A stretch of DNA of 39,264 nt from positions 1 through 39,264 of the IMG/VR virus record IMGVR_UViG_3300048597_000647; one strand, 5' to 3'. Of this stretch, positions 1 through 39,264 are shown in pieces. A program made the position numbers and the translations under genes. The stretch comes from a virus. The notes under the pieces were generated by a model. It ran no database searches. It saw only the letters and a program-made list of their open reading frames with translations, and had not been told where the DNA came from. Within the stretch, counting starts at the first letter, position 1. Each line of letters starts with the position of its first letter.

Positions 1-336
1 ATGAGCGATGGACCTTGCGTGCGTTGCGGTGCCTACGGAGGTTTCGGCTGCTACGAGTGCATTCCGCCTGACGCAATAGACAGGCGCATTGCCGCCAAGA
101 TTGCGGAGTTGGAGAAGGAGCGGGATGGGTGGCGAACGGAAATTGCCACGCTTGATTACGCGATGCACGCCGCCGAAGCCCGCGCCGACGCCGATGCCGC
201 ACTGCTGAGAGAGGCGGAGGAGGCGGCAAAGACGATCCGGCGGCAGATGGATTACCCGCAAAGCTACAATCGCATCATTGACGAGACGGTGTGCGCGCTA
301 CTCGCACGCCTGGAAGCCCGCGAGGTGAGCCAATGA
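1..336 (+). CDS. Small phage protein with zinc-knuckle-like Cys pairs and coiled coil
   Basis: The 111-residue product starts at the first base of the window, so an upstream extension cannot be excluded. Residues 6-20 contain CxxC-x7-CxxC, a plausible zinc ribbon. Residues 25-110 are charged and Ala/Glu/Arg-rich, as in a coiled coil. The stop overlaps the next start (ATGA). It begins a run of seven small plus-strand genes of the accessory type common in phage early regions. I do not recognise a specific family and infer no function beyond possible metal binding. Confidence 0.6.
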   Translation: MSDGPCVRCGAYGGFGCYECIPPDAIDRRIAAKIAELEKERDGWRTEIATLDYAMHAAEARADADAALLREAEEAAKTIRRQMDYPQSYNRIIDETVCALLARLEAREVSQ

Positions 337-545
337 AGACGGTTGCAGATTACCTCGTCTTTTCGCTCGCCCTGATCGGCGCATCAGTTATCGGCAGCGC
401 GATCCGTAGCAAGTGGATCGGCGAGTCGGTGACGCTAGACGAGTGGGACATTCTGTCGGCGTTTGCCATCGTCGCAGCAGTCCAGTTCGGGCTGCCTTGG
501 ATTGCTCGCATCGTCACAGGGAGGTCTCCCCATGACCATCCGTAA
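333..545 (+). CDS. Small membrane protein, two predicted TM helices
   Basis: The product is 70 residues. I chose the ATG at 333 because it overlaps the upstream stop (ATGA) and keeps the hydrophobic N-terminus intact; an upstream in-frame start at 291 would overlap the previous gene more. Two hydrophobic segments are visible, about residues 6-22 and 40-60, separated by a short charged loop. It is probably an inner-membrane protein. Nothing in its neighbours tells its role; exclusion proteins of phages are often small membrane proteins, but this is only a possibility. Confidence 0.55.
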   Translation: MKTVADYLVFSLALIGASVIGSAIRSKWIGESVTLDEWDILSAFAIVAAVQFGLPWIARIVTGRSPHDHP

Positions 546-870
546 GCTGCGGGAGGCGGTGGAGGCGGGAACGCTACAGGGCTACGCCGTCGAGTTTGTC
601 GAGGTCTTTGGGGCGCACGCTCAACACGCCGCCCAAGCATACCACAAGGACATGAACGCCGCACTGGCGCTCATGCATGCGGTGCTGCCGGGGTGGTATT
701 GGGACTGCGGCACGGAGAGCCTTGACGGGACATACTTCGGTCGCGTCGAGACCCCGCACGCTGGCGCACCGCAGCCGCATGAAATCATCGGGCACGCCGA
801 CACCCCGGCCCGCGCGCTCCTGCTCGCCATTCTCAAAGCACGGGAGGCGCAGAATGAAGCGCCTGCTTGA
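532..870 (+). CDS. Phage ABA-sandwich-like small protein
   Basis: The product is 112 residues. The ATG at 532 has a GGGAGG Shine-Dalgarno nearby and overlaps the preceding gene by 14 bases. The C-terminal two thirds follow a pattern I associate with small phage 'ABA sandwich' proteins: an Ala-rich helix, then LPGWYWDCGTESLDG, a beta-rich stretch, and a closing helix of the type TPARALLLAILKAREA. Function in that family is unknown to me. The assignment rests on pattern similarity, not on a search. Confidence 0.6.
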   Translation: MTIRKLREAVEAGTLQGYAVEFVEVFGAHAQHAAQAYHKDMNAALALMHAVLPGWYWDCGTESLDGTYFGRVETPHAGAPQPHEIIGHADTPARALLLAILKAREAQNEAPA

Positions 871-1003
871 ATGGCTCGCGGTCGCCGGATTGGCCCTGGT
901 TGGCCTTGTCCTGCTATGCCTATACCTGCCCTTCATGGCGTTAGGATGGGCCTACAGGAAGGCGACGGGACGGAAACGGGATGATATGGAGGATTTGCTG
1001 TGA
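854..1003 (+). CDS. 49-residue single-pass membrane protein
   Basis: A very small ORF starting at ATG 854 inside the end of the upstream gene and ending in a GTGA overlap with the next gene. Residues 8-32 form one long hydrophobic helix (about LAVAGLALVGLVLLCLYLPF), followed by a basic tail, which predicts an N-out/C-in inner-membrane miniprotein. Its place in an unbroken chain of overlapping genes supports translation. Function unknown. Confidence 0.5.
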   Translation: MKRLLEWLAVAGLALVGLVLLCLYLPFMALGWAYRKATGRKRDDMEDLL

Positions 1004-1401
1004 GCGCGCCTGAGAGGACACCCGGACGCTGGTGCCAGTTCCGCCCGAGTTATTGCCCCGAGGCAGAGGGGACGCCCTTCTCGACGTGGGACACGAGCCA
1101 CGATGTCTCTGCTATCTTGCCGGATGGGACGCGCTACCACGTCGCGCACTTCCGGCACGCAAGCGATGCCTCGTTTGTTGAAAACCTCGTGAACGGGCAC
1201 GAAGCACTCCGCGCAGAGCGTGACGCACTCGCGGCACGGGTGGAGCAGCTGCTACGGGCAGGCGACACACTTTCGATATGCGCGCAGACCACGGGCGGGA
1301 CAGCGGGACCGGATGATGGTCTGATCGAAGCGATCAAGGGCTGGGAACGCGCCCGCGCCGCCCTATCCACGGTAAGGGAGAAGACGGATGAGCGCGCCTG
1401 A
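1000..1401 (+). CDS. Cassette protein 1: unique N-terminus plus shared coiled-coil C-terminus
   Basis: The product is 133 residues from a GTG start that overlaps the upstream stop (GTGA). Residues 1-66 are unique. From about residue 67 (EALRAERDALAARVEQL) to the end it is identical to the C-terminus of the next gene, because of a 204-bp direct repeat. The shared part is a coiled coil followed by a small Gly/Asp-rich segment and helix. The last 14 bases, ATGAGCGCGCCTGA, encode both its end (DERA, stop) and the start of the next protein (MSAPE). Function unknown. Confidence 0.6.
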   Translation: MSAPERTPGRWCQFRPSYCPEAEGTPFSTWDTSHDVSAILPDGTRYHVAHFRHASDASFVENLVNGHEALRAERDALAARVEQLLRAGDTLSICAQTTGGTAGPDDGLIEAIKGWERARAALSTVREKTDERA

Positions 1402-1403
1402 GA
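1200..1403 (+). repeat. 204-bp direct repeat, copy 1
   Basis: Identical to 1501-1704 at 203 of 204 positions by direct comparison; the one mismatch is G1386 versus A1687. It encodes the whole shared C-terminal half of cassette protein 1, the 14-base junction and the first codons of the next gene. The period between copies is 301 bp. Confidence 0.95.
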
Positions 1404-1702
1404 TGCTTAGCTGCCACCTGCACGAGCGCGTCTATTGGTCTGACGATGGTTGCCCGATGTGCGGGCTTGCCGCGCAGCGTGACGCACTTGAAGCCGAAGT
1501 CGAAGCACTCCGCGCAGAGCGTGACGCACTCGCGGCACGGGTGGAGCAGCTGCTACGGGCAGGCGACACACTTTCGATATGCGCGCAGACCACGGGCGGG
1601 ACAGCGGGACCGGATGATGGTCTGATCGAAGCGATCAAGGGCTGGGAACGCGCCCGCGCCGCCCTATCCACGGTAAGGGAGAAGACAGATGAGCGCGCCT
1701 GA
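1388..1702 (+). CDS. Cassette protein 2: zinc-finger-like N-terminus plus the same C-terminus
   Basis: The product is 104 residues and starts within the last 14 bases of the previous gene. The N-terminus differs from cassette protein 1: C9-x2-H12-x9-C22-x2-C25, a likely zinc site, then a short helix. From EALRAERDALAARVEQL onward it is identical to cassette protein 1. One silent difference occurs in the 204-bp repeat (G at 1386, A at 1687). The gene ends with the same dual-coding 14-mer, which starts cassette protein 3. Function unknown. Confidence 0.6.
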   Translation: MSAPEMLSCHLHERVYWSDDGCPMCGLAAQRDALEAEVEALRAERDALAARVEQLLRAGDTLSICAQTTGGTAGPDDGLIEAIKGWERARAALSTVREKTDERA

Positions 1703-1704
1703 GA
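1501..1704 (+). repeat. 204-bp direct repeat, copy 2
   Basis: Second copy of 1200-1403, offset by 301 bp. A partial, diverged third echo begins near 1799 (CGAAGCACTCCGCGCAGAGC) and fades after about 50 bases. The near identity implies a recent tandem duplication. Confidence 0.95.
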
Positions 1705-2078
1705 GGATATCGCTTCTGCCTGATGACGGATGGTCGTGGTGCGAGGGTGCGCCCGTTCACGAGGAAAACCGGATCGAATACGTCCGCGCCGACCTTCACG
1801 AAGCACTCCGCGCAGAGCGGGACGCACTCAAGGAGCGGGTGGAGCGGCTGGCCCAAGAGGTCTTCGACCGCATCGGCGAACGTATCGAGGCCCAAGCGCA
1901 GGACGGAATCAGCGCAGAGGGCGTGTTCTCAGAAACGGTTCAAGGCCATCAGCGGCAGTTTGTGGATGGGATGCGATTGGCGCGGCTTTTGGCCGTGAAC
2001 ACGATCCGCGCCGCCATATCCACACAGGAGACGACTACGGCGCTGGCCAGCCCGGACACGCCGCCTGATAGTCCCTGA
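1689..2078 (+). CDS. Cassette protein 3: related N-terminus and start of coiled coil, divergent C-terminus
   Basis: The product is 129 residues, starting MSAPE in the dual-coding 14-mer. The N-terminus (WSWCEGAPVHEENRIEYVRADLHE) is a type seen in many small phage proteins. HEALRAERDAL repeats the cassette motif, but the coiled coil then diverges (KERVERLAQEV) and the C-terminus is unrelated. It is the last gene of the plus-strand run and ends tail-to-tail with the Rz1-like gene, overlapping it by 44 bases. Function unknown. Confidence 0.6.
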   Translation: MSAPERISLLPDDGWSWCEGAPVHEENRIEYVRADLHEALRAERDALKERVERLAQEVFDRIGERIEAQAQDGISAEGVFSETVQGHQRQFVDGMRLARLLAVNTIRAAISTQETTTALASPDTPPDSP

Positions 2079-2247
2079 TCTGGTCGTTCAGTCCTGCCAC
2101 CGTGACTTCCGTGTCGGCGCGGGACGGCAGGAACAGGCCCTCGCCCCACGTCCGGCACAGCTCACCCTCAGTCTCGGAACCTGTCGTCGTGACGCAGCCT
2201 GCGACGAGCATCATCGACGCGGCGGCGAATAGCATCAGCGTTCTCAC
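2035..2247 (-). CDS. Rz1-like outer-membrane spanin lipoprotein
   Basis: The product is 70 residues from a GTG at 2247; the frame is open upstream, but this start places a normal signal sequence at the N-terminus. Residues 1-17 form a lipoprotein signal with lipobox LVAG-C18. The mature part is about 53 residues with two further cysteines. The gene overlaps the 3' end of the Rz-like gene by 80 bases in another frame, the classic Rz/Rz1 arrangement. In that family the lipidated o-spanin joins the i-spanin to fuse inner and outer membranes at lysis. It is the last gene of the late operon. Confidence 0.75.
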   Translation of the reverse strand: MRTLMLFAAASMMLVAGCVTTTGSETEGELCRTWGEGLFLPSRADTEVTVAGLNDQIRDYQAACPGWPAP

Positions 2248-2386
2248 GGTCGAGATCCTCCTGCTTCTGGCGTTCCTGCTTGCGGCCGTCCCGGCGGGCC
2301 TTGGCCTGCGCCGCGAGGAAGCCGATGATGAGCGCCCCGGCGGCGGCGATATAGCCGATAAAGGGTTCAATGAGCGACCAGATCAT
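2168..2386 (-). CDS. Rz-like inner-membrane spanin
   Basis: The product is 72 residues with an N-terminal membrane helix (about residues 8-26) followed by a strongly charged Lys/Arg/Glu/Gln coiled coil to the end. This is the layout of i-spanins: membrane anchor in the inner membrane and a periplasmic rod. The overlapping lipoprotein gene downstream and the endolysin and holin upstream make the lysis role likely. It is shorter than lambda Rz (about 150 residues), as is common in compact spanin pairs. Confidence 0.7.
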   Translation of the reverse strand: MIWSLIEPFIGYIAAAGALIIGFLAAQAKARRDGRKQERQKQEDLDRENADAIRRRVDDARRRLRHDDRFRD

Positions 2387-2389
2387 GGC

Positions 2390-2752
2390 TCACATCCCCT
2401 GCCACTCGATCAGGCAGATGACTGACGTTTCGTTCGGCGCGAGATGCAGCGACGGAGGCTGCGCGACCACGTTCGGCGGGAGGGACATGACTTCGGCAAA
2501 GTCCGGATCAACATGGGTGGTCATCGTCTGGTATCGGACCACGACAACGCCCATAGAAGTCTCAAGCGGCACGGTGCGATGGTAGACTCCCGAGAGGTCC
2601 ACGATGAGGATTTCAGCGAAGCATCCAGGGCTTCCGGGCTCAACGAGCGTCACGCGCTCACGAAGGCCCTCCTGCCCCCACGCTGGCATGTGCCAGACGG
2701 CGACGCCAATTCCGAGGCAGACGGGCAGCATGAGGGCGAGGATGCGGGTCAT
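2390..2752 (-). CDS. Exported protein of unknown function in lysis cassette
   Basis: The product is 120 residues. A signal peptide is visible (MTRILALMLPVCLGIGVAVW, cleavage probably after PAWG or nearby). The mature part is about 95 residues with several beta-type stretches and two cysteines (in PGCFAE and SVICLIEW) that could form a disulphide. A GGAGG lies 8 bases before the ATG. The start overlaps the upstream stop (ATGA). Its place between endolysin and spanins suggests a periplasmic lysis accessory, but I do not recognise the family. Confidence 0.6.
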   Translation of the reverse strand: MTRILALMLPVCLGIGVAVWHMPAWGQEGLRERVTLVEPGSPGCFAEILIVDLSGVYHRTVPLETSMGVVVVRYQTMTTHVDPDFAEVMSLPPNVVAQPPSLHLAPNETSVICLIEWQGM

Positions 2753-3039
2753 GGCGATACCTCCGACAAGGCGACGGTCTGACCGGCGAGCGGGTGCGTG
2801 CAGTCGCTCAGAAACTCGATGCGGCCGTCGCGCACGAAGGAGTGGCAGACCTTCGGCTCCCGGCTTGGCCCGAAGTCCCAGCGCACCAGAATGGAAGGAG
2901 AAAACGTCGGGCTCTCAAGACTGCCGTTCCACTCCCACTTCGGCGACCGCTCTCCTTCCACGCGCACGGCGTGAGGCGTTCCGCAGCCGGGACAGTCGAA
3001 CATCAAGAAGCCGTCGCCCGTCGGCTCGATGACGTTCAT
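2749..3039 (-). CDS. DUF6527-like small cysteine-rich protein
   Basis: The product is 96 residues from ATG 3039, just after the endolysin start of its C-terminus. Features are an N-terminal CPGC pair, W-E-W-NGSLESPTFSPS, then CHSFVRDGRIEFLSDCTHPLAGQ. This arrangement matches small phage proteins I know as DUF6527 (often mislabelled ammonia monooxygenase). The Cys/His residues suggest zinc binding. It overlaps the endolysin 3' end by 4 bases and lies in the lysis cassette, though this family is found in many phage contexts and its role is unknown. Confidence 0.65.
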   Translation of the reverse strand: MNVIEPTGDGFLMFDCPGCGTPHAVRVEGERSPKWEWNGSLESPTFSPSILVRWDFGPSREPKVCHSFVRDGRIEFLSDCTHPLAGQTVALSEVSP

Positions 3040-3722
3040 GCCTTCCTCCCGAACATCGCCGCCAGCGCCCGCCGGAGCGCCGCCAGCCAGCCTCCGGCCT
3101 CCGGGGCGGGGACAGGTGCCGTGGGCGCCCTGCGCGCCGTCCCTGCCCGCTCCATGAGGCGCGCGAGATCCTTTCCGCTGATGGTCATGCGGTGGCGCAG
3201 CCGCCCGTCGCCGAGTGCGTCCCAGACCGCGATCCGGTCGCCGTTGGCGTCGTAGCTGCCGGTGCGGAACAGCGCCTCCTCGGCTTCGCGTCGCTTGCGG
3301 AGCTCCGGCGGGCGCAGCCACCCGAAGAAGTGCCGCGAAGCGTCTGGCGCCTTGGCGTTGATCGCCTCTGTCAGCTTGGCCCGGAGGATGCCGCCCGTGT
3401 TGAAGTCGAACGACACCAGCGCGTCGAACTGATGCGGCTTCAGCGGCACCTTGATCGCGCGGCGCACGCGGTCCTCGTAGGTGTCGAGGTCGGCGTCGAA
3501 GACCTGCACGGCGCGCACCAGCTCCTCCTGCACGCGCTGCTCGCCCCAGAGCCGGGTATCGACCTTCGGCATCTTCTCAGGGTTCAGCCCACCCGCGGCC
3601 TTGGTGTGGCCGACGCCGTAGGTCCAGATCCCCACGCTGTCCTTGTAGGGGCCGAGGACAATGCCCTCGTGTTCGGCGATCTCGAGGACGCCTTGCGGGG
3701 TGATCTTCACTTCCGCCCCCAT
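3036..3722 (-). CDS. Endolysin, glycoside hydrolase family 24 muramidase
   Basis: The product is 228 residues from ATG 3722; the frame is open further upstream, but that would overlap the holin gene almost wholly. The catalytic triad of T4-type lysozymes is visible with exact family spacing: E19-x8-D28-x5-T34, in HEG..., YKDSVG and TYGVGHT. Further family signs are the FDALVSFDFNTGG and FFGWLRPPELRKRREAE segments. It would cleave the MurNAc-GlcNAc bond of peptidoglycan. No signal peptide is seen, so release through the adjacent holin is expected. The last 70 or so residues are a basic, Ala/Pro-rich extension. Confidence 0.92.
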   Translation of the reverse strand: MGAEVKITPQGVLEIAEHEGIVLGPYKDSVGIWTYGVGHTKAAGGLNPEKMPKVDTRLWGEQRVQEELVRAVQVFDADLDTYEDRVRRAIKVPLKPHQFDALVSFDFNTGGILRAKLTEAINAKAPDASRHFFGWLRPPELRKRREAEEALFRTGSYDANGDRIAVWDALGDGRLRHRMTISGKDLARLMERAGTARRAPTAPVPAPEAGGWLAALRRALAAMFGRKA

Positions 3723-3931
3723 CCACGCCAGAGGGCCAGCACCGCGAGCGCGTTGCCGACCGTCGCCAGAAGCATCCCGACCACCTCGCCCACCTTGAAC
3801 GGCGCGAGGTCGAAGGTGTCCGTCGCGGGATCGTAGGTGCCCCAGCCCTGCCATGCGGCCCAGGTGGCGAGGCCGCCGGCCGCGAGGCCGAGCGCGTACG
3901 TCAGAAGTCGAAGCGTTGCCGTCCAGTTCAT
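3707..3931 (-). CDS. Putative holin, two TM helices
   Basis: The product is 74 residues from ATG 3931, overlapping the endolysin start by 16 bases. Two hydrophobic segments (about 8-27 and 46-67) are separated by a short acidic loop (YDPATDTFDLAP), and the C-terminus is basic (RGWGRK). The layout and the position directly before the endolysin fit a small class II-like holin that forms lethal membrane lesions. AGGAAA lies in front of the start. The family assignment comes from context and shape. Confidence 0.65.
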   Translation of the reverse strand: MNWTATLRLLTYALGLAAGGLATWAAWQGWGTYDPATDTFDLAPFKVGEVVGMLLATVGNALAVLALWRGWGRK

Positions 3932-3991
3932 GGCGGTTTTCCTGTCGATGTGATAGCGTGCGGTCGCACAGTTGGCTGATGGAGATGGCAG

Positions 3992-4183
3992 ATGGACGAG
4001 AAGGAAGCGCGCGCGGTGGCAATCCCGGACACGACGTCGGTTGATGGGATCAACTTCGCTGTCGTTGGCGGCCCAGAAGGTCCCGTTGCGATGCTGACGC
4101 CCGCGCCGAAGCACTACCGGATCGACGTGCCGCTGACGGAGTTCAAGGACGAGGACGCTACGCCTCCGCAGGACGGACAGTGA
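3992..4183 (+). CDS. Small plus-strand protein inserted in the late region
   Basis: The product is 63 residues, ATG at 3992 preceded by GGAGATGG. It is transcribed opposite to all surrounding late genes and starts 60 bases from the divergent holin start. It is acidic at the ends and has a GPEGPVAMLTPAPKHYRIDVPL core. It overlaps the next plus-strand start. I do not recognise it. Orientation and context fit a moron, an independently expressed accessory gene. Confidence 0.5.
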   Translation: MDEKEARAVAIPDTTSVDGINFAVVGGPEGPVAMLTPAPKHYRIDVPLTEFKDEDATPPQDGQ

Positions 4184-4449
4184 TGCGGTCGGTCGCCTTC
4201 ATATTCGAGGATGGCACTCTTGGTGCGCGCCGCCCTCATGAGTGGCGCAGCCTCGCCTCTGCAGAGATCGCTGCAATTGGTGTCGGTGATATCGGAATGC
4301 CGGTGCAGAGCGGTTTAGTGATTGGCGTGGCGCTACTTGATGACGACGACATCCGCGAGACGTTCAGCTATCCGCGCCCCATTCTGCTCACCGGAGCAAC
4401 GTCGGCGACGATTACCTTCGCGCCCATGTATCGAAAGGAGGGGCGATGA
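4183..4449 (+). CDS. Small plus-strand protein of unknown function
   Basis: The product is 88 residues from ATG 4183 (a GTG one codon upstream is also possible). The start overlaps the previous stop, and its own stop overlaps ATG 4446, so the three frames look like one small operon. Beta-type stretches dominate (VAFIFEDGTL, LVIGVALLDD, ATITFAPMY). No known motif is seen. Confidence 0.5.
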   Translation: MRSVAFIFEDGTLGARRPHEWRSLASAEIAAIGVGDIGMPVQSGLVIGVALLDDDDIRETFSYPRPILLTGATSATITFAPMYRKEGR

Positions 4450-4634
4450 TGTGGGTCGCGTTTCCCATCGCTGATCTGGACGAGAACTTCCTTCCGACTA
4501 GCCTCGCGCGGGCTGGTGTGCTTCTGCTGGTTCGCTCCCGGCCTCACGCCTCCCGCGCCGCCGGCTTCAACCTGATCTTCCCGTCCACCTGGTGCAGGCG
4601 GCCGTTCGTGCCGTCGATGCTCCAGACGTCGTAG
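4446..4634 (+). pseudogene. Truncated start of a tail-appendage gene (fragment)
   Basis: The first 20 or so codons (VAFPIADLDENFLPTSLARA) are clearly related to the N-terminus of the minus-strand gene at 10126-10926 (ISFPVADLDGNNLPTTLANA), about 13 of 20 identical. After about codon 22 the frame runs antisense through the real gene at 4544-4897 and has no resemblance to anything. I read it as the 5' scrap of a duplicated or imported appendage gene whose remainder was lost at a recombination joint near 4505-4543. Confidence 0.5.
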
Positions 4635-4897
4635 TAGTAAATCGTCCCCGGCGTCATCAGCGCGGCGTTCGCGTCGGACGGCTTGAACTGCCAGACGCTG
4701 CCGGTCGTGTTGACCACCTGCGGCGAGCCGGTCATCTCGAAGACCTTCACGTCCCGCGCGGCGTCGGAGCTCACCACCATCGTCACCGTCACCCCTGCCG
4801 GGCTGAGAAGCGCCCCCGCGCGGTCGCGCATCTCGACGGTGAAAACGATGGTCTCGAACTCAGCGAAGGTGTCGAGGAGGTCGTAGGTCAGGCTCAT
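4544..4897 (-). CDS. Small beta-rich appendage protein (BppU-like layout)
   Basis: The product is 117 residues, starting inside the end of the upstream repeat protein (ATGA). The pattern of alternating strands, a VEMRDRAGALLSPAGVTVTMVV segment and YYYDVWSIDGTNGR before a final strand resembles small beta-sandwich baseplate or tail-tip proteins. The gene at 11893-12198 has the same layout, and both lie next to a VPATxYAL repeat protein. It is probably a virion component, perhaps a fibre adaptor. This is inference from layout. Confidence 0.55.
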   Translation of the reverse strand: MSLTYDLLDTFAEFETIVFTVEMRDRAGALLSPAGVTVTMVVSSDAARDVKVFEMTGSPQVVNTTGSVWQFKPSDANAALMTPGTIYYYDVWSIDGTNGRLHQVDGKIRLKPAAREA

Positions 4898-5904
4898 GCG
4901 GTGATCCTCACGCGGGCGGGTGTTCCGGGAATGGCGGCGTCGCCGGGGTTGCCGGTCATGACGAAGCGGTCAGGTGCGCCAACAAGAGCGACCGCGCGCG
5001 GCGCTCCGCTGAGGTTCGCGCCGCCGGGCTGGCCGCTGAGGCTGACGCGGGGCGGCTGGATCACGATCTCGAGCCGCGCTGTCGGCGCGTCGATGCCGTA
5101 GGACGTCAGAGCCACAGAGAGCCGGAGGACGCGGCGCACTGACACGTCCGGCCCGTCGATGGCGTAGTCGGTCGTGGGCGCGTCCAGCACGTAGCGCCGC
5201 GGCAGCGCGGGCGCGAAGGGCGTCAGGGCGTAGGCCGTGGCGGGAACGTCAAGCCGCCGCGTGACGGCCACGTCCGGCACCAGCGGGGACAGCGCGTAGG
5301 CCGTTGCGGGGACGTCGGCACGGATGGCCCGGCGCAGGTCAGGCGCGGGCGATGTGAGGCCGTAGGCGGTAGCGGGAACGGCCACCGTCCGCTGCACGGT
5401 GACGACCACATCCGGCGCGCTGATGGCGTAGGCCGTGGCCGGGACGGTGATGGTGGCAGCGGTCTGGAAGTCGGGCGCGGGAGCGGTCAGCGCGTAGGAG
5501 GTGGCGGGAACCGTGACCGTCTGGACGATCGAGACGTTCGGCGCAGGCAGCGTTAGGGTGTAGGCGGTCGCGGGCACGTCCCGGTCAATGTCCGGGTGCG
5601 CGTTGATCGTCGCCTCGCCCGCGCCTTCGGTGATGTCCCATGCGGGCGCGACGGCGACCTTCGGATACGACGTGATCTCCGCGGAGCCAGCGCCTTCCGT
5701 GATTGCCCACGCGCCGTAGGGCGGGAGGATCAGCGTAAGGTCAGGCGTCGGGCCGCTAAGCGTGTAGGATGTGGCGGGGACGTCAAGCGTGATGACGGCC
5801 GGCGAAAACGCTTCGCCGCGAAGGATTGCCCCTGCTGCGCCCGTGTCATCCCAGAGGTCAGCGCCGCCGCGATACCTCTGCCAGCCGTCTACGTAGTCGC
5901 TCAT
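4894..5904 (-). CDS. Repeat-rich appendage protein with VPATxYAL repeats
   Basis: The product is 336 residues. About nine copies of a motif near VPATAYALTxPAPxV occur at intervals of about 22-27 residues from residue 40 to residue 280. A second motif (AWxITEGAGxAxI) occurs twice near residues 68-105. The C-terminal 60 residues carry short LSGxPGGANLSGAP-type repeats. No signal peptide or membrane segment is seen. Such regular beta-type repeats in the fibre region suggest a rod or adhesin subunit. It overlaps both neighbours by four bases. A second protein with both motifs is at 10928-11893. Confidence 0.65.
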   Translation of the reverse strand: MSDYVDGWQRYRGGADLWDDTGAAGAILRGEAFSPAVITLDVPATSYTLSGPTPDLTLILPPYGAWAITEGAGSAEITSYPKVAVAPAWDITEGAGEATINAHPDIDRDVPATAYTLTLPAPNVSIVQTVTVPATSYALTAPAPDFQTAATITVPATAYAISAPDVVVTVQRTVAVPATAYGLTSPAPDLRRAIRADVPATAYALSPLVPDVAVTRRLDVPATAYALTPFAPALPRRYVLDAPTTDYAIDGPDVSVRRVLRLSVALTSYGIDAPTARLEIVIQPPRVSLSGQPGGANLSGAPRAVALVGAPDRFVMTGNPGDAAIPGTPARVRITA

Positions 5905-6740
5905 CCGTGCGCGATCTTCGCTTGCCCCCGAACGATGCCCGTTGAGGTGGTCGAGGCGTATTGAATGAGGAACAGGCAGCTATCGTTGTAGATTTCGGGC
6001 AACCCGAGTTGCGCCCAGTCGTATTCCCGCGCCAGGTTCGCCTGAAGCTGAGGCATCGTGCAGCGGTTGCGCGTGGCCGTCACGCCGAAGGAACCCGCCG
6101 CCGTGGTCGAAGCCGACAGCGTGACCGTGTTCACGTCGCGGATGAACTTTCCCGCCGCTGCCGCAGGAATGAGGCCGTTCAGCGGGAACATTCGCGATGC
6201 CCGCACTGTGGTGCCGATGGCGAAGGCCGTCAGGTCTCCGCTCGTGCCGTCGTTATAGGTGACGTTCACCGTGGCGTTCGATGCCGTGCCACCCGTGTCG
6301 GTATACCATTCCAGCCACCACGAGATGTCCGAATAGTTGGCATCGCCGATGCGATTGGCGAGGTTGGACGATGCGATGTTGGCGTGAACGTCGACGTTCA
6401 CGGTCTGCGCCGTCGTGACGGTCCCCGACAAGCCGCCCATGTGCATCAGGCGGTCGTGCAGTTCGATCGTCACTGCGGCGTTTGCGCAGAGAAGCGACGC
6501 CCACGCCCAATAGGACGTCGCGGGCGCCGTCTGGTCGGGGAAGTTTACGCAGCCGGTGAGGGTGTTGTCGCAGATCGCCGCCGCGGCAGGAATAGCCCCT
6601 TGCCCCGGCTGGCCCGTAGCCCGCCAGAGCGAATGGAACTGGTTCGCCGCGGCGTTGGAGATGCTCGCCTTGTCGATCAGGACGCGCGACGAGTTGTTGC
6701 CGAGGGCGTCAATCAGCGCGTCGCGCGTCGAGATGGTCAT
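5901..6740 (-). CDS. Putative virion appendage protein
   Basis: The product is 279 residues from ATG 6740, with GGAG upstream in minus orientation. It begins with a short helical segment (MTISTRDALIDALG) and is then Ser/Thr/Ala-rich with beta-type stretches and a WWLEWYTDTGG segment, as in many phage fibre-region proteins. Four cysteines are present. It overlaps the next gene by ATGA. I recognise no specific family; position between fibre-type genes makes a structural role likely. Confidence 0.55.
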   Translation of the reverse strand: MTISTRDALIDALGNNSSRVLIDKASISNAAANQFHSLWRATGQPGQGAIPAAAAICDNTLTGCVNFPDQTAPATSYWAWASLLCANAAVTIELHDRLMHMGGLSGTVTTAQTVNVDVHANIASSNLANRIGDANYSDISWWLEWYTDTGGTASNATVNVTYNDGTSGDLTAFAIGTTVRASRMFPLNGLIPAAAAGKFIRDVNTVTLSASTTAAGSFGVTATRNRCTMPQLQANLAREYDWAQLGLPEIYNDSCLFLIQYASTTSTGIVRGQAKIAHG

Positions 6741-6750
6741 GGGCGGCTCC

Positions 6751-7203
6751 TCAGACGATGGTGATGATGCCGGAGGCGTTGAAGGCGACCGTGACGCTCT
6801 CGCCCGAGGCCAGCGCAATGGCAGACCCGTTGTCGATGCAGAGGATCAGCGGGTCGGCCGGCGAGGTCGGCGTATCGTTGTAGACGTAGATGTAGCGGAA
6901 CGTCGCCAGCGCGCCGCCGCTCGCCGTGATCGTGAAGTCGGCCGCGTCGAAGGTGTAGGTGCCCCCGGTCGCGTTCGACGTCACCGACTGCAACCGCCGA
7001 TCGACGGTGAGGTCGTCGGTGTAGTTGGCGTACGAGATCTGCGTCACGTTCGCCAAGCGGCCGTTGCCGTCCAGCGTCGGGTTCGACGTCTCCGAGCCGG
7101 GCGCGGTGTTCGACAGCGCGACGGCGATGTTGTGCGAGCCGAGCTGATGAACGCCAGCGGCGAGGTCTTTCGGGAAGTCCCGGATTTTCACGGTGGTCGC
7201 CAT
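6751..7203 (-). CDS. Putative virion structural protein
   Basis: The product is 150 residues. It starts with a basic KIRDFPKDLAAGVH segment, then has strand-rich regions (NIAVALSNTAPG, TYTFDAADFTITASGG, RYIYVYNDT) and ends in SVTVAFNASGIITIV. This shape recurs in small proteins of alphaproteobacterial phage fibre regions. No enzymatic motif is seen. A GGAGCACAC stretch lies just upstream of the start. Position suggests an appendage component. Confidence 0.55.
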   Translation of the reverse strand: MATTVKIRDFPKDLAAGVHQLGSHNIAVALSNTAPGSETSNPTLDGNGRLANVTQISYANYTDDLTVDRRLQSVTSNATGGTYTFDAADFTITASGGALATFRYIYVYNDTPTSPADPLILCIDNGSAIALASGESVTVAFNASGIITIV

Positions 7204-7297
7204 GTCGTGTGCTCCTTTAATGGCGGGGTGGTCGCGGAATCCCGCGAGGACATCGGCGGCGCCGATGGGGTGAGGCCGGTGGCCTGTTCGGGTGCAG

Positions 7298-7675
7298 TTA
7301 CGGGGTCTGCCCGTTGCCGTTCCGGTAGACGCGCTGCAAAACTTCGGCGATGGCTTGCAGGTCGCTTCGCATCTCGACCCGGAACTCGGTCAGGTCGCGA
7401 CGCAGCGAAGCGAGCTCTGCAATGGCCGTGGTCCGGTCCTGCTCGAGCGCGCGCAGGCGGGTGTCCACGTCCCGGCGATACTGCGCCCGGTCGATGGCCT
7501 GCGTGTTCCACTGCTCCTGAAACCGCGCCATGTCCGCCTGCATTCCGCGGAACTGGACGTAGAGCCCGATGGCGGCCACCATGACCGGGATGAGCACGCC
7601 CGCCGCCGAGATGTAGACGGCCCTGTCGTTGACGCGAAGGCCCGCGCCATCCTTTCGAACTCCAGGGACGTTCAT
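7298..7675 (-). CDS. Membrane-anchored coiled-coil protein
   Basis: The product is 125 residues. A basic N-terminus is followed by one hydrophobic helix (about residues 20-42, YISAAGVLIPVMVAAIGLYV) and then a long charged helix to residue 118 with heptad-like spacing (LRALEQ, LASLRRDL, MRSDLQAIAEVLQRV). This predicts an inner-membrane protein with a soluble coiled coil. The stop is followed by a 94-base gap before the next minus gene. It overlaps the spike gene end by one base. The role is unknown. Confidence 0.55.
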   Translation of the reverse strand: MNVPGVRKDGAGLRVNDRAVYISAAGVLIPVMVAAIGLYVQFRGMQADMARFQEQWNTQAIDRAQYRRDVDTRLRALEQDRTTAIAELASLRRDLTEFRVEMRSDLQAIAEVLQRVYRNGNGQTP

Positions 7676-10116
7676 CAGGCAAAGGCCCCCTGCTTGTGCG
7701 TCTTGCCCGTCTGGATCGCCCCTGATGGCGGCGTCTTCACGCCCTCCCGGTAGTCGGCGAGGAACCCGTCATGCGCCCATGCGCCCGTGTTTCTGTTGGC
7801 GACAATGAGCGGAGAACCGGCCTGCGGAATGAGCCCCGGCACGTCAGCCGGGCTTGCCGTGCCGGACGCGAAGCCCATCAACTGCGGCGTGAGGTCCAGT
7901 TGCAGCCACACGTCGCCGCTCGTCCACGAGGAGCCGGTGTTGTTCGTGACCCGGATGAAAGAGGACTGGAACGAGATCGTCACCCCGCCGATGCTGCCCG
8001 GCCAAAGCGTCGAATCGGTCAGGCGCTTTGTGCCAAAGTCGGTAATGCTGAGTTGATGCCTCTGCGTCGGGTTGCCCGTTATCAGCGCCTGCGTGACGTT
8101 CAGGGTGTACCCGGCCTGCCCGGTATAGTTCGGATAGGGCAGGATGATGCTTTCGCCGTTCGCAACGGTGCCCGCCTGCAAGGTGCCCGGGACGCCGGGG
8201 TTCTCACGCCGCGCCGTGACGGACAACGTGCCGGTCGGGCTTCCAACCCCACCAATCGGCGGCGGGCTCCACCGGCCACCCTTGAACCGGCACTGGAAAC
8301 CCGCAAGCGGGGAAGCCCCGAGCGGGGCAAAGGATGCCCCTATCGGCGTCGTCAGGTCCGGTGCGTAAAACACGTTGTTCTGCACCACGTCGTTGGTGCC
8401 GTTGACGTTGAAGAACACCGGAGCCGCAGTGCCGATCTGCGAAGTCGGTCCCGGTATCCATGCGGTATTGTTGTAGAACCGCGACGGAGCGCCAGCGGAG
8501 GCGGCAATAGAGCCTGACGTAACGAGAACTGCCGCGATGCCGTTCGGGAAGATATTGGACGTAACCGCACGGGGGACGTTCGGGCGGTAGAAGTAGCAGT
8601 TTCGGACAGTGTTCCCCGGCGATCTGAGGAAGAACATCGCGTTGCTCACGGGGGCACCGCCTAGATCGGCTGCACCATAGGCCGAGCCGACAAACAGGCA
8701 TTTGTCGAACACTCGGTTTTGCCCGTATGTGGTGCTTTCAGGGTCGCCGACAGACTGCACGCCAATGGTAAGTCCCGCGCCCTCGTGACTGCATCTTTCA
8801 TGCACTTCGTGCGTTCTGACCGTCAGCGGGCCGGGCGTGAACCGCACTGTGTTCTGCGGCAGAGTGGGCAAAGCCCCGCCGCTGCCATTGTTCGACCACC
8901 CGTTGCGAGAGAAGAACGAGGAGCATCCCGCGTAGAAGTGAACGAGCGCGCCGGTTCTGAACGGGCCGTGGGTGTTCCCGAGGTTCGTCGGGACTTGCGA
9001 GCTTGTCCCCTGGGCAATGCCCATCAAGGCATCGACGTGCTGCGCGACATCGGCCCCCATGAATGCCACCCGACCCGGAGTGAACGAAACGCCGTAGTCT
9101 TTCCACGCAGTGATGACCGTATCGTTGTAGAACCTGTCGCTCACAGGAGAGCCTGTGGTGCTAGTAGTAATCTCTGCCATCCCAGAAATCCGGCAGCGAT
9201 GGTAGACGAGTACGTTCACATAGCGGCCAAGACCCGCAAAGATTTCCCCTGCGTTTCCGGTTTCCGTGGTCGGGTCCCAGCCACCGTCCATGTCGATGTC
9301 GGAGAAGGCACCCACCACGAGGTCTTTCATCGTGAAGCCGCCCGTAACGTTGTTCACGACCGGAGCCGCGCCCGTTCCATACGCGCTGACATGGAGGACC
9401 GTCCCGGATTCCTTCCCGAGGCCATTTGAGCCGCGAGGGATGGTGTAGGTCTGCCCCCGGCGAAGCATGAGGCGCGCTTGGGTGCCCGCGTTGATGAGTT
9501 CCGAATTTGCCCCGGAAATCGTCGTGCGGAGAACAGCGTTAGGAGGGGCGCCCGTGAAGTTATTATCAGGATCGTAGCAGACGGTCTTGCTTCCCGCGAA
9601 GACCACTTCCGGATCGAGGATCGGCCCTGCGTTTCCGCTCGGCCCAAACGTGTAAGTCGCCGTCCCCCAGTTCCCCGCCTCATCGAAGGCGAAGCACGTG
9701 ACGGTCTTGTTCCCTGGCGAAGAAAAGACGTGAGAGACGGCCTTGCCGTAGGCGACATTCGTGTTGCGCCATGCGGTCGGAATGTTCGGGGTGAACCGAG
9801 GCGTGTAACCCGGCTCGCCGAAGTCCCAGATGAAGGTGATCCGGTGCTGCGTCGGGTCATAGACGTTTGTATCCCCGGCAGGTTCAGTGACGTTGAACCC
9901 CGAGAGCGACGAAGCCCGCAGGTGCACGCCCGCAGGCGCGATCAGGTTGGCGTTCGCAACGGGGTCCACGCGAATGATTGAAAACGAGGCGTTGGGCGCG
10001 CCGCCGCCGCTAGGCTGGCCCCACGTGAGCGTCGCCTGCGCGGTTGCGGCGCCCTGCGCCACCGTCAGCGCCACGAGGGAACCGCTTGCAAATCCAAGGA
10101 ACCTGAAGCCGGGCAT
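7675..10116 (-). CDS. Tailspike-like protein: PKD domain plus predicted beta-helix
   Basis: The product is 813 residues, the second largest virion protein in the window. Residues about 85-165 carry a PKD-type fold signature (ITFIWDFGEPG ... VSHVFSSPGNKTVTCFAFDEAGNW). Residues about 230-600 are rich in Asn, Gly and short strands typical of right-handed beta-helix spikes (for example NTVRNCYFYRPNV, RFYNNTAW, VVQNNVFYAPD). The C-terminus is a separate beta-rich part. The likely role is host-surface binding and possibly glycan cleavage; no catalytic residue can be named from sequence alone. Confidence 0.7.
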   Translation of the reverse strand: MPGFRFLGFASGSLVALTVAQGAATAQATLTWGQPSGGGAPNASFSIIRVDPVANANLIAPAGVHLRASSLSGFNVTEPAGDTNVYDPTQHRITFIWDFGEPGYTPRFTPNIPTAWRNTNVAYGKAVSHVFSSPGNKTVTCFAFDEAGNWGTATYTFGPSGNAGPILDPEVVFAGSKTVCYDPDNNFTGAPPNAVLRTTISGANSELINAGTQARLMLRRGQTYTIPRGSNGLGKESGTVLHVSAYGTGAAPVVNNVTGGFTMKDLVVGAFSDIDMDGGWDPTTETGNAGEIFAGLGRYVNVLVYHRCRISGMAEITTSTTGSPVSDRFYNDTVITAWKDYGVSFTPGRVAFMGADVAQHVDALMGIAQGTSSQVPTNLGNTHGPFRTGALVHFYAGCSSFFSRNGWSNNGSGGALPTLPQNTVRFTPGPLTVRTHEVHERCSHEGAGLTIGVQSVGDPESTTYGQNRVFDKCLFVGSAYGAADLGGAPVSNAMFFLRSPGNTVRNCYFYRPNVPRAVTSNIFPNGIAAVLVTSGSIAASAGAPSRFYNNTAWIPGPTSQIGTAAPVFFNVNGTNDVVQNNVFYAPDLTTPIGASFAPLGASPLAGFQCRFKGGRWSPPPIGGVGSPTGTLSVTARRENPGVPGTLQAGTVANGESIILPYPNYTGQAGYTLNVTQALITGNPTQRHQLSITDFGTKRLTDSTLWPGSIGGVTISFQSSFIRVTNNTGSSWTSGDVWLQLDLTPQLMGFASGTASPADVPGLIPQAGSPLIVANRNTGAWAHDGFLADYREGVKTPPSGAIQTGKTHKQGAFA

Positions 10117-10125
10117 CTCGCTAAC

Positions 10126-10926
10126 TCACGCGCTGATTTCGATGGAGTAGAGGGTCTTGTCGAAAGACCCGCTCTCGCCGCTGTTCGTGGACGTGATTGT
10201 TTCTGTGCCAGCGGAAAGCCCGCTTTTGCGGGAGAACTGCCAATACGTGAAGTTGCTGGCGGAGTAAGTGGTATCGTCGGTCCTTCCGCTCCAGTTGAGG
10301 GCGCGGGTGTTCGCTCCGGGGTTGTCTTCCGTGAACCGCCCAACGAGAAGGACGCTACCAGCCGCGACAGTCTGACTGACATCGAGCGTGGCGTTGTTTG
10401 CCGAGGCGTTCTGAGAAACAGGGGTTTCGATTGTCGCCGTGCTCGGAACAAATCCGTATCGGACGCGAACGCCAAGGTTGTCGCCACCGGCTCGATTGAT
10501 CGTAACCGCCCCGCTCACGCCAGAGGGAACGTCGAAGACGTAGACCAGCGCTTTGCTGAACCCGCTGCCAACATTGAGGATCGGGGTTGAGTTCGTGACG
10601 CCGTTAAATGTGATGCTATCTGGCACATCCCCCTGCTGCGTCATTTCCAGGATCATCTTCCGCGCCGAGGCGTCGGAAGTGACGGAGAACAGGGTCGCGC
10701 CGTTGGCGCGCGTGCCAAGGTTGGAAACGGCCCCAAGGGTGTAGGTCACGCCTCCTGACGGCGTAAAGCTCGGGCTTGGGTTTTGCAGCACGAAGGCCCG
10801 CCGCGCCACGCCGTTCGTCAGACCCGTCAGGCTGGTAGTTGAGTGCAAGAGTGCATTCGCCAGCGTCGTCGGCAGGTTGTTCCCGTCGAGATCCGCCACG
10901 GGGAAGGAAATGAACTTCTCGGGCAT
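10126..10926 (-). CDS. Tail-appendage protein with conserved FPxADLDxNxLPTxLA start
   Basis: The product is 266 residues from ATG 10926, preceded by GGAGG at a good distance. The N-terminus (PEKFISFPVADLDGNNLPTTLANAL) is shared with the plus-strand fragment at 4446. The rest looks like a jelly-roll or lectin-type beta sandwich: strand-rich, Gly/Ser/Thr-rich, ending DKTLYSIEISA. It sits between the spike and a repeat protein, so it is likely a receptor-binding or fibre subunit. Confidence 0.6.
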   Translation of the reverse strand: MPEKFISFPVADLDGNNLPTTLANALLHSTTSLTGLTNGVARRAFVLQNPSPSFTPSGGVTYTLGAVSNLGTRANGATLFSVTSDASARKMILEMTQQGDVPDSITFNGVTNSTPILNVGSGFSKALVYVFDVPSGVSGAVTINRAGGDNLGVRVRYGFVPSTATIETPVSQNASANNATLDVSQTVAAGSVLLVGRFTEDNPGANTRALNWSGRTDDTTYSASNFTYWQFSRKSGLSAGTETITSTNSGESGSFDKTLYSIEISA

Positions 10927-10927
10927 G

Positions 10928-11893
10928 TCATGCGCCTCCGGGGTAAGCGTTGATGGTGGCTGAGGCGTCGCCTGCCGTGACACTCCATGCGGGCGATGTC
11001 GGAACAAGCGGGAAGCTCACGACGGTCGCCGAAGCGTCGCCGGACGTGATGCTCCATGTGCCGAGGTTCAGGAACGGAGTTAGAGCGCTCATCGCATAGG
11101 TTGTGACCGGCACCGCAAGCGTTTGAGTCGCGCCTCCGACGACGATGCTGTTCGACGTCACCGTGCGCGTCACGCCTGCGCCGGTCATCGTCCCCACAAA
11201 GGTGTAGGTGCCGGTGCCGCCCGGCGGGATCACGTAGTTGGCATCCGTGGCTCCGTCGATCGGCGATGCGTTCCGGCTCCACTGCCCGGCAACAGACGGG
11301 GCGTCGTCGCCGTCGTAGAGCCAGATTGCCGCGAGCACAGAAAGCGTATCGCCGACTGTCGTGGTGCCGGTGCCGTCCGCGTCAATGCTGCGGCTGATGA
11401 TCGGCTTCACCACGGCCTGCGGGGCAGTCAGGAGCGCCGCGACGTTCAAGTTTGCGCCGCCGCCCTCGTTCGACTGGTCAACGGTGTAGGTGCCCTGCTG
11501 CGCCGTGGGGCTGGTGATCGTCACCGTGATGTCGCCGTTGCTTCCGAATCCAAGCAGCGTCCCGTCCGGCTGCACCGTCAGCGACAGGCGCGTGACCACC
11601 GGGGCGACGCCGGTGAGGGCGTAAGTGGTGGCGTCCACGACGATGCGCCGGTTGATGAGCGGCGCGGGCGCCGTGAGCGTGTAGCTCGTCAGGTCCGCCA
11701 CAGATGCCGTCCCGGTTCGCAGGTTCAGCGGCAGCGGGGTGAGGGCGTAGAGGGTCGCCGGCACAGTGACAGGCGCCAGCGGCGGAATGGATTGCACGAA
11801 GGTGCACTCCGCGGTCCCGCCATCGCTCAGGCGAAGCGTGAACGGCGGTTGCGCGTCGGGGATGGTGACGAGATTGAGAGCCGCGAGCACCAT
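10928..11893 (-). CDS. Second VPATxYAL-repeat appendage protein with Ig-like segment
   Basis: The product is 321 residues from ATG 11893, which overlaps the upstream stop (ATGA). It carries about four copies of the motif of the 4894-5904 protein (VPATLYALTPL, LTSYTLTAPAP, ATTYALTGVAP, VPVTTYAMSAL) and near the C-terminus two copies of the other shared motif (TWSITSGDASAT, AWSVTAGDASATINAYP). The middle (residues about 170-250) has a TVGDTLSVLAAIW...GQWSRNASPIDGAT segment resembling an Ig-like domain. It is a likely virion appendage. Confidence 0.65.
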   Translation of the reverse strand: MVLAALNLVTIPDAQPPFTLRLSDGGTAECTFVQSIPPLAPVTVPATLYALTPLPLNLRTGTASVADLTSYTLTAPAPLINRRIVVDATTYALTGVAPVVTRLSLTVQPDGTLLGFGSNGDITVTITSPTAQQGTYTVDQSNEGGGANLNVAALLTAPQAVVKPIISRSIDADGTGTTTVGDTLSVLAAIWLYDGDDAPSVAGQWSRNASPIDGATDANYVIPPGGTGTYTFVGTMTGAGVTRTVTSNSIVVGGATQTLAVPVTTYAMSALTPFLNLGTWSITSGDASATVVSFPLVPTSPAWSVTAGDASATINAYPGGA

Positions 11894-12198
11894 CAGAAGG
11901 TCACATCCTCTTCCACGACGATGGCGAAGGTCTGCGAGGAGGTGACGACGGTTCCGCTGACGAACTGCACGTCGCACTTGAGAGTGGCCACCGGCCACGC
12001 TGCCGTGTTCGTCGACGAGAGCGAGAAGACGCCGTTTGCCGGATCGACCAGCGCGACGGTCAGCGGCTCGGAGAACGAGCGATAGCGCACCTTCGCCGTG
12101 ATCGTCATGCCAGTGAGGACCACGGGAACGCCCGCGCCATCCCTTCGCGTGCAGGAGAGAAGCAGCGTGTCGCCACGCTTGATCGTGCGGCTTTCCAT
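11893..12198 (-). CDS. Small beta-rich protein, partner of repeat protein
   Basis: The product is 101 residues. Pattern: RTIKRGDTLLLSCTRRDGAG ... LTGMTITAKVR ... LVDPANGVFSLSSTNTAAWPVATLKCDVQFVSG ... TFAIVVEEDVTF. This strand order (GDT start, LTG, acidic turn with G-x-F, WP, DVQF) is typical of small BppU-like or Ig-like phage baseplate proteins. It overlaps the following repeat protein by four bases. Probable fibre or baseplate adaptor. Confidence 0.6.
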   Translation of the reverse strand: MESRTIKRGDTLLLSCTRRDGAGVPVVLTGMTITAKVRYRSFSEPLTVALVDPANGVFSLSSTNTAAWPVATLKCDVQFVSGTVVTSSQTFAIVVEEDVTF

Positions 12199-12209
12199 TG
12201 GTGATCCTC

Positions 12210-13211
12210 TCAGCCGAGCCGGAAGGCGTTGATGGCGTCCATGTCGACGCCGTAGGTCTCGCCGTCCGTGACGAGGCCGTAGGCGAAGGCGTCGAGGCCC
12301 TCCGCCTCCATCGCCGCGATGATCTCCTGCGCCACGTAGCCGACCTTGCGCTGGCCGGTGGCGATCATGGTGAAGGTCCGAGTCTTCATGCGGGCGGCAG
12401 CGCGGCGTTCCGCGTCGGTGAGGTCGGCGATCTCCGACTTCAGGCGGGCGTCCGACGAGACGTTCGGCGAGTTCGTGAGGAAGATCGTCGCGAACCGCCC
12501 GAGGACGGCATCGCCAATATCATGAACGCCTGCCGTGATCGGAAGAATGTCGTTGTTGACCTGCAGCGTGCCGGTGATGGACGCCCCGCCCGAAATGGAC
12601 ACTGCGCCAGTTACGGTGATCCCGCTGGCCGTGACGCGCAGGCGCTCGGTTCCGACGATGTTCCATGCGTGCTGCGTCGCGCCGGTCGCGCTGTGGGTGA
12701 TGATGTAGTCATTCGCCACGAAGACGCCCGCGCTGCTCGCGGTCTGGATCGCCCAAGAAACATTATCCCGGCGGAGGCGCGTCTGCGCGAAGGTCGACGT
12801 CGCGTCCGTGTCCGTCATGCGGAAGATCGGGCCGGAGGTGGCAGCAAGGCTGACGTCGCCGGTCGCGCTGACGGTCGTGAATGTCGCCGCCGCGGGCGTG
12901 CTGCCGCCGATCACGACGCCGTTCATCGTCCCGCCGGTCAGGGTTGCGGCGGCGCTCTCCACGCTGCCGACCCAGACCACCGCCGAGGCCTCGACGCGGA
13001 AGCCCGAGCCCCACGCCGTGTCGCTGGCGTTCCGGACCTTCAGGATCGGGTTCGCCCCGTTCGTGTCCATCCAGAACATGCCGGGCGTGCTTTCGCTCGC
13101 CGAAGACGGGTCCGTCGTGCCGTAGTAGTTGCGCTGGAGCTTGCCGAGGACGGTGTTCAGCGCCGCACGAAACAGCGCGCCCGCCTGGTTCGCCAGCGTG
13201 TATTGAGCCAT
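12210..13211 (-). CDS. Tail fibre with C-terminal S74 intramolecular chaperone
   Basis: The product is 333 residues. The N-terminal 60 residues likely attach to the tail tip; the middle is a Gly/Thr/Ala-rich repeat region (GTLQVNNDILP, ITGAVSISGG). The C-terminus from about residue 255 has the peptidase S74 signature: NVSSDARLKSEIADL, then GYVAQEIIAAM and a terminal helix. In that family a Ser/Lys pair in S-D-x-R-x-K cleaves the chaperone off after it has trimerised the fibre. It lies directly after the tip protein gene. Confidence 0.85.
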   Translation of the reverse strand: MAQYTLANQAGALFRAALNTVLGKLQRNYYGTTDPSSASESTPGMFWMDTNGANPILKVRNASDTAWGSGFRVEASAVVWVGSVESAAATLTGGTMNGVVIGGSTPAAATFTTVSATGDVSLAATSGPIFRMTDTDATSTFAQTRLRRDNVSWAIQTASSAGVFVANDYIITHSATGATQHAWNIVGTERLRVTASGITVTGAVSISGGASITGTLQVNNDILPITAGVHDIGDAVLGRFATIFLTNSPNVSSDARLKSEIADLTDAERRAAARMKTRTFTMIATGQRKVGYVAQEIIAAMEAEGLDAFAYGLVTDGETYGVDMDAINAFRLG

Positions 13212-15763
13212 CAGACCACCTCGTCCACGATCACGGAAAGCGCCGAAACCACAGGGTTGTAGTCGGCGGAGTAGGAGAGAAGCCGCGCCCGGAACTCCGC
13301 GCCCCAGAAGGCCGTCTCCGTCGCGTCAAGCCGCGTCCACGGCCCCCAGGTCGGCGTGCCGCCGGGATCGTCATCTGTGGTCCGCGCCTCCACGATGACG
13401 TCGATCTCCGCGCCCTCGGTGTCGTCAAAGTCGAACCAGAGGTCGATCGGGTCGTCGCGGTCGTCGATGGTGCTGGCGAGGGTGATCGCGGAGACGTCGA
13501 TCACCGACCGCAGCCGTACCGCCTTCTCGAGCCCGAGGTCCAGCGCGCCCGCGAACAGGTAGGTGCCCGGCGACGACACGTCCGTCAGCTTGATCGACGA
13601 GCCGTCGATCGAGACGTTCGTCTTCGTGCCGGCCCATGTCGGGTGCTCGTCGATCTGGTCGACGTTGGCGAACGGCACCCACGTCGCGCCCTTCGTCTCG
13701 ACCATCACCACCGGCCCGGGGATGCCGGAACTGTCCACCGCGCGCAGGAGGTAGGTGCCCGGCTTCAGCGGCACGGCCGCCGTCGTCGAGGAACCCGCCA
13801 CCTCGTCCATGCTGACACTGTTCGACCACGAGGGCGAGGCCGAGGCGGAGTGCCGGATCTGGATGCGTCCGCCGATCCGCACGTCGACGTCGGTCGACAG
13901 CGCCCATTTCAGGATCGCGTTGTTCCCGTTCGTCTGGATCGTGACGCTGGTGAGCGCCACGGGCGGCACGGCGAACCCCTGCACGATCGTCGACGTCGTC
14001 GCCCATGCCGAGGTGCGGCCGAGGGTGTTCACGGCGCGCACGCGCCACTCCCACGTCCCCGTCGCGATGGCGAACTGTTCCGCTACGAGGAGCGAGGTGC
14101 GGACCAGCGTCGTGAACGCCTCGCCCGTGTTGGCCCCGGCCGCGTCCTTCGTGCGCCGCGTCTGGACTTCGTAGTAGTCGAGGAAGGGCCCGGAAGACGC
14201 GGGCCATGTGAGCGTCGCCTTGATCTCGACAGTGCCGCTGCGCGTCTCGTAGAGGTTCTCCTCTACCTGCGGCACGCCGGGCGCGCCGACCACGAACGGG
14301 TCCGGTAGTTCGGTCTGCGGCGCGGCCGCGTAGATCTGCTCCTCGGTCGCGCTCCAGTCGTATTGCAGCGGCGACGCTTCCGCGAGCGTGAGCTCCGGCA
14401 CCAGCGCGCCGTCGGCGATCGACAGCGTGACCTTCCGCACCTCAAACGGCTTCGCGTCCCAGCCCCACCGGGCATAGGAGAGCGTCACCGTGTCCCCGAC
14501 CTGCGCCTTCCATGCCGAGAGCATTCCAGACACCTGGACGACTTGCTGCCGGCGGGTGCGCTCGAGCTCGATCTTCGCCAGCCGCTGCGCCATGCTCGCC
14601 GAGGTCGTCATCGGCAGCACGAGGTCGCGCCAGCTTTCGACGAACTGGTCCTCGGCGGCGTAGGTGGCCGAAGCGTAGGCCGGGAAGTCGTCGGGCTGCC
14701 AGTCGTTCTCAGGGCTGATGAACTGCCCGCGCACGCGGTTGAAGTTGTCGGCGATGGAGCGGCGCGTCTGGACGCTGATGCCGTTTTCCCGAATGTCGGC
14801 CTCGGTCAGCGCCACCGTGGGCGAGGTGTAGGCTGCGGCGTAGATGCGCCACTTGTCGGCGGTGTAGATCGCACGGCCGCCCATCGCGGTCAGGAGCGCC
14901 TCGATGTTCTCCTTCGGCGTGGCCGCGCTCGAGAGTGTCCCGTTGCAGCGGTATCGCTGTTCCGTGCCGCCGCCGATGCGCGACACGGTTTCCTCGCAGA
15001 CGTTCGCGGCTGCGATGAGGGTGGTAGTGTCGATCCCGCCCTCGGTGCCGTAGCCAAGCCCAAGGCCGTACTGCGACCACGCCATGTAGTCGGCGAGGCA
15101 GAGCGCGGCGTTGTCGCTGTATCCGGTCGTGTTCGTGCGCGGGTCGAATATCTGGTTCCGGCCCCGGATGATCGCCGTCATGTTCGGGATGCCGTTCGGG
15201 AAGTCGTCGCTTTCCCCGCGGAGGCGGAGGTAGACGAGCGGCACGCCGCGGCAGCGATGGTTCGCGCCCCAGACGCTTGTCGGCAGGTTGGCGTTCGTGA
15301 TCGCCGATTGGCCGTCACTGCCGAGGCGGTAGTCGACCTGCAAGCTATCCGTGAACGGCGCCTGGGTGCCCGGGCTGAGGATCTGTCCCTCGTAGACGAA
15401 AAGCGGGTTGATGACGTGGGCGAGCTTGCCGTCGAGGAAGATTGCCTCGATCTCCTGCACTTGGTGCCCCGCCATCGCGTAGATCAGGTGCAGGAAGTCG
15501 CTTGAGCCGTTGCGCGTCTTGTGCGCGAAGATGAGAACCCCGCCCTTCTTCACGCGGCCGTAGACGATGTCCCGCGGCACGACAGGCGCGCGGACGCTCA
15601 CCGTCTGCGCTTGGCTCTGCGGGCGCGGCGCGAGCGCCTTGGCGGCAGCCGAAAGAGCCACCGACGCGCCGATCTGCACGGCGGCCGCAAGGAGCGGGGA
15701 CGCCGCCATCGCGGCGGTGAAGCCCGCGAAGGCCCCGCCGACTGCACCGACTACGGGCGGCAT
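13211..15763 (-). CDS. Tail tip / host-specificity protein (lambda J-type)
   Basis: The product is 850 residues, the longest in the window. The N-terminus has a hydrophobic Ala-rich stretch (residues 8-45) followed by the J-like segment RDIVYGRVKKGGVLIF and LHLIYAMAGHQVQEIEAIFLDG. The middle contains the hub-type region with LADYMAWSQYGLGLG and a NIEALLTAMGGRAIY segment. A fibronectin type III-like unit follows (about residues 500-590), then a C-terminal beta-rich part. It is the central receptor-facing tip protein; its place after the NlpC-like and hub genes matches the usual order. Confidence 0.9.
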   Translation of the reverse strand: MPPVVGAVGGAFAGFTAAMAASPLLAAAVQIGASVALSAAAKALAPRPQSQAQTVSVRAPVVPRDIVYGRVKKGGVLIFAHKTRNGSSDFLHLIYAMAGHQVQEIEAIFLDGKLAHVINPLFVYEGQILSPGTQAPFTDSLQVDYRLGSDGQSAITNANLPTSVWGANHRCRGVPLVYLRLRGESDDFPNGIPNMTAIIRGRNQIFDPRTNTTGYSDNAALCLADYMAWSQYGLGLGYGTEGGIDTTTLIAAANVCEETVSRIGGGTEQRYRCNGTLSSAATPKENIEALLTAMGGRAIYTADKWRIYAAAYTSPTVALTEADIRENGISVQTRRSIADNFNRVRGQFISPENDWQPDDFPAYASATYAAEDQFVESWRDLVLPMTTSASMAQRLAKIELERTRRQQVVQVSGMLSAWKAQVGDTVTLSYARWGWDAKPFEVRKVTLSIADGALVPELTLAEASPLQYDWSATEEQIYAAAPQTELPDPFVVGAPGVPQVEENLYETRSGTVEIKATLTWPASSGPFLDYYEVQTRRTKDAAGANTGEAFTTLVRTSLLVAEQFAIATGTWEWRVRAVNTLGRTSAWATTSTIVQGFAVPPVALTSVTIQTNGNNAILKWALSTDVDVRIGGRIQIRHSASASPSWSNSVSMDEVAGSSTTAAVPLKPGTYLLRAVDSSGIPGPVVMVETKGATWVPFANVDQIDEHPTWAGTKTNVSIDGSSIKLTDVSSPGTYLFAGALDLGLEKAVRLRSVIDVSAITLASTIDDRDDPIDLWFDFDDTEGAEIDVIVEARTTDDDPGGTPTWGPWTRLDATETAFWGAEFRARLLSYSADYNPVVSALSVIVDEVV

Positions 15764-15764
15764 T

Positions 15765-16166
15765 TCAGACCCTCCACGCCGTTTCTGCGTCGGCCAGCAG
15801 CCGCAGCGTCAGCCCCTCCGGCCCGACCTGCGCGATGTGCGTCCCGATGCAGACGCCATAGGCGCCACCGGACCACACCACGTCCCCGCGCCATGCGAGG
15901 AGCGGCGAGGCAAGCGGCTTGCCCAGCATCCGCAGCCCGAGGCGCGACAGCTTGCACCGCGCCTTCGCCAGTCGCCGCATCGCGCCTTCCTCGTCGTCGT
16001 AGGTTCCGATCCACTTCGGCGGCGCCTCGCCGCGCAGGCTGGCGGCCACGCTGAAGGCCCATGTGGCGCAGTCGTGCGTGCCCCACGCGAACGGGCGGGT
16101 ACGGGCGTCCTCGATGGCCTGCGCCAGCCGCACGGGCCAATCCTGCGCCCTCAGTTGCGCGTCCAC
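15765..16166 (-). CDS. NlpC/P60-like tail assembly protein (DUF6950-like)
   Basis: The product is 133 residues. FAWGTHDCATWA contains the probable nucleophile Cys of an NlpC/P60-type fold, and GDVVWSGGAYGVCIGTHI holds a candidate His in the expected later segment. Members of this group sit between hub and tip protein genes and are thought to act in tail assembly or peptidoglycan opening at entry. The domain is short and some are catalytically uncertain. It overlaps the upstream gene by 16 bases. Confidence 0.75.
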   Translation of the reverse strand: MDAQLRAQDWPVRLAQAIEDARTRPFAWGTHDCATWAFSVAASLRGEAPPKWIGTYDDEEGAMRRLAKARCKLSRLGLRMLGKPLASPLLAWRGDVVWSGGAYGVCIGTHIAQVGPEGLTLRLLADAETAWRV

Positions 16167-16708
16167 TTGATGTCCTTGTCCTGGATGCGCGTCACGTACT
16201 CGAAGCCGCGATCATCCGGGAAAATCGCCTTCTGCGCCTCTTCCGTGAACCTGATCTCGCGCGGGCGGAGAAGATCGCCGAGGACGTTCTCATAGGTGAT
16301 GCTGATGGTGCAGCCGTCAGCGCTGTCGGTGATCGACGGCACGTCGAGGCGGCCGCGAAAGGCGAGGTAGGGCGAGGCGATGACCGCGCCGGCTGCGTCG
16401 AGGAACCCGACCCAGATGCGTCCAGGCATGTTCTGCCGTGCTTCACCGATCACGGCGGAGACGAGCGCCGGGTCGACGCCCGCCAGCGACACGGTGATGC
16501 CGGTGGCGACGATCTCGGTATTCTCCTCGATATCGCTGATGCCGATGAGGTCGCCCGCGCCGGTCCACGTCTTCGCGTCCCAAGTGAGAAGGCCGGAGCC
16601 GGTCCAGAACCGGACGAAGCCGCCGTCAAACTGCCCCTCGAACAGCAGGATCGGCCGCGCGTCCTGCCCGAGGACAGTCTGCACGCCGACCGTCAGCCCC
16701 CGCGTCAA
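16151..16708 (-). CDS. Tail hub-type protein (DUF2163-like position)
   Basis: The product is 185 residues. Segments ILLFEGQFDGGFVRFWTG and FVGFLD-type strands, with ITVSLAGVDPALVSAVIGEARQ, match the small baseplate hub proteins that lie between the distal tail protein and NlpC-like protein in siphophages and gene transfer agents. It starts in an ATGA overlap with the upstream gene. The family name is a context-based estimate. Confidence 0.65.
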   Translation of the reverse strand: MTRGLTVGVQTVLGQDARPILLFEGQFDGGFVRFWTGSGLLTWDAKTWTGAGDLIGISDIEENTEIVATGITVSLAGVDPALVSAVIGEARQNMPGRIWVGFLDAAGAVIASPYLAFRGRLDVPSITDSADGCTISITYENVLGDLLRPREIRFTEEAQKAIFPDDRGFEYVTRIQDKDIKWTRN

Positions 16709-17310
16709 AGCGCCTCCTCCGCGGTAAAGGAGAAGCGATGAATGTCGCCCCTCTCGATGGCCGCCGGAACGGCCTGCGAAAGCCGAAGATGCACTTGCGG
16801 GTTAAGGTATTCGACGGGCGCTCCGTTCGCGGGAGCCTCGCGGAGGGCGGGCTCAATCACGAAGTCGGCGCGCCCCAGCGCGTCCACGAACACCGGCTCG
16901 ACGATCATGTGCATCCGCGTTGCCGCGCCCGTGCCGAGCGATATGCCCATGCCCTCGTGAATGTAGATGCCGGGCACCCATCCTTCGGTGGCAATCAGGT
17001 TGCCCGACTGGCCCGCGCCGCGCACCGTCGGCTCACCCATCGTGATGTAGTTGTCGATGTTGCGCAGGCTGGGGTCAGCAAAAAGGAAGGTGTGAACCGG
17101 CCCCTTGAGGCGCGTGAAGAAAGCCCCGATCATTCGCGCATCGTGCTGCGTGCTGATGCCGATCGTGATGTCATAGCGCCACCACGCGCCGCCCCAGTCC
17201 TGCACCTGCAACCGGCCCGTAAAAGGCGAGCGCGCAGAACCCGTCGCTGCCACGAGCGTGCGCCCGTCGACGCGCGCAACGCGGTCGAACGGCATCGTGA
17301 AGACCGCCAT
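16705..17310 (-). CDS. Distal tail protein candidate
   Basis: The product is 201 residues, directly after the tape measure gene, where the distal tail protein is found. VARVDGRTLVAATGSARSPFTG and WWRYDITIGISTQHDARMIGAFFTRLKG form an N-terminal beta-rich domain followed by a segment of the type FLFADPSLRN. The C-terminal part may be a small carbohydrate-binding or oligomerisation insert. It would form the ring linking tube and tip. Confidence 0.65.
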   Translation of the reverse strand: MAVFTMPFDRVARVDGRTLVAATGSARSPFTGRLQVQDWGGAWWRYDITIGISTQHDARMIGAFFTRLKGPVHTFLFADPSLRNIDNYITMGEPTVRGAGQSGNLIATEGWVPGIYIHEGMGISLGTGAATRMHMIVEPVFVDALGRADFVIEPALREAPANGAPVEYLNPQVHLRLSQAVPAAIERGDIHRFSFTAEEAL

Positions 17311-18989
17311 CAGAGGCCGCGCCTTTGAGCGTTGCGGACGGCAGCCAGGGCCACGCGCTCGATCTCAGGAAGGAGGCGCTGGCGCATCGCGTTCATGTTG
17401 TCGTCGGCGGAACCGCCGCTCATGGTGAGGTTGAAGACCGGCGCCACCGTGACGGCGCCGCCCATGCGCCGCGACGCCTCGTTGGAGTAGACCCGCGAAC
17501 CGCGAGGCAGGTTGACGATTTCCGGCCCACGCTCGCCGACGATGGCGAGGCCACCCGGTGCGAAGGGCGTCCCGTTGGCGAAGCCCGGAAGTCCCAGGCC
17601 GACGCCGAAGCTGTTGAACGCCGATTGCGCAAGAACCCGCGCGAGATCGTCCAGAAGGCCCTTCAGCGCCTCGCGCGCGGATTCCGCGCCCGTCACGAAT
17701 GACACGAAGGCGTCACCGGCAGACGAGGTCAGGCCCTGCGTCGCCTCGCCCAGCATGTCGACTTCCGATGTCACGCCCGAGACGCTGGCAGCCACCTGCG
17801 ACAGGAATTCGGGATCGTATCCGCCCAGCGGATCGGCCGGCGTTGAGCGGCCACCGCCCCCACCACCGCCACCACGCGAGACGCGCGGAACCGATGAAGC
17901 GCTGAACCGCTCGCGCTCGTCTTGCTCGCGTCGGAATGCCTCTTGCTCGCGGGCGAAGGCGGCGCGGTCGGCGTCGAAGCGCGGGTCGCGCGGGTCGAGG
18001 ACCACGGCACTGTCGGCGCGCTGCTGGTCGAGGATGCGGCGAAGGCGCGCGGCCTGGTCGGCGGCAGCGGCAACGCCAGAGGCGAGGTCGGTTGCGGCGA
18101 AGCGGCCCGCGGCATCCGTGGCCTGCCCCATCAGCGCGTCCAGCTCGCCAGTCCGGTTCGCCGCTTCGCGCAGGACGGCCTCGGTCGCGACGAGGTCGCT
18201 GTAGAACTGGCTCGTCGCGGCCTCCGTGCCGTCGAGGAAATCGAGCATCCGGGCCACGGCGTCCGCTTGCGCTTCCAGCCCTTGCGACGCCTCGATCTCA
18301 CTGAGCAGGTTGCGGAACTGAAGGACCTGCTCGTTCACCGCGCGCTGTCGGTTCTCCACACCGAGGAGCGCGGCGACATTCGAGTTGGTCGAGGAAAGCA
18401 GCCCACCGTCGATCTCGCCTCGAATGGATCCGACCGTGCCCTGCAGGGTTGCCAGTGCATCGTTCCGTGCGACGATGGTCTGGCGTTCGATCAGGCGCTC
18501 GATCTCGGCATTGAGCCGACCGTAGCGCTCGATTGCCTTCTGCACCCCTTCGGCCGTAAAGGTTTCGCTGGCCGACTTGAGCGTATTGATCGCGTCGGCA
18601 GCCTCGGTCAGCGCATCGTCCAGCGTCTTCGCCTGATCGCCCGCGCCGACCATGTTGGCGATGAGCGGCAGGAGCGCGCCCGCCGCGACACCGGCAGCGA
18701 TGCCGAACGTCCCGAAGCCAAGCATGAGGTCGGGCAACTGGATCGACAGCGCCTGCACGAAGTTGCCCGTCGCCATGGTCTGCTGCGCGACCTGGCTGAG
18801 CTGCATGGACGCCTGACGAAGCCCGCCACCGCTTCCGCCCATTGTCGCAAAGCTGCGGTTGAGCCGGTCAACCTGCACAGTCGTGCGCTGCAGGGACGCC
18901 TCCCCCGCAGTTCCGATGCCTTGGAGCTCCGCCTTGACCTGCTGCCCGCCGGTCGCGGTAAGCCGAACTGAGACCCTGCGTTCAGTCAT
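17310..18989 (-). CDS. Tape measure protein
   Basis: The product is 559 residues from ATG 18989 (MTERRVSVRL); the frame is open upstream but that part is antisense filler. N-terminal helices (GQQVKAELQGIGTAGEASLQ, RQASMQLSQVAQQ) are followed by a hydrophobic segment (about 120-150, FGIAAGVAAGALLPLIANMVG), a long helical middle, a Gly-rich linker (residues about 405-415) and a C-terminal tail of the type FANGTPFAPGGLAIVGERGPEIV. These are usual in tape measures of the lambda H-type. If the usual relation of about 1.5 angstrom per residue holds, the tail is near 80-85 nm. Confidence 0.92.
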   Translation of the reverse strand: MTERRVSVRLTATGGQQVKAELQGIGTAGEASLQRTTVQVDRLNRSFATMGGSGGGLRQASMQLSQVAQQTMATGNFVQALSIQLPDLMLGFGTFGIAAGVAAGALLPLIANMVGAGDQAKTLDDALTEAADAINTLKSASETFTAEGVQKAIERYGRLNAEIERLIERQTIVARNDALATLQGTVGSIRGEIDGGLLSSTNSNVAALLGVENRQRAVNEQVLQFRNLLSEIEASQGLEAQADAVARMLDFLDGTEAATSQFYSDLVATEAVLREAANRTGELDALMGQATDAAGRFAATDLASGVAAAADQAARLRRILDQQRADSAVVLDPRDPRFDADRAAFAREQEAFRREQDERERFSASSVPRVSRGGGGGGGGRSTPADPLGGYDPEFLSQVAASVSGVTSEVDMLGEATQGLTSSAGDAFVSFVTGAESAREALKGLLDDLARVLAQSAFNSFGVGLGLPGFANGTPFAPGGLAIVGERGPEIVNLPRGSRVYSNEASRRMGGAVTVAPVFNLTMSGGSADDNMNAMRQRLLPEIERVALAAVRNAQRRGL

Positions 18990-19634
18990 GCGCGGCGGCG
19001 TCCTCGTTGATCTTGCGAACGGCTGCCGCCTCGATGACAGGCAACAGCTCGGCGATGGCGGCGGGTTCGATGCCAAGAGCCACACCGAAGCTCATGGCGG
19101 CGCCGAGGTCCCAGCCCACGACGCCGAATCCGGTTGTCCGGAGCTGGTTCTTGGTCTTCATCGCGAGCGCCCAGACCTCCCACCCATCGGTGGTCTCCGG
19201 AGCGTTCACGATGTAGGGGCACTCAGCGCAGCGCTCTCCGCATGCGCCGCAGTAGGATACGCCCCCGCCGAAGTGCCACTCGGCGAGAGCGCTCAGGCGT
19301 TTTTTTCCGCTTCCAGCGCGAAGACAGGGTGCATCACCTCAGCGCGGAACACGCTGAACACGAGCCACAGATCCATGAGGGCGTCGACCGCCTCGGGCGT
19401 TACCTCGACCGGCTTGCCCTTGTCATCCTCGACGCCGCGCCACTCGGTCACGACGCGCCGCGCCACCGCTTTCGTCGTGGCTGCCAGCCTGTCGCCGGGC
19501 TCGGTCGCCGCGATCACATTGGCGTCGAACATGACCGACGCCATGACCCCGCTCGTCACCGGCTCCACATGTATCTCGAGGCCGTCCGCGACCGTGAGCC
19601 AGCGCCCCTCGCGCTTGAAGTTCAGGCGCACCAT
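18982..19634 (-). CDS. Tail assembly chaperone G-T fusion made by -1 frameshift
   Basis: Product of G (codons 19634-19299) continued in the -1 frame from 19299 to 18982, about 217 residues. The slip occurs at A-AAA-AAC. The extension reads RLSALAEWHFGGGVSYC and then a cysteine cluster (CGAC..RCAEC), followed by NAPETTDGWEVWALAM, all open and in one frame; the zinc-ribbon-like cluster would be non-coding without the shift. In lambda and many siphophages G and G-T chaperone the tape measure and tube subunit at a defined ratio. The T part overlaps the tape measure start by 8 bases. A separate GTG at 19209 could in principle start the T part alone. Confidence 0.85.
19293..19634 (-). CDS. Tail assembly chaperone G (unshifted product)
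   Basis: The product is 113 residues from ATG 19634, overlapping the tail tube stop (ATGA). Strand-rich start (MVRLNFKREGRWLTVADGLEIHVEP) and a helical C-terminus (EAVDALMDLWLVFSVFRAEVMHP). It ends EAEKNA, with the A7-C run just before the stop. Size, order between tube and tape measure and the slippery site identify it. Acts in the cytoplasm during tail assembly and is not in the virion in known systems. Confidence 0.85.
   Translation of the reverse strand: MVRLNFKREGRWLTVADGLEIHVEPVTSGVMASVMFDANVIAATEPGDRLAATTKAVARRVVTEWRGVEDDKGKPVEVTPEAVDALMDLWLVFSVFRAEVMHPVFALEAEKNA
19299..19305 (-). promoter_or_regulatory. Slippery heptamer A-AAA-AAC for -1 frameshift
   Basis: In the zero frame the minus strand reads GAA AAA AAC GCC TGA. 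The heptamer AAAAAAC is phased exactly as X-XXY-YYZ, the classical -1 slip site, only 4 bases before the G stop codon. Downstream bases are GC-rich and could form a stimulatory stem; I did not fold them. Confidence 0.85.
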
Positions 19635-20575
19635 CAGTAGGTCGCCACGGCGTTCTTGAGCGTCACCGTGCACATCCGCGCGGGCGAGGTCGCCAGCGCG
19701 GCCTGCCAGTCGAACCGCACCTGAATGCCGCCGGGGCCGCTGATCTCCTTGCGAGGCTTCGGCAGGTAGACCGCGTGCGCCACGAATGTCATCTCCTCGC
19801 CGCCGGGCAGGGTGTAGCCGAAGGACAGTTCGGCTGACGTTCCCGCGATTGCCTGGTTGAAGAGGGTCAGGTCCGCGAAACGCGCCTCGATCGAGCCGGT
19901 CAGGGACGCCATTGAGGCGTCATGGCCGTCGACCTTACCGTCCGACCGGATCGTCTCGACCGGATCGAGGTTGTTCGAGTAGGTGATCTCTGCGGAGATG
20001 ATGTTCGCGAGCGTGGAGCCGTTGCGGAGGATCGCGCCGTTGAAGTGCCCGAACCGCTTCAGGGCGTAGTCGGTCGGCGTTCCCGCCGCCGTCGAACCGG
20101 CGGGCGCAGTCGCACCTTGTGACATGATGTTCGCCGTCGCGGTGAGAAGCCCTGACCGTTGCATCGTCCAGGAGAGCGTATTGACGCGGCATCCCTGATA
20201 CATCGTAAAGTCGGGGATGTCCGGCATCCCGACCTCGATCGACATTGACGGCAGCGTCCATGAGCCCGACTGGAAAACGTGGGTGTAGGGGCCGGCCCCC
20301 GTCGTCGTGGGCTGTCCGAAGGCACCCTTGAGCCAGAAGCCGAAGGCCTCGGCGTCCACCGGAACCACGACGTCGCCATCCGTGGTGATGGCGTCCTTGA
20401 TCGGGGCGAGCGGGTCTCGGCCGTAGCCAAGAAGCTCGTTGTCCAGAAGGGGCTGCTCTTCGCTCAGAGTTTCGCTCGCGAACGGCATCCGGCGGAAACC
20501 GCTGACCGGCGAAGTGCCGTAGGTGCTCTCGAAGACGGCGGCGAGTTGCGTCCGTGCGCCACGGGCTCGGGCCAT
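19634..20575 (-). CDS. Major tail tube protein
   Basis: The product is 313 residues. MARARGARTQLAAVFESTYGTSP at the N-terminus and DVVVPVDAEAFGFWLKGAFGQPTTTGAGPYTHVF are typical of tail tube subunits of the lambda V / Phage_tail_2 sort, as is the QGCRVNTLSWTM region and the YSNNLDPVETIRSDG segment. It lies between the completion gene and the chaperones, as expected. Multimerises to form the tail tube. Confidence 0.88.
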   Translation of the reverse strand: MARARGARTQLAAVFESTYGTSPVSGFRRMPFASETLSEEQPLLDNELLGYGRDPLAPIKDAITTDGDVVVPVDAEAFGFWLKGAFGQPTTTGAGPYTHVFQSGSWTLPSMSIEVGMPDIPDFTMYQGCRVNTLSWTMQRSGLLTATANIMSQGATAPAGSTAAGTPTDYALKRFGHFNGAILRNGSTLANIISAEITYSNNLDPVETIRSDGKVDGHDASMASLTGSIEARFADLTLFNQAIAGTSAELSFGYTLPGGEEMTFVAHAVYLPKPRKEISGPGGIQVRFDWQAALATSPARMCTVTLKNAVATY

Positions 20576-20597
20576 AGTGGTCTCCTTTCAGGTGAGG

Positions 20598-21038
20598 TCA
20601 GGCCAGCGGGTCGGCCGTGGTGTAGTGTAGCATCACGTCGACGGTCGCGGCCTTCATCGGCAGCGTGCCTTCGACGGCAAGTTCGACCGCTTCCGGCGCC
20701 ATCGGCTCGCACCACTCGCACACGCCGCCGAGGGTTCGGTCGGCGGCGAGAGCCGTGCCCACGGTGCGCAGAAGGGCGTCGAATGCGGTGTCTCGCGCGG
20801 CTGCGGTCGCGCCTTCCACGATGACTTCCAGGCGTGCGGTGTGCTGGTAGTGGTAGCGGTGCGGCGAAAGCGTTTCCTCAGGCTCGCCCGGGGTGCCGTC
20901 GGTCACGAGGACGAGGCCCGCGGCCGGGAGATCAACCGGAAGAGGCTCATTCCGGCGCACATCGACGCCCGAGGGCGCCGCGGCGCGGATGGTGGCGAAC
21001 AGCGCCTGCAGCGCCGCTTCGGAGACGCGCTCAGGCAT
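20598..21038 (-). CDS. Tail terminator / completion protein candidate
   Basis: The product is 146 residues from ATG 21038 (MPERVSEAALQALF). Helix at the N-terminus, then strands (GLVLVTDGTPGEPEE, TARLEVIVEGATAAARD) and a helix before the C-terminal strand VDVMLHYTTADPLA. This alpha/beta pattern and its position just before the tail tube match gpU-type tail terminators. It overlaps the upstream gene by 8 bases. Confidence 0.65.
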   Translation of the reverse strand: MPERVSEAALQALFATIRAAAPSGVDVRRNEPLPVDLPAAGLVLVTDGTPGEPEETLSPHRYHYQHTARLEVIVEGATAAARDTAFDALLRTVGTALAADRTLGGVCEWCEPMAPEAVELAVEGTLPMKAATVDVMLHYTTADPLA

Positions 21039-21690
21039 TGAGCACCCGAAGCGGCTGACGCGCCCAGTCGTCCACAATCATCTGCGGCAGTCGGTTCAGG
21101 GTTCCGGTCACACCGGCGGAGAGGTCAAGGCGCTTTCGCAGGCGAACCTGCGGGAGGAGGACGAAGATCGGAACCGTCGTCGCCCCGCGCTGCGCCGGGC
21201 CGAAGCGATTGCTCCGCCGGACGGCCGCGCGCCCCTTGGAACTGAGCCGGACCTCGTCCGCGACCAGCAGGCTCGCACGCCCGCGGCGATAGACGAAGCG
21301 CAGACGGATGCCGGTGCGCGATTCCCACATGCCGGGCGTCAGCGGGCGGCGGCCTCCTCGAGCGCCCGCTGCGGGCAGCGGGATGGCAAGGTAAAACCCA
21401 TCTTTGGACCGGATCGTCACGCCGCGGTCAAAGGCTCCGACGATCTCGGGCGCGTTCGACCACACGATCGCGGCGGCGTCGAGGCTTTCCGTCGTCTCCG
21501 GGAACAATCGCTGCCGGATCGTGCGCGGCAGCCGCGTCCCAAGCCCGGCGCGTGCGATCTGGTCGCGCCAGTTCTGCTGCACCTCGCGCCCGGCGACGCG
21601 CATCGACCGCGTGACGGCTTTCTCACCCGCGAGGCTCTCCGCCGCCATAAGCGCGCGGAGGTCAGGGTCGAAGTTGAGCTCGATTTTCAT
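21031..21690 (-). CDS. DUF6441-like head-tail / minor tail protein
   Basis: The product is 219 residues. It begins MKIELNFDPDLRALMAAE and continues with a helix (TRSMRVAGREVQQNWRDQIARAGLG), then a basic, Gly-rich middle and a C-terminal helix. The pattern agrees with phage proteins I know as DUF6441, which occupy the place of HK97 gp10-like neck proteins. It overlaps its neighbours by 4 and 8 bases. A connector role is inferred from position. Confidence 0.65.
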   Translation of the reverse strand: MKIELNFDPDLRALMAAESLAGEKAVTRSMRVAGREVQQNWRDQIARAGLGTRLPRTIRQRLFPETTESLDAAAIVWSNAPEIVGAFDRGVTIRSKDGFYLAIPLPAAGARGGRRPLTPGMWESRTGIRLRFVYRRGRASLLVADEVRLSSKGRAAVRRSNRFGPAQRGATTVPIFVLLPQVRLRKRLDLSAGVTGTLNRLPQMIVDDWARQPLRVLNA

Positions 21691-21998
21691 GCGGGCACTG
21701 TGTCCACGGTCCAGACGAGGCGGTCACGGTCGCGCCGGGGAGTGCCCTGCACCACGCGCTCTTCGCCGCCAATGACCAGCCGGTCGCCACGGACGGGCGC
21801 GGCCACTTCGCTTACGCGGATTTCCACGACGACCGTTTCCGTGTGGACGCGCGCCGTGGAGAAGTCCTGCACGATGTCCGGCCGAGAGATCACGACGCGG
21901 ATTTCCCGCACCGGGTCGCGCACAGGAATGTAGGTAGCCGCCGCCGAGATGTTCGGATCGAGGAACAGAAGATCCACGGCGGCGGCGAAGGCGGTCAT
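21687..21998 (-). CDS. Head-tail connector (stopper-like) protein
   Basis: The product is 103 residues. After an N-terminal helix (AAAVDLLFLDPNISAAATYIP) it is strand-rich with VRGDRLVIGGEERVVQGTPRRDRDRLVWTVDTVPA, the small beta-barrel pattern of head completion or stopper proteins such as lambda FII. It lies between the capsid decoration and neck genes. Confidence 0.7.
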   Translation of the reverse strand: MTAFAAAVDLLFLDPNISAAATYIPVRDPVREIRVVISRPDIVQDFSTARVHTETVVVEIRVSEVAAPVRGDRLVIGGEERVVQGTPRRDRDRLVWTVDTVPA

Positions 21999-22330
21999 CA
22001 GGCGGTGATCGCGGCGCCGTTGAGCCGCACGCGGCCCACGGTGTCACCGGAAGCCTGCGCCTGCACGGCGCAACCGATCAGCTTATTGGTCGACGCGACG
22101 TTCGTCACGTTCGTGCCCGACCAGTAGACAAGCTGGCCAACCGTCCACGCTTGGCCGGTCGCCTTGACCGCATCGACCACGCCATTCACGCAGATGTTGA
22201 CGGGCGCGCCCGAGGCGGCATCCGTCACGGCGATACCGAAGAGCGAGCCGACGAGGACGCCGGCACCCGCCGTCACCGTCGCAGGAGCGGGAACGGTGAT
22301 CACGTCCCCCGGTTGAACGTAGTTCTTCAT
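21998..22330 (-). CDS. DUF2190 capsid decoration-type protein
   Basis: The product is 110 residues. MKNYVQPGDVITVPAPATVTAGAGVLVGSLFGIA, then GTNVTNVASTNKLIGCAVQAQASGDTVGRVRLNG is the signature layout of DUF2190 proteins, which are usually found next to capsid genes and are thought to be head cement. It follows the capsid gene with a 65-base gap containing a good ribosome site (GGAG) before its start. Confidence 0.85.
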   Translation of the reverse strand: MKNYVQPGDVITVPAPATVTAGAGVLVGSLFGIAVTDAASGAPVNICVNGVVDAVKATGQAWTVGQLVYWSGTNVTNVASTNKLIGCAVQAQASGDTVGRVRLNGAAITA

Positions 22331-22395
22331 GGTGGAAACTCCGAAGGGGGTTGAGGGAAGCCGGGCAGATCAGCCTGCCCGGCCCGTCAGGGCGA

Positions 22396-24456
22396 TCACG
22401 CGCCCGGGTTCTTCCAGCCAGCGCGGAAGTCGATCGCGCCGCAGCCGAAGTCGTGCTCGACCGTGAAGCGCATGCCCTGCACGCCGAGGGGCTCATCCAT
22501 GCGCATCCGTGGGCCGGTTTCGCCGCGCAGGAAACCGTAGGCGAAGTTTGCCAGCACGGACGGGTCAGCGAGGACATACCAGGCGTTGTCCGTGATGTAG
22601 GGCGTCACGACGATGCGCAGTTGACCCGAGAACGGGTTCACGTTGCTCGCTTGCTGCGCGTTGATCGGCGCGACGAGCTGCTGGGCTTCCGTCTCCTTCT
22701 GCGGACCGACGAGAAGGATCGCCGCCTGCAGGTTGAGGAGCTGGCCGTCGGTCCGGCCCGCGGCCGAGGCGAGCGAGCGCTTCGTGCGGAGGGACGCCCG
22801 GGCCGCGCCGAGAGCGGCCACGGTGATCGCGGTGGCCGCGCCCGCCTTCGTGTTGTCCGCCGCGTTGGTGTTGAACACCTGGCGGCCGGTTTCCAGAAGC
22901 GTCGGACCGTCCGCCAGCGTGCCGGACAGGAACATCGCCCAGAACACCTGATCCTCGAAGAGCGCGACCATCTGGCCCCGGTTCGACAGGATGCGGTCGA
23001 TCGCGGACAGATCATCGTTGATGATCATCTGGCGCGAGATCGACAGGCCCGAGGCGTAGCTGAGGAGCGTAAGCGTCTCCTTCTTTTCGCCGACCGTCCC
23101 GAACTGGATTTCGCCACCCTCACGGATGAGCTGCATGCCGGGGTAATCGCCGATGTTGGACACCGGATGCGGCCGGAAGTCGGTGAAGTCCATCCGTTCC
23201 GCCACGTTCGTGTAGGTCGGGATCGCCTTTGCGTAGGTGTCCTGCAGGCGCTTGTTGAGCGCGTTTTCCAGCACGAGCGGGAAGTCGGAAGTCGAGTGCA
23301 TCGACATCTCGACCGCGCGCAGCGTGTCGGCCGCAGTGCGGAGCGGGCCACGGTAGCCGATGTAGTCGGCCGCCATCTCCGCGATGCGGAAGCCCATGTA
23401 GGGGCGGGCCTTGTCGCTCTCCGGGTCCTTTCGGCCAAGCTGGGCGGCGATGGCCTGCGCCATGCCTTCGCGCTTCGTCTCGCGTTCGTCGCGGATGATC
23501 TGGGCGACGGGTGCGCCGATGGAAACCTTGTCCACGTCGCCTTTCTCCTTCCACTTTGCGACGATCTCGTCAGACGCGGCTTCAAGCGAAGCGCCCTTCT
23601 CGATCAGCGCGGTTGCCATCGTGACGGGCAGGCCGGCGGCCGCCGTCATCTCCATGATCCGCTTGGCGCGGGCGCGCTCTGCCGCGGTGGCGTTCGCCAC
23701 GACGACTTCAGCCGCTTCCGGCGCCTCGGGGGTCTTGGGTTCGGTCACGTCGTCTGCGGAGGTCGCCTCCACAGCCTCTTTGTCGTCAGCCATGAGAGGC
23801 TCCTTTGCTTGAATGCGGGGCGCGCCCGCGATGCTGGCGAGGATCGCCATTCGCCCGCGGCCTTCGCCGAGGGATTCCGATGCCGCGCGGGCCGCTTCCG
23901 GCGCGTGGGCGTAGATGCGGTAGTCGAACCGCGCGACGGGCTCCGCCTCGGTCACGTCGGTTTCGGTGGCGAAGCCCATCATCAGCGCCATCTCGGCGTC
24001 CATGACGGTTTCGTCCTTCATGATTTGGCGCGCTTCCTCGCGCGTGATCCCGGCGCGGGCGGCGTAGACGTCGGCGTAGGCGTTCGCCATGACGCCGAGC
24101 TGCTTCGCGGCGCGGAGGTGGTCCGCCTCCGTCCCGCGGGCCTCAAGCCACGCCATCGCCGGGTCGTGGATCAGCATCCAGGAGCCGGTCCGCATGACGA
24201 TCTTGTCGCCAGCCATCGCGATGAGGGAAGCAGCAGAGGCCGCGACGGCATCCACGACGACGGTCACCTCGCCGGGATAGTCCTTCAACTGCGTGAAAAC
24301 TGCCTGCCCCTCGGACGCGATGCCGCCGCCGGAGTTGATCCGCACGGTGATCGGCCCAGTCATCCCGGCAAGCTGCTCACGCACTTGCGCGGCGGTGAAG
24401 TAGTCCTCGTCCCAGAAGGACGCGCCCACGGTCCCGTAAAGCACGAGTTCGGTCAT
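22396..24456 (-). CDS. ClpP-type prohead protease fused to major capsid protein
   Basis: The product is 686 residues. Residues 1-190 are a ClpP/S49-like protease: NSGGG oxyanion loop (41-45), candidate Ser74 in VAASAAS, His97 in LIHDPA and Asp148 in MKDET. Residues about 220-330 are an acidic, helical linker that may act as scaffold (E-rich to AERARAKRIMEM). From about 370 it is an HK97-type capsid protein ending GCGAIDFRAGWKNPGA. An internal ATG at residue 222 (MADDKEAV) could give a capsid-only product. Fusions of this kind are known. The 19-base spacer separates it from the portal gene. Confidence 0.9.
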   Translation of the reverse strand: MTELVLYGTVGASFWDEDYFTAAQVREQLAGMTGPITVRINSGGGIASEGQAVFTQLKDYPGEVTVVVDAVAASAASLIAMAGDKIVMRTGSWMLIHDPAMAWLEARGTEADHLRAAKQLGVMANAYADVYAARAGITREEARQIMKDETVMDAEMALMMGFATETDVTEAEPVARFDYRIYAHAPEAARAASESLGEGRGRMAILASIAGAPRIQAKEPLMADDKEAVEATSADDVTEPKTPEAPEAAEVVVANATAAERARAKRIMEMTAAAGLPVTMATALIEKGASLEAASDEIVAKWKEKGDVDKVSIGAPVAQIIRDERETKREGMAQAIAAQLGRKDPESDKARPYMGFRIAEMAADYIGYRGPLRTAADTLRAVEMSMHSTSDFPLVLENALNKRLQDTYAKAIPTYTNVAERMDFTDFRPHPVSNIGDYPGMQLIREGGEIQFGTVGEKKETLTLLSYASGLSISRQMIINDDLSAIDRILSNRGQMVALFEDQVFWAMFLSGTLADGPTLLETGRQVFNTNAADNTKAGAATAITVAALGAARASLRTKRSLASAAGRTDGQLLNLQAAILLVGPQKETEAQQLVAPINAQQASNVNPFSGQLRIVVTPYITDNAWYVLADPSVLANFAYGFLRGETGPRMRMDEPLGVQGMRFTVEHDFGCGAIDFRAGWKNPGA

Positions 24457-24475
24457 GTCGGTTGTCCTTGCGTTC

Positions 24476-25909
24476 CTAGACTGCCGGTTCCGGCGGGGTC
24501 TGCGGGGTCGCGCTCACAGGCACCGGCCCCGACTTGAAGCCGATCCCCGCCGTCGCCGCCGCTGTGGCGTCCTCGGCCTGTTCCGCCAGCACGTCCTCGG
24601 GGTCGTATCCGAGCGCGCGGATGTTGCCCTGACGGCTCGACAGGCCCGCGTCCATGCTTGCCACCATCGCCGCGACTTCGCGGTTAGGGTCCACGATGAA
24701 CCGGACCGGCGGCACCCAGTCGATGGTGAACCCGCGCCCCTCCGGCCGCATTCCCATCGCCTCCAGCGTCCAGTTGCCGATCGGCTGCATCATCTGCGGG
24801 ATCATCATCAGCCACTGCCAGGCCGAGACGTTCCGATCCATCTCCATCCGGCCCATGCGGCCCGACGAGAAGTTAACCCCAGACAGGTCACCCGTCAGCG
24901 CCTCGTAGGTAATCCCAAGCCCCGCCGCGATGGCGCGCAGGGTCACCCGCGAGAACTCGTCATAGCCCTGCACCGACGGCGGCGTGGCGAACTTGATGTC
25001 TTCCCCGACGCCGAGGTTCTCGATCCGCCCCGGCGACAGCGTGGCGAAGCGATCTGCCGCGGACGTGATGTCGCCGTCCTCCGGCTCGATCCCCGTCCGG
25101 AACGCTGCGAAGCACGCCGCGATCTTCTGTTGCAGGAGCTTCGCGTCCTGATGGTCCGCCCAGTCCTGCATCGCCAGCGCGACCGGCGCGAACCACGACA
25201 CGCCCCGCGTCTGTCCAGGCCGGTCCTGCCGGTAGATGTGCAGGATGTCGCTTGCCGGAACGCGCCGCGAGGTCAGCCCGCGCCGGATGGTGCGATGGTT
25301 CGACCCCGGATGCTGATCGTAGAGCCAGTAGGCCACACGCTCGCCGCGGGCGTTGTATTCGATCCCCTCCCGGATCTCGGGATCGGTGACGCTGACCTTG
25401 TCGGTATCGAGGTAGTCGATCTCGAGGACGTTGATCTGGAACGGGATCGGCTGATTGGTCCGCACCCGCCGCACCAGCACCTCGCCGTCGGACACGACCG
25501 CCATCATCGCCAGCCGCTGCAGGCCGTAGAGGTTCTCCCGCCCCATCGCGTCGATGGCGGTGGTGTCGAAGTGCGCCTTGAGCATTTCGCGCAGGCGCTT
25601 CTCCTGCCGCTTGTTCGCGCCCCGCAGTTTCGGAATGATCCCGTCGCCGATCACGTTGGCCGCGATGACGTGCTGCGCCTTGACGGCAAACGGGGCGTTC
25701 CGCGTCATGTCTCGCGCGACCGCGGCGATCCTCTCGCGACTTCCCGTGACCGCGTCCGCGTCTCCCGCTGCCGCGCGCCACCCCTTCGTGCGCGGCCCGC
25801 GCGAGGCGGCGTCATACCGCATCAGTTGGCCGATAGCCTTCCGGGATTGCACCCGTTCAAGGCCCGCGCGAGGCGAGAACCACGCGATGGCGCGGTCAAG
25901 CACGTTCAT
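24476..25909 (-). CDS. Portal protein (lambda-type)
   Basis: The product is 477 residues. Family traits are MNVLDRAIAWFSPRAG at the start, RNAPFAVKAQHVIAANVIGDGI, the VLEIDYLD motif, SDILHIYRQDRPGQTRGVSWFAPV and LAAGLGITYEALTGDLSGVNFSSGR, all characteristic of lambda gpB-like portals. It forms the dodecameric ring at the vertex through which DNA passes. The start overlaps the gpW-like stop (ATGA). Confidence 0.95.
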   Translation of the reverse strand: MNVLDRAIAWFSPRAGLERVQSRKAIGQLMRYDAASRGPRTKGWRAAAGDADAVTGSRERIAAVARDMTRNAPFAVKAQHVIAANVIGDGIIPKLRGANKRQEKRLREMLKAHFDTTAIDAMGRENLYGLQRLAMMAVVSDGEVLVRRVRTNQPIPFQINVLEIDYLDTDKVSVTDPEIREGIEYNARGERVAYWLYDQHPGSNHRTIRRGLTSRRVPASDILHIYRQDRPGQTRGVSWFAPVALAMQDWADHQDAKLLQQKIAACFAAFRTGIEPEDGDITSAADRFATLSPGRIENLGVGEDIKFATPPSVQGYDEFSRVTLRAIAAGLGITYEALTGDLSGVNFSSGRMGRMEMDRNVSAWQWLMMIPQMMQPIGNWTLEAMGMRPEGRGFTIDWVPPVRFIVDPNREVAAMVASMDAGLSSRQGNIRALGYDPEDVLAEQAEDATAAATAGIGFKSGPVPVSATPQTPPEPAV

Positions 25910-26109
25910 CAGGTGCCCCTATCGTATTCAGGGGTCCAGTGCGTGGTCCGCGGGACCGACGGATTGAGCCCGGCCGCGACGATCCGGCGCGCGCGCACGA
26001 GCTCGTCCATCGACCGATACTCGATCCGCTTACCGTCATACATCACGACCATCGTCCCCGAGGCGATGGCGGCATCGAGCGCGTCAAGCTGCGCCTGCGT
26101 GTAAGCCAT
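25909..26109 (-). CDS. gpW-like head-tail joining protein
   Basis: The product is 66 residues from ATG 26109 (MAYTQAQLDALDAAI), chosen because it overlaps the terminase stop; a start three codons upstream is possible. TQAQLDALDAAIASGTMVVMYDGKRIEYRSMDELVRAR is typical of the lambda gpW family, and the gene lies between terminase and portal as gpW does. It joins the neck after DNA packaging. Confidence 0.85.
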   Translation of the reverse strand: MAYTQAQLDALDAAIASGTMVVMYDGKRIEYRSMDELVRARRIVAAGLNPSVPRTTHWTPEYDRGT

Positions 26110-27896
26110 CAGAGCCAATCCCCTCGCGTTTCGATCCAGCCGCTATCCCGCGGCTTCTGCCGGACGATCTTCTGCGGCTCAGGCTGCGAGAGATCGAACC
26201 GCCTCTGGTTCCAGTCAGGGTTCACCATCTGGCGAACCGCCCATGCGTAGACGACGCAGTCGAGCGCCTCCGCCCGTCTGCCCTGCAGCCGCTCGAACAC
26301 CCGCTTGGGAACGCCGCGCGAGTAGCGCACAACGATCCGCTCGCTTGCCAACTGCTCGAACCAGACCGGCGGGAGCGTGTTGGAGAACCGCATCGCCCCG
26401 GGTATCGACAGCCGCCGGAAGAGCGCTTCCTTTACCGTATCGACTCCGACGATGCAGAGCCGGTCGCCCGCCTTCTTCGCGTTCTGCGCCCGAGCGAACA
26501 TCGGCCTGTTGCCGTCCACGCCCTTGATCGGCACGATCCGCCGCCGGCGCCCGCAGAAGTCGATCACGCGCCCCATCGTGGCGCCGTCGCCCGCGTCGAT
26601 CGCCACCGCGTCGAAGGTGATCCGGCCGCCCAGCGCATGCGAGAACTGCCGCGCGATCAGGCGATCAAGCTCCGCCCACGTCTCGTCGTCGTCCCACTGG
26701 CCCCAGATGACCCACTGCCCGAGAACGCAGGGCGCGCCCTCGTCGGCCCATCCCAGCGCCGTCGCCTCAATGCGGTCATGCTGCACGTCGCAGCCCAGCG
26801 TCATCGCCAGCACTTCGGCGGGGACTGGCTCGACGCCGATGTCTTCCGCCCGCGACATCAGCTCCGCGTCGGACACCTCGTCGCCTTCGCCCCTCCACCC
26901 TTGCCCGAGGATGGTATTGATGAAGGTCTGCAGCGTCGTCGGGTCCGACTTCACCGCGATGAACTCGCGCGCCAGCTTCGCCCAGGAGGCGTTCGCATGC
27001 AGCGATACCATCGCGTTCAGCCGGAACCCGGCATGCCCGCTGACTTCCGGCCGCAGGGCCCGCCACCGGCCGCGCTCGACCATGCCGGGCTTTTCCGTCT
27101 CCGGCGTCTCAGCCTTGCATTCCGGGCACGAGAAGCGCGCCGTCTCCGGATGCCCGTCGTCCCAGCGAATGTGCGCCCACTGCATCTCCACGAAGGCGTC
27201 GCAGTGCGGGCACGGCACCTCGAACACCCGGCAATCCGACTGTGCGTAGGCGCGCAGAACGTGGCTCGTCTCCTCGTGAACCGGCGTCGAGCCGATCACG
27301 ATCTTCCGATCCGGGAACGACATCGTCCGCCGTTCCGCCAGCAGGATTGGCGAGCCTTCTGGCGTGTTCTCCATGCCGTCGGCTTCGTCGATGAACAGAA
27401 CCCGCACGTTGTGCCGACGCAGGTTCCGCGGCGACTTCGCCGCCACCACCTTGAGCGACCCGCCCGGGAACCGCCTCGACATGAGCGTGTTCCGCTCGCC
27501 CTCTGCCGTATCGTCCTTGAGCGCGTCCCGCACCGTTTCCGTCGCGCCGAAGAGCGGCTCCACGTCCGACACGACGTAGTCGCGGCAGTCGCTTTCCGTC
27601 GGCAAGAGGCACAGGATCGGCGCCGGGTCGTTCGCCACGTAGGACGCGACCGCCGACGTCAGCAGCGTCGTAAACCCGACCCGCACCGGCTTGACCATCG
27701 TCACCCGCTCGATCGCCGGATCACCGATGGCGTCCGCGATCTCGCGCTGGAACGGCCAGAGCCGCACCGGCCCAGGCTGCGCCGTCATGCCGTCGGGCAG
27801 CCGGACGTTCGCCTCGATCCACTCCGACAGCCGGAGCCGCGGCGGAGGTATCAGCGACCGTCGTGCCCGCGACAGCACCGCCTCAGGCGTCTGCAT
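26109..27896 (-). CDS. Terminase large subunit (GpA family)
   Basis: The product is 595 residues. GpA features: adenine/Walker A-like region VKPVRVGFTT (68-77), Walker B VLFIDEAD (167-173), a Cys cluster CPHC...CPEC (about residues 230-260), and the nuclease part with FDAVAIDAGDGATMGRVIDFC and MRFSNTLPPVWFEQLASERIVVRY near the C-terminus. In this family the enzyme packages DNA with ATP and makes the staggered cos cuts, so cohesive ends are likely. It overlaps the small subunit by 14 bases. Confidence 0.95.
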   Translation of the reverse strand: MQTPEAVLSRARRSLIPPPRLRLSEWIEANVRLPDGMTAQPGPVRLWPFQREIADAIGDPAIERVTMVKPVRVGFTTLLTSAVASYVANDPAPILCLLPTESDCRDYVVSDVEPLFGATETVRDALKDDTAEGERNTLMSRRFPGGSLKVVAAKSPRNLRRHNVRVLFIDEADGMENTPEGSPILLAERRTMSFPDRKIVIGSTPVHEETSHVLRAYAQSDCRVFEVPCPHCDAFVEMQWAHIRWDDGHPETARFSCPECKAETPETEKPGMVERGRWRALRPEVSGHAGFRLNAMVSLHANASWAKLAREFIAVKSDPTTLQTFINTILGQGWRGEGDEVSDAELMSRAEDIGVEPVPAEVLAMTLGCDVQHDRIEATALGWADEGAPCVLGQWVIWGQWDDDETWAELDRLIARQFSHALGGRITFDAVAIDAGDGATMGRVIDFCGRRRRIVPIKGVDGNRPMFARAQNAKKAGDRLCIVGVDTVKEALFRRLSIPGAMRFSNTLPPVWFEQLASERIVVRYSRGVPKRVFERLQGRRAEALDCVVYAWAVRQMVNPDWNQRRFDLSQPEPQKIVRQKPRDSGWIETRGDWL

Positions 27897-28350
27897 CGCC
27901 CCCGAGTTCCGTCAGCGCCGCCCGAAGCTCCGCGTCCACCGCCAGCGTCTGCGCCTGCGTCAGTCCGCCTGCGACCTGCGCCCGCGCGGGCAGCGCCAGA
28001 AGACGCGAGCGAAGCCCTCGGAGGAAGTCGGACCACGTTGCCTCTACTTGCGCTGCCGGCAGCAGCTCGCCGCGAAGGACCGCGTTCTTCAGCTCCTTCT
28101 CGTCGGCCTGCTCTTTCGCCAGTCGCGCCCGCTGCGACGTAAGGTCGAGGACCTGCTCTTCGCCGCCCCGCCCCGAGGCGATGCCGCGCAGGTGCGCGCA
28201 GTAGGCGATGACCGTGGCCTTGACGTCGTAACCGCCGTCAGCCCGGACCAGAAGCTCCTCGTGCTTGTCCAGTGCCCGGGGCGACACGCCAAGCCAGTCG
28301 GCCATCTGCCCCTTGTTGACGATCAAGGGCGCACCGCCGCTCGATTTCAT
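27883..28350 (-). CDS. Terminase small subunit (Nu1-like)
   Basis: The product is 155 residues. The N-terminal winged helix-turn-helix (VNKGQMADWLGVSPRALDKHEEL) followed by a long helix (LTSQRARLAKEQADEKELKNAVLRGELL) is the pattern of Nu1-like small terminases, which bind cos DNA. It is the first gene of the late operon. Confidence 0.88.
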   Translation of the reverse strand: MKSSGGAPLIVNKGQMADWLGVSPRALDKHEELLVRADGGYDVKATVIAYCAHLRGIASGRGGEEQVLDLTSQRARLAKEQADEKELKNAVLRGELLPAAQVEATWSDFLRGLRSRLLALPARAQVAGGLTQAQTLAVDAELRAALTELGGDADA

Positions 28351-28503
28351 CGGACCCCATTACGATTTCTTGCACAGAGCGAACTTTCGGGCTTCGCATC
28401 CCCGTATACGTGCACAGCCCGGAAGGACCCGCGACCATGCCTTGGCCCTTGCGTCCGGGCCATTCCGCCCCACGTCTGCCGGTGTCTGCCCCGGAGGAAC
28501 GCC

Positions 28504-28770
28504 ATGCGCCTGACGATCATCGCACTTGCCCTTGCTGCTTCGCCTGCATTCGCTGCCGACATGGGCGAGGCACGAGACCTGCGCGACCAATGTGAGCATG
28601 CGTGGTTCAAGTCGTCACGCGATGAGGCGACAAGAGCATTGCTTGACATGGCCGAGGAGCTGGCGCTGACGCTCAGTCCGTTCTCGCCGACCTATGAGCG
28701 GGATATCCGCGCCATGCGCCAGTTGAACGACTGGCTCGGGGAATGCTTGGAGCTGCAGGCTCAGGGCTGA
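28504..28770 (+). CDS. Secreted small protein, plus-strand insertion
   Basis: The product is 88 residues from ATG 28504, preceded by CCGGAGGAACGCC. Residues 1-17 are a clear signal peptide (MRLTIIALALAASPAFA, cleavage before ADM). The mature 71-residue part is helical with two cysteines (DQCEHAW and GECLELQ) that may pair. It is opposite in strand to all late genes and lies between a terminator and the terminase gene. Likely a moron exported to the periplasm by host Sec; function unknown. Confidence 0.7.
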   Translation: MRLTIIALALAASPAFAADMGEARDLRDQCEHAWFKSSRDEATRALLDMAEELALTLSPFSPTYERDIRAMRQLNDWLGECLELQAQG

Positions 28771-28800
28771 AACGCAAAGAGCGCACCACTAGGGCGCGCT
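28769..28800 (-). terminator. Terminator-like hairpin before the late genes
   Basis: Read on the minus strand: AGCGCGCC, loop CTAGT, GGTGCGCT (8-bp stem with one G-U pair, positions 28800-28793 and 28787-28780), then CTTTGCGTTTC. It falls 34 bases after the stop of the minus-strand gene at 28834. The T tract is interrupted, so efficiency may be moderate. Confidence 0.6.
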
Positions 28801-28833
28801 TCTCCGATGATGCGTAGACTGAGGGGTTTGCGT

Positions 28834-29397
28834 TTACAAGTCAAGCCTGTCTGCGAGCCGGGTCAGCGCATCCTGCAGCAGGGCCATGCCACGGGCATAC
28901 CGGCTACCCTTGAACCCGATGTTGTTCGGTCCTGCGTTCCGAAGGACGACGCAGTCGATAATCGGGCGGTCAGTGGCAGGCACCATGCCGTAGACGTTAG
29001 AGAAGCGGCTGATGCGGTCGATGATGATGGCAATGTGCTGGTCGGGCTTGGGGAAAGTGTCCACTTGGATCTTCTTGATAGCGGGGGCGCTCTTCATCGT
29101 GGCTTCGTATGAGGTGCGGAGGGTGAGTGCGGCGAGAAGGGCGCGGCGGTCGATCTTTCCCTGTGCGTGATAGGCCTCCACTAGGTCCACGCGGCGGGCG
29201 CGCTTGACGCCGTTCGGGTTGACCCACTTCTGCTTTTCCTCGTCCCAGATGTTCGCGTCCTCGATGACCTTGAGGTGCGCTTGTGCGGCGGTCTTCGGTC
29301 CCATGTCCCAGTCCGAGCCGGGCAGCGTCACCTGCGACTTCGGCTTGCCGTAGTGCGTCGTTCCCCGCTTCAGTTTCACGCGCCGCGCTTTCGCCAT
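28834..29397 (-). CDS. Basic helical protein, possible late-gene regulator (DUF6456-like)
   Basis: The product is 187 residues from ATG 29397 (MAKARRVKLKRG); an in-frame ATG at 29466 would add 23 residues. The C-terminal half (LVEAYHAQGKIDRRALLAALTL ... IGFKGSRYARGMALLQDALTRLADRL) resembles the helical repeat of DUF6456-type phage/host proteins, ending in a helix that could fold against a DNA-binding part. Immediately downstream is a terminator and then the late operon, the place held by lambda Q. An antiterminator role is a hypothesis from position. Confidence 0.5.
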   Translation of the reverse strand: MAKARRVKLKRGTTHYGKPKSQVTLPGSDWDMGPKTAAQAHLKVIEDANIWDEEKQKWVNPNGVKRARRVDLVEAYHAQGKIDRRALLAALTLRTSYEATMKSAPAIKKIQVDTFPKPDQHIAIIIDRISRFSNVYGMVPATDRPIIDCVVLRNAGPNNIGFKGSRYARGMALLQDALTRLADRLDL

Positions 29398-29729
29398 CTC
29401 TCTACCTCTAGCGTTGCTCTTCTCTCCTACCGTTTCGCTGGTTGGAGAGGGTTGTTGTGAAGGCATAGGACGACCAGCCCCGGCTATTGCCGAGGTTGGT
29501 CCCGATGCCTTTGCGATCTCGCTGGCCGGAGCCGGGCTGCCGCTTAGGCCCTTCCGTGGCGTGCATCTGCCCGGAGAGGTTGACCGCTACTTGCGAAGGG
29601 GATGCTCCCTCCGGGGATCGCGCTTCGGTCTTTCGGACTGCGCTTTGCCTTGATCCCGCCCCATGGTGGGCTTCTCGTCTCGCCGCCACCGTCTACCAAA
29701 CCGACCGGCGAGACCCCGCGACGAGCGGG
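29398..29729 (-). other. 332-bp stretch without a convincing gene
   Basis: All frames have short or compositionally odd ORFs. One minus frame is open from a GTG at 29689 to 29408 (93 residues, basic, Ser/Gly/Gln/Arg-rich) and another holds a 25-residue ORF from an ATG near 29664 (MGRDQGKAQ...). Neither has a clear ribosome site or family pattern. The segment might contain a promoter or origin, but I see no iterons or AT-rich block. Confidence 0.35.
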
Positions 29730-29966
29730 TCAATCGTCGTCGCCACCTCCTCTCAACGCGCGGTCGCGCTTCTCCGGGAAATCGACAGAATGCAGGCAGC
29801 CGCGGCGGCGTATCGTCCGCATGTCGGCCTCGCTCACGTAGCGCCGCACAAGGGCTTCTACGGCCTCGATGCGCTTCGCCTTGCGGGCGGCCTTGATCGC
29901 GCCCTTGTCAGGCTCAGGCGCGCGCCACTGCGCTAGTTTGGCGGCATCTCGAAGCACGTTCTTCAC
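29730..29966 (-). CDS. Small basic protein of unknown function
   Basis: The product is 78 residues from GTG 29966, overlapping the primase stop as GTGA. It is helical and basic (AARKAKRIEAVEALVRRYVSEADMRTIRRRGCLHSVDF) with an acidic tail GGGDDD. The charge suggests nucleic acid contact. The continuous overlap with the primase gene supports that it is translated. Confidence 0.5.
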   Translation of the reverse strand: MKNVLRDAAKLAQWRAPEPDKGAIKAARKAKRIEAVEALVRRYVSEADMRTIRRRGCLHSVDFPEKRDRALRGGGDDD

Positions 29967-30847
29967 GTCCGCACCTCTCGCAGATGCACCGCCACGGCCC
30001 GCAGGCCCTCGCTGACGTGGTAGTCGTTGAAGTCCCCCAGCGACGGCGGCTGCACCCATGTGCGGCCCGAGCTGCGCGCGTAGAACTCGCCCGTGCCAAG
30101 CCCGCCCAGCGTCTCGACGGGCTTGTCGTGGTCCGCGGCGATCACGGCGCCGGGGATGCCCTGCGCGACCTTGGCGACGTTCGAAGCCGAGAACGCGGAC
30201 AGGACCGTCGCAGACCGCCCCAGAAGACGCAGCGCGGCCCGCACGCTGAGAGCGGTGGCGATGCCCTCGCAGACCCACGTCTCCGCCCCTGTGGCGATCC
30301 TGTGGCACGCTCCGCTCATCTGGCCGCCGAGAATGTTCTTCTTCTCGCCGCCGGCGGTGATAAACTGCACAGTGGTAATGGTCTGACCCACGCGGCCGGG
30401 CACGATCAGGAACGGCCCGTCAGCCTCCGGCAACGCCCGTGCAAGCCTTTCCGGCATCAGCGCGGCGGGATTTTCCAGCACAAGCCCAAGCTCGTCAGGG
30501 AAGCCCTTGCGGGCGAGGTAGGCGTGCCTCTCGGGCGTCGCGGCGGCGACGAGGCGGGCGCACACGGCGGCAACCTCGCGGCGCTCCTGCTCGCGCTGGC
30601 GGTCCCGCTCAGGGTCGCGGATGGGCTGATATGTGTCGGTCGCCTTGCCGTCGAGGAACACGGTCTTGCGGGCTTGTGTCTGCCAATTCACCGCGCTGAC
30701 GCGATCGCCCTCGATGATGACCTCGGCGTCGCCCTTGCCATTCCGCTCAAGCGTGTCCGTCCGCATCCACCGGCCCACGGTGCGCGCCCGCGGCGGCTTG
30801 ATGCCGAGCGCGTTGCATACGGCGTGCAGGGCGTCTTCCATCGTCAT
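29963..30847 (-). CDS. Toprim-domain primase-like protein
   Basis: The product is 294 residues from ATG 30847, overlapping the methyltransferase stop (ATGA). The N-terminal part (MTMEDALHAVCNALGI, WQTQARKTVFLDGKATDTY) matches phage primase leaders; the Toprim core is in ETWVCEGIATALSVRAAL (catalytic Glu) and PGAVIAADHDKP (acidic pair). No helicase motifs follow, so it is primase-only. It probably primes phage DNA synthesis with the helicase encoded two genes upstream. Confidence 0.85.
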   Translation of the reverse strand: MTMEDALHAVCNALGIKPPRARTVGRWMRTDTLERNGKGDAEVIIEGDRVSAVNWQTQARKTVFLDGKATDTYQPIRDPERDRQREQERREVAAVCARLVAAATPERHAYLARKGFPDELGLVLENPAALMPERLARALPEADGPFLIVPGRVGQTITTVQFITAGGEKKNILGGQMSGACHRIATGAETWVCEGIATALSVRAALRLLGRSATVLSAFSASNVAKVAQGIPGAVIAADHDKPVETLGGLGTGEFYARSSGRTWVQPPSLGDFNDYHVSEGLRAVAVHLREVRT

Positions 30848-32406
30848 TCTGCCGCCTCCATGCGCTCGACGGGCCACCGCTCCTCAACCATCCGCATCCG
30901 GTCGAAAATGACGCGCCCGCAGTTGACGGCCCACGAGTTGCCGAGGGCCTTGTAGCGGGGTCCGTCGGGGCAGGCGTCGGCGGTCTTGTTGCGGTAGGGG
31001 ATGCGGGTCCAGCCGTCTGGGAAGCCCATCAGGCGCTCGCATTCGAGGGGCGTGAGGCGGCGCACGGCCCACGGCTGCACGATGCCGTGGGCTTGGCCGG
31101 TATCGAGCGTCGGCGCGATCTCCTCGTAGATGCCGAGACCGGGGTCGCGCAGCCGCATCCGGCCTTCCGCGTCCGGGCTCATGGTCTTGGCCGTGCCTTC
31201 GCGCATCGCATCCGCGCGCACGCTGAACGCCACCGCCTGCGTCACCGTCCGCGCCTCGAGCGTGTAGGCCGCGCCGTCCGTGCGGATGCCTGCGCCGTTG
31301 GGGCCTGCGTTCGGGTTCTCGGAGACGGCGCGCTCCTCGATGGCGATGGGCACCAGCGGCGTCCCTCGGCCCGTGCCGTCCTCGCTCGCGTCAAAGCCCT
31401 CCCCGCGCAGGGCGTGAGCGACGGGGATCAGCGGCAGGCCGTCATCCGCGCCGTCAGATGACGGCCCCTTGTGGTCGCGGGCCTTCATGGCGGGGGAGAC
31501 GGACGGGATCAGCCCTCCGTCGCAGTCGAAGTCCGTCCCGAGGCCACCGCCCCCAAGGCTTCTTGCGGGGATGGTGGGAGCGACCAGCGCGTGCGGCTTG
31601 TCCCCGCCTCCCTGAGACGCCCTGAGCGCCGTCGCTATGTCTCCGGTGAGTTCGGCGGTTCCTCCGCCCTCCCTGCCACGGATTGCAACGCCAGCCGCAG
31701 AGCCTCGGGCAGATCCTTCCCGCGCTTCTCGGCGCGGCGGAGGATTCCCGCGCAGGCTTTCGCCGTCAAAAAGAACCGCCGCGGCACGTCGCCAGTCTCC
31801 AAGATATCCGACAACGAACACACGGCGCCGTCGCTGGGGGACCGCTCGGGGAAAGCCATGTGCTCGGGTGTATTGAGCGTCCAAGACGCGGTAGGCCCAC
31901 CCATACCCGAGTTCTGAAAGTCCGGCGAGGAAGCACCCGAAAGCATGTGTTTCGTGACCGTCGTGTTCGTCCTCAACCAGAACCTCTTTCCCGTCTTCGG
32001 GTCCGCCTGGACCGTCCAAGTCGATAGCCGGCGGACGCGGATCTGGTATGTCGTCGGTGGTGCTGGATAGGACGCCGGGGACGTTTTCCCAAACCACCCA
32101 TCTGGGCTTATAGCGTTCAGCAATGGCAAGGAAGGTGAGGGCGAGGTTGCCCCGCGGGTCATCAAGTCCCTTGCGAAGTCCCGCGACGCTGAAGCTCTGG
32201 CAGGGGGTTCCTCCGACGAGAACATCGACAGTTGCATCCGGCCACTCCTTGAAGCGGGTCATGTCGCCGAGGTTCACGGCGTGGGGGAAGCGGTGCGCGA
32301 GGACCGCGGAGGGGAATGGCTCGATCTCCGACTGATAGCGCCAGTCGATCCAAGGTGCGGACACCTCGGGAGCGCCGATCCCGCTGCAGACGGTCATGCC
32401 GATCAC
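30844..32406 (-). CDS. C5-cytosine DNA methyltransferase (Dcm-like)
   Basis: The product is 520 residues. Motif I CSGIGAPE (7-14), catalytic Cys69 in GGTPCQSFSVAG, ENVP (107-110), QRRRRVF (191-197), and after a long variable region RLTPLECERLMGFPDGWT and KALGNSW. The 250-residue part between has several similar motifs (ATALRAS, AHALRGEGFDASEDG, AYTLEAR), suggesting more than one target-recognition element. It would transfer methyl from SAM to cytosine C5, likely protecting phage DNA from restriction. A second ORF is embedded in another frame. Confidence 0.93.
   Translation of the reverse strand: MIGMTVCSGIGAPEVSAPWIDWRYQSEIEPFPSAVLAHRFPHAVNLGDMTRFKEWPDATVDVLVGGTPCQSFSVAGLRKGLDDPRGNLALTFLAIAERYKPRWVVWENVPGVLSSTTDDIPDPRPPAIDLDGPGGPEDGKEVLVEDEHDGHETHAFGCFLAGLSELGYGWAYRVLDAQYTRAHGFPRAVPQRRRRVFVVGYLGDWRRAAAVLFDGESLRGNPPPRREAREGSARGSAAGVAIRGREGGGTAELTGDIATALRASQGGGDKPHALVAPTIPARSLGGGGLGTDFDCDGGLIPSVSPAMKARDHKGPSSDGADDGLPLIPVAHALRGEGFDASEDGTGRGTPLVPIAIEERAVSENPNAGPNGAGIRTDGAAYTLEARTVTQAVAFSVRADAMREGTAKTMSPDAEGRMRLRDPGLGIYEEIAPTLDTGQAHGIVQPWAVRRLTPLECERLMGFPDGWTRIPYRNKTADACPDGPRYKALGNSWAVNCGRVIFDRMRMVEERWPVERMEAAE
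31635..32237 (-). CDS. Possible overprinted ORF inside the methyltransferase gene
   Basis: A 200-codon ORF in the +1 frame relative to the methyltransferase, covering its residues about 57-257. Start ATG 32237 has AAGGAG 7 bases upstream. The protein begins MQLSMFSSEEPPARASASRD and ends with a helical, protein-like region (VCSLSDILETGDVPRRFF, LTAKACAGILRRAEKRGKDLP). I recall similar hypothetical proteins annotated beside phage cytosine methyltransferases. Conservation could reflect the host frame only, so reality is unproven. Confidence 0.5.
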   Translation of the reverse strand: MQLSMFSSEEPPARASASRDFARDLMTRGATSPSPSLPLLNAISPDGWFGKTSPASYPAPPTTYQIRVRRLSTWTVQADPKTGKRFWLRTNTTVTKHMLSGASSPDFQNSGMGGPTASWTLNTPEHMAFPERSPSDGAVCSLSDILETGDVPRRFFLTAKACAGILRRAEKRGKDLPEALRLALQSVAGRAEEPPNSPET

Positions 32407-33959
32407 GCCGCCCTCGCTTTCCGATACCGCTTCACCTCGCGGTCAATCAGCGCATAGGCGTTCTGATCGCACCCTTGAGGCACCGGCATGTCATACCAGC
32501 CGAACGGCAGCTTTCCGTTCGGGTAGATGTCTCGGAACACGCCATACGCCCACTTGCGGGCGTGGTCCTCGCCCTTGCGCGTCCGCTCTGCGGTGTAGGC
32601 CAGCGCGGCTGTCCAGACGACGCGCGGGTCCTTGAGGCAGTCCGCCCGCAGTCCCGGCCGCGCCTCCATCGCCTGCGCCAGGCTGAACTCGTGAAGCTCG
32701 CCCTCGACCGCGTGCACGCCCGAGCGCGCGGGCTTTTCCCAGCCACATGACATGCACGTGTTGCCGCGCAGCGCGCCCGAGCATTCCGGGCACACGACCT
32801 TCTTCCGCTCTTCGGTGTTGCGCTCCCGCGGCTTGCTGTCCCGCTTCTCCGCGTGGCTCAATTCGCCCGCGCCGTTTTCCCACACGTCGAACATGTCCAG
32901 CGCGAACCGCTCGATGTTCCCGGAGTGGCAGAGCCAGAGCTTCGTCGGCGTAGACGGGTGCGTCCGCATCACCCGCCCGATCTCCTGCATGTGGCTCGAC
33001 AGGCTCTTGCGATAAGGCCGGCACGAGATGCCCACCGCGACGTCCGGCACGTCGAAACCCTTGGTGAGCACCCCGCAAGACACCAGCCCGTGAATGAGGC
33101 TGTCAGGACGCCGAAACTCCGCGATCTTCTCCGCCCTCGCTGCGTCGTCACGGTCGAGGTAGCTGATCTGCTGAAAGTTGAAACCCGCCGCCGCGAACGC
33201 CGCGCAGAGCTCGCGCCCGTGCTCGACCGTGGGCGAAAAGACGATGGTCTTCGCAGGCCCGCCGAAGTGCTCGCGCGTCTTCGTGATCCACTCCGTCACC
33301 ACGTCGCCGATGATCTGGATGCCGGCGGCGGTCGCGCTGGCGTCGCTGAACTCGCCGTAGCTATTGAGGCCGAGCTCGGCATCCTCCGGCGAGCGGGCGA
33401 CATAGATCTTCGGCTCGACCAAGTGCCCGCCCTCGATCAGCTTCCGCGTCGGGATGACGTTCACCACGCCGCCCCACGTCTTCCCCATGCCAGCCGTGAA
33501 CGGCGTCGCCGTCAGGCCAATGCACACGGCCGACGGGTTCCTGTCCATGAACTCGAGCGTGGCCCGATACTGGCAATGCGCCTCGTCCACGATGATGAGC
33601 GACGGCTGACGCGGAAGCGACCGGCGGGCCAGCGTCTGCGCGCTGCACACCTGCACGTTCTCCCGCGGCGCCCATCGCGGATGATCGCCCTGCACCACCC
33701 CGTGCGCGATGCCGTATTCCTCAAAGACCGCGCTCGTCTGATCCACCAGCGCCACCCGATCCACGATGAAGAGCGTGTAGCTTCCCTTCTGCGCGGCCTC
33801 GTTCAGGATGTGGGCCGAGGTCAGCGTCTTTCCCGCGCCCGTCCCGGCGACGAGAAGCTGGCGCTTCTTGCCCGCGCGGATGCCCTCGCGCAGCGCCTCG
33901 ACTGCGGCGCGCTGGTAGTCGCGCAACTCAATGGCCTTGGGCGGGCGGAGGTTCAGCAT
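32403..33959 (-). CDS. SF2 DEAD/DEAH-box helicase
   Basis: The product is 518 residues from ATG 33959, overlapping the upstream stop. RDYQ motif at 13-16; Walker A GTGAGKT (39-45); DEAH (125-128); GLTATP motif III; C-terminal domain with TKGFDVPDVAVGISCRPYRKS and QEIGRVMR motif VI. After the helicase core a Cys4 element (CPEC...CMSC) and a C-terminal 100-residue domain follow. Probably unwinds DNA in phage replication or recombination; resembles the RAD25/UvrB-type phage helicases. Confidence 0.93.
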   Translation of the reverse strand: MLNLRPPKAIELRDYQRAAVEALREGIRAGKKRQLLVAGTGAGKTLTSAHILNEAAQKGSYTLFIVDRVALVDQTSAVFEEYGIAHGVVQGDHPRWAPRENVQVCSAQTLARRSLPRQPSLIIVDEAHCQYRATLEFMDRNPSAVCIGLTATPFTAGMGKTWGGVVNVIPTRKLIEGGHLVEPKIYVARSPEDAELGLNSYGEFSDASATAAGIQIIGDVVTEWITKTREHFGGPAKTIVFSPTVEHGRELCAAFAAAGFNFQQISYLDRDDAARAEKIAEFRRPDSLIHGLVSCGVLTKGFDVPDVAVGISCRPYRKSLSSHMQEIGRVMRTHPSTPTKLWLCHSGNIERFALDMFDVWENGAGELSHAEKRDSKPRERNTEERKKVVCPECSGALRGNTCMSCGWEKPARSGVHAVEGELHEFSLAQAMEARPGLRADCLKDPRVVWTAALAYTAERTRKGEDHARKWAYGVFRDIYPNGKLPFGWYDMPVPQGCDQNAYALIDREVKRYRKARAA

Positions 33960-34927
33960 CACTCTGCCGCCTCCATGAACATGTCCGGTGTGTCGCCTGC
34001 GATGCTCGCCACGCGGGCGGGGATCAGCGCGGCATACTCCGGGTTCAGCTCGCAGAGGATCGCGCGCCGCCCGTGCTTCACGGCCACGCCTGCAGTCGTG
34101 CCGCTGCCGCCGAAGGGGTCGAGCACGGTGCCGCCCTTCGGCGCTCCTGCGAGGATGCAGGGCTCGATCAGGTCGGGCGGAAAGGTGGCGAAGTGGCCGT
34201 CCTTGTAAGGCGAAGGGCTGACAGACCACACCGACCGCTTGCGGCGCGTCTCGCGCACCACGATCTCGCGATCGACACCGGGCCGCTTACGGGCCGCGTT
34301 GGGGTCGGCATCGGCCAAGTCGCGGAACGCCTTCCCGGCCTTGCGCTTGAGGCCAGGATAGGCGGACGGCTCTTCAATAGCGAGGTAGTCGTAGTAGTAG
34401 ACCGGCGACTTGGCGAAGAGGTAGATCATCTCGTGCGCCGACACGGTTCGGTCCTTGACCGGGTGCGGTGTTGGCCTTGGTTTGTGCCAGACGATCTCGT
34501 CGCGGAGCCACCATCCGTCGGCTTGAAGCGCCAGCGCCGTGCGCGCGGGGATCATCATCCGGTCTTTGCGCTTCAAGCCCTGCGGAGGCGGCGCCCACTT
34601 CCCGCCGCGCGGCCCCGTCGTGTCTGCGCCAGCCGAGGCCCACCTCTCGCCTTGCGCTCCGCCGCCGCTCTTTCCGGTCCCGGCGTAGCTATCCCCAAGG
34701 TTCAGCCACAGCGTCCCGTCTTCGCGCAGCACCCGCCGCACTTCGCGGAACACCTCCACCAGCTTCGCCACGAAGGCGTCCGGCGTCTCCTCCAATCCGA
34801 TCTGCCCCTCGTGCCCGTAGTCGCGCAGCCCGAAGTAGGGCGGCGAGGTCACGCAGGTGTGGGCCGATCCGGCGGGCAGGCCGCGCATCTGTTCAATGCA
34901 GTCGCCGAGGAGGACGGTGTACCTCAC
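33959..34927 (-). CDS. DNA N4-cytosine/N6-adenine methyltransferase
   Basis: The product is 322 residues from GTG 34927, overlapping the upstream stop (GTGA). Motif IV TSPPYFGLRDYG (27-38) comes first and the SAM-binding FGGSG motif, DPFGGSGTT (270-278), last, the order of class beta enzymes. The region between contains a variable target part. SPPY enzymes include N4-cytosine and N6-adenine methylases; which one cannot be told here. Likely an anti-restriction function with the C5 enzyme. Confidence 0.92.
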   Translation of the reverse strand: MRYTVLLGDCIEQMRGLPAGSAHTCVTSPPYFGLRDYGHEGQIGLEETPDAFVAKLVEVFREVRRVLREDGTLWLNLGDSYAGTGKSGGGAQGERWASAGADTTGPRGGKWAPPPQGLKRKDRMMIPARTALALQADGWWLRDEIVWHKPRPTPHPVKDRTVSAHEMIYLFAKSPVYYYDYLAIEEPSAYPGLKRKAGKAFRDLADADPNAARKRPGVDREIVVRETRRKRSVWSVSPSPYKDGHFATFPPDLIEPCILAGAPKGGTVLDPFGGSGTTAGVAVKHGRRAILCELNPEYAALIPARVASIAGDTPDMFMEAAE

Positions 34928-35178
34928 CCCATAACCTCCCGATACGCTTCCCGCTCTGCCGTGGCCCGGTCCTGCCCGCCGTCGAACTCGCGGATCGCCG
35001 CCCGCTCCCCCCACGCATCCGCCTCGGGCCAGACCTCGCGCAAGAGCGCCGCCTTCCGCCGGGAATCGCGCAGCCATGCCAGCGCGTCGTCCGACAGCCG
35101 TCCGCGACGCAGCGTCAGCCGCCATTCATCGCGAATGACCTCGCCGCCGTGGGCGCGGATGCGGGCGAGGATGCTCAC
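34924..35178 (-). CDS. Small helical protein with TubC-like docking pattern
   Basis: The product is 84 residues, overlapping both neighbours (ATGA upstream, GTGA downstream). It reads SILARIRAHGGEVIRDEWRLTL ... GRLSDDALAWLRDSRRKAALL, a pattern like the TubC N-terminal docking domain found in small phage proteins, followed by AAIREFDGGQDRATAEREAY, which is common in phage early genes. It may link partner enzymes of the replication cluster; this is inference. Confidence 0.6.
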   Translation of the reverse strand: MSILARIRAHGGEVIRDEWRLTLRRGRLSDDALAWLRDSRRKAALLREVWPEADAWGERAAIREFDGGQDRATAEREAYREVMG

Positions 35179-36206
35179 GACAGCCTGATCTCCTGCCCCT
35201 CAAGCTTCTCGCGCAGGCCCTTCGCCTCGTCCTGCGCCTTGCGCGCGGCGACAGTCTTCACCCGCGCCGCCTCGTTCGCGCGGAACATCTGCGAGCGAAG
35301 GTGCTCGATCTCGCGGGACTGCCGCGCGATGACGGCGTTCTTGTCGTCGGACTCGAGGTCCTTGATCTTCGCCTTCAGGTCAGCGATTTGCCCCGTCTGC
35401 TTCTTCACGCGGGCGCGCAGTTCGGCGCACTCCTCGCGCAGGCCCTCGACCTCGTCCTCCAGCGCCTCGCGCGTCAGCTTGCGCAGTTCGGCGCGGACCT
35501 TCGACAGCGGGGCAGGTGCCGGGCTTTCACCGGCTGCGACGGGTGTCTGCTCTCCCGCCTCTGGCGCCTGCTCGTCGGCGCGCGTCACGTCCGCATCCGC
35601 CTGCGGCTGCCTACTCCCCTGGCTCCCGTCGCCCGCAATGTCCGGGTCGGCGGTAGTCGCGCCTTGGGTTTCGCTTGGGATGCTGTCCGGCTTCGTCTTG
35701 CCGATGTTCGATGTGTCAACGGTGTAGGTCGTGCCGCCGCGCTCGACCTTCCGTTCGGCGCTCATCTGCAAACCGTTTGCAGATGCGCCGTCTCGCACCT
35801 TGGCGACGAACACGTCCGAGACCCCGCAGCGGCGCGCGATCTCGCGGTTCGACCACTGGCCCCATTCCTCGTCCTCGATGAGGGTCATCACGGCGCGGCG
35901 CTTGTCGTCGTTCGTGCGGCGCAGGCCGTGGGCGGCGTTCGCGGCGCAGGAGTGCAGGATCGCCTTCCGCCGGTCGCCCTGCCGGATCTCTGCCGGAACC
36001 TCCGTGCGGCCGACGCGCTGCCACGCGGCCAGCCGGTGGAACCCGTCCGCGAGCCAGTAGTCTTTGCCGTCGAAGTAGACCGTGATCGGCGGGAAGACCG
36101 TGTTCGGGTCCTCCATCGCCTCGGAATACTCCGCGACGGTCTGTTCGTTGATGGCGGCGCGCGACTGCGTTCCGCCGTCGATGCGGACCTTCGATACCTC
36201 GATCAC
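35175..36206 (-). CDS. ParB/sulfiredoxin-fold DNA-binding protein with coiled-coil tail
   Basis: The product is 343 residues from GTG 36206, overlapping the RusA stop as GTGA. The N-terminus has the ParB-type segment (QSRAAINEQTVAEYSEAM, then YWLADGFHRLAAWQRVG), followed by a helix-turn-helix (WSNREIARRCGVSDVFVAKVR, about residues 120-140). A linker rich in Ala/Pro/Gln leads to a charged coiled coil (residues about 240-340). Phage proteins of this kind are nucleases or DNA-binding regulators. No partition ParA gene is present, so plasmid-type segregation is unlikely. Confidence 0.8.
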   Translation of the reverse strand: MIEVSKVRIDGGTQSRAAINEQTVAEYSEAMEDPNTVFPPITVYFDGKDYWLADGFHRLAAWQRVGRTEVPAEIRQGDRRKAILHSCAANAAHGLRRTNDDKRRAVMTLIEDEEWGQWSNREIARRCGVSDVFVAKVRDGASANGLQMSAERKVERGGTTYTVDTSNIGKTKPDSIPSETQGATTADPDIAGDGSQGSRQPQADADVTRADEQAPEAGEQTPVAAGESPAPAPLSKVRAELRKLTREALEDEVEGLREECAELRARVKKQTGQIADLKAKIKDLESDDKNAVIARQSREIEHLRSQMFRANEAARVKTVAARKAQDEAKGLREKLEGQEIRLS

Positions 36207-36718
36207 TTGATGCTCCCTGTCACCATTCCACGGGCAGCGTCGGAGATGTGCTGCCATGTGTTGGCGTTTCCGACGTTCAGACGTTCGGCGAGAAACCGGA
36301 CCTCTTCGGCGTGCGCGACCGGTCCGACCGGGACGCTCCTCGCGTGCACGACGCATGTCCCTGACGGCACATCCGCGCAGCGCATGTAGGTCCCGCCGAT
36401 CAGCCACTGATCGTCAGGCGTTGCGCCCATCGTGTGCAGGAGGTCGTGCAGCGCCTTTAAGCGGTTGTCGCTGTCGCCGATGTGGTTCAGCGGCAGGCGG
36501 ACGTCGGTCCAATACCAGCAGTTGGCCTTCAGCGGGGTGAACCGACCGGCGGCGCGTTCTTCGTTGATGCGCCACCCGGCCTCATCGTGCCACGCTGCAT
36601 AGACCGGCGCGCGACGGCGTGCCTTGCCCATGCCGACGTAAAGACCATTCACCGACGGCGGCATGGGAAGAGACAGTGTGAACGCCAGCGGCGCGATGCG
36701 GACGGTGACGGACGTCAT
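36203..36718 (-). CDS. RusA-type Holliday junction resolvase
   Basis: The product is 171 residues. Family signs: SLPMPPSVNGLYVGMGKARRR near the N-terminus and the catalytic acidic cluster DSDNRLKALHDLLHTMGATPDDQWLIGG, with aspartates at the usual spacing. RusA cuts recombination or replication junctions before packaging. A Cys pair is present later in the protein. It overlaps the ParB-like and the upstream small gene. Confidence 0.9.
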   Translation of the reverse strand: MTSVTVRIAPLAFTLSLPMPPSVNGLYVGMGKARRRAPVYAAWHDEAGWRINEERAAGRFTPLKANCWYWTDVRLPLNHIGDSDNRLKALHDLLHTMGATPDDQWLIGGTYMRCADVPSGTCVVHARSVPVGPVAHAEEVRFLAERLNVGNANTWQHISDAARGMVTGSIK

Positions 36719-36936
36719 TCGGCGGCCACCGGTGCCGTCACCGGCTCACGAGCTAGGAACTCAAGCCAGCCGTCGCGCTGCGTCCAGACCTGGGCCTGAC
36801 GGGTCAGCTTCATCAGGTCGTCGGCGCTCTCCGAATAGCCGTTGGTGCGGAGTAGCGTGCAGGCGGTAAGGAGATGCGCGTGCGCCTCCTCAATCTGCAC
36901 CGCGACAGCCTTTAGACATGCAGGGTTCTGCGTCAC
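36715..36936 (-). CDS. Small helical protein
   Basis: The product is 73 residues from GTG 36936, with a GGGGGGTGGC stretch just ahead. The frame is open upstream to 37173 but that part is Ser/Arg-rich filler. Two helices are visible: AVAVQIEEAHAHLLTACTLLRTNG and SADDLMKLTRQAQVWTQ. It ends in a four-base overlap with the RusA start. Function unknown; its position in the replication cluster is the only clue. Confidence 0.5.
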   Translation of the reverse strand: MTQNPACLKAVAVQIEEAHAHLLTACTLLRTNGYSESADDLMKLTRQAQVWTQRDGWLEFLAREPVTAPVAAE

Positions 36937-37030
36937 GCCACCCCCCCGAAAAAGCCCGGACGGGACGCGCCCGCCCGGGAAGTCAGCGAGGATGCGGCGA
37001 GACCCCGCGCCGCTCGGGATGCCGTGACGG

Positions 37031-37552
37031 TCATTGCGCGCTGCCCCGCAGCTCTGCGGGCACGTCCATTGCCCAGCCCTGTCCCCAGCGCGTGACGATC
37101 TGAACACCAGCGGGGAGCCGGGGGCGGACGCGGCAGATGAAGACGTCGATAATCTTGTCCATCGGGAACTCATCGGCAGACCGATCGTAGTAGAGCGCCG
37201 ACATGAGATGCTGCCGCGTCATGAGCTTGCCGTCGGCGTCGTAGAGCGCCCGCACCAAGCGGCGCTCGCAGATGCGCCAGCGCGCCCATCCGTCAACTGG
37301 ATGCTGATGACCGCCCATCACATCGAGGAGGTTCTCAACAACTCCGAGCAGATACTCCACAGCGTCACGCGGCGGCATCGCTTCTGCCCGGCGCCGAACG
37401 TCAACCTCGCGGTGAGGCGTCGCGCGAAGCCCCCGGCGAAGCAACCGGGATCGGACAGCATCCGGCGTCAGCCCGACCTCGTCCCCGATCATGGCGAGCG
37501 AAAGTCCCTGCGCGGCCAAGCCCTCGACGGTTGCCTGCACTTCGTCCTTCAT
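37031..37552 (-). CDS. Winged-helix regulator (PhoB/CtrA-type C-terminus)
   Basis: The product is 173 residues. N-terminal helix-turn-helix (GLSLAMIGDEVGLTPDAVRSRLLRRGLR, about 16-43) and a C-terminal domain reading LVRALYDADGKLMTRQHLMSALY ... KIIDVFICRVRPRL ... VTRWGQGWAMD, the signature of OmpR/PhoB-type DNA-binding domains without a receiver. It lies after a terminator in the early operon and may regulate it or recognise the origin. It is common in alphaproteobacterial phages. Confidence 0.75.
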   Translation of the reverse strand: MKDEVQATVEGLAAQGLSLAMIGDEVGLTPDAVRSRLLRRGLRATPHREVDVRRRAEAMPPRDAVEYLLGVVENLLDVMGGHQHPVDGWARWRICERRLVRALYDADGKLMTRQHLMSALYYDRSADEFPMDKIIDVFICRVRPRLPAGVQIVTRWGQGWAMDVPAELRGSAQ

Positions 37553-37647
37553 GCGGCACCCATAGATTGAACACGGCGGCGGCCCGTGGCCCCGGCTGGA
37601 TCGAGCCGCCGCCGATCAGCGCGGGGGAGGAGGACCGCGCGCCGATG

Positions 37648-37678
37648 AGAAGAAGAAAGCCCGGCCCGAAGGCCGAGC
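37648..37678 (-). terminator. Intrinsic terminator-like hairpin after the Cro-like gene
   Basis: Read on the minus strand: GCTCGGCC, loop TTCG, GGCCGGGC, then TTTCTTCTTCTC. The 8-bp stem has one G-U pair and the loop is the very stable C(UUCG)G type. It lies between the Cro-like gene stop (37743) and the winged-helix gene start (37552). Confidence 0.7.
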
Positions 37679-37742
37679 AGTTGCCAGTGCGAGGCAGTGT
37701 TGACAGGCGTTGCGCTGGGGGAGGAAACCGACAGGTGGGCGC

Positions 37743-38024
37743 TCACTTCGCGTCCCCACCTTGACAAACGCCCACGTTATCCACATTCTGTGAATTTGTC
37801 GGTGGGTGCTTCATCTTGAAGAGTTCAGGAGGGCAAGCGATGCCCCGTTCAACGCAGACGGCTTCGACCGCCAAGAACCACGAGGACGGGAACCATCCTC
37901 GAACGACTGCGTTAGAGACTGCCGTGAGGCCAACGCCAGCCGCCTCCGCAATCTCGCGGCGGCCAACGGCGTCCGCGAAGACGACAGCAGGGGTGACGGG
38001 CTTGATTGGTGCTGATGCGTTCAT
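37743..38024 (-). CDS. Cro-like HTH regulator
   Basis: The product is 93 residues from ATG 38024; upstream extension would cross the operators. FADAVGRREIAEAAGVGLTAVSNAVVRGWFPSSW holds a helix-turn-helix of the Cro/YdaS sort (about residues 18-50). It is divergent from the repressor across 106 bases containing two operator-like dyads. The -10 box lies only 8 bases ahead of the start, so the mRNA may be leaderless. It likely opposes the repressor, as Cro does. Confidence 0.7.
   Translation of the reverse strand: MNASAPIKPVTPAVVFADAVGRREIAEAAGVGLTAVSNAVVRGWFPSSWFLAVEAVCVERGIACPPELFKMKHPPTNSQNVDNVGVCQGGDAK
37761..37789 (+). promoter_or_regulatory. Possible antisense promoter toward the repressor
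   Basis: Consensus -35 TTGACA (37761-37766) with a 17-base spacer to CATTCT, overlapped by O1. It points rightward through the Cro-like gene in antisense into the repressor gene, the layout of lambda PRE. The -10 is poor. Confidence 0.35.
37780..37794. promoter_or_regulatory. Operator-like dyad O1
   Basis: TCCACATTCTGTGAA, an imperfect match to the dyad TCCACAATTTGTGGA. It lies in the 3' part of the Cro-like gene and overlaps the -10 zone of the TTGACA promoter at 37761. Confidence 0.5.
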
Positions 38025-38032
38025 AATCCCGC

Positions 38033-38060
38033 AGTATCCACAATTTGTGGACGGATGCAA
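38033..38060 (-). promoter_or_regulatory. Leftward early promoter candidate (Cro-like gene)
   Basis: Minus strand: TTGCAT (38060-38055), 16-base spacer containing O2, GATACT (38038-38033). The start point would be close to the ATG at 38024. Boxes match consensus only partly; operator placement supports the call. Confidence 0.5.
38037..38051. promoter_or_regulatory. Operator-like dyad O2 (perfect palindrome)
   Basis: TCCACAATTTGTGGA, a perfect 15-bp inverted repeat about a central T. It lies between the -35 and -10 of the leftward promoter for the Cro-like gene. Confidence 0.8.
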
Positions 38061-38061
38061 G

Positions 38062-38076
38062 ACCACAATTCGTGGC
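38062..38076. promoter_or_regulatory. Operator-like dyad O3
   Basis: ACCACAATTCGTGGC, an imperfect copy 25 bp centre-to-centre from O2 in the repressor/Cro-like intergenic space. Confidence 0.7.
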
Positions 38077-38130
38077 TTGGTAACACCTGACATTTTCGTC
38101 AATGCTCCCGACGCAAGGGAGCTAGTGTTC

Positions 38131-38373
38131 ATGTATGAAGAGATAGGCCGGCGCCTGAAGCGCATCCGCGAGCACTACTCAGACCTCAACCAGAAGGCAT
38201 GGGCCGAGAAACACGGATTCAACGTCACCCAGTACAACAACTGGGAGAAGGGTGTCCGCCGCATCCCAGTCGAGGCAGCGGAAAAGCTGTGTGATACCTA
38301 CGGGCTAACTTTGGATTTCATATACAGAGACAGGCGCGACGGGTTGTCCGAAACCTCGCGGAAGATGTTCTGA
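38131..38373 (+). CDS. Short CI-like repressor
   Basis: The product is 80 residues from ATG 38131, with AAGGGAG 9 bases upstream; the frame is open farther upstream on the antisense of the Cro-like gene. HTH_3 pattern: IGRRLKRIREHYSDLNQKAWAEKHGFNVTQYNNWEKGVRRIPVEAAEKLCD (about residues 5-60), followed by only about 20 more residues. There is no self-cleavage domain, so induction would not follow the RecA route of lambda CI. Confidence 0.8.
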   Translation: MYEEIGRRLKRIREHYSDLNQKAWAEKHGFNVTQYNNWEKGVRRIPVEAAEKLCDTYGLTLDFIYRDRRDGLSETSRKMF

Positions 38374-38471
38374 TCTGCACGCCCTATCGCGCGCACCACA
38401 TCGTCCAGGCTGTGCCCCGTCTCGTCGGCAAGCTGGATCATCCGATCTAGCCGCCTGTCTACTTCCTTCAT
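38298..38471 (-). CDS. Small antisense ORF at the repressor 3' end
   Basis: The product is 57 residues from ATG 38471, preceded by GGGGGAAG. KEVDRRLDRMIQLADETGHSLDDVVRAIGRADQ reads like a helical protein; the remaining part is antisense to the last 76 bases of the repressor gene. It fills most of the gap between repressor and rightward promoter. Function unknown and reality uncertain. Confidence 0.35.
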   Translation of the reverse strand: MKEVDRRLDRMIQLADETGHSLDDVVRAIGRADQNIFREVSDNPSRLSLYMKSKVSP

Positions 38472-38562
38472 CGTCTTCCCCCAGTTGAGTCGGCGCAGCA
38501 CAGGCATACCCTAGCAGGCGTTATGCGTTCTTGGCATTGTTCTATGTCATCCCGCAAGGAAA

Positions 38563-38577
38563 TCCACTTTTTGTGAA
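38563..38577. promoter_or_regulatory. Operator-like dyad O4
   Basis: TCCACTTTTTGTGAA, just upstream of the -35 box of the rightward promoter at 38585. Confidence 0.65.
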
Positions 38578-38584
38578 ACCGCGC

Positions 38585-38613
38585 TTGACGATTCCACCAT
38601 TTGTGGATTATCG
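38585..38613 (+). promoter_or_regulatory. Rightward early promoter candidate
   Basis: TTGACG (38585-38590), 17-base spacer that contains O5, then TTATCG (38608-38613), or GATTAT two bases earlier. It leads into the GTG start at 38656. Confidence 0.6.
38593..38607. promoter_or_regulatory. Operator-like dyad O5
   Basis: TCCACCATTTGTGGA, in the spacer of the rightward promoter, 30 bp centre-to-centre from O4. Confidence 0.75.
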
Positions 38614-38655
38614 TCCTCCTCACACATCGCGGCCATGCCGCAGAGGAGAGACACC

Positions 38656-39264
38656 GTGGAAGTCACCTTCACCCCCGATGAATGCACCACGACGCTGGCG
38701 CGCATCCGTGCCGCTCAGCCGTGCGAGGGAGGCTGGCGCAAGTTGCTGGCGCACCTCGGCAAGACCGCCGCCGATGATGAGCCGCTGCCGCTGCTGACCG
38801 TGCTCGACAGCAACGGGCTTGATGACGCGCTGTGGGTTCTGTTCTGCGCCATGCCGTCCGACCGGCTTGCGCGGCATTTCCAGGCGTGGTGCGCCGAGCA
38901 AGTGCTGCACCTGTTTGAAGCCGAGCGCCCGAACGATACCCGCGTCCGCGATCAGATTGCCATGCTTCGGCGCGACGACGCGAAAGATCAGGAACGGGCC
39001 GCCGCACGGGCCGCCGCACGGGCCGCCGCATGGGCCGCCGCACGGGACGCCGCACGGGACGCCGCACGGGACGCCGCACGGGCCGCCGCATGGGCCGCCG
39101 CAGACGCCGCATGGGCCGCCGCAGACGCCGCATGGGCCGCCGCACGGGCCGCCGCATGGGCCGCCGCACGGGCCGCCGCATGGGCCGCCGCAGACGCCGC
39201 ATGGGCCGCCGCATGGGCCGCCGCACTCGACGCCGCACGGGCCGCCGCACCCGCCGCCGCGCGC
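38656..39264 (+). CDS. Early protein with Ala-rich tandem repeat, cut by window end
   Basis: An open frame of 203 codons from GTG 38656 (AGAGGAGAG upstream) to the edge with no stop. Residues 1-113 are a normal-looking domain (MEVTFTPDECTTTLARIRA, PLPLLTVLDSNGLDDALWVLFCAM, LARHFQAWCAEQVLHLFE). From residue 114 it is built of RAAA, WAAA, RDAA and DAAW-type units, probably one long helix. It is the first gene of the rightward operon under operators O4/O5. Antisense of the repeat gives a spurious Arg/Pro protein. Confidence 0.75.
   Translation, partial: MEVTFTPDECTTTLARIRAAQPCEGGWRKLLAHLGKTAADDEPLPLLTVLDSNGLDDALWVLFCAMPSDRLARHFQAWCAEQVLHLFEAERPNDTRVRDQIAMLRRDDAKDQERAAARAAARAAAWAAARDAARDAARDAARAAAWAAADAAWAAADAAWAAARAAAWAAARAAAWAAADAAWAAAWAAALDAARAAAPAAAR
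38995..39264 (+). repeat. 12-bp/9-bp tandem repeat encoding (R/W)(A/D)AA
   Basis: About 270 bases of units CGGGCCGCCGCA, TGGGCCGCCGCA and CGGGACGCCGCA, with interspersed 9-base GACGCCGCA units. All lengths are multiples of three, so the frame is kept. The array is still running at the window edge. Confidence 0.9.

What the first reader, a model, noticed from the sequence alone, without database searches (positions are those of the whole stretch)
31635..32237. 200-codon overprinted ORF inside a cytosine methyltransferase gene
On the same strand, +1 frame, an uninterrupted 200-codon ORF lies within the methyltransferase motifs IV-VIII. Its ATG has AAGGAG at 7 bases. Its C-terminal part (CSLSDILETGDVP, GILRRAEKRGKDLP) looks like a folded helical protein and I recall similar hypothetical proteins annotated near phage methylases. 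If both frames are used, this is a dual-coding locus; the product could be an anti-restriction or methylase-control protein.
Basis: partly seen in the sequence, partly recalled or inferred. Interest (0 to 1): 0.75.

Follow-up and report, generated by a model that had tools for sequence, protein, structure and literature searches.

The report
Gene nested inside phage DNA methyltransferase
Inside a phage gene for a DNA-methylating enzyme, the same DNA read in another frame encodes a second, strongly conserved protein whose end matches a piece that related enzymes carry in their main chain; it occurs in hundreds of phages, including the classic phage P1, and is almost never annotated.

Summary
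In detail: a 200-codon ORF (31635-32237, minus strand) lies in the +1 frame inside a C5-cytosine methyltransferase (30844-32406), with ATG and AAGGAG 7 nt upstream. Alone it is unremarkable (about 11% of codon-shuffled versions are also stop-free). Comparison makes it real. All 456 loci holding both genes have the homologous ORF in the same register; one sequence has an internal stop. Selection on the +1 protein is strong (dNN/dNS 0.21, dSN/dSS 0.31; 0 stop-creating synonymous changes at 4,914 sites, against 12% in methyltransferases without the ORF). Synonymous constraint begins near its start and ends at its stop. It spans several phyla and occurs in phage P1 dmt. No free-standing functional copy was found. 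New here: its conserved C-terminal domain is homologous to the segment that ordinary C5 methyltransferases carry in-frame about 28 residues after motif VIII, where the catalytic domain passes into the target-recognition domain. A profile of that segment finds 454 of 456 +1 ORFs (median 13.6 bits) and none of the main frames (maximum 1.0). The nested protein is therefore most likely a frame-displaced methyltransferase piece acting in trans as subunit or regulator. Coding is near-certain; the mechanism is inferred.

The parts
31635..32237 (-). nested +1-frame gene, 200 aa, ATG start
   Evidence: homologues; purifying selection on its protein
32245..32250 (-). Shine-Dalgarno AAGGAG, 7 nt before the ATG; it also encodes Lys-Glu of FKEWP in the methyltransferase
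   Evidence: AAGGAG(TGG)/AAGGA at the same place before the homologous start in many lineages
32259..32261 (-). in-frame TGA that closes the +1 frame 7 codons above the start (GCG-ACA-TGA in most relatives)
31665..31838 (-). conserved C-terminal domain of the nested protein (aa 134-191), three predicted helices
31737..31820 (-). part (aa 140-167, CSLSDILETGDVPRRFFLTAKACAGILR) homologous to the in-frame segment after motif VIII of ordinary C5 methyltransferases
30844..32406 (-). C5-cytosine methyltransferase, 520 aa, main frame, with motif IV (PCQS), motif VIII (PQRRRRVF), motif IX (RRLTPLECERLMGFPD) and GNS motif X
   Evidence: PF00145, E=1.1e-35

Best explanation
The ORF is a real, ancient nested gene. 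It is initiated at its own ribosome-binding site inside the methyltransferase mRNA, so both proteins come from one transcript. Its N-terminal half is overprinted on methyltransferase motifs IV-VIII. Its C-terminal domain (about 50 aa) is not de novo: it is the methyltransferase's own 'DILE..YxLS..K' segment, normally in cis about 28 residues after motif VIII where the catalytic domain passes into the target-recognition domain, displaced into the +1 frame in this clade and lost from the main frame. Most likely the nested protein acts in trans on the methyltransferase encoded around it: it docks where that segment would sit and completes, activates or tunes the enzyme, a 'split by frame' methyltransferase. 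Shown: coding, selection on both halves, strict co-occurrence, homology of the segment, its absence from the main frame. Inferred: displacement by a deletion with frame change, docking in trans, and the sign of the effect (subunit or brake).
For: Coding: same register in all 456 loci. Codon permutation expects 337 stops over 103 clusters. dSN/dSS 0.31-0.33 and dNN/dNS 0.21-0.24 inside, against 1.9-3.9 and 0.9-1.7 outside; the +2 frame and methyltransferases without the ORF do not show it. The constraint ends at the ORF's stop. The N-terminal half is also selected (0.42/0.41; 4 stop-creating changes at 3,276 sites), so translation starts upstream of the C-terminal domain. Trans-acting methyltransferase piece: profile-profile match of the +1 domain to the canonical segment, E=3.2e-6, score 33.5 against at most 14.4 in 100 column shuffles. 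Reciprocal search: a profile made only from methyltransferases without the ORF hits 454/456 +1 ORFs, main frames at most 1.0 bit, best other ORF 8.8. No free-standing functional copy. Precedent: M.AquI and M.EcoHK31I are natural two-polypeptide C5 methyltransferases (PMC3404938).
Against: No protein, footprint or phenotype is known. The main frame keeps PCQ, motif VIII, IX and X and may be active alone. The shared segment is short (about 26 columns) and it is not shown that this segment needs to be present for catalysis. Co-occurrence is partly forced by nesting. Fold searches gave no significant PDB match.
Confidence: 0.6

Rival explanations
1. The nested protein is real but acts elsewhere, for example as an anti-restriction protein, a regulator of phage genes or an antagonist of a host enzyme; the segment homology is a relic of its origin.
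For: The main-frame methyltransferase looks complete (PCQ, VIII, IX, X). The C-terminal domain is a small, often basic helical module that could bind nucleic acid or another protein.
Against: Never found apart from the methyltransferase. No anti-restriction, DNA-binding or defence family match. Strong retention of the methyltransferase-like residues.
Confidence: 0.25
2. Programmed frameshifting: ribosomes slip from the methyltransferase frame into +1 near motif VIII and make a hybrid that carries the displaced segment in cis.
For: The displaced segment begins about 7 codons after the motif VIII glutamine in the +1 frame, where a slip would join it to the catalytic domain.
Against: The +1 frame is under selection well upstream of motif VIII (N-half dNN/dNS 0.42). 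A start with ribosome-binding site recurs at the same place in many lineages. The hybrid would end after about 50 residues without TRD or motifs IX-X. No slippery site was identified or searched for systematically.
Confidence: 0.08
3. Not a gene: the open frame follows from GC content and methyltransferase constraint, or from an RNA or DNA element.
For: In the window alone the ORF's length is not significant (P about 0.11).
Against: Holds down to 37-50% GC hosts. Changes silent in the methyltransferase are filtered by their effect on the +1 amino acid, not uniformly. The +2 frame and canonical methyltransferases show nothing of the kind.
Confidence: 0.02

Closest known systems
M.EcoHK31I (two-polypeptide C5 methyltransferase)
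   Same: A C5 methyltransferase made of a large polypeptide and a small one that carries a piece missing from the large one (PMC3404938). From memory, not checked here (the 1995 paper is not held): the small gene lies in an alternative frame within the large one.
   Different: There the small subunit supplies motif IX. Here the main frame has motif IX and the nested protein carries the post-motif-VIII segment. Found across phages, not in one R-M system.
M.AquI alpha/beta
   Same: A C5 methyltransferase split into two polypeptides (PMC3404938).
   Different: Tandem split in the variable region; beta has motifs IX-X; no full nesting.
PHROG 16143 ('DNA methyltransferase', 139 positions)
   Same: It matches the +1 frame, not the main frame, in 6 of 8 records and 36 of 41 aligned members: it is this family.
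   Different: Its name describes the surrounding gene; window match only E=0.0098. It carries no statement of overlap or of the segment homology.
Dcm / M.HhaI-type C5 methyltransferases
   Same: The segment after motif VIII (Dcm [24 protein letters not shown]; M.HhaI VKDLLLPDSEVEHLVIDR) corresponds to the nested protein's C-terminal domain.
   Different: There it is in cis; in this clade it is in another frame and another polypeptide.
ShiLan-type out-of-frame HNH insertion in mycobacteriophage methylases (PMC11855218)
   Same: A second reading frame used inside a phage methylase gene.
   Different: A homing insertion, not a conserved overlap of methyltransferase codons; that paper's retrieved passages do not mention this ORF.

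Membership tests
C5-cytosine DNA methyltransferase (main frame) | PF00145 with catalytic PCQ and motifs VIII, IX, X | tested here: met
   (E=1.1e-35, cut-off passed); motifs read
Protein-coding nested (overlapping) gene | open frame conserved across homologues in one register | tested here: met
   one sequence (L033 = L110) with an internal stop
Protein-coding nested (overlapping) gene | purifying selection on the alternative-frame protein beyond the main-frame constraint | tested here: met
   with +2-frame and ORF-less controls
Protein-coding nested (overlapping) gene | detected product or ribosome footprint | not testable with these tools
   no expression data at hand
PHROG 16143 | profile match in the +1 frame | tested here: met
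   36 of 41 members, best 5.1e-11; weak for the window itself (0.0098)
Two-subunit C5 methyltransferase of the M.EcoHK31I/M.AquI kind | small polypeptide carries motif IX (and X) missing from the large one | tested here: not met
   main frame holds motifs IX and X
Two-subunit C5 methyltransferase (general) | small polypeptide carries another canonical methyltransferase segment missing from the large one | tested here: met
   segment profile: +1 ORF 454/456 hits, main frame maximum 1.0 bit
Two-subunit C5 methyltransferase (general) | both polypeptides needed for, or altering, activity | not testable with these tools
   needs biochemistry
De novo gene by overprinting | no homology to any other protein | tested here: not met
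   C-terminal domain homologous to a methyltransferase segment; only the N-terminal half fits pure overprinting
Known anti-restriction or defence-related protein families | match to Pfam, NCBIfam or PADLOC models | tested here: not met
   (PADLOC MTase_II at 0.0039 in 5 members fits the methyltransferase-segment reading)

The most novel reading that the evidence does not exclude
An ancient 'split by frame' DNA methyltransferase: the gene lost a canonical segment from its main frame but kept it in the +1 frame as a separately started nested protein that rejoins the enzyme in trans. The arrangement is shared by phages and prophages of Pseudomonadota, Acidobacteriota, Verrucomicrobiota, Planctomycetota, Bacillota and Actinomycetota and is unannotated even in phage P1.
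Probability: 0.5. Interest if true: 0.9.

Novelty: new variant of a known kind. Interest (0 to 1): 0.8.

Why it matters
Long same-strand nested genes with demonstrated selection are few in DNA phages. This one is about 130-200 codons, crosses several bacterial phyla, and sits inside one of the best known enzyme families, including P1 dmt, yet is annotated as 'DNA methyltransferase' or not at all. Its C-terminal domain has a traceable origin in the enzyme itself, which gives a concrete testable idea of function and a rare case in which the route to a nested gene can be read. Any P1 dmt construct used so far probably carried both genes unknowingly.

Tried and rejected
Chance ORF: rejected. Free-standing copies: none in about 460 IMG/VR, GTDB and phage loci or in the 694 genomes sampled. 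Three apparent 'broken' bacterial copies (L471, L473, L479) proved intact when read directly: the stops lie outside the ORF. L235 has the ORF fused in frame to motifs IX-X by a deletion, probably a damaged gene. Function by sequence: no usable Pfam, NCBIfam, PADLOC or PDB match. Function by fold: nothing significant in PDB for the whole model or the domain; the viral library gave only Thibault gp104 and one annotated methyltransferase. IHF/HU-like hits at E>1 are noise. Single origin: the ORF-bearing methyltransferases cluster (6 changes against 13 in shuffled labels), but deep nodes are weak, so not settled. Literature: eight searches found no description of this overlap; subscription papers are not held.

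Full report
WHAT IS THERE. The window is a phage record with lambda-type portal, capsid/protease and GpA terminase genes, and a Toprim, ResIII/DEAD helicase and N4/N6 methyltransferase cluster. Within that cluster the minus strand carries a C5-cytosine methyltransferase at 30844-32406 (PF00145, E=1.1e-35) with a readable PCQS, PQRRRRVF, RRLTPLECERLMGFPD and GNS. Nested in it, in the +1 frame, is the reported ORF at 31635-32237 (200 aa). It has an ATG, AAGGAG at 7 nt, and an in-frame TGA at 32259-32261 that closes the frame just above the start. On its own it proves little: 11% of versions of the gene with permuted synonymous codons are also stop-free.

HOMOLOGUES. tblastn with the +1 protein finds 125 phage records, some at 60-70% identity over the C-terminal 50 residues, and a Vibrio member finds 167, including phage P1 dmt, phage P7 and RCS47. 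In every one of the 456 loci that hold both genes the +1 ORF lies in the same register within a methyltransferase; one sequence (L033 = L110) has an internal stop. A set collected with the methyltransferase as query, so without regard to the +1 frame, gives the same: only two contigs that end before the ORF lack it. Twelve further hits in bacterial genomes are the same once read directly. No free-standing functional copy was found; Thibault gp104 is an annotated C-terminal piece left by an HNH insertion.

SELECTION. I classed single-base differences between related methyltransferase pairs by their effect in both frames, after the logic of OLGenie (PMC7531306, seen as a search hit only). Inside the ORF, methyltransferase-silent changes that alter the +1 amino acid are 3-fold rarer than those that do not (dSN/dSS 0.33), and methyltransferase-changing differences that alter +1 are 4-fold rarer (dNN/dNS 0.24). 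Upstream and downstream the ratios are 1.9-3.9 and 0.9-1.7. Over one fixed region (40 codons after PCQ to 30 after motif VIII), ORF-bearing enzymes give 0.31, 0.21 and 0 stop-creating silent changes at 4,914 sites. Their +2 frame gives 1.26, 2.45 and 6.6%. Methyltransferases without the ORF give 1.90, 1.06 and 11.9%. The N-terminal half is selected too (0.41, 0.42), so translation begins upstream of the C-terminal domain. In the C-terminal domain the +1 protein is, if anything, the more constrained of the two. Synonymous conservation rises from about 0.5 to 0.65-0.90 inside and drops to about 0.47 at the ORF's stop. Pairs are not independent, so these are effect sizes rather than formal p-values.

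START. In the window's relatives the start follows AAGGAG/AAGGA at the same place, where the bases also encode Lys-Glu-Trp of the methyltransferase. In P1/Vibrio-type genes it lies about 40 codons further in, and in the Bacillota group about 47, often with its own GGAG-like site. The N-terminus thus varies by lineage while the C-terminal domain is fixed.

WHAT THE C-TERMINAL DOMAIN IS. It is modelled as three helices with high confidence without a significant fold match. Its consensus, SLSDILETGxVPQRYFLSAKACxGILRRAEKRGKxLP, resembles the segment that ordinary C5 methyltransferases have in frame after motif VIII, for example TRVGDILEDADDSYTLSDNAWKGFRERKERNKANG in a T4-like phage enzyme and [35 protein letters not shown] in Dcm. 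Profile-profile comparison places the match exactly there: E=3.2e-6, score 33.5, best of 100 column shuffles 14.4, reversed 9.2; canonical hits lie mostly 27-32 residues after motif VIII. In reverse, a profile built only from methyltransferases without the ORF finds 454 of 456 +1 ORFs (median 13.6 bits, maximum 25.2), with main frames at most 1.0 bit and the best of all other ORFs in the same loci 8.8 bits. So this clade has lost the segment from its main frame and carries it in the nested gene, now starting about 7 codons after the motif VIII glutamine. In M.HhaI the equivalent residues are about 192-212, where the large domain passes into the TRD (domain limits from general knowledge).

MECHANISM, INFERRED. 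A deletion after motif VIII with a change of frame, later compensated, would bring the segment next to motif VIII out of frame; the main frame then reads new sequence there and the old frame survives as a separately started protein. The simplest role is a trans-acting partner of the enzyme encoded around it, completing or tuning the catalytic-domain/TRD junction. Natural two-polypeptide C5 methyltransferases exist (M.AquI, M.EcoHK31I; PMC3404938), so association in trans is plausible. Whether the effect is activation, altered specificity or a brake is open.

KNOWN OR NEW. PHROG 16143, labelled 'DNA methyltransferase', is this +1 family under the name of its host gene. Literature searches found no description of the overlap. 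I rate it a new variant of known kinds: overlapping gene and two-polypeptide methyltransferase.

Noticed in passing
L503 (Mycobacterium phage Charm) 905-1931; L487 (Geralt) 1751-2266: Actinophage C5 methyltransferases near this clade use the same +1 register differently: Charm gp79 starts inside gp80 in +1 and carries the TRD plus motifs IX-X. Geralt's +1 frame after motif VIII encodes LPTP-type repeats like those in its main-frame TRD. Possibly further frame-displaced methyltransferase pieces.
   Followed up: partly
L495 (Thibault) 1175-2007; L497 (KashFlow) 675-2198: A ShiLan-type HNH insertion in Omega-group methylases also interrupts the nested +1 ORF, whose C-terminal part stays 76-79% identical to Lucky2013 and is annotated alone as Thibault gp104.
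   Followed up: partly
L235 2470-3202: A deletion fuses the nested protein in frame to methyltransferase motifs IX-X; likely a damaged gene.
   Followed up: partly
L493, L494 (E. coli IncY/P1-type plasmids): P1-like plasmids in which single frameshifts break dmt and the nested ORF together.
   Followed up: no
window 32403-35125: An N4/N6 DNA methyltransferase and a ResIII/DEAD-type helicase lie directly upstream of the C5 methyltransferase with short overlaps, so the phage carries two methyltransferases in one cluster.
   Followed up: no
Vibrio phage 1.267.O (L490) 1486-1977 and relatives (H263-H270): Vibrio lentus phages with a methyltransferase truncated after about 163 codons that keep only the first part of the nested ORF.
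   Followed up: no
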